From NCBI GenBank assembly GCA_913061265.1, contig CAJXVS010000007.1:124001-188000 (forward strand): a DNA stretch of 64,000 nucleotides. The letters are read 5' to 3'. Both the position numbers and the translations under genes were made by a program. The notes beneath the pieces were generated by a model, which was not told the origin of the DNA, did not search any database, and worked only from the letters and a program-made list of their open reading frames with translations. Of this stretch, positions 1 through 64,000 are shown piece by piece. Each line of letters starts with the position of its first letter. Positions within the stretch are counted from its first letter, which is position 1. The stretch comes from an uncultured Halobacteriovorax sp. GTDB lineage: Bacteria; Bdellovibrionota; Bacteriovoracia; Bacteriovoracales; Bacteriovoracaceae.

Positions 1-498
1 TTGTTTTTTAAAGACCTCAGACTTTTCTTTTTCATGAAAAAGAAGATCCCAAATGCCTGCTAAGTGACCGGTTCTATCTTCACCGACTGTGCAATGAAAG
101 AAGAGCTTACGATCAATTGATTGATAGACCTCTTTAATGATGGCCAGGGCCTGGATGGTTTGTTTACAGGCCTTAGGAAGATCATCAATGTCTTTCCATT
201 TAAAAGGGATATGGTGGATGTCACTCTTCTTGTAACCACTTTCTAGTAATTCCTGAACTTCGTCATCAACCTCAGATCTTGTTTGATTCTTAAAAATCAA
301 GACATCGGTAACACCATTCTCAGAGAGCTCAGCTATTTGATGCCTTGGGGCCATTCCTCTTAAGATCACCCCTTCATCGTCTATGACATGAGTATTGGGG
401 ATACTAAAGCCCTCAGCAGTGGCAGGAACCTTAGACTCAAGGCCAGCTGCTGCGTTAAGGGAAGTTAGGCAAAGAAGTAGTGTGATGAATTGTTTCAT
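1..498 (-). CDS. Exported PTP-like phosphatase (3' end beyond window)
   Basis: The gene runs off the left edge; 166 codons are visible. The start ATG at 498 has an AGGAG Shine-Dalgarno 6 bases upstream. Residues 1-18 form a signal peptide (hydrophobic core ITLLLCLTSLNAAA), so the enzyme should act in the periplasm or outside. The phosphatase loop HCTVGEDRTG at residues 135-144 supplies the nucleophile C136 and the phosphate-binding R142 of the Cys-x5-Arg family. Asp103, 105 or 106 (motif WKDIDD) is a candidate general acid. This is the protein tyrosine/dual-specificity phosphatase fold; the substrate cannot be read from sequence. It is divergent from the HupE gene. The missing C-terminus leaves further domains open. 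Confidence 0.8.
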   Translation of the reverse strand, partial: MKQFITLLLCLTSLNAAAGLESKVPATAEGFSIPNTHVIDDEGVILRGMAPRHQIAELSENGVTDVLIFKNQTRSEVDDEVQELLESGYKKSDIHHIPFKWKDIDDLPKACKQTIQALAIIKEVYQSIDRKLFFHCTVGEDRTGHLAGIWDLLFHEKEKSEVFKKQ

Positions 499-540
499 TT
501 TGATCTCCTGCCTCGCAACATAACTTAATGCCTCGGGTAT

Positions 541-555
541 ATCTATGATATAGAT
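541..555. promoter_or_regulatory. Palindrome between divergent genes
   Basis: ATCTAT-GAT-ATAGAT is a 6-bp inverted repeat with a 3-base spacer in the 139-bp region between the divergent phosphatase and hupE-like genes. TGCCTCG also occurs twice, at 509-515 and 529-535, exactly 20 bp apart. Either could bind a regulator, but the surrounding sequence is very AT-rich and chance is possible. Confidence 0.25.
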
Positions 556-637
556 AATATGTCTTCTATCTAATTTATCGACATTGCTTAGGGAGATCCT
601 TTAATTTAAACTTTCAGTACTTAATATTGGAGTCAAA

Positions 638-1408
638 GTGCTTAAGGTCGTTATGAGTTTTCTCATTTTTTTATCATCCCCAAATGCGTTCGCTCATGGA
701 ATCAGTGAAGCCTCTAAGAAGGCCATGATTGAAGGGGGCTATTTAAAGTATGCCTGGCTTGGTGGGGAGCATATGCTGACGGGCTATGATCATCTTCTCT
801 TTTTATTTGGAGTGATCTTTTTCCTAACGAAGTTCTCAGACATCGTTAAGTTTATAAGCATCTTTACCTTAGGCCATAGCATCACCTTAATTGGAGCGAC
901 GTTCTTAGGCATCTCTGCCAATTACTTATTAGTAGATGCGGTTATTGCTTTAAGCGTTTGTTATAAAGGCTTTGATAATAACCAAGGCTTTCAAAAATAC
1001 TTTGAAATGAAGAAGGCGCCTAATCTTTTAATGATGGTTTTTATCTTTGGTCTTATTCATGGCTTTGGCCTCTCAACTAGGCTTCAACAACTACCACTAG
1101 GAGAGAAAGGATGGCCTATGCTTATGAGGATTGTCTCTTTTAATATTGGTGTAGAGGCGGGACAGGTTTTGGCCTTAAGTATCATGCTGATTCTCTTATC
1201 AGGAATCAGAAAGACAGATCTTTTCAAGAGAATCTCTCGAGTTTCAAATGATGGGCTTATTCTTGCGGGATTTTTACTCTTTTTAATGCAAATGCATGGG
1301 TATCTCCATACCAGTTACCCTGATGAATTTGGCTTTAGTCAAGATGAGCATATTCATCATCATCTTGATATGGACGCAGCTAAAGAAAACAAACACGATA
1401 ATTTATAA
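638..1408 (+). CDS. HupE/UreJ family membrane protein
   Basis: A polytopic inner-membrane protein of 256 residues with a cleavable N-terminal signal (about residues 1-19, ending AFA). The family motif GGEHMLTGYDHLLFLF lies near residues 42-57, followed by five to six hydrophobic segments. A second conserved motif, FGLIHGFGLS, lies near residues 136-145. HupE/UreJ proteins are putative nickel or cobalt permeases. The C-terminus is His-rich (HIHHHLD). The GTG start at 638 is preferred because TTGGAG lies 5-6 bases upstream; ATG at 653 is the alternative. The next gene, 9 bp downstream, encodes a His-rich exported protein, so the two are probably an operon for metal handling. No hydrogenase or urease gene is present in the window. 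Confidence 0.8.
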   Translation: MLKVVMSFLIFLSSPNAFAHGISEASKKAMIEGGYLKYAWLGGEHMLTGYDHLLFLFGVIFFLTKFSDIVKFISIFTLGHSITLIGATFLGISANYLLVDAVIALSVCYKGFDNNQGFQKYFEMKKAPNLLMMVFIFGLIHGFGLSTRLQQLPLGEKGWPMLMRIVSFNIGVEAGQVLALSIMLILLSGIRKTDLFKRISRVSNDGLILAGFLLFLMQMHGYLHTSYPDEFGFSQDEHIHHHLDMDAAKENKHDNL

Positions 1409-1417
1409 GGAGTTTAT

Positions 1418-1756
1418 ATGAAGTATTTATTGATCGCTTTAACGCTTGTTAGTTTTAATAGTCTTGCCGGTTCTGGGCATGACCATTCTCATGGACACGG
1501 GCATTCGCATGGTCATGAAAAACGTGAGATCAAGAAATCAAGAACGGGAGTCATTGGTCGAGTTCAAGTTGAAAGGCTAGTTCATGAAAAGAAGATTGAC
1601 GCTTCTTGGAAGAGGTCTAGCTTTGATAAATCTGTTCTAAAAGAGGGAGAGTGGCTTGTTACTTTTACCAATGATAAGGGCGTTAAGGGCAAGAAGCTTT
1701 ATATCTTCTTAAAGACTTCTGGTGAATTCGTAGCCGCAAACTTTACGGGTAAGTAA
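1418..1756 (+). CDS. His-rich exported protein, DUF6488-like
   Basis: A 112-residue protein with a signal peptide (residues 1-17, ending SLA) and then a metal-binding-looking stretch of alternating His, Gly, Asp and Ser (residues 18-33). The rest is a small domain ending VAANFTGK. The C-terminal pattern WLVTF...KLYIFLKTSGEFVAANFTG resembles what I know of DUF6488 proteins; this is recalled similarity, not a search. An SD-like AAGGAG precedes the ATG. The gene lies 9 bp after the HupE-like gene, so a periplasmic metal-delivery or buffering role for Ni, Co or Zn is a reasonable inference. Confidence 0.65.
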   Translation: MKYLLIALTLVSFNSLAGSGHDHSHGHGHSHGHEKREIKKSRTGVIGRVQVERLVHEKKIDASWKRSSFDKSVLKEGEWLVTFTNDKGVKGKKLYIFLKTSGEFVAANFTGK

Positions 1757-1762
1757 GACCTT

Positions 1763-2794
1763 TTATTCTACAAAAGAATCAAGCAAGGTGAGCTGAACGG
1801 CGTAGTCATCTTCGGCCTTAAGCTCAACTTGGCACCTCTGCCCAATAGTATGCATGGGTACTGTATGAGAGCAATCAAACTCCGTAACGATGGGATAGCT
1901 TCTAGGTCCAATAACTTCACTTAGAAGCTCATCTAAAGAAAATGGGGCTCCCTCAGTATCAGGAACCTCAGGTTTTCCCATTATTAATCCTACAATTTTA
2001 TCAAAGACGCCCATTAACTGGAGCTGTCGTAAGCTTCTCTCTTCTCTTGAATAGGGAGCAGACATCTCTTCAATCAAAAGAATCTTTCCTTCAATATCGG
2101 GAAAGTAAGAAGTTCCGGCAGAGCTTACCAATGTATTTAAGTTGGCAACAACGATCTCTGCCTTAATACTTCCTTTATTTAAAACCCTCCAGCCTTTATT
2201 TTTATTCCATTCTCTAGGTAGGTTCTTCCAATCTCCATTTGACCAGTCTCTAAAGTGATTACTCCATTTTGAAAAGGGAGTTAACTCTCTAGATAAACCT
2301 GAGTCATCTGTCACTGCTTTCAAGAAGGATTCAGTACTGCCTTCAATTCCATTAGGGTATTCGCCAAACCAAGTCATAAGAGCTGGTCCGTAAAGTGTCT
2401 TTAATCCTGAAAATTTTAAAATAGAGAGGTGAAGGGAGGTAACGTCGCTATAACCACAAAATATTTTCTTCTTTTCTCTTATTAAATCAAAGTCTAAATA
2501 AGGAATCATACTACTTGAGTTCATTCCGCCAATAGTCGAAATAAGGGCGTCCACTTCATCGTCTTTAATAAGATCCATAAACTCATCGGCTCTTTCTTTG
2601 GGACCAGCGGAGCGATAACCCTCGGAGCTACGCTTGCTTGTAAGAGAGCCGAGCTTAACCTTGAACCCGAGATCTTCAATGTTCTTTACTCCATTTAAGA
2701 AAAGCTCTTCGTTGGCCTTGTAGGCCGGGGATGAAGGCGTAAAGATACCAATGGTATCTCCCTTTTTTAGTTTATTTGGTTTAAGTAATTTCAC
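1763..2794 (-). CDS. S66 family peptidase (LD-carboxypeptidase/MccF-like)
   Basis: A 343-residue cytoplasmic protein with no signal peptide. The N-terminal LKKGDTIGIFTPSSP and the nucleophile loop FCGYSDVT (Ser116) are typical of peptidase family S66. The rest of the Ser-Glu-His triad fits Glu242 or Glu243 (LLIEEMSAPYSREERSLRQL) and His310 (FDCSHTVPMHTIG). S66 members trim L,D-peptide bonds in murein tetrapeptides (LdcA) or cleave the antibiotic microcin C (MccF). The insertion between residues 170 and 210, rich in Trp and Asn, looks more like the MccF branch, but the substrate is uncertain. It starts with GTG behind AGGAG. Confidence 0.85.
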   Translation of the reverse strand: MKLLKPNKLKKGDTIGIFTPSSPAYKANEELFLNGVKNIEDLGFKVKLGSLTSKRSSEGYRSAGPKERADEFMDLIKDDEVDALISTIGGMNSSSMIPYLDFDLIREKKKIFCGYSDVTSLHLSILKFSGLKTLYGPALMTWFGEYPNGIEGSTESFLKAVTDDSGLSRELTPFSKWSNHFRDWSNGDWKNLPREWNKNKGWRVLNKGSIKAEIVVANLNTLVSSAGTSYFPDIEGKILLIEEMSAPYSREERSLRQLQLMGVFDKIVGLIMGKPEVPDTEGAPFSLDELLSEVIGPRSYPIVTEFDCSHTVPMHTIGQRCQVELKAEDDYAVQLTLLDSFVE

Positions 2795-2935
2795 GAGTTT
2801 CTCCTATTACCTGATTCAGTATACATGGCCCTATTTACCTCGCAAACTGGGCATTTAAACTCTCTCTTTTATAGCCCTTTTTAAGTCTATGTAATTGATT
2901 TTATTGAAATCATGCTAGATTGAAGGAGATAAAGC

Positions 2936-2992
2936 ATGAGGCGGGCCTATCCTATAGTTGTCCTACAGTGTTGTACGTTTGCTCCAGGATAA
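2936..2992 (+). CDS. Possible 18-residue leader peptide
   Basis: A short frame MRRAYPIVVLQCCTFAPG begins with ATG at 2936, 7 bases after a strong GAAGGAG Shine-Dalgarno (2922-2928). It stops with TAA at 2990-2992, 13 bases before the GTG start of the next gene, in a different frame. It could be a leader peptide that couples or attenuates translation downstream. A sequencing or evolutionary frameshift that split the original 5' end is the other explanation. Confidence 0.35.
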   Translation: MRRAYPIVVLQCCTFAPG

Positions 2993-3005
2993 ATCGGGGG
3001 ATAAA

Positions 3006-4523
3006 GTGTGCAAACAAATAGGGTTACTCTTTTTCTTATGGCTGCTTACAAACTTCGCTTTCGCAAGCGAGTATGATTTTCCTTTTTATAATTACGAAAA
3101 GTTTGTCCAGGTAGATAAAAAGCAGTGCCGCTTAAATATTACTCATCAAAGAATCATCACTCAGAAACATTATGAAGCAAATACAAAGTTAATGGCAATG
3201 CAGTGGCTTGGAAAAAAACCGGCTCTAGATGATCCTTTTAAATTCTGGAAGGCGATGCCAGGCCTCTCTCTTCAAAATTCTATGCGCTACCGAGATATGT
3301 ATGTTCATGAACAAATGATGCACAAAATTCTTGATCGTGAATTTAAAGCACTTAAGAAAATAGGTAATGCTGGCGGAAATAATTACAACCGGCTACAAGC
3401 TAAGAACAGTCAAATCGTCATGCAGAAACTCTCTATAAGTAGGTCTTACTTACTTGAGATGGAAGAGACTATCCTTAAGATCTTAGGGGCGCAGACGGTT
3501 TATAAGAAACGAGGAGCTAAGGAAGAGGGTCTTCAAAATAAGAATCAGTATGATAAGTCTTTTACTCCTGGACTTTATAGCGCCACATACGCATCTTCAG
3601 AATACGAAACAAAACATAATAAAGGTTGTATGTGGTCACCGGATAGAATGATTAAATCAAGTGAGCCTTATTGCGGTTTTGTTTGGAGTCATAGTGGAAA
3701 CTTCTATTTAGAGCGTTGCCCAGGGGATGTTCATCCCTTTGGAAAAGGTCATGCCGCTGGCGCCGGAGTTGAAACAGTAAGAGAGCTCTTTAGTTTTACT
3801 TCAGTAAAAGAGTGCCCAGTAAAACCGAGCTGCGGTAGTGGTTGTTTTAACACTTGTATCAAGAAAGATCAGTTCAACCCTAGAAGAACAAGTGAACTTG
3901 TTGATGGGAAATGTAATGAATTGGTAGATCCTCTCTTTCCAAAAGAGGTCAGCGAGAAAACTCTAACCGCTCAATTTCTAAAAGACTCAAAGAATTTTAG
4001 CGTTTGGTATCCAAAGTTTGAAGAGAATCAAAGAAATATCAAAGACGTCGCGGCCGAAATAGAAAGATACTATCTTATGACCGGTGATTATAAAGAAGAA
4101 GACTGTAAGAAAGGAAAGAGAGAATACCTCTTAGAGATACTAGACGCAGTAAAGCAGCTGATCTCTCTAGAAGTAAATTTGAAGGAATACTATGAAACTT
4201 CTTCTTACTGTCATATTAAAATTGCAGAGGATGTCGAAGAGAAAACGATAGACGGGTTAAAGCATTATATTTTAGATGATGTTAAAGATAAGAAAGGCGA
4301 TTCTAGTGCCCTTACGGCCCTAGTGAAAAATGGCGGAAAGAAGAAAGTAAGTTTTACGGAACAAGAATTAAAAGAGATGCAGTCCTCTTACTTTGGAATG
4401 ACCTATGCCGAAGAGAAAAGCATGCTTAAGGGTCTTATCAAGAATGACTATAAGTTCACCAACGATCATATGGGAATTATCTGTGAGAGAAGCAAGAAGA
4501 AGGACTTTTGTGGTGGTAAGTAG
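3006..4523 (+). CDS. Cys-rich exported protein of unknown function
   Basis: I do not recognise the family. From GTG 3006 the product is 505 residues, with a signal peptide of about 20 residues (CKQIGLLFFLWLLTNFAFAS). This start is chosen because GGGGG lies 5 bases upstream. A longer in-frame start (TTG 2958) would put a polar 16-residue tail before the signal peptide and has no ribosome site. The mature protein is mixed-charge, with a Cys cluster in the middle (WSPDRM..CGFVW..CPGDVHPFGKGHAAGAG, then CPVKPSCGSGCFNTC), suggesting disulfides in the periplasm or outside. The C-terminal third is Lys/Glu-rich and helical. It stands alone between the S66 gene and the aminotransferase lipoprotein. 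Confidence 0.7.
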   Translation: MCKQIGLLFFLWLLTNFAFASEYDFPFYNYEKFVQVDKKQCRLNITHQRIITQKHYEANTKLMAMQWLGKKPALDDPFKFWKAMPGLSLQNSMRYRDMYVHEQMMHKILDREFKALKKIGNAGGNNYNRLQAKNSQIVMQKLSISRSYLLEMEETILKILGAQTVYKKRGAKEEGLQNKNQYDKSFTPGLYSATYASSEYETKHNKGCMWSPDRMIKSSEPYCGFVWSHSGNFYLERCPGDVHPFGKGHAAGAGVETVRELFSFTSVKECPVKPSCGSGCFNTCIKKDQFNPRRTSELVDGKCNELVDPLFPKEVSEKTLTAQFLKDSKNFSVWYPKFEENQRNIKDVAAEIERYYLMTGDYKEEDCKKGKREYLLEILDAVKQLISLEVNLKEYYETSSYCHIKIAEDVEEKTIDGLKHYILDDVKDKKGDSSALTALVKNGGKKKVSFTEQELKEMQSSYFGMTYAEEKSMLKGLIKNDYKFTNDHMGIICERSKKKDFCGGK

Positions 4524-4588
4524 CTAATATCTTATAAAATTAGAATCTAGAATTCTCATTAAAACCCTCAATTTACCGAAAAGATAGG

Positions 4589-7039
4589 GTGAATAGATCC
4601 ATACTCTTATTGATATTTATCTTTACTATGTCTTGCTCCACAATCAATGGACCTAGTACAAGCTCTCGCTCGATCGCGAGCACGAAAGCTTCAAGCTTTT
4701 GCAGAAAAATCGTTAGGAACTTGTTTGAAGCCGATAGTTCAGTTAAGGCCCAATCTGCAGAAAAAATATTTTCGGAAAAAAAGGCCTTAGAGCAATACCT
4801 AGAGTTAGTGGAAGAGAGGCCTACTCGTTTTGAAAGGTCACTTTTCAGTGATGAAGAAGTAAAAATTCTTGAGAGTACTAAATTTCCTTTCGAAAAAGCG
4901 AAGATACCAGTCCCGCTTGAGTCTCTTGATGAACTTCACTTTTTGTCTAAGGCTAGTGAAGCAGAACTCGTTCAATTTTTCAAACAAGCTGCTAACACTG
5001 AAATTCAAAACCTATTCAATATCGCTAAAAACTCTCATTCAATAGACCTAACTTCACCTCATTGGGATATTTTCTTTAGGAGAAAGGTAAGTCATGATGT
5101 TTCTCAAAGAAGTTTTGATGAAATACGAGGACTCTTAGAATCTTTTTATGTTTCACCAAGAGGTGAAGCAAAAACCAGAGCCGAAAAACTTAGTTCTTAT
5201 TATCTTGTTGTCGATCGACAAGAGAACCCTTTTGATGAATCTCAGGTTCCTGAGCTTATCCGACTTTACCGCCTAAGCTCAGGGGAGCTTAGAGAGCACT
5301 TCGAAAAATCGACTTTAGAAGAGCTTCAGCAAGTCAGCGAAGTTTCTCGTCAGTTTAACGAAAGATACGCTAAAGTTTATTTTTTAGATGTCATTGGAGA
5401 AGATGAGGCTTTAAGTCCTGCTGATGATTTAGGTTATGTTTTTAGCCGAGCTCAACATGAGATTAGAGCAAGAGAAGAACTGTTAGAGACCAAGAGAAAG
5501 AAAGAAATTCTTGAGTTAGAGCAAAAGGCTGCTGCAAAAGCCCTTGAAGAAGAAGAAGCTTCAAAGGAAGCTCTCTTGGCAAACCCCCAAGGGATTGTAA
5601 AAGATACGCCTTTAACGATAAGGGAAGATAGTTTTAACTTCCATGATGAGATTTCAGACCAGGATTTATTGCTAGCCTATATCAGTTTTCAGAGTAATGG
5701 GAAACTTATTCTTCTTGCCGAGCCTGTTAAAAAAGTCTTTCTAGAATTGGCTGAGGAGATTAGTGAAGAAGCTCTCAATAGTACCGAGGCAAAAAAGAAA
5801 ATTCTTGAAAAATTTTTAAGTAAAGTAGAGAAAGAGGATTTGAACTTTGTTTTTGGGAAAAATATCTCAGGCGTTAAGAAAAGTATGGAAGTGATGAGTC
5901 AGGTTGCCAATTCTTATAAAGACTATCCCGAGGGCGCAAAGAATATGCACAGAGGTTGGGCCTGGAGGCTTTTAGCTGATGACGATGAAGTCTGGAATGA
6001 CCCTGAGTACCTTCAATTAACGGTAAGATTCTCAAATGCTTTTGGGGGAGGGTTAAGCTCTTCTAATAGATCAGAGTACCAAGCTGTTAAAGGTAACTTC
6101 CTTCATGAATGGAGTCAGTTATCACCAGGTTATAGTCCTATAGCTTTTACTCAAACGGGAAGTGATGCCAATAATCTCTTTTATACAGTCGCCTTATCTA
6201 ATGTAAGAAGAACAATTTCAAAAGATGCTAAAGATGCAGAAATTTTATATTTAGATGGAGTCTATGGTGGAGTAAGAGGAAAAATTTCTGGTGCCGGTTA
6301 CCATGGAATGGGAAAAGAAGTCGCACCAAATTTAGATGAGTTCAAAATCCCTTCCCCAAGGACTTTATCCTTCAATCCAACAGACCCTGAAGAAGTTGCT
6401 CGTCTTGAAGAACTCGAAGAACAGGCCCTAAAAGCGATCGAAAAAAAGTATTTAGCTGCTAAAGAAACTGATAAACCTATCGGAGGGTTTTTCCTAGAAA
6501 GTATTCAAGCTACCAGCGATGGCGTTTGGTTCTTTAGACCAGGTTTTATTTCTAAAGTTCAATCTCTTTGCAAAGAATTAAATATTCCCATTTTTGCAGA
6601 TGAGATTTTGTCTGGTGGCGGAAGAAGTGGAAAGTTTTGGGCCTATGAACATTACCCAGGGTTTAGCCCTGACTATGTTAGTTTTGGGAAAGGTCTACAA
6701 GTTGCTGGAGTAGCAAGTAAAGGTGGGACTACCATAAACCCTCTTGTTACGCAGGAGGCTCAAATTGAATCATTGTTAAAGTCTACAATGATCTTAAAAA
6801 GAATTAGAAGTGGAAATCTCATAGAGAATGCAAGAGTCATGGGTCAATACCTAATGGATAAACTTTTAAAACTGAATCCCCCAATTGAAGGAGCGACTAT
6901 CGATCCTTATGATGCCACTAGGGGGATAGGGATGATGATTTTTCCAGGCAGAGCTAGAACCGCAGCGCTTCCAGCGCAAGGTAGACTCTTTCCTTATTTA
7001 AGTATCTCCAAAGAAGAAGTCGACGAGCTCATAAAATAA
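4589..7039 (+). CDS. Lipoprotein with C-terminal class III aminotransferase domain
   Basis: An 816-residue protein. Residues 1-16 are a lipoprotein signal (hydrophobic stretch, then TMSCS lipobox with Cys16). Residues about 20-400 are charged, helical and unrecognised, with a KRKKEILELEQKAAAKALEE coiled coil. The C-terminal half is a PLP-dependent class III aminotransferase. TGSDANNLF matches the SGSEAN phosphate loop, FADEILSGGGRSGKF holds Asp671 for the pyridine nitrogen, and FGKGL holds Lys701 as the Schiff-base lysine. The 30-residue D-to-K spacing is one longer than usual. Lipid anchoring of a PLP enzyme is unexpected, because cofactor loading normally occurs in the cytosol. The GTG start has no clear SD. 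Substrate unknown. Confidence 0.75.
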   Translation: MNRSILLLIFIFTMSCSTINGPSTSSRSIASTKASSFCRKIVRNLFEADSSVKAQSAEKIFSEKKALEQYLELVEERPTRFERSLFSDEEVKILESTKFPFEKAKIPVPLESLDELHFLSKASEAELVQFFKQAANTEIQNLFNIAKNSHSIDLTSPHWDIFFRRKVSHDVSQRSFDEIRGLLESFYVSPRGEAKTRAEKLSSYYLVVDRQENPFDESQVPELIRLYRLSSGELREHFEKSTLEELQQVSEVSRQFNERYAKVYFLDVIGEDEALSPADDLGYVFSRAQHEIRAREELLETKRKKEILELEQKAAAKALEEEEASKEALLANPQGIVKDTPLTIREDSFNFHDEISDQDLLLAYISFQSNGKLILLAEPVKKVFLELAEEISEEALNSTEAKKKILEKFLSKVEKEDLNFVFGKNISGVKKSMEVMSQVANSYKDYPEGAKNMHRGWAWRLLADDDEVWNDPEYLQLTVRFSNAFGGGLSSSNRSEYQAVKGNFLHEWSQLSPGYSPIAFTQTGSDANNLFYTVALSNVRRTISKDAKDAEILYLDGVYGGVRGKISGAGYHGMGKEVAPNLDEFKIPSPRTLSFNPTDPEEVARLEELEEQALKAIEKKYLAAKETDKPIGGFFLESIQATSDGVWFFRPGFISKVQSLCKELNIPIFADEILSGGGRSGKFWAYEHYPGFSPDYVSFGKGLQVAGVASKGGTTINPLVTQEAQIESLLKSTMILKRIRSGNLIENARVMGQYLMDKLLKLNPPIEGATIDPYDATRGIGMMIFPGRARTAALPAQGRLFPYLSISKEEVDELIK

Positions 7040-7136
7040 CCAATATTCTGGCACCTTTTGGCCGTATTTTAGTAGCGGTGCACGGTGCATCTAGGTCCTA
7101 ATAACTCCATTTTGACCTCAAAAAAGGCTCTTTTGG

Positions 7137-7153
7137 CCGGCACGGTCTTTGCT
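7137..7153 (+). promoter_or_regulatory. Sigma-54-type promoter (-24/-12)
   Basis: CCGGCACGGTCTTTGCT matches the sigma-54 consensus YTGGCACGrNNNTTGCW at all fixed positions but one, with the required GG (7139-7140) and GC (7151-7152) ten bases apart. Transcription should start about 12 bases after the GC, near 7164. A 37-codon gene with AAGGAG begins at 7187. Repeats upstream (CTTTTGGCCG at 7055-7064 and 7130-7139; GGTGCA twice near 7078-7090) could hold activator sites. Confidence 0.55.
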
Positions 7154-7186
7154 TTAACATTGATTAGTTAAACCAAGGAGAGCCAA

Positions 7187-7300
7187 ATGAGTGGATTAGT
7201 TGTTGTTAAGTTTATCGTCTTAGAAACCTTACCTAGAGGGTGCGCTATTGTCTGGGACCTTTTCAAAGAGCCTCATTCAGAGCCCGGATCTAAAAAGTAA
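7187..7300 (+). CDS. Small protein gene, 37 residues
   Basis: ATG 7187 follows a perfect AAGGAG (7174-7180 region) by about 6 bases and the frame ends at TAA 7298-7300. The peptide starts MSGLVVVKFIVLETLPRG, so the first half is hydrophobic or amphipathic. It then continues with a Trp and Asp and ends in a charged tail, KEPHSEPGSKK. No homolog is recalled. A sigma-54-type promoter lies just upstream and the ABC operon follows with its own -10 box, so this looks like a separately controlled small gene. It fills the 300-bp space between the aminotransferase lipoprotein and the ABC transporter. Confidence 0.55.
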   Translation: MSGLVVVKFIVLETLPRGCAIVWDLFKEPHSEPGSKK

Positions 7301-7327
7301 TTAAAGACCTTTTGGACGAGGTACTGT

Positions 7328-7333
7328 TATAAT
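7328..7333 (+). promoter_or_regulatory. -10 box TATAAT before ABC ATPase gene
   Basis: A perfect TATAAT lies 8 bases before the ATG at 7342. No convincing -35 element is 16-18 bases upstream. Transcription would start at or within two bases of the ATG, giving a leaderless or nearly leaderless mRNA. Confidence 0.4.
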
Positions 7334-7341
7334 TTGAGGTC

Positions 7342-8070
7342 ATGAATCCATCTATTATTTCAATCATAAATGTGAAAAAGTCCTACGGAACAAAAGAAGT
7401 TCTTAAGGGCCTAAGCTTGCAGGTGAGTGAAGGTGAAATCTATGGCTTCCTCGGTCCTAATGGTGCAGGTAAAAGTACAACCATCAAAATTCTTATAGGC
7501 CTTACTGATTGCGAATGTGATGACATTCTTTTAGCTGGCCATAAACCAATACCTAGAAATACAGAATACTTAAGAAATATTGGCGTCGTTCAAGAGGCCC
7601 AGAGCCTTTACGATAATTTTACCGTCTATGAGAACTTAGACCTCTTTAGAAAACTTTTAGGACTTGATGTTTCAAGACTCGAAGAACTCCTCGATGAGTT
7701 AAAATTAAGAGATCATCAAGATACTAAGGCAAGTGAACTCTCTAAAGGCTTTAGGCAAAGAGTTTTAATTGCTAGGGCCTTCTTACATAAACCAAAGATT
7801 CTTTTTCTAGATGAGCCTTCAAGTGGTCTTGATCCAATTGCTGCTGATAAAGTTCATCAGTTTATAAAAAACCTTAAGGAATCAGGAACCACTGTTTTTA
7901 TCACTTCTCATTTTATGGAAGAGGTTGAAGAGCTTTGTGACCGTGTTGGCTTTTTAAAAAATGGAAGCTTAATCGAAGAAGGAGTTCCGCGCGAACTTCT
8001 TGTAAAGTACTCAGCTAAAAGACTTAAAGATGTTTTCCTGACTCTGTTAAAGGATGATGACGATGAATAA
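7342..8070 (+). CDS. ABC transporter ATP-binding protein
   Basis: A 242-residue nucleotide-binding subunit. It has Walker A GPNGAGKST (residues 39-47), Q-loop at VVQEAQSLYDN, signature LSKGFRQRV, Walker B ILFLDEPSSGLDP and the switch His in TSHFMEE. The sequence is of the ABC-2/CcmA type used for export of drugs, polysaccharides or proteins, or for membrane remodelling. The downstream gene overlaps it and encodes the matching permease, so one operon and one complex are expected. Substrate cannot be read. The start lacks a good Shine-Dalgarno, but a TATAAT lies just upstream. Confidence 0.92.
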   Translation: MNPSIISIINVKKSYGTKEVLKGLSLQVSEGEIYGFLGPNGAGKSTTIKILIGLTDCECDDILLAGHKPIPRNTEYLRNIGVVQEAQSLYDNFTVYENLDLFRKLLGLDVSRLEELLDELKLRDHQDTKASELSKGFRQRVLIARAFLHKPKILFLDEPSSGLDPIAADKVHQFIKNLKESGTTVFITSHFMEEVEELCDRVGFLKNGSLIEEGVPRELLVKYSAKRLKDVFLTLLKDDDDE

Positions 8071-9289
8071 TTCTTTAAAGCCATTGTTCTTTAAAGAGTT
8101 AAAGGACTTCTTTAGGCATCCTCAAAGTCTTGCCATGTTCTCCATTGTTCTCTTTATGAACATCCTCCTCTCTTTTGCCATAGGGGAGCTCTTTGTTGAA
8201 ATGACTGTGAATATGTCACTGGTTATGATCGGCTTTTATTGTCCGGCTTTCTTAACAACTGAAGAGAAAGAAAAGAAGACCCTGACGGCCTTATTACTAA
8301 CTCCTATAAGCACAAGAAGTATTATCTTTGGAAAAGCTGTCTTTTATACCTTTGCCACTTTTGTTGTGACCATGGGAATTGTGATCTATTTTCACTGGAA
8401 GGAAACCTATTTTATCTCAAGTATCTTAGCCATTCTTGTAGGATCGTTCTTTGTCTCTATCCTAGGAATAGGGGTAGGGCTTATCGCTAAGAAGCAATCA
8501 GAAGTCTCTGCTATAGGAACTATTCTCCTTTTATATCTTTTTCTTCCAGAGCTTCTTTATGGAGTTAAACCTATCATTTCAATGATTGCTTTAACTCTTC
8601 CTATTCATCATATCTTAGGGGCGATTAGAGCGCCTTTTCTCTCGTTTGAATTCTTTAAGTTCTTCAGCTTCTTAATCCTCTTTACGGGAGTGCTTTTTAT
8701 TTGGGTAAAGAACTTAGCGGCAGATGTTTTGTTAACGGAAGATAATAAGTTTAAGATAGGAAAAAGAGATTCGATCTTCTTAGCTTCACTGATCATTATC
8801 TCAGTCTTTTCCATCAATATCTTCTCGGAACCTAAGGTTTTAATGACGACGATTGAGAACGATACTTATCTTGAATATCCCTTGAAAGAATTTAAGATTC
8901 CTTTCAATGATAGCCGCTACGACTTTAAGCAAAAGAAGCTGCTTCAAAAGCCTATTCTTATCCTAACTAATAAGGAAAATAAGAGCGCTAAGATAAGAAT
9001 CATCTTTAAGAAACTCTTAAAAGAAGAGAATCTAGAATTTCATAAATTAAAGTATATCGAAGAGCTAACTAAAGACGGTGATCTAAAGGTTCAAGACTCT
9101 AAGATTGACCTCGGTGGAAAGGCCGTTCATATTCTTTCTTATGAAGGGACTCAAGGATTAGAGAAAATCTATCTTTTTGAAATGAGGAATGTTCTTATAA
9201 AGGTAACCCCAGAGTTAAGACTTAATAAAACAAAAACTTATCAGGAAACGGTCAATGATACTGAATTTATGATCCGCCACTGGAAATAA
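8063..9289 (+). CDS. ABC-2 type permease
   Basis: An inner-membrane protein of about 408 residues, partner of the preceding ATPase. It has six hydrophobic segments in residues 20-235 and a seventh at about 248-265. A polar C-terminal domain of about 140 residues follows, probably extracytoplasmic. The motif FLTTEEKEKKTLTALLLTPI is typical of ABC-2 permeases (NatB/YhaP-like). The ATG at 8063 overlaps the ATPase stop and has AAAGGA 8 bases upstream. ATGs at 8054 and 8057 are possible but sit against the ribosome site. The transporter pair is an exporter by family; the cargo is unknown. Confidence 0.85.
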   Translation: MNNSLKPLFFKELKDFFRHPQSLAMFSIVLFMNILLSFAIGELFVEMTVNMSLVMIGFYCPAFLTTEEKEKKTLTALLLTPISTRSIIFGKAVFYTFATFVVTMGIVIYFHWKETYFISSILAILVGSFFVSILGIGVGLIAKKQSEVSAIGTILLLYLFLPELLYGVKPIISMIALTLPIHHILGAIRAPFLSFEFFKFFSFLILFTGVLFIWVKNLAADVLLTEDNKFKIGKRDSIFLASLIIISVFSINIFSEPKVLMTTIENDTYLEYPLKEFKIPFNDSRYDFKQKKLLQKPILILTNKENKSAKIRIIFKKLLKEENLEFHKLKYIEELTKDGDLKVQDSKIDLGGKAVHILSYEGTQGLEKIYLFEMRNVLIKVTPELRLNKTKTYQETVNDTEFMIRHWK

Positions 9290-9299
9290 TGCCGTAGGT

Positions 9300-10169
9300 T
9301 TAGTTCTTCATCCACTCAATACATTTTCTTAGCTGCTCTTTCATCTCAGAAGTAGTCGAGGCCTTAAAGGGCGCTCCATGACCAGGTAGTACATGGGTGA
9401 AATCATAATTAAGTAACTTCTCCATACTCTCAATCTGAATCTTAAAGTCATACCAGCAGGCCGTTTTAAAGGCGTAGAGATGATCTAGGTTCTTGCTAAA
9501 AGCTAAGTGATCACCTGTAAAAAGATACTTCTCTTTATAAAGAAGAACCGTATGACCCTTTGTATGGCCAGGAACAGGAATGACGAGAAGGTCATTATCA
9601 ATAGGATAGTCATCTTGGCCTTCAAGCTGAATCTCAAAGTGATTTGTTTTCTCAGAGATATCATCTTTATGCATTAGCCTCTTTGCTTGAAAGTTCTTCT
9701 GATAAAGGTCCGTATCGGCTACATCGTCTCTATGGGTTAAGTACTGAAGAGAGACGCCACCCTGGTCCGCAATATTCTTTGAAATGACACTCGAGTAGCG
9801 GGGAGAGTCGACAAGAATATTTCCATTTTCTCTTTGAATAAAGTAACTAGCAGCTCCATAGGAATTCTCACTATGATAGCCATTATGAAAGACATTCTCT
9901 TCGATTAAAAGAGGAAAGGTCTTACTTACTCTTCTCATCTCAACTCTTTGTCCGGCATAGCCAATAGAGTTTGTAGGGCAGCTGAAGAGTGCTTCCATGG
10001 CGCGCTTCTCATCTTTAAATTCTGGCTGCGTTGTAACAGCGCTCATGCCACTGATTTCTTCAAAAACCTTTGGGGCCATCCAATAACAAGTTCCGCAATC
10101 AATACAAGTTTGATCGACATAAAAATTACCCTCTACATTTTGACTTCTTTTATTTTTTATATTGGCCAT
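9300..10169 (-). CDS. Ferredoxin-fused metallo-beta-lactamase-fold hydrolase
   Basis: A 289-residue cytoplasmic protein with two domains. Residues 18-72 form a ferredoxin-like [4Fe-4S] module with C22, C25, C28 and C64 (CIDCGTC then SCPTNSIG). Residues 85-289 form an MBL hydrolase. The metal motif is the variant THRDDVAD (H146), followed by VPGHTKGHT, TGDHL and the C-terminal LPGHG. This fusion family is known in cyanobacteria and plants as an MBL protein with a ferredoxin domain; the substrate is not established. It is the last gene of a three-gene run on this strand with the YciO- and TruC-like genes, 2 bp after the YciO-like gene. Confidence 0.85.
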   Translation of the reverse strand: MANIKNKRSQNVEGNFYVDQTCIDCGTCYWMAPKVFEEISGMSAVTTQPEFKDEKRAMEALFSCPTNSIGYAGQRVEMRRVSKTFPLLIEENVFHNGYHSENSYGAASYFIQRENGNILVDSPRYSSVISKNIADQGGVSLQYLTHRDDVADTDLYQKNFQAKRLMHKDDISEKTNHFEIQLEGQDDYPIDNDLLVIPVPGHTKGHTVLLYKEKYLFTGDHLAFSKNLDHLYAFKTACWYDFKIQIESMEKLLNYDFTHVLPGHGAPFKASTTSEMKEQLRKCIEWMKN

Positions 10170-10171
10170 AG

Positions 10172-10801
10172 CTACAAATGAAAAAGGGAAGGGGCTCCAG
10201 AGCCTTCTCGAACAAGCTCCATAACACCGGAAGAAAAGTCTATAATTGTACTCTGCCCTAAGAGTTCAAACTCCCCAGGGTCGAGGATCAGTGCTTGATG
10301 ACCTAAGGTCTCTTCAATCTGATAGCCATAAAGTTCATCAGTGCTTTCATCAGAGAATTTCTCAAAAGGAATATTAGTAGAGATCAAAGGGCCATCGTAG
10401 AATTCAATCAGTTTTGTGACTAAGGCACTTGGGCTAAAACGCACACCAATCTGATGATCTGTTTTGGAGGCCTTTAAGGCCTTGATCATGGGTTTTCTTG
10501 ATTCAAAGATAAAAGTAAAAGGGCAAGGGATCTTATTTCTTAGAATCTTAAAAGCATTGTCATCAATATGAGCGTACTCACTGGCCCTCTTAATAGTATC
10601 GCAAAGTAAACTAAAGTGATGACTTCTGTCTTCTCCCTTAAATTGATAAAGGCTCTCGACGCCTTTTTTAGAAAAAGGATCAGCGAGGGTTACCCAGTTA
10701 GTATCCGTAGGGAGAATAACAAGGCCGCCTTTACTAAGAAGGTCTTTTGCTTTTTGTAGAATCCTATCGTCAGGATTGTTCGCAATTACATATTCAATCA
10801 T
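10172..10801 (-). CDS. Sua5/YciO/YrdC family protein
   Basis: A 209-residue single-domain protein of the YrdC fold. Typical segments are GGLVILPTDTNWVTLADPF (nucleotide and threonine pocket), LYQFKGEDRSHHFSLLC, PCPFTFIFES, IGVRFSP and LISTNI. Related enzymes make threonylcarbamoyl-AMP for the t6A37 modification of tRNA. The KGEDRSHHFSLL segment and the short length point to the YciO subgroup, whose activity is weaker or uncertain. Asn39-Trp40 where most members have Tyr-Gly is unusual. A TATAAT sits 6 bases before the ATG and no Shine-Dalgarno is seen. Confidence 0.85.
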   Translation of the reverse strand: MIEYVIANNPDDRILQKAKDLLSKGGLVILPTDTNWVTLADPFSKKGVESLYQFKGEDRSHHFSLLCDTIKRASEYAHIDDNAFKILRNKIPCPFTFIFESRKPMIKALKASKTDHQIGVRFSPSALVTKLIEFYDGPLISTNIPFEKFSDESTDELYGYQIEETLGHQALILDPGEFELLGQSTIIDFSSGVMELVREGSGAPSLFHL

Positions 10802-10807
10802 AGATTT

Positions 10808-10813
10808 ATTATA
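10808..10813 (-). promoter_or_regulatory. -10 box TATAAT, leaderless geometry
   Basis: On the minus strand TATAAT ends 6 bases before the YciO-like ATG at 10801, and no Shine-Dalgarno is present. The expected start of transcription coincides with the A of ATG. The -35 region (AGAAGA) is poor. Confidence 0.35.
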
Positions 10814-11528
10814 TGCTAGAAAGAATGGATTCTTCTAATCCTTTCTTCTTAAGGACTGATCGTAACTCGGGCGGGAGTGGACAAGTCACTTGCACCATCT
10901 TCATGGTCCAAGGATTAGGAATCCTTAATTTATAGGAATGAAGAAAGATCCTCTGAAGTTGATACTCTTCAAGGTAATGATCGTTTAAATCTTTATGACC
11001 ATAACGGCGGTCCCCAATTATATGATGCATTCTTCTTGAGAAGTGCCTTCTAATTTGATGGCGGCGTCCTGTTTTAATTTCAACTCTAACAAGGCTGCAA
11101 TCATCAAGATGCTCCATCACCCTATAAAGAGTTAAAGACTTTTTCTTAAACTTCTTATCCCTTAAAGGAAAATTGAACTGACCGTTTCCCTCTAGGTGCC
11201 CCTTACAAAGAGTGAGGTATTCTTTCTTGGTTTGATCGCTATGCCACTGATCTTGAATGGTTTTAGCGGCCTCTGGGCTTAGAGCAAAAATAATAGGACC
11301 AGAGACTTGTCTATCTAGGCGGTGAACAGGGTAGACGTACTGACCGAGCCTATCTCTGACTAGCTTCATAAGGTTGGTCTTCTCATGATGAAAACGCTTA
11401 AAGGGATGCACAATTAACCAACTCGGTTTATCGACTATCACAAAGTTTTCATCTTCATGAAGAAAAACAATATCTTCCGGCGTTAGTTGAGAGCTACGCT
11501 CAACTAACAAATCGTTACTTTCGCTCAT
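10809..11528 (-). CDS. truC: RluA-family pseudouridine synthase, TruC-like
   Basis: A 239-residue enzyme with the catalytic motif VHRLDRQVSGPIIFAL, whose Asp attacks the target uridine. The N-terminal FVIVDKPSWLIVHPF and the C-terminal RRHMHHIIGDRRYGHKDLN are characteristic of TruC, which makes pseudouridine 65 in tRNA. Another RluA-family target is possible. The start ATG lacks a Shine-Dalgarno; a TAAGAT lies 8 bases upstream. It is the first gene of the minus-strand run ending with the MBL hydrolase and faces the M14 peptidase gene. Confidence 0.87.
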   Translation of the reverse strand: MSESNDLLVERSSQLTPEDIVFLHEDENFVIVDKPSWLIVHPFKRFHHEKTNLMKLVRDRLGQYVYPVHRLDRQVSGPIIFALSPEAAKTIQDQWHSDQTKKEYLTLCKGHLEGNGQFNFPLRDKKFKKKSLTLYRVMEHLDDCSLVRVEIKTGRRHQIRRHFSRRMHHIIGDRRYGHKDLNDHYLEEYQLQRIFLHSYKLRIPNPWTMKMVQVTCPLPPELRSVLKKKGLEESILSSI

Positions 11529-11622
11529 AGGTTTTGATCTTACCCTATTTGACTGAAAAAATTGAAGAAGTTTTAAATAGGAAATTTAATATCCCAAGAA
11601 ATTGGCATGAAGAGGAACTTCA

Positions 11623-12834
11623 ATGAGAAAACTAATCACTATGGCGCTTGCGGCCATATTTATGACAGGAAACGCTTTTGGAGCAATGCATTTTGTTCAC
11701 CTTAAGGCCAAGACTGATATCGAGCGCTCCAAGATAGCTAATATTATTCATATTGATCAGGTGATTGAAGATTCAATCTACGCTGTTGTAAATGAAGATG
11801 ACTTGAAAGAATTGAAAAAAGAAATAGGTTACCTACTAATCGAGACTCATGTCTACGTACCTAAGGGGCCAAAGAATAATAGCGAAGAAATTGAATTTCC
11901 TAAAAAAGACGAAAAGTATCACACCTATAAAGAGACCATGGATGTCTTAGACGAAATGGCCCGGAAATATCCAAAGATAGTCACGAGCCTTAGTCTCGGA
12001 ACATCAGTTGAAGGAAGAGAGCTTAAAGGATTAAGAATCACAGGGCCTCGAAACTTAAAATCTGATGCCTTTATCCCTGGGATCTTTTTTGTAGGGGCTC
12101 ACCATGCTAGAGAACATCTCTCTACTGAAGTACCTCTTCTTCTTTTAAAGTACCTTTTAGAAAACTATGGAACTGATCAAAGGATTACAGATCTTGTTAA
12201 TGGAAGAGATATCTACTTTGTTCCAATGCTTAACCCTGATGGGGCCATGCATGATATTAAGGGCCGTAAGTATAAGATGTGGAGAAAGAATAGAATTGAA
12301 AATTCAAAAGGAAGTTTTGGAGTCGATCTAAACCGAAACTATAGCTATGGTTGGGGAACTGGTGGTTCTTCAAGAAGAGAGACCAGTGATGTCTTTATGG
12401 GGCCTAAGCCTTTTAGTGAACCAGAGACTCAAGCAGTTAAGAAGTTTGTTGAAGAGCATGCCAATATTAGAATCATCCTTAGTTTTCATACCTTCTCAGA
12501 ATTGATCCTCTACCCATGGGGTGGAAAGAAAGATGGCGTCTCAGGAAAAGATGGTCAGGTGTTCACAAAGATGGCAGAGACTATGTCTAAGTGGAATAAG
12601 TACAAGCCCATGCAAGCAAGCGGACTCTACGTCGCAACGGGAGATACTTGTGATTGGGCCTATGGAGAGCACGGAATCTTTTGTTTTACTTTCGAGTTAA
12701 GCCCAAAGAGTCGGTGGAGGGGAGGCTTCTACCCAGGAGCTAAGGTTATCGAGCCCGCTTTTCAGGCGAATATCCTTCCGGCCCTCTATCTTATTGATAA
12801 AGCAGCAGATCCATACGGAGTTCTTAAGAAGTAG
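11623..12834 (+). CDS. Exported M14 zinc carboxypeptidase
   Basis: A 403-residue preproenzyme. It has a signal peptide (1-20, ending AFG), a propeptide-like region (21-98) and a carboxypeptidase A-type domain (99-395). The zinc ligands are H161 and E164 (HHAREH) and H289 (LSFHT). E358 (FTFELSP) is the general base, and DLNRNY holds substrate-binding Asn/Arg residues. It would remove C-terminal amino acids from peptides in the periplasm or outside the cell, consistent with a lifestyle based on digesting protein. The start follows GAGGAA closely. Confidence 0.9.
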   Translation: MRKLITMALAAIFMTGNAFGAMHFVHLKAKTDIERSKIANIIHIDQVIEDSIYAVVNEDDLKELKKEIGYLLIETHVYVPKGPKNNSEEIEFPKKDEKYHTYKETMDVLDEMARKYPKIVTSLSLGTSVEGRELKGLRITGPRNLKSDAFIPGIFFVGAHHAREHLSTEVPLLLLKYLLENYGTDQRITDLVNGRDIYFVPMLNPDGAMHDIKGRKYKMWRKNRIENSKGSFGVDLNRNYSYGWGTGGSSRRETSDVFMGPKPFSEPETQAVKKFVEEHANIRIILSFHTFSELILYPWGGKKDGVSGKDGQVFTKMAETMSKWNKYKPMQASGLYVATGDTCDWAYGEHGIFCFTFELSPKSRWRGGFYPGAKVIEPAFQANILPALYLIDKAADPYGVLKK

Positions 12835-12838
12835 TCCC

Positions 12839-12867
12839 TTGAACTTTAGCTAGATCTAGCCTATTAA
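12839..12867 (+). promoter_or_regulatory. Promoter with palindromic spacer, leaderless geometry
   Basis: TTGAAC, a 17-base spacer and TATTAA end 6 bases before the ATG at 12874, so the mRNA should begin at the start codon. The spacer contains the perfect 12-bp palindrome GCTAGATCTAGC (12849-12860), a possible repressor site. The region begins directly after the stop of the carboxypeptidase gene. Confidence 0.5.
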
Positions 12868-12873
12868 ATCACT

Positions 12874-13401
12874 ATGAATCGAAGAAACTTACTCCTCAAG
12901 GCCATGACTGGCCTTGAGGATAATAATATTAGCTGCAAAGACTGTACGGGAAAGTGTTGTACCTTTCACGCAAACTCAATGCGTATGACAGCTCTAGAAA
13001 CAGAAGACCTCTACCAATACTTAGTCACAAATGATCAATGGAATCAAGACTTAGTCAAAAGGCTAGAAGCCTGCATCGTTGAGTACCGACTTGATAAAGA
13101 TATTCCTACAAAAGGGGGAACAAGTTTTAGAAGAACTTATACTTGTCCTTTTTTCAAGCATGAATCCCTTGGCTGTCCTCTTCCCCCTGAAGTTAAACCT
13201 TATGGTTGTTTGGCCTTTAATGCCCTCGGCAGCGGCGTCGAAGATGGTGAGAACTGCTCTAGTGATCTAGAGCTTCTAGAATCTAGAGAATCAATAGAAG
13301 AGACCAATGAGAACTTACTACTAAAAGAGAAGCATGGATTTTATTGGGATAAACTCCCTATCCCCATGGCCCTTTTAGAAAGAGATAAGCTTAATAAATG
13401 A
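12874..13401 (+). CDS. YkgJ-family Cys-cluster protein
   Basis: A 175-residue cytoplasmic protein with the Zn/Fe-chelating YkgJ signature near the N-terminus: C21, C24, C28 and C29 (CKDCTGKCC). Further cysteines follow in TCPFFKHESLGCPLPPEVKPYGCLAF. These proteins bind a metal or Fe-S centre; their reactions are mostly unknown. The stop overlaps the start of the next gene by 4 bp (ATGA), so its work is probably linked to the GTDC1-like glycosyltransferase. No Shine-Dalgarno precedes the ATG; a promoter lies directly upstream. Confidence 0.8.
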   Translation: MNRRNLLLKAMTGLEDNNISCKDCTGKCCTFHANSMRMTALETEDLYQYLVTNDQWNQDLVKRLEACIVEYRLDKDIPTKGGTSFRRTYTCPFFKHESLGCPLPPEVKPYGCLAFNALGSGVEDGENCSSDLELLESRESIEETNENLLLKEKHGFYWDKLPIPMALLERDKLNK

Positions 13402-14456
13402 AGATCTACTATATTGAACCATTCTTTGGTCAATCTCATAAAGAGTGGATTGAGTCCTACCAAAAATACAGCAGTCACGAGATTAAGATCTTTTCCCTAA
13501 GCGGAAGGTTTTGGAAGTGGCGTATGCAAGGGGGAGCGATCGCTCTTGCTGACCAACTCTTAAACGAAGAAGTTCCCGAGCTCTTCTTGATCTCCGGAAT
13601 GATAGACCTGCCTCTATTTAAATCTCTCTTAGATAAAAAATTTAGGGATGTTCCTCTTGTCCTTTACTTTCATGAAAATCAATTTGCTTATCCTGAAGGA
13701 GTTAATGCGCCTAAGAATCAACTTCATCATTACGCCTTTATGAATTTTAAGTCCTGCTTAGCAGCAGATAAAGCCTATTTTAATTCTCGCTATAATTTAG
13801 AGAGCTTCTTAAAGGGAGCTAAAAAACTCTTAAAGAAGATGCCAGATCAAGTAGGGCCTAAGTGGTTTTCAAGCGTCCAAGATAAATGCCAAGTCCTTCC
13901 TCTAGGCATAGAGCCAAAGGTTCTTGAGCGTAGGGAAAACACCGGTGCGCCCTTAGTTCTTTGGAACCATCGCTGGGAACATGATAAGAACCCTGAAGAA
14001 TTCTTTAAGCTTCTTTTTGAATTGAAGAATGAAGGGTGTGACTTTGAATTGGCGGTTCTAGGGGAGAGTTATCAAGATTTTCCTCAGATCTTTAACGAAG
14101 CAAAAGAAATTCTAGCGAATGAAATTAAGTACTGGGGCTTTCAAGAAAAGGAAACCTATCTTGAAATTCTTTCAAAGGCCTCCGTAATACCTGTGACTTC
14201 AAATCATGAATTCTTTGGTGTCTCTGTTCTCGAAGCGACTATGAATGGCGTTTATCCTATCCTTCCTAATAGACTCGCATACCCTGAGAATTATCCTTCT
14301 AAGCATCTTTATTCAAGCTTCGAAGAACTAAAAGCTAAAACAAAAAAGGTTCTTCAAAAGAAGTTATCTCTGGATCAAGAATTTGTTATCAATTTAAAAA
14401 GGTTTGATTGGCAGTATATGGTTAAAGTCTATGATGAAGAGTTTCTTAAAAATTAA
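13398..14456 (+). CDS. GTDC1-like glycosyltransferase (DUF3524), possible tRNA-queuosine mannosyltransferase
   Basis: A 352-residue GT-B fold enzyme. The N-terminal YYIEPFFGQSHKEW, SLSGRFWKWRMQGGAI and VLYFHENQFAYP are strongly typical of the DUF3524/GTDC1 family. The C-terminal GT4-like part has LWNHRWEHDKNPEEF and NHEFFGVSVLEAT (donor-binding Glu). The animal member QTMAN mannosylates queuosine in tRNA-Asp, so a tRNA-modifying role is plausible here but inferred. It overlaps the YkgJ gene by 4 bp and converges with the next gene, sharing 4 bp at their ends. Confidence 0.82.
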   Translation: MKIYYIEPFFGQSHKEWIESYQKYSSHEIKIFSLSGRFWKWRMQGGAIALADQLLNEEVPELFLISGMIDLPLFKSLLDKKFRDVPLVLYFHENQFAYPEGVNAPKNQLHHYAFMNFKSCLAADKAYFNSRYNLESFLKGAKKLLKKMPDQVGPKWFSSVQDKCQVLPLGIEPKVLERRENTGAPLVLWNHRWEHDKNPEEFFKLLFELKNEGCDFELAVLGESYQDFPQIFNEAKEILANEIKYWGFQEKETYLEILSKASVIPVTSNHEFFGVSVLEATMNGVYPILPNRLAYPENYPSKHLYSSFEELKAKTKKVLQKKLSLDQEFVINLKRFDWQYMVKVYDEEFLKN

Positions 14457-14944
14457 GAGACTTCAATTCGGTCAACACCAATAAGAAGACCTAGTACTTT
14501 TCTTGCGATCAACTTCATCTTAGTAAACTTCTGAGTACCTCTATAAAGTCCCCATTCACCATTACTATCTTTCTTGATTTCGGCTTTAAAGCTTTTAAAG
14601 GCCATCACTAAGATATTGATAGGGTAGCGAATGGTAATAGGGCAACCCTTTGAGGGGTCAAATTTTTCACAGCGTAGAGTAACTAGTTCAACTCCAGCAG
14701 CTTTGACCAGAGGGAGGTTATTTTTTAAGAGCTTGTTTTGATAAATCTTTACTTTGTTTTTCTTATTATTAATGGTCTTCACATATTGAATCGTATTGTT
14801 TTCATCAACGCCAATCATAAGGCTATAGGTTTTATCTACGTAATTAGTACTAATAGTTGAGAGGTGAATATCCTTAATCTTAGGCGTCTCTGTTGAGTAG
14901 AGCTGAAAGCTCATGAGGAAAAGAAGGGATATTAAAAATTTCAT
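14453..14944 (-). CDS. Small exported protein, unknown
   Basis: A 163-residue protein with a clear signal peptide (MKFLISLLFLMSFQLYS). The mature part is basic and mostly beta-like, with two cysteines (RCEKFDPSKGCPITIRY) about ten residues apart that could form a disulfide. The family is not recognised. A promoter TTGTCT-N17-TAAATT ends 6 bases before the ATG and there is no Shine-Dalgarno, so translation is probably leaderless. It stands alone between the glycosyltransferase and the Mpo1-like gene. Confidence 0.65.
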   Translation of the reverse strand: MKFLISLLFLMSFQLYSTETPKIKDIHLSTISTNYVDKTYSLMIGVDENNTIQYVKTINNKKNKVKIYQNKLLKNNLPLVKAAGVELVTLRCEKFDPSKGCPITIRYPINILVMAFKSFKAEIKKDSNGEWGLYRGTQKFTKMKLIARKVLGLLIGVDRIEVS

Positions 14945-14950
14945 ATAAAA

Positions 14951-14979
14951 AATTTAGCGCAGTTTACTCTATTAGACAA
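14951..14979 (-). promoter_or_regulatory. Promoter, leaderless geometry
   Basis: On the minus strand TTGTCT (14974-14979), a 17-base spacer and TAAATT (14951-14956) end 6 bases before the ATG at 14944. The predicted transcript starts on the initiation codon. Confidence 0.5.
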
Positions 14980-15073
14980 AATTTATGCTTTGGTGATGCC
15001 TAAAAGGAAGTGTAAAATAGAAGAAAGACTTAGAGAAACCTGACTAAAATACTACTTCTTAAAAGAGAGAGTT

Positions 15074-15532
15074 ATGAGAAATTTAGAGGCCTGGTTAAAA
15101 GAATATTCTGTTAGCCATAAAAACCCTACGAATAAAACAATTCATAACTACTGCGTTCCTCTTATCGTCTTGTCGATTTTAGGAATGCTTTGGGCCATTC
15201 CTACACCTGAAGCTTTTCAGTTCAATCCCTTTATGAATTGGGCGACTCTCTTTATTCTTTTAAGTCATCTCTTTTATTTTTCTCTCGGCATAGTGGTTGG
15301 AATCTTTATGAGTCTTATCTCAGCCTTGATGCTGGGGATCTGCTATCTTGTAGGGCCTAGCCTTGGGCTTCCCTTGCTAGAGATCTCAATTGTGGTCTTT
15401 GTGCTTTCTTGGATAGGACAGTTTATAGGACATAAGATTGAAGGGAAGAAGCCCTCATTCTTTGAAGATCTACAATTTCTATTAGTCGGGCCGCTTTGGG
15501 TCTTCTATCCGCTTTTCTCTAGGTTCTTGTAA
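15074..15532 (+). CDS. Mpo1-like (DUF962) membrane protein
   Basis: A 152-residue protein with four hydrophobic segments and the family pattern YSVSHKNPTNKTIHNYCVPL at the N-terminus, then FVLSWIGQFIGHKIEGKKPS and LVGPLWVFYPL. The conserved His residues (H16, H25, and HK near 121) match yeast Mpo1, an Fe(II)-dependent dioxygenase that alpha-oxidises 2-hydroxy fatty acids. Bacterial members are largely untested. It has AGAGAG upstream of the ATG and is monocistronic, convergent with the next gene. Confidence 0.85.
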   Translation: MRNLEAWLKEYSVSHKNPTNKTIHNYCVPLIVLSILGMLWAIPTPEAFQFNPFMNWATLFILLSHLFYFSLGIVVGIFMSLISALMLGICYLVGPSLGLPLLEISIVVFVLSWIGQFIGHKIEGKKPSFFEDLQFLLVGPLWVFYPLFSRFL

Positions 15533-15536
15533 TTCT

Positions 15537-15953
15537 TTACTTACGGCAGATGATTCCACCAAGGGAATAGCCATAGCGAAGAAGCTTTCTTTTATATCTA
15601 ACAAGGCTTACCGAAACAAAGGCGCCAGTATCATCTCTTACGAATGTGAAGACTTCCTTCACCCTTTTTCCTTGGTACCTTCCAAATCTTTCTGCCTTTG
15701 CCGTATAGCGATCAGTGAACTCGAATTTTTTTAGTTCGATACCGCTAACGACTGCTTCGTCTCCAAGTTCAGCCAGATCTTGAAGAGTGATCCTTACAAC
15801 TTTTTCGTCATCACTATAGGTTTTCTCGACCAAGATTTGATCACAGCTTGATCTTTGCCCATCAAAACTTAAAAGGAACTTAAGAAGATCACTATCGGCA
15901 TTGGCCGCGGTTGAAAGTGAAATGAGAAATATAAATATTGCCATGCGTTGCAT
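15537..15953 (-). CDS. Small exported protein, unknown
   Basis: A 138-residue protein with a signal peptide (residues 1-19, ending ANA). The mature region is rich in Lys, Arg and Val/Phe and has a Cys pair, one near the start (RSSCDQ) and one at the end (GGIICRK), that may bond. The family is not recognised. AGGAG precedes the ATG by 6 bases. The gene converges with the Mpo1-like gene and is divergent from the GH15 gene across a 207-bp gap in which I see no clear promoter. Confidence 0.65.
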   Translation of the reverse strand: MQRMAIFIFLISLSTAANADSDLLKFLLSFDGQRSSCDQILVEKTYSDDEKVVRITLQDLAELGDEAVVSGIELKKFEFTDRYTAKAERFGRYQGKRVKEVFTFVRDDTGAFVSVSLVRYKRKLLRYGYSLGGIICRK

Positions 15954-16160
15954 ATGGTCTCCTAAACTGATTACAGGGGACTATACACAGCAGGATCCAA
16001 TAAGACAGTTGGCCTGTAAAAAAGAGGAGTCTTTAATTCTAGATAGATAGGAGCGCTTTTGCCTATGAATAAAATCAACAAATTAAGTCAGGTTTTACTT
16101 TCAAGGCTGCGTTAGATTTGGCACAATATCGCCATTAAAAGACATGCCTCCAGGAGACTT

Positions 16161-18302
16161 ATGAAACAATTATTTTTCTACGCCCTTATTTCAAGTTTAT
16201 TCTTATCCTTTGAGGCCATGGGAGCCGAAGCTTTTGGTACTCCAGGCATCACTCCTAACTGGGCATCAGCTAAGAATGTTCAAGTAGGAACAAGCCTAGA
16301 ACTTAAGACAAGTAATTCGCCACTATGGTTTACAAATGCTGAAGGTGCTTTAACAGAAGTCTTCTTTCCCACTATCGATACTGGACAGATCAAAGATGCT
16401 CAATTTCTTATTAGTGATGAAAAGACTTTCTTCGTTGAAGAAAAGAAACAGACTCATCATGAAGTAAAAGTTCTCTCAAGTTCTCTTGTTCAATTAATAA
16501 ATAAAGATAAGCTTGATCGCTTTGAAATTAAGCATACCTTCTTTACTCTAGGAAATAGTCCTGTTCTCATCGATGAAGTTGAAGTTGTTGCAAAAAGAGA
16601 TGGGCTTAAGTTCTTTCACCTATCGAATCCACATATTAATAATACTGGTTTTAAAGATTCAGGATTTAGCAAGGATGGTGGCTTTGTCGTTAGACAAGGA
16701 AAAACAGGTCTAAGAATCCTTTCAAGTGTTGGCTTTAGAAAAAGATCAGTAGGCTTTGTAGGGCATTCAGATGGTTGGCAAGATCTAAAGAAAAACCTGC
16801 AAATGAATTACCTCTATAGTTCAGCGCAAAAAGGAAATATCGCGACAACTGGTGAAGTTAATATCCCAGCTAAGAAAGGAACTTATAAGTTCTATATCAT
16901 CTATAAGTTCAGCGAAAACATCGACGCTCTAAGTGCTACCTTCAAGAAGGATTACTCGAGTGAGAAAGCTAAGTACCAAAAGGATTGGAAGACATATTTA
17001 GATTCACTCAATACGCCAAAGAATTTAAGTGCTGACGAGCATATGCTTTATAAAAGATCGATCTACACCCTTAAGGTTCATGAAGATAAGAGAGTTCGTG
17101 GGGCGCTTATTGCTTCACTTTCAATTCCTTGGGGAGAGAAACAATCTGAGACCCCAGGAAATAAGATTGGTGGCTATCACTTAATCTGGCCCAGAGATCA
17201 TTATCATGTGGCCCTAGCGATGTTGTATTCAGGAGACCTTGAAACTCCTATGAATGCTCTTAGATTTCTTAAGAAGATTCAGTACAAGAAAGGCTCAGGG
17301 GCCTGGGAAGTTTCTCCTCGCTATATTTTAAAAGAAGGGGCTTTCCCTCAAAACACTTGGGTGACAGGAGAAGAATACTGGGGTGGTCTTCAGTTAGATC
17401 AAGTTGGTTACCCAATTCATCTTTTTTATCAAACCTACTTAAAAGTATCTGATCAAAAGAAAAAAGAAATGCTTAAGGAATTTGGAGGCATGTTAAAAAG
17501 TGCTTTAAGTTTTATCTTAAAGTACGGTCCATGGACTCAGCAAGAGAGATGGGAAGAGAACTTTGGAATCTCCCCCTCTTCTTTTTCAGTAGCCACTTCG
17601 GCCCTTATAATCGGTAGCCGTCTTTATAATGGTACAGATCTTGGAAAAAGAAGTGCCTCTACAGCGAATGGCTGGATGACTAAACCAGGTGATAATATTG
17701 ATACTTGGACCTTTACTACAAATGGACGTTACGGAGACGGGCAATACTATTTAAGAATTGCTGGTGGCTCTAGCTTTGGGGCCACTTGGAATCCTAATGA
17801 TAGATCAGAAACGCATATTGCAAACTCAAGTAGAAGAGTGGAGCAAAGCTTAATTTTGGATCAAGGTTTTATGAAACTTGCTCTTATGGGACTTAAGCCT
17901 GCAGGTGATTGGCGTATTCAAAAAACGAAGAGCTTAGTAGATAAGCATATTTCAGTTCAAACTCCTAACGGACGTGGCTGGTATCGCTATTCATTTGACG
18001 CTTATGGAGAGGAAGGAAAAGGACGCCTATGGCCACTTCTCTCTGGAGAGCATGCTCGTCTAGCTATCGAAGAGTTCAGTGATAAGACGGCTTCGTGGGA
18101 AGAGACTAAAAAGAAAACTAATCCGATTGTTAAAAGTTATGTGGATTTTGCTAATAGTGGGATGATGATACCTGAGCAAATCTTTGAGCATAATGGATTA
18201 GGCACTGGAGCTGCGACGCCACTAGCTTGGAGTCATGCTGAATACGTAAAACTTCTTTGGTCACTTGATCTTAAGAAGAATATAGAGAATGTACTTGAGT
18301 AA
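16161..18302 (+). CDS. Exported GH15 glucoamylase/glucodextranase-like enzyme
   Basis: A 713-residue enzyme with a signal peptide (residues 1-21). Residues 25-270 form the beta-sandwich N-domain of bacterial glucoamylases (AFGTPGITPNWASAKN). Residues 290-710 form the (alpha/alpha)6 barrel. The acid is E465 or E466 (RWEENFGISPSS) and the likely base is E672 (MIPEQ). GYHLIWPRDHYH and TGAATPLAWSHAEYVKL are family hallmarks. It should release glucose from alpha-glucans in the periplasm or outside. AGGAG precedes the ATG. The next gene overlaps it by 14 bp, and the glucose PTS lies 2 kb downstream on the other strand. Confidence 0.92.
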   Translation: MKQLFFYALISSLFLSFEAMGAEAFGTPGITPNWASAKNVQVGTSLELKTSNSPLWFTNAEGALTEVFFPTIDTGQIKDAQFLISDEKTFFVEEKKQTHHEVKVLSSSLVQLINKDKLDRFEIKHTFFTLGNSPVLIDEVEVVAKRDGLKFFHLSNPHINNTGFKDSGFSKDGGFVVRQGKTGLRILSSVGFRKRSVGFVGHSDGWQDLKKNLQMNYLYSSAQKGNIATTGEVNIPAKKGTYKFYIIYKFSENIDALSATFKKDYSSEKAKYQKDWKTYLDSLNTPKNLSADEHMLYKRSIYTLKVHEDKRVRGALIASLSIPWGEKQSETPGNKIGGYHLIWPRDHYHVALAMLYSGDLETPMNALRFLKKIQYKKGSGAWEVSPRYILKEGAFPQNTWVTGEEYWGGLQLDQVGYPIHLFYQTYLKVSDQKKKEMLKEFGGMLKSALSFILKYGPWTQQERWEENFGISPSSFSVATSALIIGSRLYNGTDLGKRSASTANGWMTKPGDNIDTWTFTTNGRYGDGQYYLRIAGGSSFGATWNPNDRSETHIANSSRRVEQSLILDQGFMKLALMGLKPAGDWRIQKTKSLVDKHISVQTPNGRGWYRYSFDAYGEEGKGRLWPLLSGEHARLAIEEFSDKTASWEETKKKTNPIVKSYVDFANSGMMIPEQIFEHNGLGTGAATPLAWSHAEYVKLLWSLDLKKNIENVLE

Positions 18303-19476
18303 GCTGACTTATTGGTCAGCCCTCTTTTTTATTCTCATTTTCACAACGCCCCTCTTCTCTAAAGATAAAAAAGAAGAGGCCGCTAGGGATCAAGTTCTTA
18401 AGTCACTTTGTCAGTATGAGAATATTAGCCTAGCGAAACATATCAATCCTTATTTTCTTTCAAAACTACCAGAGATCAAATTGATTGGGATTCTTGATTC
18501 TTTTAAAAAAGAAGAAGGACCTTGTGTTAGTATCGAGAAGATCGACAAGAGCAACTACCTCTACAATACAGGGAAAAGCCAAAGGGCCATGCAGATCTAC
18601 TTAGATGAAAACTCTAGAATCAGAGGCCTTTGGTTTGGAAATACAACAAAGTATAGCGATCAAATCTCTGAAGTGATTCTTCAGTTAAAGAACTTGCCAG
18701 GGATGAAGTCTCTCGTCTTTATCAAAAACAATAAGCATCAAATTCTTGGGCTTAATGAAAAAAAACGCCTCTCGGTAGCGGGTAGTTCTGATCTTCTTTT
18801 GATCAAGCTTCTTAAAAATAAGATTTCTAAAACAAAGTCTAAATGGAGTCAGAAGCTAAAGTTAAAGAAAGAATTAAAAAGCATTCCAGGAGGGCAGCTC
18901 TATAGCTGGCCTGTTGGTTCCCCAATCACTCTGCAAACACTTGCAACAATGCTCATGGGTTATTCTGATGAAACGGCCTTTGATCACCTTCACTCTTTTC
19001 TTTCAAGGTCAAAGATTGAAAAAGAAAGCAAAGTGAACCGCCCTTTCTTGAGCACCTCTGAGTACTATAAAATTAAGCTTGATGGGGAAGATAAGTATCT
19101 TAAGCTTTCTCTTAAAGAGAAATATAAGCATCTTCAAAAATTAAAATCTAAGAAAATGACTCCTCATAAAAAGAGTGAAAACTTCTCAAAGTTGGGCTGG
19201 TTCTTTAGCACGACAGAGCTCTGTCATTTGATGAATGAAGTTAAAGACCTTTCTCTATCTGAGGTGAATAAAGGTTTCGCTCAGTTTGAAAGGTATTCGT
19301 ACTCTTCATTTAAGATGGGCAGGGCCCCCGGTGTGCTTCAATACACTCAATTCTTTACTTCAAAAACCAGCAAAGACAGCTTCTGTTTATCTGTTACCTG
19401 GAATAATCCAAAAGGGGAGATAACCCCTTCAAAAATTGATGCCCTCTTTGGGCGAGTACTGTCTAAATTTCAATAA
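18289..19476 (+). CDS. Exported beta-lactamase-fold protein without the SxxK motif
   Basis: A 395-residue protein with a signal peptide (about 1-24, ending LFS). The central and C-terminal parts follow class A serine hydrolases of the LpqF type. The helical start LSVAGSSDLLLIK aligns with LAVGSAFKL, then YSWPVGSPITLQTLATMLMG, YSDETAFDHL (SDN-like), WFFSTTELCHLM and FKMGRAPGVLQY (KTG-like). The catalytic SxxK lysine is absent: SSDL or GSSD stands there. It may therefore be a binding protein or a changed enzyme. It overlaps the GH15 gene by 14 bp and is likely co-transcribed with it. Confidence 0.7.
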   Translation: MYLSKLTYWSALFFILIFTTPLFSKDKKEEAARDQVLKSLCQYENISLAKHINPYFLSKLPEIKLIGILDSFKKEEGPCVSIEKIDKSNYLYNTGKSQRAMQIYLDENSRIRGLWFGNTTKYSDQISEVILQLKNLPGMKSLVFIKNNKHQILGLNEKKRLSVAGSSDLLLIKLLKNKISKTKSKWSQKLKLKKELKSIPGGQLYSWPVGSPITLQTLATMLMGYSDETAFDHLHSFLSRSKIEKESKVNRPFLSTSEYYKIKLDGEDKYLKLSLKEKYKHLQKLKSKKMTPHKKSENFSKLGWFFSTTELCHLMNEVKDLSLSEVNKGFAQFERYSYSSFKMGRAPGVLQYTQFFTSKTSKDSFCLSVTWNNPKGEITPSKIDALFGRVLSKFQ

Positions 19477-19586
19477 GAACTGCCTAAGTTTTAGTCGATC
19501 TTCCTAAGTGATTTTAGGTGTTTAACTCGATTTTCTTGGCCCTATTCTTGCTCTTTATAGAGGTAATAAGAGAAAGGGAGAGTTTT

Positions 19587-20255
19587 ATGAAAAAGTCAGT
19601 TCTATGCCTATTAATTCTATGTTGTAGCTTAGGGGCCTTCGCCATCGAAGAAGGTGAAACTTTGAATTTTCTCATCAAGGAAAGCCTTGAATTCTTCAAA
19701 TCAAAAAAGAAAGTCTCAAGCTCTAAGCTTAGAGGTCTTGGTTATTTAAGAAAGAAAAAGAACCTCTCTAAAAATGATATCTACTATTTAGATAAATCTA
19801 TCTCCTATCAAAACTGCAGCTTAAAATCTTACGAAATGTTAGAGAAGATCTCTAAAAGCTTTCAAGATGAAGATGCTCTAAGCTCTTCGTTCTTAATTAG
19901 AAAGAAACTTAAGCTCTCAGGTGATGATGAGATCAGTATGTTTGATTTCTTTGTCCTGCCTTATTTAGAATTTCTTAACTATAAGACTTCCTACCTAACG
20001 GCCCAGGTAAATAGAAGTTCAAAGTTTCTCACAAATGAGTCCATGCCTTTTTTTGTCTCTGAGTTAAATGTTGATGGATTTTGCGCTCAAAGAACAGACC
20101 GTGAGCACTATGGAGAGAATGGTGAGCACGAAAGACTCGACCTTGAATTAGCCCCATCAATCATCGTGAATGATGTTGCACGCTCCAAGAAAAGAATAGT
20201 GAATGAAGAAATTGAAAGACTTGAAGAATTTGCAAGTCGTGCTCAGGCCAAATAA
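19587..20255 (+). CDS. Exported protein, unknown
   Basis: A 222-residue protein starting at ATG 19587, chosen because AGGGAGAG lies just upstream and the signal peptide (KKSVLCLLILCCSLGAFA) then starts at residue 2. An upstream in-frame start at 19518 would add a second hydrophobic stretch without a ribosome site. The mature part is helical and highly charged, with NCS and FCAQ cysteines. It has no recognisable domain. It is on the same strand as the GH15 pair but has its own 110-bp upstream gap. Confidence 0.65.
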   Translation: MKKSVLCLLILCCSLGAFAIEEGETLNFLIKESLEFFKSKKKVSSSKLRGLGYLRKKKNLSKNDIYYLDKSISYQNCSLKSYEMLEKISKSFQDEDALSSSFLIRKKLKLSGDDEISMFDFFVLPYLEFLNYKTSYLTAQVNRSSKFLTNESMPFFVSELNVDGFCAQRTDREHYGENGEHERLDLELAPSIIVNDVARSKKRIVNEEIERLEEFASRAQAK

Positions 20256-20272
20256 CCCGAGCACGAATATAT

Positions 20273-22024
20273 TTAATCTTTTAGTAAGTCGCCTAACTGC
20301 TCTGCTGAGTCACCAATAATAAGATGATAGACTCCAGGGCTGATATTAACAGTTGCCTGAACCCCGGCCTTATCCTCTAACTCATCAAGATTTAAAAATG
20401 AGCTATCTTTTAGCTCTACTCTTAGCCTTGTCTTGGCCACGGCCTGAAGAGACTTTAAATTATGAGCGCCACCTAAGGCCTCTTTGATCCACTCTGCTTG
20501 GCGGGTAAACTGAGCAGGGTCTAGGTTCTTTTGAGTCGTCTCAGCTTTTACTGAAGCCGTCTTCTCGATTGGTTTTGTAAGAGGAGCGTTCTCTAAGAAG
20601 CTTTCCATATCTGTTTTTAGGTTGCCTGACTTTGGTCCAAAGATTGCTTGAACCCCAGTACCGACAGTAACAACGCCAGAGGCGCCTAAAGTCTTAAGAG
20701 CTCCTTTATCTACAAGCTCAGAGTTTGCAACTTCGACTCTAAGCCTTGTTATACAAGAGTCTAGGGTTTTGATATTGGCCTTTCCACCGAAGGCCATAAC
20801 AAGAGATTCTGCCATGCCACCTTTATGAACTTCTGAAACTTCGGTCAGGGCTTCATCTTCTCTACCTGGAGTCTTAAGGTTGAACTTCTTAATAACTACT
20901 CTGAAGATTGTATAGTAAAGAGCTCCCCACATAGGTCCTATGACTAAAAGCCAAAGCGCCTTTGAAGACTGAGGAAATAAGACAATATAATCAATAAGGC
21001 CGTGAGAGAAAGTTGTTCCATGCTTGATTTCGAAGGCCAAGCAGACAGCAAAAGCTACACCAGAGAGGACAGCGTGAAGAACGTAGAGAATAGGAGCTAC
21101 AAATAAAAAGGCAAACTCGATAGGCTCTGTAATACCAGTTAGAAAAGAAGTAAGAGCAGCAGAGATCATGATCCCACCAATCTTCTTTTTATTCTCTGGT
21201 TTTGCCGTATGCCAAATGGCCAAGGCCGCAGCAGGAAGTCCCCACATCTTAAAGAGGTAACCACCAGCTAGATTACCGGCTGTAGGGTCGCCTTGTAGGT
21301 ATCTAGCAATCTCACCTGTTATTTCCTTTCCAGTATTTGGGTCAATATAAGTACCAATCTCAAAGAAGAAAGGAACATTCCAAATATGATGAAGACCAAG
21401 GGGAATAAGGGCTCTTTCAACAACTCCATAGACTGAAAAAGCAGTCATTGGGTTCTCATTCGCGGCCCATAGGCTAAGGGATTTAATCATGGCACCAAGA
21501 GGTGGCCAGATCAAACTTAAGATAATCCCCGAGGCAATTGCAGCTAGTGCCGTAACAATAGGAACAAATCTTTTTCCTGCAAAGAAACCTAAGTATTCAG
21601 GAAGATCAATTCGATAGTATTTATTAAAGAGCCAACCAGAGATCATCCCGATCCAGATACCACCAAAGACACCTGTCTTAATAGTCTCGACTCCCATAAC
21701 GGTAGCTGTCGGGTTTCCCATGGCCTTTGCACAGACGCCCATCGTTCCTAAGAGAACAAAATAGCCAACGGTAGAGGCCAAAGCACTGACGCCGTCGTTC
21801 TTAGTCAGCCCAAGAGCAACACCAATAGCAAAGATAAGCGGAAGAGATCCAAAAATCGCTCCACCAGAAGTTTCCATTAACTGAGAAACGATTCCTGGCA
21901 TCCAACCAAACTTTGCTGCCCCTACTCCTAGTAAGATTCCAGCAACCGGAAGAACAGAGACAGGAAGCATTAGTGACTTTCCAATCTTCTGTAAAAGTGA
22001 AAATGATGATTTTCCAATATTCAT
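20273..22024 (-). CDS. ptsG: PTS glucose permease EIICB with extra EIIB-like domain
   Basis: A 583-residue inner-membrane transporter that imports glucose and phosphorylates it. The EIIC part (residues 1-385) follows E. coli PtsG closely ([53 protein letters not shown]). EIIB (about 405-480) has the phosphorylated cysteine C424 in DSCITRLRV. An additional EIIB-like domain (about 505-583; [17 protein letters not shown]) lacks this cysteine. The ATG at 22024 is chosen because AGGAG lies 8 bases upstream; a start 12 codons earlier would overlap the previous gene. The EIIA-HPr-EI gene lies 17 bp upstream. Confidence 0.92.
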
Positions 22025-22041
22025 ATATATAACTCCTACCT

Positions 22042-24579
22042 CTAAGTTAAGTGAGGCCATTTATTGATGACAATTTCTCTTACTTCTTTACCGGACTCTG
22101 CGCTTAAAAAATCCTGGCATAACTTCTCGCATTCTTTTTTATCTAATTCTCTAACGGCTGCTTTGATCATTGGGATATTAGGAATGCTTAGGCTTAACTC
22201 ATCCACACCAAGAGCGAGAAGAACCGGAAGCGCTTTAAGCTCACTAGCGATTCCGCCGCAAACTCCAACCCATTTACCATGTTTATGAGCAGCGTCCACG
22301 GTCATCTTGATAAGACCAAGAACTGCTGGGTGAAGCCCATCAACTTGTTTTGCTAGTTCGTTATGACCGCGGTCCATGGCCATTGTGTATTGAGTTAAAT
22401 CATTTGTTCCGACTGAGAAAAAATCTACTTCTTTAGCAAACTGTTCTGCCATAACGGCAGCAGAGGGAACCTCAATCATGATTCCAATCTTTAACTGAGG
22501 GGCATTGAGCGCCACTCGCTCTTCTTCTAATATTTTCTTAGCTAACCTAAGTTCGCTAAGCTGACCGATCATGGGAAACATTAGATTAATAGGGGACTTT
22601 GACTTAACTTTTAAGATCGCTCTAAGCTGTGTTCTAAAAAGATCTTCTCTTTGAAAACAAAGACGTATGCCTCTAATTCCAAGAAAAGGATTCTCTTCTT
22701 TATTCATAGGTAAATAATTGACAGATTTATCTCCGCCAATATCAAGAGTTCTAATAACAAGGGGTCTGTCACCGAGAGCGTCGACAATTCCTTGATAGAT
22801 CTCAAACTGCTCATCCTCAGTTGGGGCGTGGTCTCTTTCTAAAAAGAGAAATTCTGTACGTAAGAGTCCTACGCCTTCTCCGCCGAGCTCTACAGACTTT
22901 TCCGCATCAGAGATGCCGCTAATATTAGCGACAACTTCAACACGGTGACCGTCTTTAGTTGTGGCAGGCTCCGAAGCCGAACTTAGGGCAGCTTTCTTTT
23001 TAACTTCTAATTTATCTTGTCTTAGTTTTACAGTGTCCTTTTCTTCATCAGAAGGATCAAGATAAAGAGCGCCATGGTCTCCATCAAGGATAACCTCTGT
23101 GCCATTTTTTAGATCTAAGGCTCGAAGCTCAATTCCTGCTATGGCCGGGATGCCAATTGAACGGGCTAAGATGGCGACATGGGATGTGGCACCACCAGAA
23201 GTTGTACAAAAGCCTAAAACTTTTTTCTTATCTAATTGAATAGTGTCTGAAGGAGTTAAGTCTTCAGCAACGAGGATGATATTATCTTCAAGCTCTTTTG
23301 CAGTATCCTTTATGCCAAGGATCTTCTTGAGGACTCTTTTTCCTATATCTCGAATATCATTGGCGCGACCAGCGATGAGTTCATTCTTTAAGCTCTCTAA
23401 TCTATGCGCTCTGTCTTTGATGGTTTGATCCCATGAGAAAGCGGCACTTGAGCCTTTATTGATATGCTGGACACATTCTTCGATGAGTTCCGGGTCTGAG
23501 AGCATTTCTCTATGGGCAGAGAAGATAGCTGCTTTATCTTTTTGATCCTGACTAAGTCTTTGTTCTATTTCTTGTAGTTCTTCAGTGGCAGATAGAATCG
23601 AGTTTTCTAAAAGTAGTCTTTCAGCATCTAAGTCAGAAGCCTTTTCTTCAAAGTGAAATGCTTCTTCTTTTAAGACAGAGATTCTTCCTACTACGACTCC
23701 TGAAGAAGCTGAAACACCAACATAGGTTCTTTCATTACTTTGAATTTCAACAAGCTGTTTAAGCTCTGGCTTTTTCTCTTTAAGAGAAGTCTCTAACTCT
23801 TCTTCTTCAATTTTAACTAAGAGTGAGAGGGTTTCTTTCACAGCCTCTTTACAATCAGATCCAATAGCAAGGACAACAATCTTATCATCCTTTTCAATCT
23901 CTAAACCTAGAACCGAAATAATACTCCCAAGAGAAGCGGCTCTACCTTTATTGATCAACTCTAGTGAAGACTTAAACTTCTTTGAGAGCTCAGCTAGTTT
24001 TGCCGCAGGCCTTGCATGCATTCCTGAAGGCATTCTTACATAAAAAGGAACAGACTCATAAGCTTCTTCGACCTTAAGGGGGCCGTTGTTTTTTTGCTCA
24101 GAAGAAATCATTTCTACGTTGAGATTTGCGAGAACCGTTTGATGAGATTCAATTTTTATCTCTTTTGAAAATTCGTAAGTTAATTTATTTTGAGTAGAGC
24201 CCTCAAGCAGGATCATGACACTAACAAGAGACATACCTCTATTGGCGATGAGGTCTGGGTCAAACTTAATAAGCTCTTGGCCTTCAACAACAGTGTCTCC
24301 AATCTTTACGAAGGCCTCAAAACCTTCTCCACGTAAATTAACAGTATCGATACCGATATGAAGGAGAATCTGCCCACCATGTTCTGTCTCAATAGTTATA
24401 GCGTGATGAGATTGATGAAGCTGAACGATAACTCCAGCGCAGGGAGCAATTAGGATATTGCTAGTTGGGTCAATTCCAACTCCATCGCCAACAAGCTTTT
24501 GTGCAAAGACTTGATCTGGAACTTGTTCAATCGGCATAAGGATGCCGCTCAAAGGTGATTTAAGTTTAAAAGTGCTCAA
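22042..24579 (-). CDS. EIIA(Glc)-HPr-enzyme I fusion (multiphosphoryl transfer protein)
   Basis: An 845-residue cytoplasmic fusion that carries phosphate from PEP to the sugar permease. Residues 1-150 are EIIA of the glucose type, with H59 and the phosphorylated H74 (LLHIGIDTV). Residues 176-262 are HPr with H188 (GMHARPAA), and a Ser/Leu region resembling the Ser46 site follows. Residues 285-840 are enzyme I with H467 ([13 protein letters not shown]) and the PEP-binding C-terminal barrel ([10 protein letters not shown]). The same domain order occurs in NagF-type proteins. It starts with TTG behind GAGAG and is followed by ptsG in one operon, so the whole phosphorelay is in two proteins. Confidence 0.93.
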
Positions 24580-24798
24580 TAGACTCTCTCTAGATGACTT
24601 GGTTTTTTACGCGATAAGATTCTGATTTTTTAGAAAAATTGGGGCTCAAAGTCAATCTTAGAATAAGCAATTTTTATGGAATGACGTTAGTTATACACTT
24701 TATAATTGCTGCGTGGCGCTTAAATACAAGCTTGCGCGTGGCATATGACTTAATTAGAGCTTATGCGCCATAATTCTAGGCTCAACAATAGGTGAAAT

Positions 24799-25326
24799 AT
24801 GACTCTACTGCTAAAACAAATCTTTGGTTTCTTGAAGCTTTTGAATTCAGACACAGGAACAAATCAACTGGCCGCAGGAGTGGCCGCTGGCTTTGTTCTT
24901 GGCATGACTCCAGCTTTCTCGCTTCAAACAATCTTAATCATCCTGATGATTCTCTTCTTTAGAATTCAAATAGGAGCCGCATTGCTAGGAGCCTTCTTTT
25001 TTGCTTTCCCGGCCTATTTATTAGACCCGGTTTTTTCAAAAGTAGGGGAGCTCTTATTAGAAACTGAAAGCCTCAGTTCTCTTTGGACGGTTCTTTATAA
25101 TATGCCCATCATTCCTTATACGCGCTTTTACAATTCACTTGTGATGGGCTCGGGAGTCTTGGCCTTTGCACTTTCTCCTTTGATCTTTGTCCTCGCTAAA
25201 ATTCTTATTCAAAAATACAGAGTTAAAGTAGTCGATAAGTTTAAAGAAACTAAATTCTGGAAGGCCGTTAAGGCCACAGCCCTTTTCAAATGGTATGCAA
25301 AATATGACAGCCTCTACTCAGTCTAA
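24799..25326 (+). CDS. TIGR03546-family membrane protein
   Basis: A 175-residue inner-membrane protein with about four hydrophobic segments and a basic C-terminus. The start LNSDTGTNQLAAGVAAGFVLGMTPAF resembles DUF2062-like proteins. I recognise it as the TIGR03546 partner of the TIGR03545 protein encoded directly downstream, and the genes overlap by 32 bp. The function of the pair is not known. AGGTGA precedes the ATG. The upstream 219-bp gap holds TATAAT at 24701-24706 without a matching -35, and an inverted repeat TGGCGC/GCGCCA (about 24714 and 24765). Confidence 0.75.
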   Translation: MTLLLKQIFGFLKLLNSDTGTNQLAAGVAAGFVLGMTPAFSLQTILIILMILFFRIQIGAALLGAFFFAFPAYLLDPVFSKVGELLLETESLSSLWTVLYNMPIIPYTRFYNSLVMGSGVLAFALSPLIFVLAKILIQKYRVKVVDKFKETKFWKAVKATALFKWYAKYDSLYSV

Positions 25327-27226
25327 AAAAGAAGAAAAAGTAAAAAAGCCCAAGGGACCTATAAGAGTAGAAGCGTTAGGGACGATCTTTATAGTCGTTC
25401 TTGTTCTTGCTCTCTATGGAAACTTCTTCTTTGATTCACATTTAAGATCAGGAATGGAGTGGACAGCAACTTATGTGCACGGGGCTGAAGTTAATATTGG
25501 GAAAGTGAAATCAAGCTTCTTTAAGGGAAGCTTTGAGTTAAATAACTTACAAGTCACAGATAAAAAGAAACCTGAGAATAATATCTTTCAGTTAGGCTCA
25601 GCAAAATTTGGGTTTCTTTGGGATGCACTTCTGAGGGCCAAGTTTGTCGTTAATGAGGCCTCACTCTTAGATATTCAAATCTATTCACCTCGTAAGAAAC
25701 CGGGCTTCATTGTCCCTGTAGAGAAGATGGACAAGGAATCTGGAGCCCTTCGTAAGCTAGAGAGCTCCGTATTAGCTCAAGGCAAAGAGGACCTACAAGG
25801 AAACGCTTTAGGTGATGTGGCTGAAGTTCTAGGTGGAGCCGATCCAAAGGATCAAATCAAGAGCATTCAAGGTGAATTGAAAGCTGAAAAGAAGATGAAG
25901 GAACTTGAAGCCGGAATCAAAACCAAAGAAGACGAATGGAAAAAAAGAATCGATGGGCTCGATCATAAAGAACAACTTGAGCGAGTTACGACTAAAGCTA
26001 AGGCCATCAAGTACGATAAGAAAAAACCTTGGAAGAGTTTAAAAGAATATAAGTCAGTAGCAAAAGAGGCCAAGACTGTCTTCAATGAATATAAAAAATT
26101 GAGTAGTGATTTAAAGACAGATGTTAAGACTTATTCAGGAGCAGCCGCTAATATTGATGACCTGATTAAAGAAGACCTAAGTGATCTCCAGAAAAGGTTT
26201 AAGATTCCAAACCTGGATTTTAAAGACTTCTCTAAAGGTCTGTTTGGTAAATTATTTCAAGAAAAAGTTGGGGACATCTATAAGTATTTTGAAATAGCTA
26301 AAGAATACATGCCACCTAAAAAAGATTCTAAGAAAGAAGGCCTCGTTCCTCATAAAAGAGGAGAAGGAAAGAACTATAAATTCACTGTCAAAAATGGATA
26401 CCCTCTGTTTTGGCTAAAAGAAGGAAGAATTTCTTCAAAGTCTGGAGCAAGTGAATTTAGCGGTGATATGGACGGAAAGATTGTTGATGTTACTAGTGAC
26501 CCTCGTTTTCTAGGTAAGCCAGCGATTGTTACTCTTAAAGGGAATTTCCCAAAACAAAGAATTAGTGGAGTCGATGCAAGGGTTGTTTTAGATCATACTA
26601 AAGAGAAGGCCATGCAAACCATCGAAGCCTCTGTTGCTTCATATCCCGTAGCAGGTAGGTCTCTCTCCAATAGTGAGAAAGTCAAATTCGCTATTAAAGA
26701 GGCAACCGGACAGGCCCAGTTAAATGCGGTTGTTTCTGGTAATGATGTAAACATCAATTTGGTTAATTGGTTTAGTTCAGTTGCCTATGAGATCGATGCC
26801 AAGAATAAGATTGTTAAGGAGACTCTAACCAATGTTGTAAACGGAATTCCTAAGTTTCAAGTTAAGGCCAGAGCAAAAGGCTCTTGGGAGAACCTTGATT
26901 GGGGAATTAGTTCGAGCTTAGGTAGAGAGCTTGCCAATGGCGTAAAAGGACAAGTTAAGGCCAAGGTAGACGAAGCAAAGCAAAAGGCTAAGAAGCTAAT
27001 TGACGATAAGATTGGTCCTCAAAAAGAGGCCCTAACTAAGAAGTTCAACGAATTAAAAAATAAGATGAACTCTCTTCTTGATTCTAAAAAGAAAGACGTC
27101 GAATCGGCTAAAGATAAAGCTGTGGCCTCAGCCACTGGAGGAGAGAAAGGTTCAACTCCAAAGAAAGCGGTAGAGAAAAAAGCTAAAGAAAAAATTAAAG
27201 GGTTATTTAAGAAGTTTAAGTTTTAA
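25295..27226 (+). CDS. TIGR03545-family AsmA-like envelope protein
   Basis: A 643-residue protein anchored by one N-terminal membrane segment (about residues 30-48, TIFIVVLVLALYGNFFF). Next comes a beta-rich region that resembles the start of AsmA/TamB-type proteins (VKSSFFKGSFELNNLQV). A long Lys/Glu/Asp coiled-coil region (about 150-340) and a second beta region (about 350-560) follow. The last 80 residues are Lys-rich. It is paired with the TIGR03546 protein by overlap. A role in bridging or lipid movement between membranes is suggested by the AsmA-like shape only. Confidence 0.7.
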   Translation: MQNMTASTQSKKEEKVKKPKGPIRVEALGTIFIVVLVLALYGNFFFDSHLRSGMEWTATYVHGAEVNIGKVKSSFFKGSFELNNLQVTDKKKPENNIFQLGSAKFGFLWDALLRAKFVVNEASLLDIQIYSPRKKPGFIVPVEKMDKESGALRKLESSVLAQGKEDLQGNALGDVAEVLGGADPKDQIKSIQGELKAEKKMKELEAGIKTKEDEWKKRIDGLDHKEQLERVTTKAKAIKYDKKKPWKSLKEYKSVAKEAKTVFNEYKKLSSDLKTDVKTYSGAAANIDDLIKEDLSDLQKRFKIPNLDFKDFSKGLFGKLFQEKVGDIYKYFEIAKEYMPPKKDSKKEGLVPHKRGEGKNYKFTVKNGYPLFWLKEGRISSKSGASEFSGDMDGKIVDVTSDPRFLGKPAIVTLKGNFPKQRISGVDARVVLDHTKEKAMQTIEASVASYPVAGRSLSNSEKVKFAIKEATGQAQLNAVVSGNDVNINLVNWFSSVAYEIDAKNKIVKETLTNVVNGIPKFQVKARAKGSWENLDWGISSSLGRELANGVKGQVKAKVDEAKQKAKKLIDDKIGPQKEALTKKFNELKNKMNSLLDSKKKDVESAKDKAVASATGGEKGSTPKKAVEKKAKEKIKGLFKKFKF

Positions 27227-27230
27227 TTCA

Positions 27231-27255
27231 GGCTACCAATTCATGGTAGCTTTTC
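27231..27255 (+). terminator. Rho-independent terminator after TIGR03545 gene
   Basis: GCTACC-AATTCAT-GGTAGC forms a 6-bp stem at 27232-27250 followed directly by TTTT. It lies 5 bases after the stop codon region of the TIGR03545 gene. Confidence 0.6.
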
Positions 27256-27257
27256 TA

Positions 27258-27294
27258 GTCTGAGAAAAGACTCTTTAAAGAGGTTCTCTCAGAC
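27258..27294. repeat. Nested inverted repeat
   Basis: GTCTGAGA (27258-27265) and TCTCAGAC (27287-27294) are perfect 8-bp arms. Between them lies the 12-bp palindrome CTCTTTAAAGAG (27271-27282). The structure follows the terminator by only three bases and has no T-run, so it may be a protein-binding site or an RNA structure in the upstream region of the 27492 gene. Confidence 0.5.
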
Positions 27295-27348
27295 AATTAC
27301 AATGAAATATATGTTTTTAAGGGGTTACCTCTTCGTCATCAGTTCTTG

Positions 27349-27407
27349 GTCACTTTGTGTGACGAGCTTTCACAATCTGTGAAAAATAACTTGTTCAATA
27401 TGTGAAA
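27349..27407. promoter_or_regulatory. Array of three operator-like repeats
   Basis: Three related half-repeats lie 22-23 bp apart: CACTTTGTGTGA (27351), CAATCTGTGAAA (27373) and CAATATGTGAAA (27396). Each sits in an inverted repeat: GTCAC-N5-GTGAC, TTTCACA-ATC-TGTGAAA (perfect) and TTCA-N5-TGAA. The spacing of about two helical turns puts all three on one DNA face. They end 6 bp before a good promoter, so they probably bind a transcription factor in tandem. Confidence 0.6.
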
Positions 27408-27412
27408 CTCCA

Positions 27413-27441
27413 TTGTTAGTTTCTTTTTAAATTTCTATATA
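27413..27441 (+). promoter_or_regulatory. Promoter of the 27492 gene
   Basis: TTGTTA (27413-27418), a 17-base spacer and TATATA (27436-27441) form a good sigma-70 promoter. The transcript would start near 27448, leaving a leader of about 44 bases with AAGGAGAG before the ATG. The operator-like array lies just upstream, where an activator would be expected. Confidence 0.65.
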
Positions 27442-27491
27442 AAACACAACGAAAATAATTAACTACAAACGTAGTTCTTAAGGAGAGTAAA

Positions 27492-27980
27492 ATGAAAAAT
27501 CTTTTAGTAATGGTTGCTTTAACAGCAGGTCTTATTTCTGCAGCAACTGCAGGGTCAATGCCAACTCAAAACTCTGACTGGTCTAAAATCAGTAGAGATA
27601 GCAGAGTTTATTTTGAACTTCCACAATTTCAACTTAGCTACGGTTGGTTCGTAAGAGCTGGTGGTGTTTGTGTTGATGGTGATGTTTTAAGAACTAAGAA
27701 AATGAAAAAACAATGTATTCAAACTATTGGTAGAGACGACGAATGTGTTAAATGGAAAAATGTTTATCCTTCAAAAGCAATGGTTGGTACTCGTAGCGTA
27801 TGTACTGCTTACGAAGGTGAATCTGATGGTGGTGGATGTAGAACATGGAGACAAGTTCCTTACTCAATCAACACTTCTTATGACATCGAAGTTTCAAGAA
27901 AAGAACATAGAGGACAAGGGGAAGTTGGACCAGGTCGTCACCTTTTCACTAAAACTTTTACAATTAAATCTTGTAACTAA
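27492..27980 (+). CDS. Small exported Cys-containing protein, unknown
   Basis: A 162-residue protein with a signal peptide (about 1-20, ending ATA). The mature part has seven cysteines, several close together (GVCVDGDVL, KQCIQTIGRDDECVKW, SVCTAY, GGCRTW, KSCN), suggesting a disulfide-stabilised exported domain. Family not recognised. AAGGAGAG lies 6 bases before the ATG. Its codon use (GGT, GTT, ACT) looks like that of strongly expressed genes in the window, and its own regulated promoter and strong terminator fit a well-expressed single gene. Confidence 0.75.
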   Translation: MKNLLVMVALTAGLISAATAGSMPTQNSDWSKISRDSRVYFELPQFQLSYGWFVRAGGVCVDGDVLRTKKMKKQCIQTIGRDDECVKWKNVYPSKAMVGTRSVCTAYEGESDGGGCRTWRQVPYSINTSYDIEVSRKEHRGQGEVGPGRHLFTKTFTIKSCN

Positions 27981-27994
27981 GAATACTTAATATT

Positions 27995-28022
27995 GCTCCT
28001 CCTTCATAGGGGGAGCTTTTTT
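27995..28022 (+). terminator. Strong terminator overlapping the next start
   Basis: GCTCCTCC-TTCATA-GGGGGAGC forms an 8-bp stem (27995-28016, one T-G pair) followed by TTTTTT. The 3' arm GGGGGAG is also the only Shine-Dalgarno for the TTG start of the next gene at 28021, so the hairpin would end transcription and hide that ribosome site. Confidence 0.85.
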
Positions 28023-28896
28023 GGTTTTTATGAATCTAAATACATATAAAAATATAAAGACTCAAGTTAACATCTTTGAATTTGATAACTTTAGAGACTT
28101 CCTTATGATCGCTGGGTTTCCTGAAGGAAATTATAACGGTCGCTCGAACACCTTACAAAAATGGGCCAACCGTCTCGGCTATAAATCACCTAGCAGTTTA
28201 AATATGGTCCTTAAGGGAGCAAGGCTTCCTAGCCGTGAGATGCAACGTGCTCTTATCAAAGACCTTTTCTTAGGCTCTAAAGAAGCTGAGTTCTTTGAAT
28301 TAATGGTCGAAAAAGAAAAGTGTGAAAAGAAAGGGAAGCCTAATACAGAAATATTAGAGAAGTTAAATAAACTCTCTGGGGGAAAAAGCTCCTTTCAAAT
28401 CCCCCTTAAAGAGTTTAGCTTAGTTTCAAAATGGTATTTTTTAGTTATTAAACAACTCGTTGGTACACCAGGTTTTATTGAAGATATTGATTGGATACAT
28501 AAAAAGTTAAGAAAGAAAGTTTCCGGAAGGAATATTCAGTTAGCGCTAGATACACTTGAAGAGCTCGAACTCATCATTCGAGACGAATCAGGTTTTCTCG
28601 CTCCCACTTCTAAAAGTTTACATATGAAAAATGGCCCTCAAAGTGCTGCGATCCAATCGCATCATGGAGGAATGATTGAACAAGGCTTTAACGCCTTAAC
28701 TGACCTTAATACAGAGAAAAGACAAGTTAGTTCTCTGACTATGAAGATGCCAGCTGATCGAATGAAAGAAGCGCAGGAATACCTCTTTAAGTTTCTAGAA
28801 GAATTCGATCAAAAATTTTTTACAGACGAAGCAAGTGAAATCTACCAGTTAAACCTCCAGTTTTTTCCCCACACTAATGAAGGTATTGAAGTATGA
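28021..28896 (+). CDS. TIGR02147-family (DUF4423) protein
   Basis: A 288-291 residue cytoplasmic protein. The N-terminus FRDFLMIAGFPEGNYNGRSNTLQKWANRLGYKSPSSLNMVLKG looks like a DNA-binding helix-turn-helix region and matches the TIGR02147 family known from Fibrobacter and Bdellovibrionota. The middle part (about 130-215) resembles a winged-helix segment. TTG 28021 has GGGAG 5 bases upstream; ATG 28030 gives a cleaner N-terminus but lies 14 bases from it. The stop overlaps the next start (ATGA), so it probably regulates or accompanies the exported protease-like protein encoded next. Confidence 0.78.
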   Translation: MVFMNLNTYKNIKTQVNIFEFDNFRDFLMIAGFPEGNYNGRSNTLQKWANRLGYKSPSSLNMVLKGARLPSREMQRALIKDLFLGSKEAEFFELMVEKEKCEKKGKPNTEILEKLNKLSGGKSSFQIPLKEFSLVSKWYFLVIKQLVGTPGFIEDIDWIHKKLRKKVSGRNIQLALDTLEELELIIRDESGFLAPTSKSLHMKNGPQSAAIQSHHGGMIEQGFNALTDLNTEKRQVSSLTMKMPADRMKEAQEYLFKFLEEFDQKFFTDEASEIYQLNLQFFPHTNEGIEV

Positions 28897-29843
28897 AGAA
28901 GTTAATCCTATCGATTCTTATTTGTTTTAATTCTTACGCTGCGGAGACATTCTCTATTCAGATTTCAGCAGAAGTTCTTCGCGCCATGGATCTCTCTCCT
29001 AGATTAGCAGCAAGACTTGCTGGTGGAGATATTATTGGAAATGGGGGAGGACTCGTTGAACAAGAGTTTCGCTATGCTTACCGGAGGCTTTCAAAGATTA
29101 TAAGTAGCTGTTCAGCCTCTGCCCTTTGTCCTTTCGCGGGAAGAGAGCTTGAGGTTTTAAAGAAAATTGGAGTTGTCTCTCATAAATATATTGCTAAGAA
29201 GGATCGCCTGATCTTTCTCTCTTCAGTTGATTACCCTGGATTCTTTGAGGATACAGAAGATGCTCAGGTACGAGTGGCAAAGACTGCTTTTATTGAAGGA
29301 GCGCCCATCTTTATCAATCTCGACATGATCTATGCGGGAAACGGGGCAGCTTTTGATTTTCCCACTATGATCTCTATTCTTGTTCACGAAATAGGTCATC
29401 AAATAGGAATTAAATCTCATAGCACCTTGGACGATATGGGGGCGAAGCTAAGGGATTACATAACCCAAGACAAGCATACAAGTACCTTTAGACATGAAAA
29501 AGGTGTGGCCGTGGTTCAGGTTTATAACTTAAAGAAAGTCGATCACTTCGCTGAAGTCTTTTTTAGCTACAACGGAGATATAACTCCCTTAACTTCAAAG
29601 ATTAGGTCACGGCTTAAATGTGATCGTGAAAATAGTACTCTTATAGGATTTGAGATCTCAAATGCCCATTGGGAAAGACTCAGGGGAGATAGAGGCATCT
29701 TTGTTTTAGAATATAAGTCATGGATTAAAATTCATTGCTTAGATTTGAGTACGAGCGCTATTTGGGATGAAGATCGAGACTTAAGCATGGACATCCACTT
29801 ATATGATGGAAGCTACTTAAGCCTAGAGCTTAATATAAATTAA
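28893..29843 (+). CDS. Exported metalloprotease-like protein (HEIGH)
   Basis: A 316-residue protein with a signal peptide (residues 1-17, ending SYA). The zinc-binding motif VHEIGHQIGIKSHSTLDDMG (near residues 168-187) has the HExxH pair and a third His at the position used by zincins, so metalloprotease activity is likely. An IGNGGGLVEQEF segment near residue 50 precedes it. The C-terminal part (about 200-316) is beta-rich. It overlaps the TIGR02147 gene by 4 bp and converges with the next gene. Confidence 0.72.
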   Translation: MKKLILSILICFNSYAAETFSIQISAEVLRAMDLSPRLAARLAGGDIIGNGGGLVEQEFRYAYRRLSKIISSCSASALCPFAGRELEVLKKIGVVSHKYIAKKDRLIFLSSVDYPGFFEDTEDAQVRVAKTAFIEGAPIFINLDMIYAGNGAAFDFPTMISILVHEIGHQIGIKSHSTLDDMGAKLRDYITQDKHTSTFRHEKGVAVVQVYNLKKVDHFAEVFFSYNGDITPLTSKIRSRLKCDRENSTLIGFEISNAHWERLRGDRGIFVLEYKSWIKIHCLDLSTSAIWDEDRDLSMDIHLYDGSYLSLELNIN

Positions 29844-30367
29844 GATGCGAGAGTTTTCTCTTCGTCGTCTTCTTCGTCCGCAGATTTTCTAACAAAACCC
29901 CAGCCATCGTGTGAATGACAATAAAGATTGATGGCCTCGGGGACTTCTGGAAAGAAGTCATTATCCCTAGTTCTTAAAGTTGTAAGGGATTGACCATTTA
30001 AGGCCGCTTCTCGTAGGTCCCGGTTTATCCTAAACATGGGGCCTGCAATTCTATGAGAATAAAAAAGTCCCCAAAGAAAGAGGATTGATCCTATAAAAAG
30101 AGTGGTGACTAAAAAGATCTGTCCCATGACATGCTGCTGCTCTTTTAAGAGATGATAGAAGACATGATTAGGCGGTAGGTTTACACTTTGAGCCTTTTCT
30201 AAAAAGTACTGGAAAAAATAAGTCTGAGCAGCATAAAGAACAGACATTGAAAGGATAGAGGCAAAGGTCAGTGACAGCATAAATTTATACTGAAAGGCCG
30301 GATTGATGGGAAATTGTTTCCCAAGCATTCTATTGATAAAACTATTTCTCTGATTAACTTTACTCAT
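29840..30367 (-). CDS. Two-TM HAMP-like membrane protein
   Basis: A 175-residue protein with two hydrophobic segments (about 30-48 and 86-106) enclosing a short periplasmic loop. A HAMP-like cytoplasmic region follows (HRIAGPMFRINRDLREAALNG). It then stops without a kinase or chemotaxis output domain and ends in an acidic tail. It may modulate a partner or be a stand-alone signal relay. ATG 30367 is chosen because it overlaps the upstream stop (ATGA) and has GAGGAA just before it. It is the second gene of a two-gene operon. Confidence 0.65.
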   Translation of the reverse strand: MSKVNQRNSFINRMLGKQFPINPAFQYKFMLSLTFASILSMSVLYAAQTYFFQYFLEKAQSVNLPPNHVFYHLLKEQQHVMGQIFLVTTLFIGSILFLWGLFYSHRIAGPMFRINRDLREAALNGQSLTTLRTRDNDFFPEVPEAINLYCHSHDGWGFVRKSADEEDDEEKTLAS

Positions 30368-31002
30368 TCTTCCTCTCCCCAAATTTCCTCGATAAGCTCT
30401 TCTTGCTCAATACCAGTCGTTAACGTATCGAGAGGATTATTAATTTCTATGTCTTTATATTCCATAATTCTCTTTTTAAAGGTAGGCGATTGGCTTTGAG
30501 TGATAAGTGTTCGCCATTCATTCTCATTCAGGTTTAGATCCCTAGGGGAACTCATAAGATTAATCTCTTCCAAGGTCATCTGCTCTTCGATGATGAGGAA
30601 ATAAACCAGTTCTATTTCCCATTCTTCAACATTTCGAGAATCTATTTCTTCTTTTTCTTTTAAAGAGAGGATCTTTCTTTTTAAGTGGCTTATGACTTCA
30701 AAGTTATCCCCTGACTCTAAATAGGCGTGCTCTAGTTCTAAGGCCAGCTGATCTAACTGATTCAACTTTATCGAGATATCCTCTTCTTCAGTTTCACTTA
30801 AATTCGCAAGGTTTCTCTCTACATTTATTTCGCCCACATCTTCTAATTTACTTAGGACCTCTGCTACTTCTACTGACTCAAGAGGAGAGACAGTTGATTG
30901 AGTTATTTGAGATTGAAGACTACGCGACACCTTAAGGGAGTATGTCTTTACCCCAAGCACGATGAGAAAAACGGCTAAAGCTGCGTGAGCATAAGTTTTC
31001 AC
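30364..31002 (-). CDS. Membrane-anchored acidic protein, unknown
   Basis: A 212-residue protein starting at GTG 31002, where GGAGG lies 5 bases upstream. A longer frame from 31056 has no ribosome site. One N-terminal membrane segment (HAALAVFLIVLGVKTYSL) is followed by a Glu-rich helical region of coiled-coil character to the C-terminus (EEIWGEEE). Family not recognised. It overlaps the HAMP-like gene by 4 bp, so the two probably work together at the inner membrane. Confidence 0.6.
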   Translation of the reverse strand: MKTYAHAALAVFLIVLGVKTYSLKVSRSLQSQITQSTVSPLESVEVAEVLSKLEDVGEINVERNLANLSETEEEDISIKLNQLDQLALELEHAYLESGDNFEVISHLKRKILSLKEKEEIDSRNVEEWEIELVYFLIIEEQMTLEEINLMSSPRDLNLNENEWRTLITQSQSPTFKKRIMEYKDIEINNPLDTLTTGIEQEELIEEIWGEEE

Positions 31003-31103
31003 AAATTCCTCCCAATCAATCTTGTTCAATAGTAGGGCAAGGAGCAGAAACTTCAAGGCGAAGCAGTAAGCTTGTTATTAGAGGGGGTTAGGATTTGAGA
31101 AAA

Positions 31104-31132
31104 GACAAAAAAATGACCACTTTCGTGGCCAT
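31104..31132 (-). terminator. Terminator of the superoxide dismutase gene
   Basis: On the minus strand GGCCAC-GAAA-GTGGTC (31115-31130) forms a 6-bp stem with a GAAA tetraloop, one pair being G-T, followed by ATTTTTTT. It lies about 30 bases after the sodB stop codon. Confidence 0.8.
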
Positions 31133-31159
31133 CTTTTAATAAGCATTTAAAATTAAAGA

Positions 31160-31735
31160 CTAAAGATTTTTGTTAGCAAAATCCCAGTTTACAAGGCTCC
31201 AAAAAGCGTTGATATAACTTGGACGAGCATTTCTATAATCTACATAGTAGGCATGTTCCCAAACATCTAGTGTTAGGATTGCTGTTTGACCAGAAGTTAG
31301 AGGACATCCTGCATCGTCAGTATTAACGATTTCAAGATCTCCTTTTGCATTCTTAACTAGCCAAGTCCAACCTGAACCGAAGTTACCAGCGGCAGAAGCA
31401 GAGAATTCGTCTTTGAATTTATCAAAAGATCCCCACTTAGTAGTGATAGCATCAGCGATTGCGCCAGTAGGTGCACCACCAGCATTTGGAGCAAGACAGT
31501 TCCAGTAAAAGCTGTGGTTCCAAACTTGAGCGGCGTTATTAAAAAGACCACCATCGGCTTTCTTAATAATGTCTTCTAGAGACATCTCTGCGTATTCAGT
31601 ACCTTCAATGGCAGCGTTTAATTTTGTCACGTAAGCATTGTGATGCTTTCCATAATGGTATTCGATTGTTTCCGGTGAGATATGTGGTGCTAATGCGTCA
31701 TTAGACCATGGTAGCTCAGGTAATTGATGGGCCAT
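31160..31735 (-). CDS. sodB: Superoxide dismutase, Fe type
   Basis: A 191-residue cytoplasmic enzyme that converts superoxide to oxygen and hydrogen peroxide. The metal ligands are visible: H27 (YHYGKHH), H74 (VWNHSFYW), D157 and H161 (DVWEHAYYVDYRN). Gln70 in NNAAQVWNH at the Fe-SOD position, and the AAGNFGSGWTWLV segment, favour iron over manganese. There is no signal peptide. AGAAGGAG precedes the ATG and a clear terminator follows, so it is monocistronic. Confidence 0.96.
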   Translation of the reverse strand: MAHQLPELPWSNDALAPHISPETIEYHYGKHHNAYVTKLNAAIEGTEYAEMSLEDIIKKADGGLFNNAAQVWNHSFYWNCLAPNAGGAPTGAIADAITTKWGSFDKFKDEFSASAAGNFGSGWTWLVKNAKGDLEIVNTDDAGCPLTSGQTAILTLDVWEHAYYVDYRNARPSYINAFWSLVNWDFANKNL

Positions 31736-31935
31736 AAATACTCCTTCTATTGATTAATAAAGACATTTCAAACGAGTTGCAGTGTAAATTGAGACAGGGC
31801 TTTAAGCACTTCGCACAGAGTAAAACCTGACAATCTGTGCCACGTATTCACTAGGAAAAAGATATTTTTAATGAATCTTTCAGGGTCTTTGGGTAGTCTT
31901 ATGGGGCTAATAGGCACTATGGAAGGTTAGTTGAT

Positions 31936-32937
31936 ATGCGCGCTACGGTATATGTTAATTTATTATTTCTCATTTTGGGCCTTAGTTCTTGTGGGAATCT
32001 TAAGAAACAAAAAAAGATTATCGTTAGATCTGGCGAAAGACCTGCATGGCTTTTCGAAGCCGGAAAAGCCTGTCAGAGATATGAACTCTGCGCAGTCGGG
32101 GAAGCCCCCGGAAGACTAGGGGCCGAGATCGCTGCTAGAAACAACTTGGCCAAGATCTTTGAAACCAAGATTAAATCAACTCTAAATATTCAAACAACCT
32201 CAAACTCAGAAACCATCGATCAAGTCGTCACCGGAAAGATCAACGAAGATGTCTCGGAGAAGATCGAGCTAGAGACTAAAGAAGTATTAAAAGGAGTAGA
32301 AGTTAAAGAGTTCTTTGAAACCAAGGATTCGTTCTTCGCCCTTGCTGCTCTTGATAAACCTCGCGCGGCTAAAGGGATTGCTTCAGAGATAGAAACTGTT
32401 GATACCGAAATGATAGCTCTTATTAATGATGGTAGGCGAAGTTCTCTTAATAAGGGACTAAGGCTGTACAGAGTTCGTGAGGGCCTAAACCTTAGGCACC
32501 TGTTTCTTAGTGATAAGAACTTAAGATCTCCCATTTCACTTTCCTCAATATTAAAGAAGAAGAAGGCAAAAAGAGATTTAGGGACAATCATTAAAGTTAG
32601 CTTCAAAGAAGTTGGTCGTATCTCTCAAGTTAAGAATATCATCACGAGGCATCTTCTTGATTATGATTTTAAGGTAGTAAACTCAAGTTCTAAGAAATCA
32701 GAGTATCAAATAAGAGGAAGCCTTAAAGAAGAAGAGCAGCATATGAAAGTCTCAGGTTTTAAGCGCTTTAAGTTCTTCTTAACTCTAAAATCTCTGAATA
32801 GAAATAATGAAAAGATAGGCGCCCTTAATTTTAAAACTATTCAATCAGGAAGAAACCTAAATCAAGCATATGAAAGTGCTTTACCTGAGATTAAAGAATT
32901 CTTAGAAGAGAAGATTATTGAACTAAATATCGATTAA
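31936..32937 (+). CDS. LPP20-like lipoprotein
   Basis: A 333-residue lipoprotein with lipobox LSSC (Cys near residue 19). RPAWL followed by AVGEAPGRLGAEIAARNNLAK at about 37-75 is the LPP20 pattern. The middle is helical and the C-terminal part (about 210-333) is a separate alpha/beta region. GGAAGG lies 9 bases before the ATG. It begins a run of four lipoprotein genes (LPP20, LPP20, LpoB, and a large TPR-like lipoprotein) with small gaps or overlaps. The set suggests an outer-membrane lipoprotein complex acting on the cell wall. Confidence 0.72.
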   Translation: MRATVYVNLLFLILGLSSCGNLKKQKKIIVRSGERPAWLFEAGKACQRYELCAVGEAPGRLGAEIAARNNLAKIFETKIKSTLNIQTTSNSETIDQVVTGKINEDVSEKIELETKEVLKGVEVKEFFETKDSFFALAALDKPRAAKGIASEIETVDTEMIALINDGRRSSLNKGLRLYRVREGLNLRHLFLSDKNLRSPISLSSILKKKKAKRDLGTIIKVSFKEVGRISQVKNIITRHLLDYDFKVVNSSSKKSEYQIRGSLKEEEQHMKVSGFKRFKFFLTLKSLNRNNEKIGALNFKTIQSGRNLNQAYESALPEIKEFLEEKIIELNID

Positions 32938-32965
32938 AGAGCAAACAAATATAAAAGGAGATACT

Positions 32966-33649
32966 ATGTCTAAATTTTTAACTTTTCTTATCGTTGGAGC
33001 GCTAACCGTTTCGTGTGCTTCAAAAGATAATAAAAAACTAGAAGAAAGAGAGCATGAGAATATCGCAAGAGATTATCTAGTAGTTGATGCTAGTTCAAAC
33101 AGCAGACCAGGTTGGATTGAAGATGCTGAAGTCTGGGCCGGTAATCATAGTAAGGATTTGAGCAAGTATACTTATTTTTCTTATGAGACAGACCCTAAAG
33201 TAAGTAGAAATATAAGCTGTAACTTAGCTAAGGCCAATGCAAAATCTGACATTGCTGGTGAGATTACAACCTTTATCGATAAGCAGCTTGGGGCTTCTAC
33301 TCAAGGGAATGCCAATATCGATGAGAACAACCCTCAGATTCAATCTTTAAGAGAGTATGTTGAAAACACTCTTACTGAAAAGATCCAGGCGTTGATCCAT
33401 GGAGCCCACGTGGAGAAGACTTACTGGGAAAAAAGAAAGTACCTAAAAGAAAAAGGGGCAAAGAAGGATTTCACTGCTTGGACTTGCGGAGTTTTTCTTC
33501 GTATGCCAACAGCAAGTCTAAAGAAGGCCATCGATGAGGCTTCAAATCATGTAGCCGGTAGGAACGATGATCCTGAAACTAAAGAGACGGTTCGTAAGGC
33601 CCTAGAAGACGCATCAGAAAATTTTATTAAAGCAAAAAAAGGCGAATAA
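32966..33649 (+). CDS. LPP20-like lipoprotein
   Basis: A 227-residue lipoprotein with signal and lipobox VSCAS (Cys17). RPGWI near residue 48 and the helical CNLAKANAKSDIAGEITTFIDKQ, then TWTCGVFLRMP, match LPP20-like proteins, related to the preceding gene product. Two cysteines (ISCN and WTCG) could pair. AAAAGGAG precedes the ATG. It is the second gene of the four-lipoprotein operon, 28 bp after the first. Confidence 0.7.
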   Translation: MSKFLTFLIVGALTVSCASKDNKKLEEREHENIARDYLVVDASSNSRPGWIEDAEVWAGNHSKDLSKYTYFSYETDPKVSRNISCNLAKANAKSDIAGEITTFIDKQLGASTQGNANIDENNPQIQSLREYVENTLTEKIQALIHGAHVEKTYWEKRKYLKEKGAKKDFTAWTCGVFLRMPTASLKKAIDEASNHVAGRNDDPETKETVRKALEDASENFIKAKKGE

Positions 33650-33664
33650 GCTTAAGGAGCATTC

Positions 33665-34276
33665 ATGAAAAGAATAAATATACTATTTTTACTAGGACTT
33701 TTAACCATAACTAGCTGTTCTAGCTTTAAAGCAGAGCGTGTTGATAACGAAGAGTCTGATGAGAAGGCCCTTGAGATTACTGATCAATGGGTTCAAAGAG
33801 ATACTGAGAAAGTTGTTGGGGAAATCCTTGAAAGCATTAAAAAACATAAAGGCTTTCAAAACTATCTTCGTCGTCACGGTAAGACTCCAACAGTTTTTAT
33901 AAGCAATGTTCAAAACCTAACGAGCGAAGCTTATTTTCCTATCAATGATATCAACGATGAGTTCTTAAATGAGATCTCAGCTTCAGGTGACTTTATCCTC
34001 GTCGATGCTGCCGCTAGAGAGTCTCTTTTAAAAGAGATTACTTATCAGCACGATGGAATGGTTGATCCCTCTACAGCTAAAAGAGTTGGTCGTCAGACAG
34101 GAGCCGATCTCTTAGTGTTTGGTAACGTCTTTATGAAGCCAGCAACGAGAAAAGGTAAAACAATCAAGCAGTACGCGGTCAATATCAGAATGACTGACCT
34201 TGAAAAAGGCATAGAAGTTCTGAGAACAAGATCTAAACTTTCTAAGTATTCTGAGCAAAGCGGATCTGGGTGGTAA
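33665..34276 (+). CDS. LpoB-like penicillin-binding protein activator
   Basis: A 203-residue lipoprotein with lipobox ITSC (Cys18). The domain TPTVFISNVQNLTSEAYFPIND...MVDPSTAKRVGRQTGADLLVFGNV follows LpoB, which spans the periplasm to stimulate class A penicillin-binding proteins. Within this fold the nearest relatives are CsgG-like. AAGGAG precedes the ATG. It lies 15 bp after the LPP20 gene and overlaps the next lipoprotein gene by 7 bp, so it is likely part of a cell-wall-associated lipoprotein complex. Confidence 0.78.
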   Translation: MKRINILFLLGLLTITSCSSFKAERVDNEESDEKALEITDQWVQRDTEKVVGEILESIKKHKGFQNYLRRHGKTPTVFISNVQNLTSEAYFPINDINDEFLNEISASGDFILVDAAARESLLKEITYQHDGMVDPSTAKRVGRQTGADLLVFGNVFMKPATRKGKTIKQYAVNIRMTDLEKGIEVLRTRSKLSKYSEQSGSGW

Positions 34277-36000
34277 AGCCTAAGTTACTATTACCTTATT
34301 TATTCATTTCTCTTTTTCTTTTCTCCTGTGCAAGTGGGGGGAAGAAAGAGAGGAATAAACTTCGAGAACTTCTAAGGACCTCACAATTTAGTGAAGCTTT
34401 AAAAGTTATCGAAGAGAGCAAAGTCTATAAAGATAAAGATAACCGCTTACTCTTTCTCATGGAGAAAGGCCTTCTTCTTCATTCGGCGGGGAAGTACTAT
34501 CAATCTTCCGAAGTCTTAAAAGAAGCAAGAGAGCTTGGGCGAGCTCTTTTTACTAAGAGTATCTCCAATAAAGTTCAAAAACTCATCGCTAACGACAACT
34601 ATGATATCTATTATGGCGAACGTTACGAGATCTCTCTTATTCACTTCTATCAGGCCCTTAATCATCTTCTTATCTCTAAACAAGGCTTCTATGAAGCTTA
34701 TGAAGTTAAAGAAGGGAAGGATGGCGTAAGAAAGATTGCTCAAAGAGAATTAACAAAGAAAGAGATTAAAGGCAGAGAAATGTCAGCGAGGGCAGAAGTA
34801 TTGGCCTGGGATTCATTTCTTACTAATTTAAAAAATGAGAGAAAAGGATCGAGTGTCTTTAAGAACGACCTTTTGGCCAAAGTCTTTGGGGCCTATATTC
34901 ATGAATTGATCGGAAGCCATACGGATCTGCAGATTGCCCTTCAACTTTATAAAGATTCTCATAAATTATTGGTGAGAAATTATGGCGCTTATAAAAGCTT
35001 TAATGGCTCTTATAAAGAATATAATAAAAACTATGATAAATTTCCCAAAATAGGGGAGAGAGATGTCAAAGCGAAGTTTATAAAAGAGACCGCTTATCAA
35101 AAGCAACTTAAAGAATTCTTAAATGAAAGAATAGTAGATCTTACTTATGAAATTAGGCCTAATGGTATTCGCTCTTTAAAAAAGACTTACGGTATAACAA
35201 AAGCCTTTCTTAAAAAAGTCTCTAAAGAAAGAAACCCTAATATTACGATCCTCTTTCAAAAAGGAATCATTCCCTTGAAAGTAGGATCTAAGGAATACTT
35301 TGGTCTTGGCGCGGCCATGAACGACCCTAAAGCCGGTGCAGCCGCTAAGATTGGCTCTGCGGTGTTAACAGTTTTTGCAGCCTCTCAGCTAGGATTACTG
35401 CCGCCGCCTAGACATTACTCGCCAGCAGGGGCTTATCTTGGAATCAAAGTCGCGGAGGCCGCCGTCACTGGGGCAGCCGTTAAGTTTGAATTACCAAAGA
35501 TAAAAAACCCCGGTATTCATTATACAAATGAAGTTTTAATAAAAAATAAGGAGGGAGTTATCGTTGCAAGAAAACCCCTCTCTCTTGTTGCTCCTCTTGG
35601 TGATATAGCCGAGCAAGCTGTAGCTGAGCAGGCCACCTCTGTTTATAAACGAGTTGGTGCAAGGCTAGCCATAAAACATATCACCGCCATTGTTGCGGCC
35701 TTCGCGACTTACAAGGCCATGAGTTCTGGAAAGAATGCTTCATTTTTTGCTAAGCAAGCGGCCATCATCCAATACCTTGCTAGCGCTAAAGGAATAGAAA
35801 ATAGTGAGCGCGCTGATACTCGGTTTTGGAGCTCACTCCCATCAGACGTGTGGATGGGGAAGTTCAAATTGGCTAAAGGTTCTTATCAAGTATTTGCAAA
35901 GATTCATGAAGCGGGGGTGAATCGAGAGCTTCTTTTAGGCCCTTTAGAAGTAACAGAAGAGAAAAAGAAAGAGCTCTTCAATTTCCGTAGCTTCCTCTAG
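34270..36000 (+). CDS. Large helical-repeat lipoprotein (COG3014-like)
   Basis: A 576-residue lipoprotein with lipobox FSCAS (Cys19). Residues 30-150 look like TPR-type helical repeats (LLRTSQFSEALKVIEES, LLLHSAGKYYQSSEVLKEA, ISLIHFYQALNHLLIS). A Gly/Ala-rich region lies at about 355-410 (GAGAYLGIKVAEAAVTGAAVKFELP). The arrangement resembles the COG3014 lipoproteins that I recall next to LpoB genes; this is memory, not a search. The GTG start overlaps the LpoB-like gene by 7 bp. It ends the four-gene lipoprotein operon. Confidence 0.65.
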   Translation: MVKPKLLLPYLFISLFLFSCASGGKKERNKLRELLRTSQFSEALKVIEESKVYKDKDNRLLFLMEKGLLLHSAGKYYQSSEVLKEARELGRALFTKSISNKVQKLIANDNYDIYYGERYEISLIHFYQALNHLLISKQGFYEAYEVKEGKDGVRKIAQRELTKKEIKGREMSARAEVLAWDSFLTNLKNERKGSSVFKNDLLAKVFGAYIHELIGSHTDLQIALQLYKDSHKLLVRNYGAYKSFNGSYKEYNKNYDKFPKIGERDVKAKFIKETAYQKQLKEFLNERIVDLTYEIRPNGIRSLKKTYGITKAFLKKVSKERNPNITILFQKGIIPLKVGSKEYFGLGAAMNDPKAGAAAKIGSAVLTVFAASQLGLLPPPRHYSPAGAYLGIKVAEAAVTGAAVKFELPKIKNPGIHYTNEVLIKNKEGVIVARKPLSLVAPLGDIAEQAVAEQATSVYKRVGARLAIKHITAIVAAFATYKAMSSGKNASFFAKQAAIIQYLASAKGIENSERADTRFWSSLPSDVWMGKFKLAKGSYQVFAKIHEAGVNRELLLGPLEVTEEKKKELFNFRSFL

Positions 36001-36074
36001 GCAAAAACTACCTAAAAACCTTTCAAAATACATATATTTAAGAGAGTTACCCTATCTTTCCGAAAAGAAAGGGT

Positions 36075-37055
36075 ATGTTTTTTCTAAAAGCCTTTCTACC
36101 ATTTTTCCTTTTCTTAAACCTAGCGCAAGCTAAGATGTTTGAGAGAAAAGCAAAAGTCCTTTTCACAGATAGTTCTTCGTCACTGCAAGAAAATTGGATC
36201 AAAGGAAATATGAACGAAACCGAGGGAATTCGTTTTCTCATTAAACTGCTTCTTAAGTCTAAGACAGGAAAGAAGTTACTTTACTTAGCTAAAGAAAAAT
36301 CAGCAGATCAGGGTGAAACACTTTTAGAAGTTATCAAGGTTGGCGATGGATCTTTAACCGATACAACACTAGTTAGAAGATTTTCAGCAACAAATCCTAA
36401 TAAAGTAAGTTACGAAACAAAGACAAAAGTATTTGTGAACCGTCACTTAAGCACTATGGACGCGGTTCTTGATCTGGCTCATGAGTTAACTCATTTTACT
36501 TATAGAGAGCCCTTCAATCCTTATAGACAAAACTTTAAGCTCCACGAATTTATCCACTCAACTGTAGAGGGGAAAGGCGGCGAAGTTGATGCCTATATGA
36601 TTGAGTGCAAAGTGAAGAATGAGCTTTTCCCAAAGCAGGGTGGTTCTAGTTCTAATTGTGGAAAGGTAACGGATCAAAATACAGGAAAGCTTTCAAAGCA
36701 CCTCGGAACTCAGCATTTTTATAAAGTTGGGCGATTCGTTAGAAAGTTCAAAAGAGACCTCTCTCGCTTTGGCGTAGAGAGTCAAGAATTTCCGCACCTC
36801 AGTGAAGATGATAGTGATTTTATCAGTTCAGCTTATGGAAAACCTTATCCTGTTGCAGCAATGGAAGAGTATGTATTGATCATGGGGAAGGCGTGTCAGA
36901 ACGACTTTAGGCGTATAGCTGCTCTTAAAAGAGATTCTAAGAGATCTCCAGCATCTTTTGAGGAGGACTCAGTTCACTCAAGACAGTCGGCTCTTTCACG
37001 ATTACAAAACAATTTTTCTTTGAGATGTAATAACTTCGTTCAAACAAGCCTTTAA
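36075..37055 (+). CDS. Exported metalloprotease-like protein (HELTH)
   Basis: A 326-residue protein with a signal peptide (residues 1-19, ending AQA). The zinc motif LAHELTHF (His at about 135 and 139) is followed about 30 residues on by GKGGEVDAYMIE, where a Glu could be the third ligand of a gluzincin. Cysteines C177 and C195 may pair. The mature protein is basic and its family is not recognised. The start sits on the motif CCGAAAAGAAAGGGT, shared with the 4589 gene. It follows the lipoprotein operon by 74 bp. Confidence 0.65.
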   Translation: MFFLKAFLPFFLFLNLAQAKMFERKAKVLFTDSSSSLQENWIKGNMNETEGIRFLIKLLLKSKTGKKLLYLAKEKSADQGETLLEVIKVGDGSLTDTTLVRRFSATNPNKVSYETKTKVFVNRHLSTMDAVLDLAHELTHFTYREPFNPYRQNFKLHEFIHSTVEGKGGEVDAYMIECKVKNELFPKQGGSSSNCGKVTDQNTGKLSKHLGTQHFYKVGRFVRKFKRDLSRFGVESQEFPHLSEDDSDFISSAYGKPYPVAAMEEYVLIMGKACQNDFRRIAALKRDSKRSPASFEEDSVHSRQSALSRLQNNFSLRCNNFVQTSL

Positions 37056-37105
37056 TCCTCCGCACTAAATTCATAAAAAATTCAGCTCTTTTTTAGTCCA
37101 GTACA

Positions 37106-37135
37106 TTGACGGTTTCCCGCCCTAAAAGGTAAAAA
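37106..37135 (+). promoter_or_regulatory. Possible promoter of the nuo genes
   Basis: TTGACG (37106-37111), an 18-base spacer and TAAAAA (37130-37135) resemble a sigma-70 promoter 50 bases before the nuoB ATG. The -10 match is weak. Confidence 0.35.
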
Positions 37136-37180
37136 TATAGGTACAATTTTATACACTTAAACTCGATCAAAGGATCTTTA

Positions 37181-37663
37181 ATGCAGGACAGTGTCGTTCT
37201 AGCGAAAGTTGATGATTTTCTCAACTGGGGCCGTAAAAATTCGCTTTGGCCTATGACCTTCGGACTTGCTTGTTGTGCTATCGAAATGATGGCAACAGGT
37301 GCTTCTAAATATGACCTTGAGAGGTTTGGCTGTGGTGCCTTTATGGCAACTCCACGTCGTGCCGATCTTATGATTGTTGCAGGTACTGTAACGCTCAAGA
37401 TGTCTGAAAGAATCAAGACTCTTTACGAGCAAATGCCTGAGCCAAAATATGTTATCAGCATGGGCTCTTGTGCAAACAAGGGTGGTCCTTACTGGCAGCA
37501 TGGTTACCATGTTTTAAAAGGTGTTGATGAAATTGTTCCAGTGGACGTTTATGTTCCTGGATGCCCTCCAAGACCAGAAGCTCTTATCGAAGGACTAATG
37601 ACTCTACAAAAGAAGATCGCTACAGAAAGACTTCTTAGAGATAAGTGGGTGAAGAATGCATAA
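37181..37663 (+). CDS. nuoB: NADH-quinone oxidoreductase subunit B
   Basis: A 160-residue peripheral-arm subunit of respiratory complex I that holds the terminal iron-sulfur cluster N2. The cluster cysteines are C31, C32, C97 and C128 ([32 protein letters not shown]). AAAGGA precedes the ATG. It overlaps nuoC by 8 bp and begins a run of nuoB-C-D-I. The usual first gene nuoA is not upstream. Confidence 0.96.
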
Positions 37664-38234
37664 TGAATTAGTAAGCCACTTAAATAGTACTGTCTCTGGT
37701 TGTAATGCTACTGCTGTTACTCCTGAAATTGGTGACTCTTCAATCTTTGTTGATGCCTCTCATATCAAAGCTGTTTGTGAAGAATTGGCGACGGGAGAAT
37801 GGTTGTTTCATACTCTTCAAGTTATTACCGGAACAGATTACGAAGATAGAATTGAAGTAAGCTATATTCTTTGTAGCTATACAAAAAACAACGAACTTAT
37901 TCTTAAGGTTAAGCTTCCTAAGCCAACATCAGACTCCATTCCAGAAATTGATTCTGTCTGTTCTGTTTGGAAAGCCGCTAACTGGCAAGAAAGAGAATGC
38001 TGGGACATGGTTGGTGTGAAGTTTAACGGTCACCCAGATCATAGAAGAATTCTTTGCCCTGAAGATTGGGAAGGCTTTCCTCTTAGAAAAGATTATGTTG
38101 TTCAAGAGGAATATCACGGAATGAAAGTGAACCCTGCTGAAAAGATCAATAATGCCGACCACCACTTCTTTAAGAAGATACAAGAGACCTTAGAAGATCC
38201 TAAGAAAATCTCTCATAGCTGGAAGGGAGAATAG
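37656..38234 (+). CDS. nuoC: NADH-quinone oxidoreductase subunit C
   Basis: A 192-residue subunit (the 30-kDa type) of complex I that braces NuoB and NuoD. Signature segments are [39 protein letters not shown] and [20 protein letters not shown], the complex I 30-kDa pattern. The start overlaps nuoB by 8 bp and the stop is 2 bp before nuoD, so translation is coupled. The N-terminus is a little longer than in minimal members. Confidence 0.95.
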
Positions 38235-38236
38235 AT

Positions 38237-39379
38237 ATGGCCATCGAACTAATAGAAAACGGCGAAGCCATCAAGTCTGACTTATTAACACTAAATATGG
38301 GGCCACAGCATCCGGCTACCCACGGTGTTTTAAGAGTCGAAATCAAAACAGATTCTGAAATTGTAGCAGAAGCCATTCCACATATTGGATACCTTCACAG
38401 ATGTATGGAAAAGCATTGTGAGCATCTTGATTATAGAGGCGTGATTCCTTTTACTGATAGAATGGATTACCTTGCGGCCATGTCAATGGAGTGGGGTTAT
38501 GCTCTCGCTATTGAGAAGATGCTTGGTACTGAAGTTCCAAAGCGTGCTGAATACATTCGAGTCATGATAGGAGAGATGCAAAGACTTGCTTCTCACTTAA
38601 TGTTCTTTGGTGTTTACGCCATTGACCTTGGAGCCTTCTCACCATTTCTTTACGCCTTTCAAAAACGTGAATTTATTCTTCGTATCTTTGAAGAAATAAG
38701 TGGAGCCAGACTTCTTTATAACTACTACTGGATCGGTGGTGTTTGGAATGATGTTACTGACGCTCAACTTAGAAGAATTGCAAAATTTGTTGAGGAAATG
38801 AAAGAAGAGCTTAAGAAGTACCATACTCTTGTAGGTGAAAATAAGATCTTCATCGATAGAACTAAGAATGTGGCCATCTTAACTCCAGAGCAAATCTACT
38901 CATTTGGAGCAAGTGGACCTGTCCTTAGAGGATCTGGTCTAGCACATGATCTAAGAAAAGACCGTCCTTATAGTCTTTACAGTGAATTAGACTTCGATGT
39001 CCAAGTTGGTCATGGGGAAAAAGGAACAGTTGGAGATTGCTGGGATCGTTATCATGTTAGAATGAGAGAGATGCACGAATCTATTAAGATTATAGAGCAA
39101 TGCTTAGACGGGATTGAAGAAGGTCCGGTTATGGGTAAGGTTCCAAAAATTATTAAAGTGCCTGAAGGTGAAATCTTTATGAGAACTGAATGCCCAAGAG
39201 GCGAGTTAGGTTATCATTTAATTTCAGACGGTGGGAAAACTCCTTATCGTTTAAAAGTTAAGTCTTCATGTTTTACACATACATCAATGTTAGGTGAGAT
39301 GGCACCAGGTCAGATGATTGCTGACTTCGTTGCAACTATCGGAAGTATTGATATCGTTCTTGGAGAGGTGGACCGATGA
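38237..39379 (+). CDS. nuoD: NADH-quinone oxidoreductase subunit D
   Basis: A 380-residue subunit forming the quinone site with NuoB. Signature LNMGPQHPATHGVLR (near residue 20) includes the quinone-site His of the conserved HPATHG. HCEHLDYR and GEMQRLASHLMFFG are typical, and the C-terminus IGSIDIVLGEVDR is the family end. GGAGAA precedes the ATG. It ends with a 4-bp overlap (ATGA) with nuoI. Confidence 0.96.
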   Translation: MAIELIENGEAIKSDLLTLNMGPQHPATHGVLRVEIKTDSEIVAEAIPHIGYLHRCMEKHCEHLDYRGVIPFTDRMDYLAAMSMEWGYALAIEKMLGTEVPKRAEYIRVMIGEMQRLASHLMFFGVYAIDLGAFSPFLYAFQKREFILRIFEEISGARLLYNYYWIGGVWNDVTDAQLRRIAKFVEEMKEELKKYHTLVGENKIFIDRTKNVAILTPEQIYSFGASGPVLRGSGLAHDLRKDRPYSLYSELDFDVQVGHGEKGTVGDCWDRYHVRMREMHESIKIIEQCLDGIEEGPVMGKVPKIIKVPEGEIFMRTECPRGELGYHLISDGGKTPYRLKVKSSCFTHTSMLGEMAPGQMIADFVATIGSIDIVLGEVDR

Positions 39380-39927
39380 GCCAATTAACCCCAGACTTAC
39401 ATGCGAACTACGCTGAAAACGCCAAGAAGTATGAAGAAGAATTGACCCTTAAGGGTTGGTTTAGAAATATCTACCAAACTATAGTTTCAGTTTCTAAAGG
39501 TATGTTCATTACTTTTCGTTATGTATGGGCAGAAAAAGCAGTTACCATTGAATACCCTGAAGTAAGAGAAGTTCTTCCTGAGAACTCACGCTCTAGGCTT
39601 TTCAATGATGCTGAAAACTGTATCTCATGTCTTCAGTGCGCAACAGCTTGTCCTGTTGATTGTATCTATATTACAGCAACAAGAAGAGACAAAGAAGCTG
39701 AGAAGATTAAGACTAAAGATGGAACTCCTATCAGACTCGATCTTAAGCAATACACTATCGATACTGCCCTTTGCATGTACTGTGGTCTTTGTACGACTGT
39801 ATGTCCTACTCAGTGCCTAACACATACAACGGATTACGAATTTGCTTCTTATACAGTTGATAATATGAAGTACGATTACTTAGCGGATGATGTAAGAGCA
39901 TGGCGTGATAGAATTGTTAAAGACTAA
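39376..39927 (+). CDS. nuoI: NADH-quinone oxidoreductase subunit I
   Basis: A 183-residue subunit with two [4Fe-4S] clusters, N6a and N6b. Cysteines C82, C85, C88 and C147 bind one cluster, and C133, C136, C139 and C92 the other, in the 8Fe ferredoxin arrangement (CISCLQCATACP, CMYCGLCTTVCP). It follows nuoD with a 4-bp overlap; nuoH, nuoE, F, G, A and J-N are not in the window. A strong terminator follows, so the transcript ends here. Confidence 0.95.
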   Translation: MSQLTPDLHANYAENAKKYEEELTLKGWFRNIYQTIVSVSKGMFITFRYVWAEKAVTIEYPEVREVLPENSRSRLFNDAENCISCLQCATACPVDCIYITATRRDKEAEKIKTKDGTPIRLDLKQYTIDTALCMYCGLCTTVCPTQCLTHTTDYEFASYTVDNMKYDYLADDVRAWRDRIVKD

Positions 39928-39955
39928 AAAAAACTAAAATTTCTATTATAATAAG

Positions 39956-39978
39956 GCCCTCGAATCGAGGGCTTTTTT
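39956..39978 (+). terminator. Terminator after nuoI
   Basis: GCCCTCG-AAT-CGAGGGC is a perfect 7-bp stem (39956-39972) followed by TTTTTT. It lies 29 bases after the nuoI stop and its T-tract touches the stop codon of the convergent GT22 gene. Confidence 0.92.
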
Positions 39979-41395
39979 ATTGGCACTTAGTAAGAATCCA
40001 AATGCTTGATCTACTTAGCCAATTGGTGAAATTAAACTTAAAGAGCCAACTTGGGTAAGTAGAATAGAGCCTCTCACAACGGCTTCCCGTAAAATGATCG
40101 AGCTCTTTATATCTTGTTGTTAAATAGAGTCCTTCTTTAACCATTCCTGTCTCAGGAATAAGGCTAAGGTTAGATCTTTTATAAAAAGGCATCTCTAAGT
40201 TAGCATGTCTTCCATTTTCATTGAGAAAGACTTTTACGGTTGTGTCCGCTGGATAATTCTCATAGAGGTATTGATAAAGACCAATAGGAGTATAGGCCGG
40301 TTTAAAGAAAACAAAGAGAAGAAGGAAGAAGTTTACAAAGACTGTGGCCTTGTAAAAATATCTTCTAAAAGGCTCTAAGGTGACCTTTCTTTCATGGAAA
40401 AAATGGGCGCCTCCGTAGAGGAGAAAGGGAGCTATAGGATAGAGAAAGCGAAGCTCTTTATGCCCTATAAAAAGGTGAACCAAGACAAAAGGAACCACAC
40501 TCCAGATAACCCAAGAGTTCTCTTTTGTGTTTTCAAAGATAACGATTCTCCAAAAACCAATAAACATAACGAAGAACCATAAAGGAGTCAGGTCCTTTAA
40601 GGTCCATAAGACATAAGAGTAGAAAGGAGATGTCCCAAATTGAGAGATCTTATCTAAGATTAAGTTTTGATAAACATAATTGTAAGGAGTGAAGGTAAGC
40701 TCACCATAACCCCAGCTATCGACTAGGACTCCAATACCAACACCAAAAAGAATGGAGGGAACAAAGGTTCCAAACCATTTTCTCAGACCAACTTGTTTAA
40801 CAATAAGTAGCCAAAGGCCAAAACCTAAACAGATAAGACCAGATTGATGGCGGATGCTAAAGGCCAAGCCCATAAAGAGACCACCAATAATATAGTCACT
40901 TAAGTAGGGTGCTTTTCTGATTAAGAGAGAGACCGCTAAAAGGATAAAAGCCGTGGACCAGTTCTCTGAATTCGCCCTGACTTGCATGAAAAAACAGAAA
41001 AAAGAGAAGTGAGTAAAGAAAACAAAGATATTGTAGGAGATGCTTCCTGGGAAAAAATCTTTTAGTTTCTTATTGAACCTAACTAAGGCCCACCAAGAGA
41101 CTATTCCAGAGAGAAGTCTTAAGAGCCAAGCCATTGTAAAGGGCGTGAAAGAGAGGGCCTTAAAGAGGCTTAAAAAAGGAACATAGATAGCCGGAAGAAG
41201 CCAAGGTCTTAACTTTGTTTGATATTCCCAAGTTGTTAGATTATCGAGAAGGCCAACTTTATAGGCGGCAAAATCAATGGCGTAGTACTGCTCATCAGGA
41301 TGAAGAAAGCCTTTTGATAAATAAGAGGCGATCACAGTCATCAATAGACTAAGGAGGAACAGTGACTTATCATTTAATCGTTTTAATACATCCAT
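39977..41395 (-). CDS. GT22-family (ALG9/PIG-B-like) mannosyltransferase
   Basis: A polytopic membrane enzyme of about 472 residues that uses a lipid-phosphate sugar donor. The first loop has HPDEQYYAIDFAAY with the Asp-Glu of GT-C enzymes. WEYQTKLRPWLLPA and the distal GHKELRFLYPIAPFLL match GT22, the ALG9/PIG-B family best known from eukaryotic glycan synthesis. Ten or more hydrophobic segments follow. The likely sugar is mannose; the acceptor is unknown. ATG 41395 is chosen over TTG 41404; neither has a clear ribosome site. It is divergent from the FkbM gene with almost no space between starts. Confidence 0.75.
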   Translation of the reverse strand: MDVLKRLNDKSLFLLSLLMTVIASYLSKGFLHPDEQYYAIDFAAYKVGLLDNLTTWEYQTKLRPWLLPAIYVPFLSLFKALSFTPFTMAWLLRLLSGIVSWWALVRFNKKLKDFFPGSISYNIFVFFTHFSFFCFFMQVRANSENWSTAFILLAVSLLIRKAPYLSDYIIGGLFMGLAFSIRHQSGLICLGFGLWLLIVKQVGLRKWFGTFVPSILFGVGIGVLVDSWGYGELTFTPYNYVYQNLILDKISQFGTSPFYSYVLWTLKDLTPLWFFVMFIGFWRIVIFENTKENSWVIWSVVPFVLVHLFIGHKELRFLYPIAPFLLYGGAHFFHERKVTLEPFRRYFYKATVFVNFFLLLFVFFKPAYTPIGLYQYLYENYPADTTVKVFLNENGRHANLEMPFYKRSNLSLIPETGMVKEGLYLTTRYKELDHFTGSRCERLYSTYPSWLFKFNFTNWLSRSSIWILTKCQ

Positions 41396-41405
41396 AAGGT
41401 GCAAA

Positions 41406-42251
41406 GTGTCAGATTTAGGGAACCAAGTTAAGCTATTTATATCATCGAAGAGATGGATGAAGAAATACTTTCGGCCTCTAATGCCTGAGATGGCCTATGT
41501 TCAAGTAGATGGAAACTTTAAGATGTTCCTCTCTATGATTGATATCTCAGGGCCAAGTTTTGACCTTAGCTATGATAAGGCAAAGGCCTTTGTTAAATAC
41601 GAAAAAGCTGATAAGGATTTAATAGAAACTCATTTAAAAGATGGTGATGTCTTCTTAGATATTGGTGCCAATATCGGGCACTTCAGTTTTTACTTTAAAC
41701 AAAAATTCCCCAACCTAGAATGTAAACTCTTTGAACCAATCCCTTGGCTTGGAGAGTGTATCAAGAAGACGATTGAAGAAAATAACCTTAAGAAAGTAGA
41801 GCATTTCGATGTTGCCCTTTCAGATCAGGCAGGTGAGGCTGAGTTCTTTATCGATACCTTCAATGACGGTGGTCATAGCCTCTTAAAAGATAAGTTATCT
41901 GGTAGAAGTAAAAAAGGAAGATCCGTTAAAGTGAAAGTCTTAAGGCTAGATGACCTTAATCTTTCAAAGGTCGACTTTATCAAGGCTGATGTTCAAGGGG
42001 CTGAAAAACTCTTAATCAAAGGCGGGGTTGAAACTATTAAAAAGAACAAGCCTAAGATGCTTATCGAAGTGGCCTCTTCTGAGAGCTTAGAGTTTTATAA
42101 CTTCCTTCAAGAAGAGACGGGCTTAGAATACGACGTCTATTCAACTGAAAGAGCTGGCTCTCTTAATGAAAATGATTTGATTGAATTAAAGGATGTTTTT
42201 AAAAGCCGAGATATCTTAGATTGTAATTTCTTATTTATTCCGAAGTATTGA
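41406..42251 (+). CDS. FkbM-family methyltransferase
   Basis: A 281-residue SAM-dependent methyltransferase. Motif I is DVFLDIGANIGHFSFYF (SAM Gly loop), then ECKLFEPIPW, DVALSDQAGEAEFF, NDGGHSLL, LDDLNLSKVDFIKADVQGAE and PKMLIEVASSE, the FkbM pattern. It probably O-methylates a sugar in surface polysaccharide, consistent with its neighbours. GTG 41406 has AAGGTG 4 bases upstream; this ribosome site lies inside the first codons of the divergent GT22 gene. Confidence 0.85.
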   Translation: MSDLGNQVKLFISSKRWMKKYFRPLMPEMAYVQVDGNFKMFLSMIDISGPSFDLSYDKAKAFVKYEKADKDLIETHLKDGDVFLDIGANIGHFSFYFKQKFPNLECKLFEPIPWLGECIKKTIEENNLKKVEHFDVALSDQAGEAEFFIDTFNDGGHSLLKDKLSGRSKKGRSVKVKVLRLDDLNLSKVDFIKADVQGAEKLLIKGGVETIKKNKPKMLIEVASSESLEFYNFLQEETGLEYDVYSTERAGSLNENDLIELKDVFKSRDILDCNFLFIPKY

Positions 42252-42265
42252 AAGGGCCCCCTTTC
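42250..42265. repeat. Hairpin at the FkbM stop codon
   Basis: GAAAGGG-CC-CCCTTTC is a perfect 7-bp inverted repeat overlapping the FkbM stop. It lacks a T-run on either side, so it may protect the mRNA end rather than terminate it. It begins a 309-bp stretch (42252-42560) holding only a possible small minus-strand gene. Confidence 0.4.
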
Positions 42266-42308
42266 GAAGACCCTCTCAGACGGACATTATTCAACACTAA
42301 TTAGTGAT

Positions 42309-42404
42309 CTAGTTTAGAGCAACTAATACGGCTGCTTGAGCCTTTGTGCTGACTAATATGATTAGTGAAATTAAACTAAAAATAATTAAATCTATTTTCT
42401 TCAT
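42309..42404 (-). CDS. Possible 31-residue exported peptide
   Basis: The frame begins MKKIDLIIFSLISLIILVST and continues KAQA|AVLVALN, so almost the whole peptide is a signal sequence with an AxA cleavage site. The ribosome site GGGA is weak and 9-10 bases away. It could be a decayed remnant of an exported protein gene, a tiny membrane peptide or chance. It is the only candidate gene in the 309-bp gap between the FkbM and O-antigen ligase genes. Confidence 0.3.
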   Translation of the reverse strand: MKKIDLIIFSLISLIILVSTKAQAAVLVALN

Positions 42405-42560
42405 TCTTGTAATTCCCACGTCGAACCCCCAACGAGAACTTAATTTTTAAAATCTGTATTCCGAACTGTGGCGCACTCTATCAAAAATAGGGAATATGAA
42501 AACCCCCCATGTAAAATTAAGGCTACTTTTTCTGTTTAGAGGTGGGAAGCTACTATAAAA

Positions 42561-43880
42561 TCAGGTGGTTATATCGGTCGATTTCTTATGGTTTAAGGCG
42601 AGGTATCCAAAGACTAGCCAATACATACGATCCCCCATGCCTCCGAGGCTTATATGGACGTGATAGATCAAGAAAACGGGAAGGTGGCTTAGGAGGAAAA
42701 GGGCCATCATTTGATGGTTTAGATTCTTACTGGCGAGTCCCTTAATAGTACCTCCCACCATGGCGAGGTAAGCGAAGACAGAGAAGATCATAAAGGGCCA
42801 GCCAGCAATGACTCCGGCGCTAACAAAGAGATTATGCGGGTCCTTGAAGGAGTTATAGCCTCCAACATCAACACCTTCAGCATTCATAAACTTATAAAGG
42901 ATGCCTCTACCAAAGGCAGGGCTTTCTTGAAAAAGTCCCCAGCCTCTATGGATCTCTTCCATTCGAGATTCGATTCCATCTTGAGCAGGTCTCATTCCAA
43001 AACCTTTTTGTCCCGTGGCCACATCATAAGCAAAGTTAGCCACCGAAGGTCCAACAGTAATGATAAAAGTTAGGATTGATCCTATAAAAAAGAACTTAAA
43101 CATGCGGACACTTTTCTTCTTTGAACCATAGATCAAGATGGCTCCAACGACGGCAATAAGGCATGTGATCAGAGCTGCTTTTGTTGCGGTTAAGATAACG
43201 GCAAAGAAGATTAAGATAAGGGCTAGGATATTGAGGATATTATTTTTCTTCCAAGTAAAAGATCGATAGTTAAAAACTGAAGGAAGAAAATAGATAAAGG
43301 CAAAAGTCGAAGCAGAAACCATATGAGGGATATGCTTAAAGACGCCAATAAACCTTCCTCCTCTAAACATAAAAGGAGAGAGGACAGGGAGTAGAATTAG
43401 ACTAGCAAAAACTAAGATGACGACAAAGCGTTTCGTAAAATGAACCATCCTATCAATGGGCAGTAAGGCCGGAATAAAGACCCCATAAATAGTTGTCACG
43501 GCTATTGCCATGATCAAGCCACCAAGCTGCATGGTCATAGAATAAGTTATGTTAACAACGGCAATTTGAAAGAGGGTTTGAATACTTAAGATGCCAATCA
43601 TAGAGAAGATTAAGAATTTGTAGGTAGGACTGACCTTTGGTCTTTCCTTCTTTCTAAAATATATATAGAGAAGAACAAAGCCGCCTAAGAAGTTAATCCC
43701 AAAGTTCATATAAGGATGAAGGCCATGTTGAAAGATAAAAGGTGTCAGCGTTCTTGGGACAACACCTGTCCATTTCAAAGAAATCTTCGAGATAAACATC
43801 ATAGCGATCAGAAAGAGGCAAAGTCCTTCCGTAAAGTTACGCTTATTGAATTTCATCTTTTTAAATCGTGATAGGGCCAT
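42561..43880 (-). CDS. O-antigen ligase/Wzy-like membrane protein
   Basis: A 439-residue inner-membrane protein with about eleven hydrophobic segments. TATKAALITCLIAVVGA in the middle and the large loop HRGWGLFQESPAFGRGILYKF...DPHNLFVSAGVIAGWP are typical of the O-antigen ligase/polymerase (Wzy_C) family. It would transfer or polymerise lipid-linked glycan at the outer face of the inner membrane. Which of the two it does cannot be decided. The start has no Shine-Dalgarno, but a clean promoter lies directly upstream. Confidence 0.82.
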   Translation of the reverse strand: MALSRFKKMKFNKRNFTEGLCLFLIAMMFISKISLKWTGVVPRTLTPFIFQHGLHPYMNFGINFLGGFVLLYIYFRKKERPKVSPTYKFLIFSMIGILSIQTLFQIAVVNITYSMTMQLGGLIMAIAVTTIYGVFIPALLPIDRMVHFTKRFVVILVFASLILLPVLSPFMFRGGRFIGVFKHIPHMVSASTFAFIYFLPSVFNYRSFTWKKNNILNILALILIFFAVILTATKAALITCLIAVVGAILIYGSKKKSVRMFKFFFIGSILTFIITVGPSVANFAYDVATGQKGFGMRPAQDGIESRMEEIHRGWGLFQESPAFGRGILYKFMNAEGVDVGGYNSFKDPHNLFVSAGVIAGWPFMIFSVFAYLAMVGGTIKGLASKNLNHQMMALFLLSHLPVFLIYHVHISLGGMGDRMYWLVFGYLALNHKKSTDITT

Positions 43881-43889
43881 GCTTTAACT

Positions 43890-43918
43890 ATTATAGTCTA
43901 AGCTTCTTATCCTGTAAG
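43890..43918 (-). promoter_or_regulatory. Promoter of the O-antigen ligase-like gene
   Basis: On the minus strand CTTACA (43913-43918), a 17-base spacer and a perfect TATAAT (43890-43895) end 9 bases before the ATG at 43880. The transcript would have a leader of only two or three bases. Confidence 0.55.
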
Positions 43919-43949
43919 TTACTTAGCGTTTGATAGATTTGCTGTGGTA

Positions 43950-44492
43950 TTACTTATCTAAACGGTCATCGATTACAATGGCGGTTAAGATTCCACTTAA
44001 AACAACTGATAGGATTGAGACTAGTCTAAAAGTATCTCCAGAGATCCATGCCTTTTTTTGATTAACGAGAACAATATCATTTGGATCTAAGTTGTACTTT
44101 GGATCTGAACCAGCTGAGATAGCATGATTAAGATTAAGAGTAAGGCTCTTTTGCTTAAAAGTAGCGACAGACTTCTTTCCTGTATAAGAGCGTGAGTCAT
44201 TACCAATCTTAATCTTTTCTATATCAGCATCTTTTGTAGGACCACCGGCTAAGGTAAGGAGAGTTACTAAGTTAACATTCTTTGGAACATGATAAAGACC
44301 TGGCTTATTAACGGCGCCTAAAAGTCTAATTGAAATCAACTCTTGATTCTTAAAGTTCTGAAAAAGAAACTCACTTGGACGAGATAACTTCAGTGACTGA
44401 GCTGAACGGTCAGATAATTCAAAAGCGAGGGCCTGATTTGAAAGCACCATTAATAGGGCTGATAGAAGCGTGGCCATAAATTTTCTATGCAT
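43950..44492 (-). CDS. SLBB-domain polysaccharide export-like protein
   Basis: A 180-residue protein with a signal peptide (residues 1-23, ending ALA). The SLBB domain (about 50-150) shows SIRLLGAVNKPGLYHVPKNVNLVTLLTLAGG. A C-terminal membrane segment (LVSILSVVLSGILTAIVI) follows. It lacks the N-terminal domain of full Wza-type export proteins, so it may be a reduced or accessory export component. AAGGA precedes the ATG. It sits between the ligase and the Wzz-like gene in the surface-glycan region. Confidence 0.78.
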   Translation of the reverse strand: MHRKFMATLLSALLMVLSNQALAFELSDRSAQSLKLSRPSEFLFQNFKNQELISIRLLGAVNKPGLYHVPKNVNLVTLLTLAGGPTKDADIEKIKIGNDSRSYTGKKSVATFKQKSLTLNLNHAISAGSDPKYNLDPNDIVLVNQKKAWISGDTFRLVSILSVVLSGILTAIVIDDRLDK

Positions 44493-44600
44493 CGAAGTAT
44501 CCTTAGTAAAAAACTGTATGCAGCAAAGTAGTCTAAATTTAAGTATTTAGTCAATATGTCGATACTGATAGTATAAATTTTTCAATAGGTTAGGGGTCTT

Positions 44601-45842
44601 GTGGAAAGCGAAAACAACGAAGAAATCTCTATGTATCAGGTCATGCAAATCTTCCTAAGTAAGTGGAAGATTCTAGTGATCCTTGGTCTAATAGGCGTCT
44701 TAGGCGCTTTGATTAAGCATAAATTCTTCCCCATTTACCCAGCCCAGGGAAAACTCCTTATTAAGGATTCAAAGAACTCTCAGATCCAGTCCTTCATATC
44801 AGGAATGGTAGGAAATGTAGGCGGGCTCTCAGTTTCAAAGGGCTACGACTCAGCGACAAAAGCTTCAACCTTTTTAGATACGAATGACTTCTTTTTATCG
44901 ATGGTAAAGGGAATGAAGACTTATAAAGACAGCGACGCTTCAGCCGAGCAAAAAGATGTTATCGAAGAAATATTTTCAGCTTTTAAGCATAAAAAAGATG
45001 AAGAAGAGCTTAATCAATCCGTTGCCAACTGGCTGCGAGGAAAAGTTAAGTTCAACCCAAGTAAGGGCGGGCAAATCATTGTAAAGGTAAGTTCAAAAAG
45101 AAAAGGCCGGTCGGTCTTCTTAGTTAACTACGCCCTTAGTCTGGCCAAAGAAAAGTTAGTCGAGCGAGAGCTTCAAGACTTTGATAGTGCAGAGAGGTAC
45201 TTCAAGGTAAAGATTGATGAAGTAAAAGCAAGGCTTGAGAAACTTGAAGAAGATCAAATTGGTAAAAGCTCTGGGATCGGAAACCTAACTGTAGAGATGC
45301 AAAAAGGGAACACTGGGAACTATCTTAAAAAACTTCAGGGGGATGTTAATGATATCAACCTAAGGCTCTCAGAGAATTCTTCGCAGATTAGAGCGCTTAA
45401 AAGAAAAGCAAAAAGAGAAAGGTATAACGGAGACATAACTCTTAATAAATTTGGTGCGGCCAGTAGGCTTCAAACCATCATTGATGAGAACCGTGAACTT
45501 AAGAACGCGAAAAGAACCAAAGAGCGTTATATCAAACGTTTTGGTGGGAAAGGGAAGAAGCTTCTTCCTGTTCAGTCTGAAATTGAAAAGATGAAAGCCA
45601 GTTATACATTTGAATACAAGATCTATGAAAACCTAAGAGATTCCTTGGCCAAGATTGGTTTACAAAAAACTTATCTTAAGAATAAAGTTGAGATTCTTGA
45701 AGGGGACCGTATGAGTCGAGTGCGCTCAAGACCAGGTCTCTTTATGATGATGCTCATTGCTTTGATGATTTCACAGGTTATTGGGCTTGGAAGTATCTAT
45801 CTTTTCGAGTTATTCAAACCGCTCGAAGACTCTTCCTTTTAA
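44601..45842 (+). CDS. Wzz-like chain-length determinant protein
   Basis: A 413-residue inner-membrane protein with two transmembrane ends (about residues 24-40 and 385-405) and a long helical periplasmic part. The N-terminal ISMYQVMQIFLSKWKILVIL and YPAQGKLLI match Wzz/PCP family proteins, which set polysaccharide chain length. There is no C-terminal tyrosine kinase. The GTG start has AGGGG 5 bases upstream. It is divergent from the SLBB gene and overlaps the convergent methyltransferase gene by 33 bp. Confidence 0.8.
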   Translation: MESENNEEISMYQVMQIFLSKWKILVILGLIGVLGALIKHKFFPIYPAQGKLLIKDSKNSQIQSFISGMVGNVGGLSVSKGYDSATKASTFLDTNDFFLSMVKGMKTYKDSDASAEQKDVIEEIFSAFKHKKDEEELNQSVANWLRGKVKFNPSKGGQIIVKVSSKRKGRSVFLVNYALSLAKEKLVERELQDFDSAERYFKVKIDEVKARLEKLEEDQIGKSSGIGNLTVEMQKGNTGNYLKKLQGDVNDINLRLSENSSQIRALKRKAKRERYNGDITLNKFGAASRLQTIIDENRELKNAKRTKERYIKRFGGKGKKLLPVQSEIEKMKASYTFEYKIYENLRDSLAKIGLQKTYLKNKVEILEGDRMSRVRSRPGLFMMMLIALMISQVIGLGSIYLFELFKPLEDSSF

Positions 45843-47033
45843 GTAATCGCCTTCTTGAAAACCACCTTTAAGAGGGCAGTCTTTTCTAAGCTTTAAGATA
45901 TCTAAAGACTTCAGTTTCAAATTCTTATTCTTAATAATGTCGTCAAAGTTTGAATTGAATTTCTTCCATGACATGGCGTGAGTATTAACAAAGGCTACAA
46001 TCTTTCCACCTTCATTTAAAAGACTATTCATAAGAGGAAGATCTCTTGGGTAAGAGTCAGTAACCCGGCCCATTTTCTTTCCGTCACTTGAAGCCGAAGG
46101 AGGGTCACAAATGATGAGGTCAAACTTTTCACCACTGGCCTTAAATTTCTTCAAGGCCTCTTCAACAGAGCTACAATGAGAAGTATGTTTACTAGCATCT
46201 AACTCTGGATTTTCAGCAAGATTAGATTCTAACCAATCAATATATTTTTGAGAAAGATCAACACTATGAACTTCTTCGGCGCCTTTCTTTAAGGCAATCA
46301 AAGAATAGGCTCCAGTGTAAGCATAAAGATTTAGTACTTTCTTAGAGCTCTCTAATACAGGAAAAAGCTCTTCTCTAATCGCCGACATGTCAGTGTAGAT
46401 TCCTGGGTCATGAGCATCCATTGGTTTTAGATGGTACTTAACTCCAAACTCTTCAATGACTAGCTGATCAGGTGGACTGGTTCCTTGCCTAAGTGAAGTG
46501 ATTCTACTCTGAGCATTAGGTCCTCTATCACACCACCATCCGTTTAAGTATTTTCTGTCAGGAAAGTGTTCTTCCCAAAGTGGTCTTATTAAATCTGCAA
46601 TTCGTTTTTTATGAAGAACCCAAAAGTTACAAGTGGCCTGAACTAAAACATGACTTCCAAAAGCTTGGATGAAAAGTCCGGGAAGAAGATCAGCTTCTCC
46701 AAAGCAAAGATAGAAATTATCCCTTTGCTCTGAAACATTCATGGCCTTTCTTTGATTAAAGGCAGCGGTCATTCTTTCTTTTAGTTCTCTTGGGAAATTA
46801 GCGCGAAGATCCCGTCCTTCTCCAAAGGCCCAAACCCTCGCTTTGATGCGAGGATGATTAGGATCAGAAAGTAAAAGAAGTTTTGTCTCACCTGCTTCAA
46901 CTTGTAAAAAGTCTTCTCCATTAGGAAAGTCTTTTGTGTAGCTGTCAGCAGTCACCCAAGGGTGGCCCTTTTTAATATGTTTAAGGGAGGCAGGGTGAAT
47001 CTTTACTTTGCGGGTCTTCGGAAGGTTTTTCAT
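45810..47033 (-). CDS. RlmI-like 23S rRNA methyltransferase
   Basis: A 407-residue cytoplasmic enzyme. Residues 1-80 are a PUA-type RNA-binding domain (HPWVTADSYTKDFP, KARVWAFGEG). The rest is a Rossmann SAM methyltransferase with VLNLYAYTGAYSLIALKKGA (motif I), SVDLSQKYIDWLESNL and LIICDPPSASSDGKK, where DPPS is the catalytic loop. RlmI methylates C1962 of 23S rRNA; this specificity is inferred. It overlaps the upstream gene by 4 bp and the convergent Wzz-like gene by 33 bp. Confidence 0.85.
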   Translation of the reverse strand: MKNLPKTRKVKIHPASLKHIKKGHPWVTADSYTKDFPNGEDFLQVEAGETKLLLLSDPNHPRIKARVWAFGEGRDLRANFPRELKERMTAAFNQRKAMNVSEQRDNFYLCFGEADLLPGLFIQAFGSHVLVQATCNFWVLHKKRIADLIRPLWEEHFPDRKYLNGWWCDRGPNAQSRITSLRQGTSPPDQLVIEEFGVKYHLKPMDAHDPGIYTDMSAIREELFPVLESSKKVLNLYAYTGAYSLIALKKGAEEVHSVDLSQKYIDWLESNLAENPELDASKHTSHCSSVEEALKKFKASGEKFDLIICDPPSASSDGKKMGRVTDSYPRDLPLMNSLLNEGGKIVAFVNTHAMSWKKFNSNFDDIIKNKNLKLKSLDILKLRKDCPLKGGFQEGDYLKGRVFERFE

Positions 47034-47296
47034 TGAATAGTTGTTTCTTTTAAATCTCTCAGCTCTTTCACAGAATCTTCAAACATTAAGATGATCTGTT
47101 TTGTGAGGTGATCAGGGTCTCTCCAGTTTTCAATACCAAACATAGAGAGCTCATTCTTTAATTCATCAGTAAGGGGAATAAAAGGATCCACCTCTTGGCA
47201 TAGCTTCTCTAGCTTCTTGACGCGTCTCTCTAGTAGATTGAGGTCTATTAGCGAGGGTTCACTTATTTGATTGTGGATGACTTCAGTTGGTACCAT
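47030..47296 (-). CDS. Small helical protein, unknown
   Basis: An 88-residue acidic, helical cytoplasmic protein with no signal peptide (LLERRVKKLEKLCQEVDPF, EDSVKELRDLKE). It contains one Cys and no recognised motif. It overlaps the RlmI-like gene by 4 bp (ATGA) and would be co-translated with it, so a role as a partner of that enzyme is possible but unsupported otherwise. No good Shine-Dalgarno precedes the start. Confidence 0.55.
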   Translation of the reverse strand: MVPTEVIHNQISEPSLIDLNLLERRVKKLEKLCQEVDPFIPLTDELKNELSMFGIENWRDPDHLTKQIILMFEDSVKELRDLKETTIQ

Positions 47297-47380
47297 GTTC
47301 GGAGTTTCCCAATTTCACCACAACTAGTCAAAAGCCCGGCGTCAAAATTGCAATGTTTCAGAGTCTAAGTGGGAGAAATT

Positions 47381-48247
47381 ATGGAGATCATTACAGTTCT
47401 AGGTATTCTTTTTTTTGGTTATTTTGGGCATCCTTGGCTGTCAAAAGCTATTTGCCGTGGAGATGACTTCTACCGCATCTTTTGGGTCAATACTAAAGCC
47501 GGTCGGGAGATGACTTTAGAGCTTCGAAGCTTCTTTATGCAAAAAGGAGCTCAAAATTCTCTCCCTCAGTTCAAGTTTTTTACCCCTTTTATTTTGGAGT
47601 TAAGGACTCTGCAGCTCCGCCACGGGCTAAGCTCTCATCTACTCCTCAAGAGTCTAAGGCCTTTGATTTCAAAAGACCTGCGTTTTGAAGAGAAGATCCA
47701 ATCACTCTTTTTAAATTCGGTGGGGCAGTTCTTTATCTTGAGCTGCTTTACTTGGATCTTTTATTTTACCTCCATTCAAACTCTTGGTACTGGATCATCG
47801 GTCCTTGCTGTTGGATTGCTCCAAGTTACTGGTCTTGTTTCATTTATCTTCTTTTATCAAAAGATGAGGACCTCAAGCTTTGGTCAAGTTGATGAACTCT
47901 TTAAAAGGCTCTTTCTCTTTCAAAGCTTAAAGCTCGTAGGTCTTTCAATGGGAGAGGTTCTAGGAAAATCTAAGGCCGATCAGTTCTTAGAGTTACCAAA
48001 GGGACCCCTTAGGGCCCTCGGTCAGCAGCTTATTTCTCTAAGTGAGAAGTGGACTAAGGAAGGCATCTCAATTGACTCAGAGCTCAGGGAACTTCTCAGT
48101 GAATTGAACCATTTGCGAGAGGAGAAGTGCCGTCAATTTGAACTTCATTTAGGCGGACTGCGCTTTATTCACCTTTTAGGATTTTATCTCTTCTCTTATC
48201 TCTTGGTTATCTTAGGCTTAATAAGACAATTGGCGTCAAGCTATTGA
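47381..48247 (+). CDS. Four-TM membrane protein, possible TadB/GspF-like
   Basis: A 288-residue protein. ATG 47381 is chosen because GGGAGA lies 5 bases upstream. Hydrophobic segments lie at about 1-18, 112-130, 138-158 and 265-286. They separate two helical cytoplasmic parts containing LRTLQLRHGLSSHLLLKSL and WTKEGISIDSELRELLSEL. This topology (TM, helical domain, two TM, helical domain, TM) is that of TadB/TadC platform proteins of Flp pili. Sequence similarity is weak. A tad cluster without these genes lies 3 kb away. It is followed by ettA. Confidence 0.5.
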   Translation: MEIITVLGILFFGYFGHPWLSKAICRGDDFYRIFWVNTKAGREMTLELRSFFMQKGAQNSLPQFKFFTPFILELRTLQLRHGLSSHLLLKSLRPLISKDLRFEEKIQSLFLNSVGQFFILSCFTWIFYFTSIQTLGTGSSVLAVGLLQVTGLVSFIFFYQKMRTSSFGQVDELFKRLFLFQSLKLVGLSMGEVLGKSKADQFLELPKGPLRALGQQLISLSEKWTKEGISIDSELRELLSELNHLREEKCRQFELHLGGLRFIHLLGFYLFSYLLVILGLIRQLASSY

Positions 48248-48306
48248 TAACAAGGGAAATATCTAATAGGTTAGGGACTTAAAAAATATCATCAAAAGGA
48301 TCGAGT

Positions 48307-49995
48307 ATGAGCACTGGCGGCGACAAGCAGATTATTTATTCCATGCATAAGGTTGGAAAGGTTTTCAATAATAAGCATGTCTTAAAAGACATCAGTCTTT
48401 CTTATTTCTATGGCGCCAAGATTGGTGTTTTAGGTTTGAACGGATCTGGTAAGTCGACTCTCTTAAGAATCCTTGCAGGAATTGATGAAGACCACCTCGG
48501 AACAACTTCAATGCAAAAAGGATATCGAATAGGTCTCCTTGAACAAGAGCCACAACTTGATCCTGAAAAAACAGTTAGAGATATTGTCTCTGAAGGCTGT
48601 CAGGAAGTTGTCGATCTTCTAAAAGAATTTGACGCTGTTAATGAAAAATTCGCTACAGAGATGAGCGATGCTGAAATGGATAAGCTTCTCGCGAAACAAG
48701 CAAAGCTTCAGGATAAATTAGACGCAGCTAATGCTTGGGACTTAGACTCAAGACTAGACCTTGCCATGGACTCATTAAACTGTCCGCCTAATGATCAAAA
48801 ATGTGGAACCTTATCTGGTGGTGAAGCCAGACGTGTGGCCCTTTGCCGCCTTCTTCTTCAAGAACCAGAAATCCTCCTCTTGGATGAGCCAACCAACCAC
48901 CTTGATGCTGAAACTGTTTGGTGGTTAGAAAGGCATCTTCAACAATATAAAGGCACAGTCATTGCTGTAACCCATGATCGTTACTTCTTAGATAATGTAG
49001 CGGGTTGGATCCTTGAACTCGATAGAGGCCAAGGGATTCCCTTTGAAGGGAACTACTCAGATTGGTTAGAGACAAAAGCAAAACGTCTTGAGAAAGAAGA
49101 GAAAACTGAATCAAAACGTCAGCGTAAGATGAAAGAGGAACTTGAATGGATCAAATCTTCTCCAAAAGCTCGTCAGGCAAAAAGTAAGGCCCGTATCAAA
49201 GATTACGAGCAAAGAATGAACGAGCAAACAGCAGACGCTACTAACGAAACAAATGAATTATGGATTCCACCAGGACCTCGTCTTGGTGACGTTGTTATCG
49301 AAGCTGATCATGTAAGAAAAGCATTTGGTGATAAGCTTCTCTATGATGACCTCAACTTTAAACTTCCCGCTGGTGGTATTGTTGGAATCATTGGTCCTAA
49401 CGGTGCTGGTAAGACGACAATGTTTAAGATGATAACCGGAGCTGAAAAGCCTGATGAAGGTGACTTTAGAATTGGTGAAACAGCAAAGATTGCATACGTG
49501 GATCAAGGTCGAGAGCTTGATGGAGATAAAACCATTGTTGACGTAGTCACTGGTGGAACTGAATTATTAAAGATCGGTGGTCGTGATATTAATGGCCGCG
49601 CCTATATTGCTAAATTTAATTTCTCTGGTGAAGATCAGAAGAAGAAAGTTTCTGAGTTATCTGGTGGTGAGCGAAATAGAGTTCACTTAGCGGCCATGCT
49701 TAAAGAAGAAGGTAACGTCCTGTTATTAGATGAGCCTACCAACGACTTAGATGTGAATACTTTACGTGCTCTTGAAAATGCTCTTTTAGAGTACCCCGGT
49801 TGTGCTGTAGTTATTTCTCACGATAGGTTCTTTCTCGATAGGATTGCCACTCATATCTTAGCTTTTGAAGGTGATTCAAAGGTTGTTTGGTTTGATGGAA
49901 ATTTCTCAGAGTATGAAGAAGATAAACGTAAGCGTTTAGGTGATTCAGCTCTTAATCCTAGAAGACTGACCTATAAGAAACTTAAGCGTGACTAA
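48307..49995 (+). CDS. ettA: Energy-dependent translational throttle protein EttA
   Basis: A 562-residue ABC-F ATPase that binds the ribosomal E site and gates the first peptide bond according to energy state. Two nucleotide-binding domains: Walker A GLNGSGKST (43-51), signature LSGGEARRVAL, Walker B LLLDEPTNHLD; then GPNGAGKTT, LSGGERNRVHL and LLLDEPTNDLD. The arm-linker and basic C-terminal tail (LTYKKLKRD) match EttA, and the length is close to that of E. coli EttA. AAAGGA precedes the ATG. It may share a transcript with the aspartate kinase gene 17 bp downstream. Confidence 0.95.
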   Translation: MSTGGDKQIIYSMHKVGKVFNNKHVLKDISLSYFYGAKIGVLGLNGSGKSTLLRILAGIDEDHLGTTSMQKGYRIGLLEQEPQLDPEKTVRDIVSEGCQEVVDLLKEFDAVNEKFATEMSDAEMDKLLAKQAKLQDKLDAANAWDLDSRLDLAMDSLNCPPNDQKCGTLSGGEARRVALCRLLLQEPEILLLDEPTNHLDAETVWWLERHLQQYKGTVIAVTHDRYFLDNVAGWILELDRGQGIPFEGNYSDWLETKAKRLEKEEKTESKRQRKMKEELEWIKSSPKARQAKSKARIKDYEQRMNEQTADATNETNELWIPPGPRLGDVVIEADHVRKAFGDKLLYDDLNFKLPAGGIVGIIGPNGAGKTTMFKMITGAEKPDEGDFRIGETAKIAYVDQGRELDGDKTIVDVVTGGTELLKIGGRDINGRAYIAKFNFSGEDQKKKVSELSGGERNRVHLAAMLKEEGNVLLLDEPTNDLDVNTLRALENALLEYPGCAVVISHDRFFLDRIATHILAFEGDSKVVWFDGNFSEYEEDKRKRLGDSALNPRRLTYKKLKRD

Positions 49996-50012
49996 GATTC
50001 ATGGGAGTTGTT

Positions 50013-51125
50013 TTGAAAGTAGCAAAGTTTGGTGGTTCATCCGTAAAAGATGCTGAGGCCATGGGGCGATGTGCAGACCTAGTCTGCTCTCAAGAAAACT
50101 TATCCGTGGTAGTTGTCTCTGCTACGCAAAACACGACTAATGAATTAGAGCTTATTGCTGGAACAGCAAAAGAAGGGCAACTTGATAAGGCCCTTCTTTT
50201 AGTGGATCACTTAAGAGCGCGCCATTGTTCAATCTGTTCTGATATCGATGCAAGTCCTGAAGCCCTTAAAGAAGGGGAGCTTTTCTTAGAAGAGATCCTC
50301 AAAGAGGCCAAGCAACTAGCAGTTGAGATTTCAGAAAAAAGAAAATACTCTAAAAAAGATATGGATGCTCTTTATTGCTTAGGCGAGAGAATGAGCAGCT
50401 TTCTTTTCTCAAAGCTTCTTCAATTAAAAACAAAGAAAAAGGTTATCCTTAAGGATGCAAGAAAGTTTATTAGAACAGATTCCACCTTTGGTGCCGGTGT
50501 GGCTCAGGTAGATCAGATCTCTAACTCTTCAAAGAAAGAATTGATTCCTGATTTAGCTCGGGACGTTATCATTGTTACTCAGGGCTTTATAGGATCTGAT
50601 TCTGATGGGGCTACCACAACTCTTGGGCGAGAAGGATCTGATTATTCAGCCACTTTGATCGGAGAGGCCATTGATGCCAGTGAAGTTCAAATCTGGACTG
50701 ATGTAGAAGGCGTCGCAACCTTCGATCCGCGCTTAATTGATAACACCCGCTTTATTCCAGAGTTAAGTTACGAAGAGGCCTCTACCTTGGCCCTTCTTGG
50801 GGCGAAGGTCTTATATCCAAAGACACTTTTTCCGGCCAAAAGAAAGGGAATCCCGGTCTTTGTTGGTTCGAGTAAGAACCCTAAAGCAGAAGGGACGAGG
50901 ATTCATGGAAACTGCGTTTCTAAAAAAGGTCCTAGAGGGCTAAGCTTTTTAAAGAACTCTGAAGGTAATCTCTTATCTCTTGTTGGAGACGAGCTAGGAA
51001 GCCTAGAGGGTCTGCCTTTTAAAAAGGTAGGAGAGTCCTCAGTTTCCGTAAGCTATCTTATTGAAGATGAGAACCTCGATAAGTGCCTTAAAGAACTTCA
51101 TGAACTGGTTCTCTCTCACTTCTAA
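50013..51125 (+). CDS. Aspartate kinase
   Basis: A cytoplasmic enzyme of about 370 residues that phosphorylates aspartate, the first step to lysine, threonine and methionine. KVAKFGGSSV begins the protein. LGREGSDYSATLI and WTDVEGVATFDPR are family signatures. The C-terminal regulatory part is short (about 75 residues), compatible with a single shortened ACT region. TTG 50013 is chosen because GGGAG lies 5 bases upstream; ATG 50001 would place that site inside the gene. It overlaps the convergent CpaF-like gene by 38 bp. Confidence 0.9.
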   Translation: MKVAKFGGSSVKDAEAMGRCADLVCSQENLSVVVVSATQNTTNELELIAGTAKEGQLDKALLLVDHLRARHCSICSDIDASPEALKEGELFLEEILKEAKQLAVEISEKRKYSKKDMDALYCLGERMSSFLFSKLLQLKTKKKVILKDARKFIRTDSTFGAGVAQVDQISNSSKKELIPDLARDVIIVTQGFIGSDSDGATTTLGREGSDYSATLIGEAIDASEVQIWTDVEGVATFDPRLIDNTRFIPELSYEEASTLALLGAKVLYPKTLFPAKRKGIPVFVGSSKNPKAEGTRIHGNCVSKKGPRGLSFLKNSEGNLLSLVGDELGSLEGLPFKKVGESSVSVSYLIEDENLDKCLKELHELVLSHF

Positions 51126-52107
51126 AGACAAAATCATAAAGTGGTGTTGATCCATCAAAACCTAGAACAGAGATGATCTCAATGATCTTCTTATCCTCCA
51201 TATAAATAATAGTATCTATATTCTGGCATATCATAGAAAAGCTCTGTGAATTCTTAGGCGCGTAGAACTCTAGAAGTGTTCTTAGTCTATTTAAACATTC
51301 AGGGGCACTATTGGCGTGAATGGTGGTCATGAAACCACGGTGTCCCGTATTCATGGCAAGAACTAAAGGAACGACTTCAGCTCCCCTTAATTCTCCTAAA
51401 ATAATTCGATCAGGACTGATCCTTAGAGCGTATGAACAGAAATCTAAAAGGCTTGCATTCTCTGAACTTAAAAGATGAGTGGTGTTCTTATCTTCAAGGG
51501 CAATCTCATTTGTATCTTCTAAGATCACTAAGTGTTCATCTTCTGGGGATAGGTTTAGTAAACTTTGAAGTAAGGTCGTTTTCCCTGAGCCTGTGCCTCC
51601 GCAAAGGATGATGTTTTTCTTTGATCTAACAAGCTCTTCAAGAATATCAGGAGCATCATAACTTGATAGCTCTATGGCCTCTGCTCGATGCCTTCTAAAG
51701 AAAACACGGGCGCGGCTTCCATTAGTAATTTCAGGATGGATTAAGGTCACCCTAAAAGACTCACCATCAAAGCTTACTTTGGTAGAGAGGTAAGGGCATG
51801 AAGTGTTCCAGTTTTGGTTGTTCTTGAGGGCCAAGTTTTCAAGAGCGTAGAGAAGGTCTTCGTCGTTTAGCTCTGTTTTTCTATGGAGGAGAATTTCATT
51901 AGATTGATCTTCTTTTAAAATCTCCCTTATAAACTTAAACTGGAAGACATTCTTAAACCAGTCTTGGCAGACCAATGAATTCTTATCATCGAGTATCTCT
52001 GGGTTAAGGCCGAGGAAACCCCAAGTGGAATCAAAGTCTTTAAATAAGAGAGCTGATCTATTTCTATTCACTTCTTGATAGAAGTCTAAAAGTATTCCCG
52101 ATCTCAT
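51088..52107 (-). CDS. CpaF/TadA-type secretion ATPase
   Basis: A 339-residue cytoplasmic ATPase that powers Flp (type IVb) pilus assembly. Walker A is GGTGSGKTT (near residue 170). The Asp box (LVILEDTNEIAL), Walker B (ISPDRIILGELRGAEV) and His box (HRGFMTTIHANSA) follow. It starts with a 4-bp overlap after the secretin gene and ends the tad cluster. Its 3' end overlaps the aspartate kinase gene by 38 bp. Confidence 0.9.
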   Translation of the reverse strand: MRSGILLDFYQEVNRNRSALLFKDFDSTWGFLGLNPEILDDKNSLVCQDWFKNVFQFKFIREILKEDQSNEILLHRKTELNDEDLLYALENLALKNNQNWNTSCPYLSTKVSFDGESFRVTLIHPEITNGSRARVFFRRHRAEAIELSSYDAPDILEELVRSKKNIILCGGTGSGKTTLLQSLLNLSPEDEHLVILEDTNEIALEDKNTTHLLSSENASLLDFCSYALRISPDRIILGELRGAEVVPLVLAMNTGHRGFMTTIHANSAPECLNRLRTLLEFYAPKNSQSFSMICQNIDTIIYMEDKKIIEIISVLGFDGSTPLYDFVFRSEREPVHEVL

Positions 52108-53420
52108 TCTTCCTCCAAATAAATAAGGCCAGTGATCTTCTTAAAGGCCTTAGACTTTTCGTTGTTGCTAAATAATCCTCCTATAAAGGGCGTAGACTTT
52201 ACCCCAGGAAGGCCCTGATGATTTAAGGCATCGCTTTCAAAACTTATTTCAAAGAGCTGAACAGGTTCAAAGAGAGAAACCCGGGCGGAAGCAGATTCCT
52301 TACTACCGCTGATGGCCCCTTGGTTTCCTGGCTTGGTGACTTCGGCTGAATAGTCTAAAAGAAAACCACTGCCTTCAGGAATGAGTTTTAGTTTTAGCTT
52401 AAGCCCAGCAAATCTAAAGTTTGTATTTTGAACACCTTCTTTGGTGGTGCTTTGATAAGGAAGATCAGAACCTATTTGTAAGCGAACTGTCTTACCTGAC
52501 CTAATCAAGATACTCGGCTCCGCAAGAAGGGAAGTCTTTATACCGAGGCTCTTTAGTTGTAAGAGGTTCTTTTCAACTAGCGACTGCCAGCCTTGTTTGA
52601 ACAGAGATCTTAAGTCTCCTTCAATTTGATACATGCCCAGACTATGAGAGCGAGAGCTGCTTGATTCCGTTTGGATGATCTTCATCTTTAGACGATAGTT
52701 CTTACTTTGATTCTTATTATTATGGCGGATGAACTTTACGGCGAACTGATCAACTAGGAATTTCTCGACTTCTGTTGATGGTAAGCGGCTGTCACTCAAG
52801 TGGCAAATTAGTTGAATCAGTTGGAACTCACATTTAAAGCCGCTGATATGATCATCAAATAAGGCCCGGATGACTTTAGTGAAGAGTTTTTTCTTAAGGG
52901 CTTCACTAAGTAATACTTCTGCTTGAATTTTCTCCTCATGAAGGCCTGATAGCTTTAAGAACTGATTATAGGTAGAGACTTGATCTAGGTTTCCTGAAAC
53001 CTTAAGCCAAGGCCCATTTGTTTGAATCTCGAGACCTAAGTTCTTAAAGGACTCGGCCAGCGAGAGTAGCTTGAGCTGGTTTGATTTTGAGAGGACATAG
53101 ACCTGAATCTTTAAACGTTCATTATCTCTCTTCCAAACATGGATCTCTGAAAGCCCAAGCTTCTTGGCCTTTATAAGAAGAGTGCTCTTTTTCTCAAGGA
53201 ACTTATGGGTTAGTGAGTCATTGTTTCCGACGGTAAAACGCTTTAGTCCGGGAAGTGAGATCTCACGAATTTCTCCAATACTTAAGATAAGGCTTTGATT
53301 TTTCATTGGGACCTGTAGGCTCGCGGAGCCCTGAGTCGGAAGCAATAAAAAAGTCAGAGCGAAAGCTTTGACATAGTTTTGTATTCTCGGTAAATACTTG
53401 AATCTACGATGTTCGCACAG
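52104..53420 (-). CDS. CpaC/RcpA-like secretin; 5' end unresolved
   Basis: The outer-membrane secretin of the Flp pilus. A signal-like segment (YVKAFALTFLLLPTQGSAS) is followed by a pilus-type N-domain (GEIREISLPGLKRFTVGNND) and the secretin core, in which RLQIGSDLPY and LKLKLKLIPEGSGFLLDYSAEVT stand for the usual beta core. The frame is open from ATG 53669, but codons before about 53420 are antisense to a well-supported small gene and encode only Leu/Phe-rich sequence. No ATG, GTG or TTG lies in the remaining stretch before the signal segment, so the start is uncertain; 53420 is a marker. It overlaps the ATPase gene by 4 bp. Confidence 0.7.
   Translation of the reverse strand: MCEHRRFKYLPRIQNYVKAFALTFLLLPTQGSASLQVPMKNQSLILSIGEIREISLPGLKRFTVGNNDSLTHKFLEKKSTLLIKAKKLGLSEIHVWKRDNERLKIQVYVLSKSNQLKLLSLAESFKNLGLEIQTNGPWLKVSGNLDQVSTYNQFLKLSGLHEEKIQAEVLLSEALKKKLFTKVIRALFDDHISGFKCEFQLIQLICHLSDSRLPSTEVEKFLVDQFAVKFIRHNNKNQSKNYRLKMKIIQTESSSSRSHSLGMYQIEGDLRSLFKQGWQSLVEKNLLQLKSLGIKTSLLAEPSILIRSGKTVRLQIGSDLPYQSTTKEGVQNTNFRFAGLKLKLKLIPEGSGFLLDYSAEVTKPGNQGAISGSKESASARVSLFEPVQLFEISFESDALNHQGLPGVKSTPFIGGLFSNNEKSKAFKKITGLIYLEEE
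53368..53396 (+). promoter_or_regulatory. Promoter of the small basic protein gene
   Basis: A perfect TTGACA (53368-53373), a 17-base spacer and TAAATA (53391-53396) form a strong promoter directed away from the secretin gene. Transcription should start near 53403, leaving a leader of about 43 bases with AAGGAG. Confidence 0.7.
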
Positions 53421-53445
53421 TTGGTTTCGTTGAAGGAGAATTACA

Positions 53446-53580
53446 ATGGTTTCAAATACACGTGTTACAAAAAGCAGAAGAGCCCGCAAGAAAGTAAATG
53501 CAGGTAGAAAAAGAAAGAATGCAAATAACAACAATGGTACAACTCCAAAGTTTGCAATCCACCAAGAAGAAAAAAAGTAA
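53446..53580 (+). CDS. Small basic protein, 44 residues
   Basis: ATG 53446 follows AAGGAG (53433-53438) by 7 bases and the frame ends at TAA 53578-53580. The peptide starts MVSNTRVTKSRRARKKVNAG, continues with RKRKN and an Asn run, and ends TTPKFAIHQEEKK. It is strongly basic in the first two thirds, with no hydrophobic segment, which suggests binding to nucleic acid. Promoter, ribosome site and terminator all fit this gene. It lies antisense within the tad cluster. I recall similar short basic proteins in related bacteria but cannot name the family. Confidence 0.75.
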   Translation: MVSNTRVTKSRRARKKVNAGRKRKNANNNNGTTPKFAIHQEEKK

Positions 53581-53602
53581 AAATCTGTTAAAGATATAAT
53601 TA

Positions 53603-53641
53603 AGCCCATTCGCATTCTTGCGAAGGGGCTTCTAATTATTT
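53603..53641. terminator. Terminator hairpin after the small basic protein gene
   Basis: AGCCCATTCGC-ATTCTT-GCGAAGGGGCT (53603-53630) forms an 11-bp stem with one mismatch, followed by a T-rich run TTCTAATTATTTT on the plus strand. It lies 23 bases after the small gene stop, and touches the end of the minus-strand tad gene at 53632, so it may act in both directions. Confidence 0.8.
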
Positions 53642-53952
53642 TCAAGTTCATCATCCCAAAATACCCCAAGCGTCTCTTTCATCGTCTTTGTATAAACAAT
53701 CGGAAATTCCATTTCTCCATCTTCTTTTATGCATATATGGGCCGCTGAAACTGAGGCCCTCTTACAGGGTTTATTCAACTCTTTGAATTGAACCATCTCG
53801 GTAGGGAAGTCCATATTTGAGTGAAGAACCTTTCTTAGCATTTCAGTCACAGCTTTTTGGCTCGGGTGAAAAGCGATTAAGATAATTTCTTTAGCTTCTA
53901 TTGACGTAAAAAGTAATGAGCTTATTAGGCTTAATTTAAAAATGAATTTCAT
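53632..53952 (-). CDS. Exported protein of the tad cluster, unknown
   Basis: A 106-residue protein starting at ATG 53952, chosen because GGGAG lies 5 bases upstream and the signal peptide (KFIFKLSLISSLLFTSIEA) then starts at residue 2. The mature part has two cysteines (NKPCKRA and HICIKED) about twelve residues apart. No domain recognised. It overlaps the upstream tad gene by 17 bp and is followed by the terminator hairpin, so it is probably a pilus-associated periplasmic protein. Confidence 0.62.
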   Translation of the reverse strand: MKFIFKLSLISSLLFTSIEAKEIILIAFHPSQKAVTEMLRKVLHSNMDFPTEMVQFKELNKPCKRASVSAAHICIKEDGEMEFPIVYTKTMKETLGVFWDDELENN

Positions 53953-54379
53953 AGTTCTCCCTTTTTTTAATTTTCTTCTTAGAACGAAAATGTTTTGTTG
54001 CCGGATAAGCAAAGACTGTTTTGTTTTTTATTCGAATAAGTTTTTCCATATCTCGCTCTGGTATATCGACTAGATACTGGGTGCCTGACGAGTCGATCCC
54101 TTCTCTTAAAGATATCTTCTTAATAAGTTCCGCTTCTCTTGTGATGATCTTTTGATTCTCTGTCATGAGGATAACAAGGGTTTTATCCTGACCTAGGGAA
54201 GCTTGAGAGATTAGAGGCAGCTGGAGCCTGACGTAGCCGGAACGAACCTTTGAAAGAGGCTTAAGGGTGGGTTCTTCTTGCATGCTTAGAAGGAGAAAAA
54301 CAAAAAGGTGGGAGAGGATCAAAAGGATCATCCACTTTAAGCGTTCAACCTTAAGCGGTGAGAGGTCATTATTCTTCAA
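53936..54379 (-). CDS. Membrane-anchored tad-cluster protein, CpaB-like
   Basis: About 147 residues from TTG 54379. One N-terminal membrane segment (MILLILSHLFVFLLLSM) is followed by a periplasmic region. VRLQLPLI, KTLVILMTENQKIITREAEL and QYLVDIPERDMEKLIRI resemble in order the C-terminal parts of CpaB/RcpC Flp pilus proteins, which act at the secretin. The similarity is faint and the protein is much shorter than CpaB. The start is inferred from the 11-bp overlap with the preceding gene. Confidence 0.5.
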   Translation of the reverse strand: MKNNDLSPLKVERLKWMILLILSHLFVFLLLSMQEEPTLKPLSKVRSGYVRLQLPLISQASLGQDKTLVILMTENQKIITREAELIKKISLREGIDSSGTQYLVDIPERDMEKLIRIKNKTVFAYPATKHFRSKKKIKKRENYEIHF

Positions 54380-54614
54380 TTTTATTCCATTCAATTTGGA
54401 ACTCCTTAAGTTGAACTTGAGAATTGTTCTCAATCTGTAGCAAGAGGCCTGCAAAGCTAGCTAGTATGAAAAAGAAAAGGCTTGTCCATAGGACTCCTTC
54501 AAGTTCAGCAAAGCCTCCTTGGAGAATTCTTTTCTCTTGATTTCGAACTTTGAAGAGAAGCGGCTTGAAACCTTGAGAGAACTCTGGAGGATGATGTTTT
54601 TGTTGCTTGACCAT
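54369..54614 (-). CDS. TadE-like pseudopilin
   Basis: An 81-residue protein. ATG 54614 is chosen because GGAAGGAG lies 5 bases upstream. After a polar leader comes QGG-FAELEGVLWTSLFFFILASF, a prepilin-like site in which a Gly is followed by a hydrophobic helix with Glu at position 5 of the mature form. This fits TadE/TadF pseudopilins cut by the TadV peptidase. Its first 50 or so codons overlap the end of the upstream TadG-like frame by 154 bp in another reading frame. Confidence 0.6.
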   Translation of the reverse strand: MVKQQKHHPPEFSQGFKPLLFKVRNQEKRILQGGFAELEGVLWTSLFFFILASFAGLLLQIENNSQVQLKEFQIEWNKIEE

Positions 54615-55225
54615 AAGTACTCCTTCCATTTCTTTTTCTTTAAGGCAGTAGTGCCATCAAGGCGCCTAACTAAGCGAGCGGACTTGGTCTTGTAAGGAAG
54701 AGTTCTAAGATAACTAAGAGAGAATAGGGAGCTGCAATTCTTGAAGCTCATGGCATTTTTCAATTCTGAAATGTGGATAAAGAGCTGAATGTTCTGAGCA
54801 GCTTGTTGTACTCTTTTCGCATAAGGAGAAATAGGGGGGATTGCTCTTGCGAGAAAAGCAGCATGAACCAGCTTGTTAAGGTGGCCCATCTTCTTTAGGT
54901 AGCTTCTCTTCTTGAATTCTGATTCTTTTAAGCATAGGTAGACTTGCTTTCTCTCCCTAATCACTTGATTGATTCGAATCGCTTTATAGGTATGTAAAAT
55001 CCCAAGTGAGAAAACCATACTTAGGATCATAGGCGCCAGGATGCTTATTCCGTTTTGGTTAAGGAAGAGAGCTTGCTTTGTAGGAGGATCTTTTAAGGAA
55101 GAAACTCTTTTTATTGAAGGAGAGAACCTCTCTCTTTTTACAAGTAGAGAGGAGGTTAGTGCCGTAGCTGCGTTTATTAAGCAGCTTTGTTGTGATCTTA
55201 GAGAAGATCTTTTGTTTAACTTCAT
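54461..55225 (-). CDS. TadG-like protein of the tad cluster
   Basis: A 254-residue basic protein. Near residue 57 stands LNQNG-ISILAPMILSMVFSLGIL, a hydrophobic helix after Asn-Gly like the N-terminus of TadG-type pseudopilins. The N-terminal 56 residues are Ser/Lys-rich and lie in the stretch shared with the 55059 frame. The rest is periplasmic and has two cysteines. It overlaps neighbours on both sides by more than 150 bp in other frames, so one of its ends, or a neighbour, may be mis-called. Confidence 0.5.
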   Translation of the reverse strand: MKLNKRSSLRSQQSCLINAATALTSSLLVKRERFSPSIKRVSSLKDPPTKQALFLNQNGISILAPMILSMVFSLGILHTYKAIRINQVIRERKQVYLCLKESEFKKRSYLKKMGHLNKLVHAAFLARAIPPISPYAKRVQQAAQNIQLFIHISELKNAMSFKNCSSLFSLSYLRTLPYKTKSARLVRRLDGTTALKKKKWKEYLWSSNKNIILQSSLKVSSRFSSKFEIKRKEFSKEALLNLKESYGQAFSFSY

Positions 55226-55310
55226 GAGAGCAGGACCTTTGCTTTAAAAGCTGATTCCCTTGGATGAAGACAAAGAAGAGTAAGAAGAACGCTGATATCC
55301 AGGAGATCAT
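55059..55310 (-). CDS. Small tad-cluster membrane protein, unknown
   Basis: An 83-residue frame starting MISWISAFFLLFFVFIQGN, one membrane helix, followed by a Lys/Ser-rich tail. Its ATG shares a base with the pilin stop (TAATG), so it would be translationally coupled to the pilin gene. Its last 167 bp overlap the TadG-like frame. It could be a small pseudopilin-associated protein, or part of the next gene split by a frameshift. Support is moderate at the start and weak at the end. Confidence 0.42.
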   Translation of the reverse strand: MISWISAFFLLFFVFIQGNQLLKQRSCSHEVKQKIFSKITTKLLNKRSYGTNLLSTCKKREVLSFNKKSFFLKRSSYKASSLP

Positions 55311-55495
55311 TAATTGGTTGGGATATGTTCAACGACAGTCTTTCTCATATGATTAATCCTGGTATTAACCACTGATCCAAATTGCTTAACTGCGGCTAGG
55401 CAGAATATACCTATGAGGCTGGCGAGGATCACATACTCGAGGACTCCTTGACCATTTTGATTTCTTAAACTGGGCTTAACTTGATTTTTTTTCAT
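55310..55495 (-). CDS. Flp/Fap type IVb pilin
   Basis: A 61-residue prepilin. The leader KPSLRNQNGQG is cut after Gly17 and the mature form starts VLEYVILASLIGIFCLAAV, with Glu at +3 and Tyr at +4 as in Flp pilins (the Glu-Tyr pair is diagnostic). The short hydrophilic end is TRINHMRKTVVEHIPTN. AAGGAG lies 5 bases before the ATG. It is the first gene of the minus-strand tad cluster, and its stop overlaps the next start. The fibre would be used for adhesion, possibly to prey. Confidence 0.88.
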   Translation of the reverse strand: MKKNQVKPSLRNQNGQGVLEYVILASLIGIFCLAAVKQFGSVVNTRINHMRKTVVEHIPTN

Positions 55496-55644
55496 AGAAA
55501 CTCCTTGCTCCCTATTGATCGGTGGTCTGAGTCTTACAAGGGAGGAGAAGCTTATCTTGAGTGCTTCTGTTGGAATTGTTTTATGAAGATCTCATCGAAG
55601 TTCAAAGTTTGAAGAGGGGATCAAAAAAAGAACCCCGAATTATT

Positions 55645-55673
55645 TTGCATCCGCCATAACTTCACTTTAAAAT
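55645..55673 (+). promoter_or_regulatory. Promoter of the SPOR gene, leaderless geometry
   Basis: TTGCAT (55645-55650), a 17-base spacer and TAAAAT (55668-55673) end 6 bases before the ATG at 55680, with no Shine-Dalgarno. The transcript should begin at the start codon. Confidence 0.55.
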
Positions 55674-55679
55674 TGATAT

Positions 55680-56288
55680 ATGAACGAAAATACAAAGCTT
55701 TACGTCTTTGCAAAAAAAGAAGTGGCCCTTATTTTTATCTTTATGGTTCTTATTGCTGTTTCAGCATTTGTGCTTGGAGTTAAAATAGGGAAGAACTATT
55801 CCTATCTTCAATCAGGTCTTACACCTGAGGACCGGGCGAAAGTTGATATGCTTTCAACTCAAGAAGAGCAGCTTAAGGATATTACGGACCAAAGAGTCCC
55901 AGTAGATCCACAAAAGCTGAAAGACGAAACACATAAGGCCTTAGAAGAGAGGCTTAAAGAACAGCTTGAAAAAGAAGATGTGCCTAAAGTAGAGATGAAG
56001 TCTCCAGAAGAGGAATCTACTACTCAAGTTAGTGGAGAAGACTTCAATGGGAAGTTCACCATTCAATTAGGATCACACCGTAGTAAAAAAGAATCCGAAG
56101 AGTTTGCCAATGGTTTTAAGTACCGAGGTTATAATCCCATCATTAATGAAGTTGAAATTAGTGGTCGTGGAACTTGGTATCGAACTAGTTTAGGAGTATT
56201 CTCTTCCATAGAGGAGACTAAGGCCTATATCAAAAAAGAAATGGAACTTTTCCGTGGTCAAGATTACGTGATAGGGCGCTTCGAATAA
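55680..56288 (+). CDS. SPOR-domain membrane protein
   Basis: A 202-residue protein with one N-terminal membrane segment (about 15-35), a Glu/Lys-rich linker and a C-terminal SPOR domain. The SPOR pattern is FTIQLGSHRSKKESEEFANGFKYRGY and GTWYRTSLGVFSSIEETKAYI (about 125-195). SPOR domains bind denuded septal glycan, as in FtsN, so a role at the division site or cell poles is likely. No Shine-Dalgarno; translation probably starts on a leaderless mRNA. It is followed by manC, 4 bp downstream. Confidence 0.85.
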   Translation: MNENTKLYVFAKKEVALIFIFMVLIAVSAFVLGVKIGKNYSYLQSGLTPEDRAKVDMLSTQEEQLKDITDQRVPVDPQKLKDETHKALEERLKEQLEKEDVPKVEMKSPEEESTTQVSGEDFNGKFTIQLGSHRSKKESEEFANGFKYRGYNPIINEVEISGRGTWYRTSLGVFSSIEETKAYIKKEMELFRGQDYVIGRFE

Positions 56289-56292
56289 TTTC

Positions 56293-57372
56293 ATGAAAGA
56301 ATCAAAACTATATTGTCTCGTTATGGCGGGAGGTCAAGGCACCAGATTTTGGCCATCTTCAGTATCAAAAAAACCTAAACAGTACCTTCCCCTTATTAGT
56401 GATAAAAGTTTATTAGAAGAAACGCTTGTGCGTTTTGATGGACTTGTGGCTCCTGAAGACCGCTATGTCATTACTGTTAAGGCGCAAGAGCAGCTTGTGA
56501 AAGACTCGGCAGGGGATAAGATTGGTAAGGATGGAGTGATATTTGAGCCTAGTGGAAGAAACACTGGTCCTTGTATTTTACTTAGCTTGGCAAGTCTTAT
56601 GGCCAACGGCGCTTCAAGTACGGACGTGGTGGCGATTGTTCCTAGTGATCATGTTATTCTTAATCATCAAGGCTTTAGAGATACCTTAAAAAAAGCAGCG
56701 GAGATCTCTTTAGGTCTTTCAAAGATAGTAACCATTGGTATTAAGCCAAACTTTCCTCATACAGGTTTTGGTTATATTCATAGAGGTCAGGAAGTCAGTA
56801 CTTCGGCTTTTGATGTTGCCGAGTTTAAAGAAAAGCCAGATCTTGAAACAGCTAAAAGCTATGTAGCCTCTGGTGAGTACTTCTGGAATGCTGGCATGTT
56901 TGTGGGGACAATTGAGCGCTTATTAAAAGAGTTTGAATCCTGCGCTCCTACTATGTTTGAGCATTATAATGATTTAAAAGATGCGGCCAATGACTTCTCT
57001 AAAACGGGAGTTGTCTATGACCGGATTCCAAAAGATTCTATCGATTACGCCATCATGGAAAAATCTAAAGAAGTCATGACCATTCCTGCTGAATTTGATT
57101 GGAATGACCTTGGCTCTTGGGATGCTCTTGAGAGCGTTCTTGAAAAGAAAGATGATAATTATGTTGGGCAAGCAAAAGAAGTCTTCTTTGAGAAGGCCTC
57201 TGGGAATATTGTCTTTGCTCCGGATAAGTTTGTCTCATTGATTGAGGTTAACGACCTTGTTGTCGTCTCAACTGAGAACAATATCTTAGTCATCCCTAAA
57301 GAGAAGGCTCAAGACGTAAAGAAGGCAGTGGAATACTTAAAAACTAAAGACTTCGGTAAGGACCATCTTTAG
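56293..57372 (+). CDS. manC: Mannose-1-phosphate guanylyltransferase
   Basis: A 359-residue cytoplasmic enzyme that makes GDP-mannose for glycan synthesis. VMAGGQGTRFWPSSVSKKPK (near residue 12) is the nucleotide-binding loop. PSGRNTGPCI, VAIVPSDHVI, EFKEKPD, FWNAGMF and FDWNDLGSWDAL are family motifs. It lacks the C-terminal phosphomannose isomerase half of longer ManC proteins. GDP-mannose could feed the GT22 mannosyltransferase encoded at 40 kb. It follows the SPOR gene with no visible ribosome site and overlaps purB by 4 bp, convergently. Confidence 0.92.
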   Translation: MKESKLYCLVMAGGQGTRFWPSSVSKKPKQYLPLISDKSLLEETLVRFDGLVAPEDRYVITVKAQEQLVKDSAGDKIGKDGVIFEPSGRNTGPCILLSLASLMANGASSTDVVAIVPSDHVILNHQGFRDTLKKAAEISLGLSKIVTIGIKPNFPHTGFGYIHRGQEVSTSAFDVAEFKEKPDLETAKSYVASGEYFWNAGMFVGTIERLLKEFESCAPTMFEHYNDLKDAANDFSKTGVVYDRIPKDSIDYAIMEKSKEVMTIPAEFDWNDLGSWDALESVLEKKDDNYVGQAKEVFFEKASGNIVFAPDKFVSLIEVNDLVVVSTENNILVIPKEKAQDVKKAVEYLKTKDFGKDHL

Positions 57373-58688
57373 TTAGGAAGTGGATACTGCTCAATCGATC
57401 TTGAAAAAACCTTATCAGACTGACAAGTATAGATTCTTCTAATCTCATCGAGATCAGGCTTCTTTAAATCTAGCTTATGACCTTTAGATTCAGAAATCTC
57501 TAAGAGTTTATCGTGAAAGGCTTCCGCGCTTCCATCTTGTTGACCAACGAAGGCCGCTTCTTGAACCCAGTAATAAAGATCTTCTCTTTTGACATCAGTT
57601 TTTTCTACAAGATGGTGAAGATAGTAACTTGATAAGTAATTGGTTCCTTCAAGAACACGCTTTTCAATAACGTCATTGTGGAAAACGAGATCGCGAACTG
57701 TATTGTCGAGTCTTTCAATGGCGTAGGCCATGATTCCAAAATGATCAGGTAGGTACATTCTCTCAGCAGAGCTATGAGAAATATCTCTTTCATGCCATAG
57801 AACAATATTATCGAGGGCCATTGAATGATGGCTGCGAAGAATACGGGCCATTCCCGTTAAGTTCTCACCACTGATAGGGTTCTTTTTATGCGGCATTGTT
57901 GAAGAGCCTTTTTGGCCTTTCTTAAAGCCCTCAGCTAATTCTCCAACGTCACTTCTATGCAGGTGTCTTATCTCAACAGAGAGCCTCTCTACGGCGCTAG
58001 CAATTAGAGCGCCGATGCTGACTAGTTTTGCGATCCTATCTCTTGGGATAACCTGAGTTGAAACTGCTTCAACATTTAAGCCTAATAACTCAGCGGCTTT
58101 TGCTTCATGATCAGGAGTTAGGATGCAGTAGTTTCCAACGGCTCCAGAGAATTGAATGGTGAGTTCGTTCTTATAAAAGTCTTCAAGTTCTTGGTATCTT
58201 CTAGCGAATTCATTGTAGTGACCAAGGAGTTTTTGCCCAAAGCTCATAGGCTCGGCGTACATACCATGGCTTCTTCCAATAGTTAAAACGTCCTTCATTT
58301 CAAGAGCTCTTGTGTGAAGAGTTTTTAAGAGGCTTTTATAAAGGGGAAGAATAACTTCTAAGCTTTCTTTTATTTGAATGGTTGTTGAAGAATCGATGAT
58401 GTCACTTGAAGTGACTCCAAAGTGAAAGTACTTCCCAATCTCTGGCTCAACATTTTCAGTGATGCTTGTGCAAAAGGCGATGATGTCATGACGGGTTGTC
58501 TTTTCGATCTCATCAATTCTTTCAGGATTGATAACGGCCTTGTCTTTGATCTTTTGAGTGACTCCGGCTGGAACCTTATCGCCTTCAAGAGCTTGAAGAA
58601 TTGCCAGCTCAACCTTTAAATAAGTTTCAAACTTATGATGGTCTTCCCAAATTTTAGAGATTTCTTTTTTTTCGTACCGTGAGATCAT
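57369..58688 (-). CDS. purB: Adenylosuccinate lyase
   Basis: A 439-residue cytoplasmic enzyme acting twice in purine synthesis, cleaving SAICAR and adenylosuccinate to release fumarate. KGSSTMPHKKNPI (near residue 265) holds the catalytic serine of the fumarase/aspartase superfamily. TTRHDIIAF holds the general-acid His region, and IGRSHGMYAEPMSFG is typical. The size is like the Bacillus/Thermotoga type. GGAG precedes the ATG. The gene is alone, with its end overlapping manC by 4 bp. Confidence 0.95.
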   Translation of the reverse strand: MISRYEKKEISKIWEDHHKFETYLKVELAILQALEGDKVPAGVTQKIKDKAVINPERIDEIEKTTRHDIIAFCTSITENVEPEIGKYFHFGVTSSDIIDSSTTIQIKESLEVILPLYKSLLKTLHTRALEMKDVLTIGRSHGMYAEPMSFGQKLLGHYNEFARRYQELEDFYKNELTIQFSGAVGNYCILTPDHEAKAAELLGLNVEAVSTQVIPRDRIAKLVSIGALIASAVERLSVEIRHLHRSDVGELAEGFKKGQKGSSTMPHKKNPISGENLTGMARILRSHHSMALDNIVLWHERDISHSSAERMYLPDHFGIMAYAIERLDNTVRDLVFHNDVIEKRVLEGTNYLSSYYLHHLVEKTDVKREDLYYWVQEAAFVGQQDGSAEAFHDKLLEISESKGHKLDLKKPDLDEIRRIYTCQSDKVFSRSIEQYPLPN

Positions 58689-58729
58689 GCTTTCTCCTAT
58701 TGAACACCTTAGTCAAAAGCGTTCGGGGG

Positions 58730-59563
58730 TCAGAAGTAGAAACTGTAATCAAGACCAAAGGTTGCCCACGTAAGGGTGAGGCTTCTGGCCGCCGAGCCTT
58801 GAGTTTCAAATTCTTGGGCTTTTCTAACTGAGGATAAGTTATAACTAAACTTGGCTCCCCAGTGGCTTCTAGCACCAGAACGAAAATGAACACCAAAGTC
58901 GGTTTTGATTCCGTAACCTGTGTAACTTTCAGAGCGAAAATTATCGCTAAAGGAGTTATAGGTCAAATAAGCAGCGACTGTTTCGAAGATATTTTGGCTA
59001 TCAATCAAGCTTCTGATGTAACGCGTTCTGTAACCGAGGCCTCCGCCAAAGGTTAAGTTCGTCGCGTTCTCTTCACGTTGAAGTTCTGTCTCAGCACCAA
59101 TAGCGGTATTGAGCCTAGTCATTTCTCGGTACTTTCCAGTCGTATAAGCTAAGCAGAACTCAAGCCAAGCCACCCCTAGACGATAGGCGTAATTTGCTTC
59201 AAGAGTTGTCACTTCAAAAGGGCTCTTTAGATCTGTATTAAAATGATAATTTAGGCCAAAGCGGTGTTGATCTTTTTGAGTGGAATAATCTTCTAGGAAG
59301 ACTCCCATATTGCGGTCGATCTGACGGATGACAATATCTTGGTCAGAATCTTTCATCTCTTCATAGATATCATTATTCTCTAGCTCTTGAGAGCGAACAC
59401 TACTCTTTCGGCTGCTTTTCTCTCCGGCCTCAAGAGCATCTAGCTCTGATTGTTCTACGTTACTTAGTCCGCCATTATTATTGGCCGTTTGAGCATTAGC
59501 TAAGCTTACTAGGCTAACAAGGGCTAAAAGAATTAAAAGAGATTTTAAAATAGGGTGGATCAT
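58730..59563 (-). CDS. Outer-membrane beta-barrel protein
   Basis: A 277-residue protein with a signal peptide (about 1-24, ending ANA). A polar, acidic stretch follows (residues 25-90), then alternating beta strands (RFGLNYHFNTDL, EANYAYRLGVAW, LTFGGGLGYRTRY, AYLTYNSFSDNF, GIKTDFGVHFRS), ending in DYSFYF with the C-terminal Phe used by the BAM complex. About ten to twelve strands fit the length. It overlaps the TolC gene by 4 bp, so the two outer-membrane proteins are likely co-produced. No inner-membrane pump is present here. Confidence 0.7.
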   Translation of the reverse strand: MIHPILKSLLILLALVSLVSLANAQTANNNGGLSNVEQSELDALEAGEKSSRKSSVRSQELENNDIYEEMKDSDQDIVIRQIDRNMGVFLEDYSTQKDQHRFGLNYHFNTDLKSPFEVTTLEANYAYRLGVAWLEFCLAYTTGKYREMTRLNTAIGAETELQREENATNLTFGGGLGYRTRYIRSLIDSQNIFETVAAYLTYNSFSDNFRSESYTGYGIKTDFGVHFRSGARSHWGAKFSYNLSSVRKAQEFETQGSAARSLTLTWATFGLDYSFYF

Positions 59564-61104
59564 CTTTTTTGCACCTTTTTGGCGACAGATTCAAAATTCT
59601 CACCAGGAAAGTCTTCAAGGCCTACACTTTTTGCCAGCTCAACTTTCTCAGCTAGGTGACTATAAAGAGTATTAGCATGAAGAATTTCAGTCTCAGTCAT
59701 TTCATTAAGGGCCGTATGAAAGTTTTCATAGATTGTTTTTCGATTGATGTAATTCTCAAGAACGGTATCAAAGGTTTTTTGTAAGTTGGCCATACGAGCT
59801 TCTAATATCGTGATTTGGCTTTGGTAATTTGTTATGCGGTTATAATGAGTTCGAATAGTCGAGCCAGTATAATGAGCAGACTGAGCCAAGTTTTGAAAGG
59901 CTAAGTCTCTTTGAAGAAGCTTCGTTCTCGTTGAGCGACCATTTAAAAGACCACCTGATCCGGTTAGGGTCCAAGTAGCATTTACAGTTGCGATAAGTTC
60001 AATATCGGAAGTTCCTGATCCTACCATGCTCGTACCATTGGCAGCAGTCGTCTCATATCTTGTTCTATGCTGATTTTGTCCAAAGCTATGAGTATAAGCC
60101 CCAAGGTTCATTGATAACTTTGGAAGAGGGAGGTTATCCCTTAATGTTCTGGTATAAGTTCTTTTGGCGTTCTCCACAAGAGTACGGGCCGTGAGGATAT
60201 TAGGGTTGGTCTTCTTTCCTATTTCGATAGCCTCTTTATAAGCCAAATTGAGTTGTTTATAATCAAGTTCATCGAGAAGGATATAACGAGTGCCAGGATC
60301 ATCCGCTAAAAGGAAGGCCATTTGCTCGTCGGCCACAGTGGCCGCAATCTTTGCATCATGATAGTCATTCTGCGCTTTTAAGTACTCAGCCCTAGCTTGA
60401 TAGTAATCTTGTCTTGGGATCTTACGAATCGTTATTTTTTCACGGTTCATTCTATAGATAAAACTAGAATGACGAAGTTGGTTCTTTCTTATCTTCTCAA
60501 TCTCTTTAGTTCTATAAACTTCAAAGTACTTAATGATGAGGTTATGTCTGAGATCTCTTCTTTCTTCTTTTAGGATTTCTGTATTTCTTTGATAGGTGGC
60601 CTTTGCATTGAGGTAATTTAAATAATCCTTACCCCAATTAAAGATCGTGTAGTCGCCAATATTTAACCCAAGAGTCCCACTAGGGAGATTAGTTCTACCA
60701 GTTCTTGATTTTCCACCTTCTCTAAACTTACCAAGAGCTTGTTCTCCTGAGCTTAGAGTAATATCTAAGGTAGGAACCCAGAAGTCTTCCCAAGTATCTT
60801 TCCAGCCAAGATCTAAGATCTCACTTTCGTTTTCGCGTTTCTCTTGGTCGTAATTCTTACGAAGACCTTGTTCTAACACATCATTGAGGGCCAGAGACTT
60901 ATAGCTGTCTTTGAAATTAAAACGCTCAACCTGCTGAACATAGCCGTCGCTTTTCATCTTGAAGGCTTTAGGGTTCACGCTTAAATTAGGTTTTTTAAGA
61001 AGTTCATTATCCGTCTTATAGGTGGACTTATCCTCCTGTGACAAAACGGGACCTGAATATAAAAGCCCAGATAGGCTTACTATGAAGATTGCTTTTTGAA
61101 TCAA
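59560..61104 (-). CDS. TolC-family outer-membrane efflux protein
   Basis: A 514-residue protein with signal peptide (residues 1-22). Two long coiled-coil stretches and two pairs of beta strands are typical of TolC. The first repeat (about 75-290, SLALNDVLEQGLRKNYD) and the second (about 295-500, YKEAIEIGKKTNPNILTARTLVENAKRTY) show the duplicated layout, and each begins with the NP-type motif. TolC trimers form export channels used by efflux pumps or type I secretion. No adaptor or pump gene is nearby. TTG start behind GAGAG. Confidence 0.88.
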   Translation of the reverse strand: MIQKAIFIVSLSGLLYSGPVLSQEDKSTYKTDNELLKKPNLSVNPKAFKMKSDGYVQQVERFNFKDSYKSLALNDVLEQGLRKNYDQEKRENESEILDLGWKDTWEDFWVPTLDITLSSGEQALGKFREGGKSRTGRTNLPSGTLGLNIGDYTIFNWGKDYLNYLNAKATYQRNTEILKEERRDLRHNLIIKYFEVYRTKEIEKIRKNQLRHSSFIYRMNREKITIRKIPRQDYYQARAEYLKAQNDYHDAKIAATVADEQMAFLLADDPGTRYILLDELDYKQLNLAYKEAIEIGKKTNPNILTARTLVENAKRTYTRTLRDNLPLPKLSMNLGAYTHSFGQNQHRTRYETTAANGTSMVGSGTSDIELIATVNATWTLTGSGGLLNGRSTRTKLLQRDLAFQNLAQSAHYTGSTIRTHYNRITNYQSQITILEARMANLQKTFDTVLENYINRKTIYENFHTALNEMTETEILHANTLYSHLAEKVELAKSVGLEDFPGENFESVAKKVQKR

Positions 61105-61215
61105 AATTTCTCTCGTCTATTCCGTGACGTATTGTGTGTGTTTTAAGATTCTTGCATAAAATTTTCGAAGGCACCAGAAGGTGAATGAATTTTAATTTAG
61201 TCTTTGAGAAGTATT

Positions 61216-61554
61216 TTAGAGAGTTATGCCGGGACAACCCTTACGGATGATGTTTTCTTCTTGGTTTTGGATTTGTACCAAAGTCAGTTTAAGCTCGTGT
61301 TCAAGGTGGCGTAGGTTCTTTTGAAGGTTTTGCTTAATAGACCTTTTCTCGCCGGGGACGATCTTTTGGATCTTTTGATTCCTAATAACGAGGGTCTTTA
61401 GTTTTTGCTTATGATCGATCTTAAGGTTCCTTTTATTCATTAGCGCGTCGCATCTCCTTGAAATTGAAGGATCTGTCACCACAGTGCTCCTATAATCTTG
61501 GGCATTGAGGTTAAGGGTAAATAAATATAGCACCACGCATAAAAATGATTTCAT
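61216..61554 (-). CDS. Small exported basic protein, unknown
   Basis: A 112-residue protein with a signal peptide (about 1-18, ending LNA). The mature part is basic and helical with coiled-coil character (LKIDHKQKLKTLVI, KNLRHLEHELKLTLVQIQNQ). Two cysteines (RRCD and KGCP) lie near each end, so a disulfide could close it. The family is not recognised. A TAGAAT box lies 6 bases before the ATG without a Shine-Dalgarno, the leaderless pattern seen elsewhere in this window. Confidence 0.6.
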   Translation of the reverse strand: MKSFLCVVLYLFTLNLNAQDYRSTVVTDPSISRRCDALMNKRNLKIDHKQKLKTLVIRNQKIQKIVPGEKRSIKQNLQKNLRHLEHELKLTLVQIQNQEENIIRKGCPGITL

Positions 61555-61560
61555 ATAAAT

Positions 61561-61566
61561 ATTCTA
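61561..61566 (-). promoter_or_regulatory. -10 box, leaderless geometry
   Basis: On the minus strand TAGAAT ends 6 bases before the ATG at 61554. There is no Shine-Dalgarno and the -35 region (CTCACC) is poor, so an activator might be needed. Confidence 0.35.
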
Positions 61567-61651
61567 TCATAATTTTGCGAAGGGGTGAGTTCGTGATAAA
61601 TTTGCTCCATTATTTGAACGGGTATTACCCCTTTCCTGACTTGGAGTAATT

Positions 61652-62404
61652 TTGACCAAAAGCAGAGTTTTGGTCCTCATTCCGGCTAGGTATGCTTCCT
61701 CTAGGTTTCCTGGAAAGCCCCTGGCCCAAATTGCTGGCAAGAGTATGATTCAAAGAGTCTTTGAGAATTGTACTTTAAAGGGCGCCGCTGCCTCATTTGA
61801 TATCCAAGCCTACGTCGTCACAGATAACCAAGAAATTGAAACTCATGTTAAGTCCTTCGGCGGAAATGTCGTCAGAGTGGATGATGAAGTTGAAAGTGGT
61901 ACAGAAAGAATCTATCTAGCTTTTCAAAAGTCTTCAGATAAGAAATTCGATCTTATTATCAATGTTCAAGGAGACGAGCCTTTACTCACGAGCAGCGAGC
62001 TTGAGAGGTTGGTTCAATTTCACCTTGATTCAAAGTTTGATATTGCTACTCTTGTTAAAAAGAATGAATCCTTAGAAGAATTTAAGAATCCAAATATTGT
62101 TAAGGCCATTGTTGCACCAACTGGAGCTTGTCTCTATTTCTCAAGAGAATCTATTCCTCACTTAAAAGAGGAAAAAGACTTTAAGTCTTGGTGGCAGCAT
62201 ATTGGTGTCTATTCTTATAGGCCTAAAGCCTTACAGAAGTTTTGTGAGTCTCCTCTTGGAGTCTATGAAAAAACAGAAAGGCTCGAGCAGTTAAGGGCCT
62301 TAGAAGAAGGTCTCAGTATTGGGGCATTAGTTACAAATTTAAACTTGATGGGAGTCGATACTCCTGAAGATATCAAAAAATTAGCCGAGGTTTTAAGTGA
62401 ATAG
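61652..62404 (+). CDS. kdsB: CMP-Kdo synthetase
   Basis: A 250-residue enzyme that joins CTP and Kdo for LPS inner-core synthesis. IPARYASSRFPGKPLAQIAG (near residue 9) is the CTP-binding loop. VNVQGDEPLL carries the Mg-binding Asp, and QHIGVYSYRPKALQKF and GVDTPEDIKKL are typical. Start is TTG with GGAG 6 bases upstream. Its end overlaps pyrG by 8 bp, an arrangement that links CTP supply with its use here. Confidence 0.95.
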   Translation: MTKSRVLVLIPARYASSRFPGKPLAQIAGKSMIQRVFENCTLKGAAASFDIQAYVVTDNQEIETHVKSFGGNVVRVDDEVESGTERIYLAFQKSSDKKFDLIINVQGDEPLLTSSELERLVQFHLDSKFDIATLVKKNESLEEFKNPNIVKAIVAPTGACLYFSRESIPHLKEEKDFKSWWQHIGVYSYRPKALQKFCESPLGVYEKTERLEQLRALEEGLSIGALVTNLNLMGVDTPEDIKKLAEVLSE

Positions 62405-64000
62405 TGCGAAACGGGGTAAACCCAGTAAGAAGTTTGTCTTTATCACAGGTGGCGTGGCCAGTTCTCTAGGGAAAGGTTTAGCGGCGGCATCCATCGCTTC
62501 TCTACTCGAGAGAAGAGGGATTAAGATTAATATGCTTAAGATGGATCCTTATATCAATGTTGATCCAGGAACGATGAGTCCTACTCAGCATGGGGAAGTC
62601 TTTGTCACTGATGATGGAGCTGAAACTGATCTCGATCTAGGTCACTACGAGCGCTTTACTTCACTTACTTTATCTAAGAGTTCAAACTTTACGACGGGGC
62701 AAGTTTATCTGCAGGTTATTGAGAATGAAAGAGAAGGGAAGTATCTAGGAAAGACTGTTCAAGTTGTTCCTCATATTACAAATGAAATTAAAAGAAGAAT
62801 TGATGTAGCCGCTGAAAACTGTGAGCTCTTACTTGGTGAAATTGGCGGAACTGTAGGTGATATCGAATCTCAACCTTATATTGAAGCTATTAGACAATTT
62901 GCTCATGATGTTGGGCATGAAAATGTTCTCTTCGTTCACTTAGTTCTTCTTCCCTACCTTAGTGCAGCGGGAGAGTTAAAATCAAAACCAGCTCAGCATT
63001 CAGTTAAAGAACTTAGATCAATGGGGCTTTTTCCTAATATGATCATCCTTAGATCAGAGCATGACATCGATCCAAACATCATTGATAAGATTTCACTCTT
63101 TTGTAATGTTCCTAAGGGAAATGTTTTTGCTTCTATGGACGCTGATTCAATCTATAAAGTACCGCTTGCTTTTCATCAGCAAGGTCTTGATGACAAGTTA
63201 ACGCAGCTTTTAGGAATGTGGACAGCAACCCCTAAGGTCGATGATCTTGAAAAGGTTGTTTATAACCATAATAACCCTCTTAGAGAAGTTAAGATCGCTG
63301 TGGTTGGTAAGTACACTGATCTTCAAGAATCCTATAAGTCACTTGAAGAAGCTCTTACCCATGGGGCATTAGCTAATCAATTAAAACTTAATACTGTTTA
63401 TGTTGATGCTCAAGACTTAGAGGATGAATCTAAGGTAGAGGAAATCTTAGGTGAGTGTAACGGGATCTTAGTTCCAGGTGGATTTGGAGAGCGAGGAACT
63501 GAAGGAAAGATCAGAGCCGTTCGTTATGCTAGAGAGAAAAAGGTTCCTTATTTTGGAATCTGTTTAGGAATGCAACTTGCGATGGTTGAATTCGCTAGAA
63601 ATGTTGCTGGAATCAAAGATGCTACGAGTGAAGAGTTTGATAAGAATGGATCAAAACTTATTCATTATATGGAAGGACAATCAAAAGACGGATCTAAAGG
63701 AGCGACGATGCGACTAGGGGCCTATGATTGTCATTTAGAAAAAGGAACTTATGCTCATAAGATCTATGGGAAAGCAGATATAAGCGAAAGACACCGTCAT
63801 AGATTAGAGGTGAATAACGAGTATCTTGATAAGGTAAAAGAAGCAGGCATGGTGATCTCTGGGGTTAATAAGAAATTAAACCTCGTTGAAGTTATTGAAC
63901 TTGAAGATCATCCTTATTTTATCGCTTGTCAGTATCACCCAGAGTTTAAATCAAGACCTTTTGCGGCTCATCCACTGTTTAAAACGTTTATTGAAGCTTC
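62397..64000 (+). CDS. pyrG: CTP synthase (3' end beyond window)
   Basis: The visible 534 codons are nearly the whole enzyme, which makes CTP from UTP, ATP and glutamine. The N-terminal synthetase part has FVFITGGVASSLGKGLAAAS and KMDPYINVDPGTMSP. The C-terminal class I glutaminase part has FGICLGMQLAM (nucleophile Cys) and CQYHPEFKSRP (His-Glu). GTG 62397 has GAGG 7 bases upstream and overlaps kdsB by 8 bp. The last codons run off the window. An extra basic N-terminal stretch (SAKRGKPSKK) precedes the first beta strand. Confidence 0.95.
   Translation, partial: MNSAKRGKPSKKFVFITGGVASSLGKGLAAASIASLLERRGIKINMLKMDPYINVDPGTMSPTQHGEVFVTDDGAETDLDLGHYERFTSLTLSKSSNFTTGQVYLQVIENEREGKYLGKTVQVVPHITNEIKRRIDVAAENCELLLGEIGGTVGDIESQPYIEAIRQFAHDVGHENVLFVHLVLLPYLSAAGELKSKPAQHSVKELRSMGLFPNMIILRSEHDIDPNIIDKISLFCNVPKGNVFASMDADSIYKVPLAFHQQGLDDKLTQLLGMWTATPKVDDLEKVVYNHNNPLREVKIAVVGKYTDLQESYKSLEEALTHGALANQLKLNTVYVDAQDLEDESKVEEILGECNGILVPGGFGERGTEGKIRAVRYAREKKVPYFGICLGMQLAMVEFARNVAGIKDATSEEFDKNGSKLIHYMEGQSKDGSKGATMRLGAYDCHLEKGTYAHKIYGKADISERHRHRLEVNNEYLDKVKEAGMVISGVNKKLNLVEVIELEDHPYFIACQYHPEFKSRPFAAHPLFKTFIEA

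Follow-up and report, generated by a model that had tools for sequence, protein, structure and literature searches.

A predicted lipid-anchored class III PLP protein of an uncultured Halobacteriovorax sp. and its exported relatives in the Bdellovibrionota

The gene and its N-terminal regions

The window, i.e. the whole analysed stretch of 64,000 nucleotides, contains an ORF at 4589-7039 (+) that starts with GTG and encodes a protein of 816 aa. According to ORF analysis, Pfam matches and alignments, the gene codes for a signal, a helical N-terminal region and a class III aminotransferase domain. It is preceded at a distance of 65 bases by a gene for a 521-aa protein (2958-4523, +) that is exported and has no Pfam match, and followed by an ABC transporter pair (7342-9289); neither was found again near the homologs. 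Scans for promoters and terminators at the aminotransferase gene gave results at the level of shuffled sequences. Further downstream in the window, the gene at 9300-10169 (-) presents a fusion of a Fer4_13 single-cluster ferredoxin domain with a weak metallo-beta-lactamase-like domain, and the gene at 16161-18302 (+) encodes a GH15 enzyme that resembles glucodextranases (Glucodextran_N, E 2e-63) and is exported.

The N-terminus of the protein, MNRSILLLIFIFTMSC, consists of a basic n-region, a hydrophobic core and the lipobox TMSC, which together are the features by which a lipoprotein is recognized from its sequence. The predicted Sec/lipoprotein signal peptide comprises residues 1-15 (4589..4633, +) with the lipobox T13-M14-S15-C16 and is backed by the homolog alignment and a chance control, whereby Cys16 (4634..4636, +), the predicted lipid-modified residue, is invariant in three full-length homologs. 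Thus, the lipobox signal that the earlier note had described is present and is kept at the same position in the full-length homologs. The TMSC motif is sub-optimal at position -3, where Thr is found instead of Leu, Val or Ile; the lipoboxes of the homologs read ISSC, TFSC and TVSC, with the Cys at residues 15-16. In two full-length homologs the lipobox is aligned with that of the window protein, and in the homolog from genome G127 the lipobox Cys is residue 15. Cys16 is followed by Ser at +2, which by the E. coli rule is no inner-membrane retention signal. For the chance control, a combined test for a basic N-terminus, a hydrophobic core and a lipobox was applied, which none of 15,307 35-aa stretches from the interior of the ORFs in the window passed, as against 5 of the 57 ORF starts, the aminotransferase gene among them. 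Apart from the aminotransferase gene, lipobox starts were found in the window only in four consecutive lipoprotein genes at 31936-35997 (+), whose products are an LPP20 protein (E 7.5e-8), a weak LPP20 match, an LpoB protein (E 7e-23) and a protein of 576 aa that has no family.

Between the signal and the enzyme domain, residues 17-430 are mostly helical in a poor full-length model (mean pLDDT 49, built from 3 sequences). A domain of about 400 residues without known family had been suggested for this region, and this description proved to be right, since no Pfam family (best E 0.014) and no match among PDB profiles (best E 1.8) was found for it. Copies of the region without the enzyme were not seen in 129 genomes of the family. 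Family, PDB-profile and genome searches located the larger part, residues 17-340 (4637..5608, +), in three genomes only, where it belongs to the three long forms of the protein. The approximately 90 residues adjoining the aminotransferase, residues 341-429 (5609..5875, +), also occur in the G127 homolog (E 1.9e-8, profile 318-409). We propose that the helical region is a spacer or binding part that was added in the long forms.

The aminotransferase domain

Pfam analysis, alignments and the structure model assign residues 452-816 (5942..7036, +) to a class III aminotransferase domain. The Aminotran_3 match (PF00202) covers residues 503-763 with an E value of 1.4e-23 and 83.7 bits against a curated cut-off of 30.5, which is also exceeded by the nine other members of the exported clade (see below). 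The domain begins near residue 450, ahead of the Pfam boundary, and the alignments place the clade motif RGWAWRLL at residues 455-462 (5951..5974, +). Asp671 (6599..6601, +), which is predicted to pair with the pyridine nitrogen of PLP, and Lys701 (6689..6691, +), the predicted Schiff-base lysine, which is aligned to the FGK lysine of the Mycobacterium tuberculosis L-lysine 6-aminotransferase (LAT), occupy exactly the positions given in the earlier note and do not vary within the family. Together with these two residues, Gly524, Asn528-Asn529, Glu637 and Arg679 are kept in 10/10 members; Gly524 and the two Asn residues are part of the phosphate-loop motif GSDANN at residues 524-529 (6158..6175, +), and Glu637 (6497..6499, +) was recognized as invariant from the alignment columns. 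The PLP-stacking position is occupied by an aromatic residue, which is Tyr559 in the window protein (6263..6265, +), Tyr in nine members overall and Phe in one. Thr721 (6749..6751, +), the equivalent of LAT Thr330, which contacts the phosphate from the other subunit, and Arg799 (6983..6985, +), the C-terminal Arg that binds the carboxylate in class III enzymes, are present in all nine members whose sequence is uncut by a contig end. Since this catalytic set is kept although the members are often only about 30% identical to each other, the data argue in favour of catalysis.

As checks of the assignment, the earlier note had named a fold model and a search for homologs with the same layout. Both agree with it: the domain model (mean pLDDT 86, pTM 0.87, 24 sequences) has class III aminotransferases as its closest solved structures, and full-length homologs at 45-47% identity carry the lipobox in place. 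The model predicts a fold type I protein with a large and a small domain, whereby the small domain is shortened. The top structural matches are four LAT entries (Z 36.5-36.8, identity 22-23%), among them 2jjf with Z 36.8 over 357 residues and an rmsd of 3.4, followed at a Z of about 32 by further class III enzymes and by racemases; the alignment behind the model contained several LAT-like rows, which may pull model and ranking toward LAT.

LAT (Rv3290c, PDB 2cin), a fold type I class III enzyme, is the top match by NCBIfam, PDB sequence and PDB structure, whereby the best NCBIfam model, TIGR03251, gives 84.6 bits and thus does not reach its cut-off of 520.8. The window protein has kept the LAT equivalents of the Schiff-base Lys, the Asp, Thr330 and the C-terminal Arg. 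In contrast, the glutamate switch of LAT, E243, is replaced by T642, and none of the ten members has a Glu here; the position is directly evident from the E243 mutant 2jjh, whose Ala is aligned at this site. The Arg of the LAT FHGR motif, which we take to be the substrate arginine R170, corresponds to V562, and Arg is found in 0/10 members at this column but one residue later in six. Unlike LAT, the window protein is predicted to be exported and lacks the N-terminal arm as well as some 30 small-domain residues. Clade-specific features are the motif RGWGWRLLxxDDP, which replaces the N-terminal segment of LAT and is weaker in genomes G236, G228 and G005, the GSDANN motif, and the C-terminal part, which is shortened by about 30 residues. 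Overall, the protein shares the predicted fold and probably also the kind of chemistry with LAT, but would act on a different substrate.

Exported members in the Bdellovibrionota

We searched 369 Bdellovibrionota genomes first with a profile of the three full-length proteins and subsequently with one restricted to the aminotransferase domain. The exported enzyme was found in 10 of them, which belong to 8 genera and 4 families (f1, f6, f17 and f20). Nine genomes yielded profile scores of 348-543 bits and G005 yielded 156 bits; the next matches were cytosolic LAT-like proteins with at most 151 bits. Full-length homologs occur in three genomes, namely the window's own, G001 (45% identical) and G116 (47% identical, with a sequence identical to that on the public contig L016). 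The members range from 416 aa in G236, where only signal and enzyme are present, to 816 aa.

An N-terminal signal was recognized in 10/10 members, whereby the signals were assigned by sequence inspection, the lipobox pattern and hydropathy, not by a trained signal predictor. Four members have a lipobox (window, G001, G116 and G127), the signals of G236, G228, G224 and G252 resemble those for signal peptidase I, and the signal of G126 is without clear cleavage site. In G005 the signal is followed by an in-frame TAA ahead of the enzyme frame (L005 3282-1429 (-), stop at 3120-3118), which is either a pseudogene or a sequence error; this interruption suggests that the gene can be lost. A twin arginine in front of the hydrophobic core was not found in any member of the clade. 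In the G126 homolog (L025 1015-2919 (-)), about 110 charged, coiled-coil-like residues are inserted into the small domain.

When 29 class III domains were placed in a maximum-likelihood tree, a branch supported by 100/99 separated the ten exported sequences from 19 cytosolic ones; G005 forms a long branch, the exact place of which is less sure. The best 11-residue hydropathy near the N-terminus was at least 2.36 in the ten exported proteins and at most 1.98 in 18 cytosolic ones, without overlap. The simplest reading of these sequence data is that export arose once, at the base of the exported branch. The branch thereby extends the observation, as far as sequences tell, from one protein to a clade of ten genomes.

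The genome of the window has PF00202 matches in eight other regions. Seven of these were read: six have a visible start, in each case without a signal, and the seventh lies within a long frame. These other class III aminotransferases belong to the same Pfam family but fall outside the exported clade where they are included in the tree. The same genome contains a 1024-aa frame (L047, G000:C5:26074-28779) in which two class III aminotransferase regions flank what appears to be an acetyltransferase-like stretch and which adjoins a D-Ala-D-Ala-ligase-like ATP-grasp gene, and a class III aminotransferase (L044, G000:C1:268510-269409) within a 2209-aa frame with polyketide/nonribosomal-synthase-like parts.

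At a threshold of 1e-50, no match was found in 294 Planctomycetota genomes (the phylum of G372), nor in 296 and 279 genomes of the phyla of G371 and G373, respectively, these three samples being without an internal positive control. Plasmids yielded only ordinary class III enzymes that cover about 30% of the query. Three weak relatives were found on viral contigs, and a viral structure library gave only distant PLP folds. A literature search, whose coverage left out most subscription journals, found no report on lipid-anchored or exported class III enzymes, nor on this family in relatives of Bdellovibrio.

A possible enzyme of the cell envelope

Few PLP enzymes are found outside the cytoplasm. 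The earlier note had stated that they are almost always cytoplasmic, because Sec export removes the chance to load the cofactor before folding; this is fair as a rule, but has exceptions in PvdN and PtaA (PMC6206403) and in BsrV (PMC7890096). PvdN and PtaA of Pseudomonas are periplasmic PLP transaminases that are exported by Tat in the folded state with PLP (PMC6206403; PMC6085387). The characterised periplasmic transaminases that we found use Tat because PLP is loaded before export. Like them, the window protein is an aminotransferase-type PLP protein that is predicted to act outside the cytoplasm, but instead of the Tat route it has a Sec-type lipoprotein signal without twin arginine. PvdN and PtaA belong to other fold-type-I subclasses than class III. 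BsrV is the periplasmic broad-spectrum PLP racemase of Vibrio cholerae (PMC7890096). It resembles the window protein in being a PLP enzyme in the periplasm, which for the latter is a predicted location, and differs from it as an alanine-racemase homolog with racemase activity. BsrV has fold type III, and to our knowledge it carries no lipid anchor.

The sequence analysis confirmed the window protein as a predicted exported, lipid-anchored class III PLP protein. Export and a lipid anchor are supported by the conservation of signal and Cys in the homologs, and the protein has an apparently complete PLP site. We consider it likely that the protein is a Sec-exported lipoprotein with an active class III PLP enzyme domain and that catalysis takes place in the envelope. 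From the features described we infer that it would be located, probably, at the outer membrane, facing the periplasm. The chain would cross the inner membrane unfolded, be lipidated at Cys16, and then fold, probably dimerise and take up PLP in the periplasm. There, Lys701 would form the Schiff base and Asp671 would hold the pyridine nitrogen, the phosphate would be held by the GSDANN loop together with Thr721, and Arg799 would bind an amino acid or a keto acid by its carboxylate. The active enzyme would transaminate a primary amine in the envelope or convert it otherwise, e.g. by epimerisation; modification of amine-containing surface compounds is possible. Several points count against this explanation, among them that the periplasmic PLP supply without Tat is not explained, that the distribution is patchy (10/369), that the lipobox has Thr at -3 and that the G005 homolog is interrupted. 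In addition, a conserved neighbourhood was not found: the regions of 14-15 kb surrounding eight homologs and the window protein have only the gene itself in common, leaving aside unrelated paralogs (e.g. ABC proteins), and since no neighbour gene is common to the members, no pathway is suggested.

A more specific version can be put forward only tentatively, in which a whole Sec-exported clade would load PLP after export and the protein, as an outer-membrane lipoprotein, would transaminate a new and possibly macromolecular amine in the periplasm or at the surface. A conserved clade with Sec signals and, in part, a lipid anchor makes it testable how a Sec substrate gains PLP in the periplasm and which envelope amine chemistry these bacteria need. 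The motifs RGWGWRLLxxDDP and GSDANN and the loss of the Glu switch offer a handle for finding further members and for a substrate search.

With respect to the reaction, we see a smaller chance that the exported protein is a racemase or epimerase, or catalyses another PLP reaction without keto-acid partner, on free or peptidoglycan-derived amino acids and in a role like that of BsrV. This is a special case within the preferred explanation, with equal anatomy and a different reaction. Class III-fold racemases (9wr1, 6gio and 5wya) are indeed among the structural neighbours, no supply of keto acids would be needed in the periplasm, and the loss of the Glu switch fits an altered substrate scheme. 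However, lysine 6-aminotransferase is closest by sequence and structure, and Arg799 is kept. It is rather improbable that the protein is an exported pseudoenzyme, in which the aminotransferase fold would serve, without catalysing a reaction, as a scaffold or as a module that binds a ligand. The loss of the LAT substrate residues (E243 and R170 equivalents) and the reduction of small domain and N-terminal arm would be in line with this, but all members, as far as readable, have retained Lys701, Asp671, Glu637, Thr721, Arg799 and the phosphate-loop Gly despite about 30% identity across families. The binding-only role that had been considered before thus appears unlikely, since ten divergent members have kept all catalytic residues wherever they can be read.

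The earlier note had named two circumstances that would speak against an envelope protein, and the homologs make both of them unlikely. That the hydrophobic stretch is an uncleaved anchor with the enzyme facing the cytoplasm seems very improbable. It could be argued from G126, which has no obvious cleavage site, and from the positive residues R27, K33 and R39 in the early mature part of the window protein, which are not ideal for Sec export and count against the export reading; yet a lipobox Cys at residue 15-16 in four members, signal-peptidase-I-like sites in others and the basic N-terminal residues, which favour an N-in/C-out orientation, point the other way. We regard it as extremely improbable that translation starts downstream of the lipobox and yields an ordinary cytosolic enzyme. 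In the sequence, the ribosome-binding site upstream of the GTG is weak and very near to the start, and with the next in-frame ATG (4628) as start the protein would be without a signal. However, the full-length homologs, which start with ATG in G116 and with GTG in G001, align with the window protein from Met1 and include Cys16, and this supports the GTG start. Moreover, signals are present in nine other genomes, two of them with full-length homologs of the same start and Cys, and short signal-bearing forms without the N-terminal region exist in G236 and G228.
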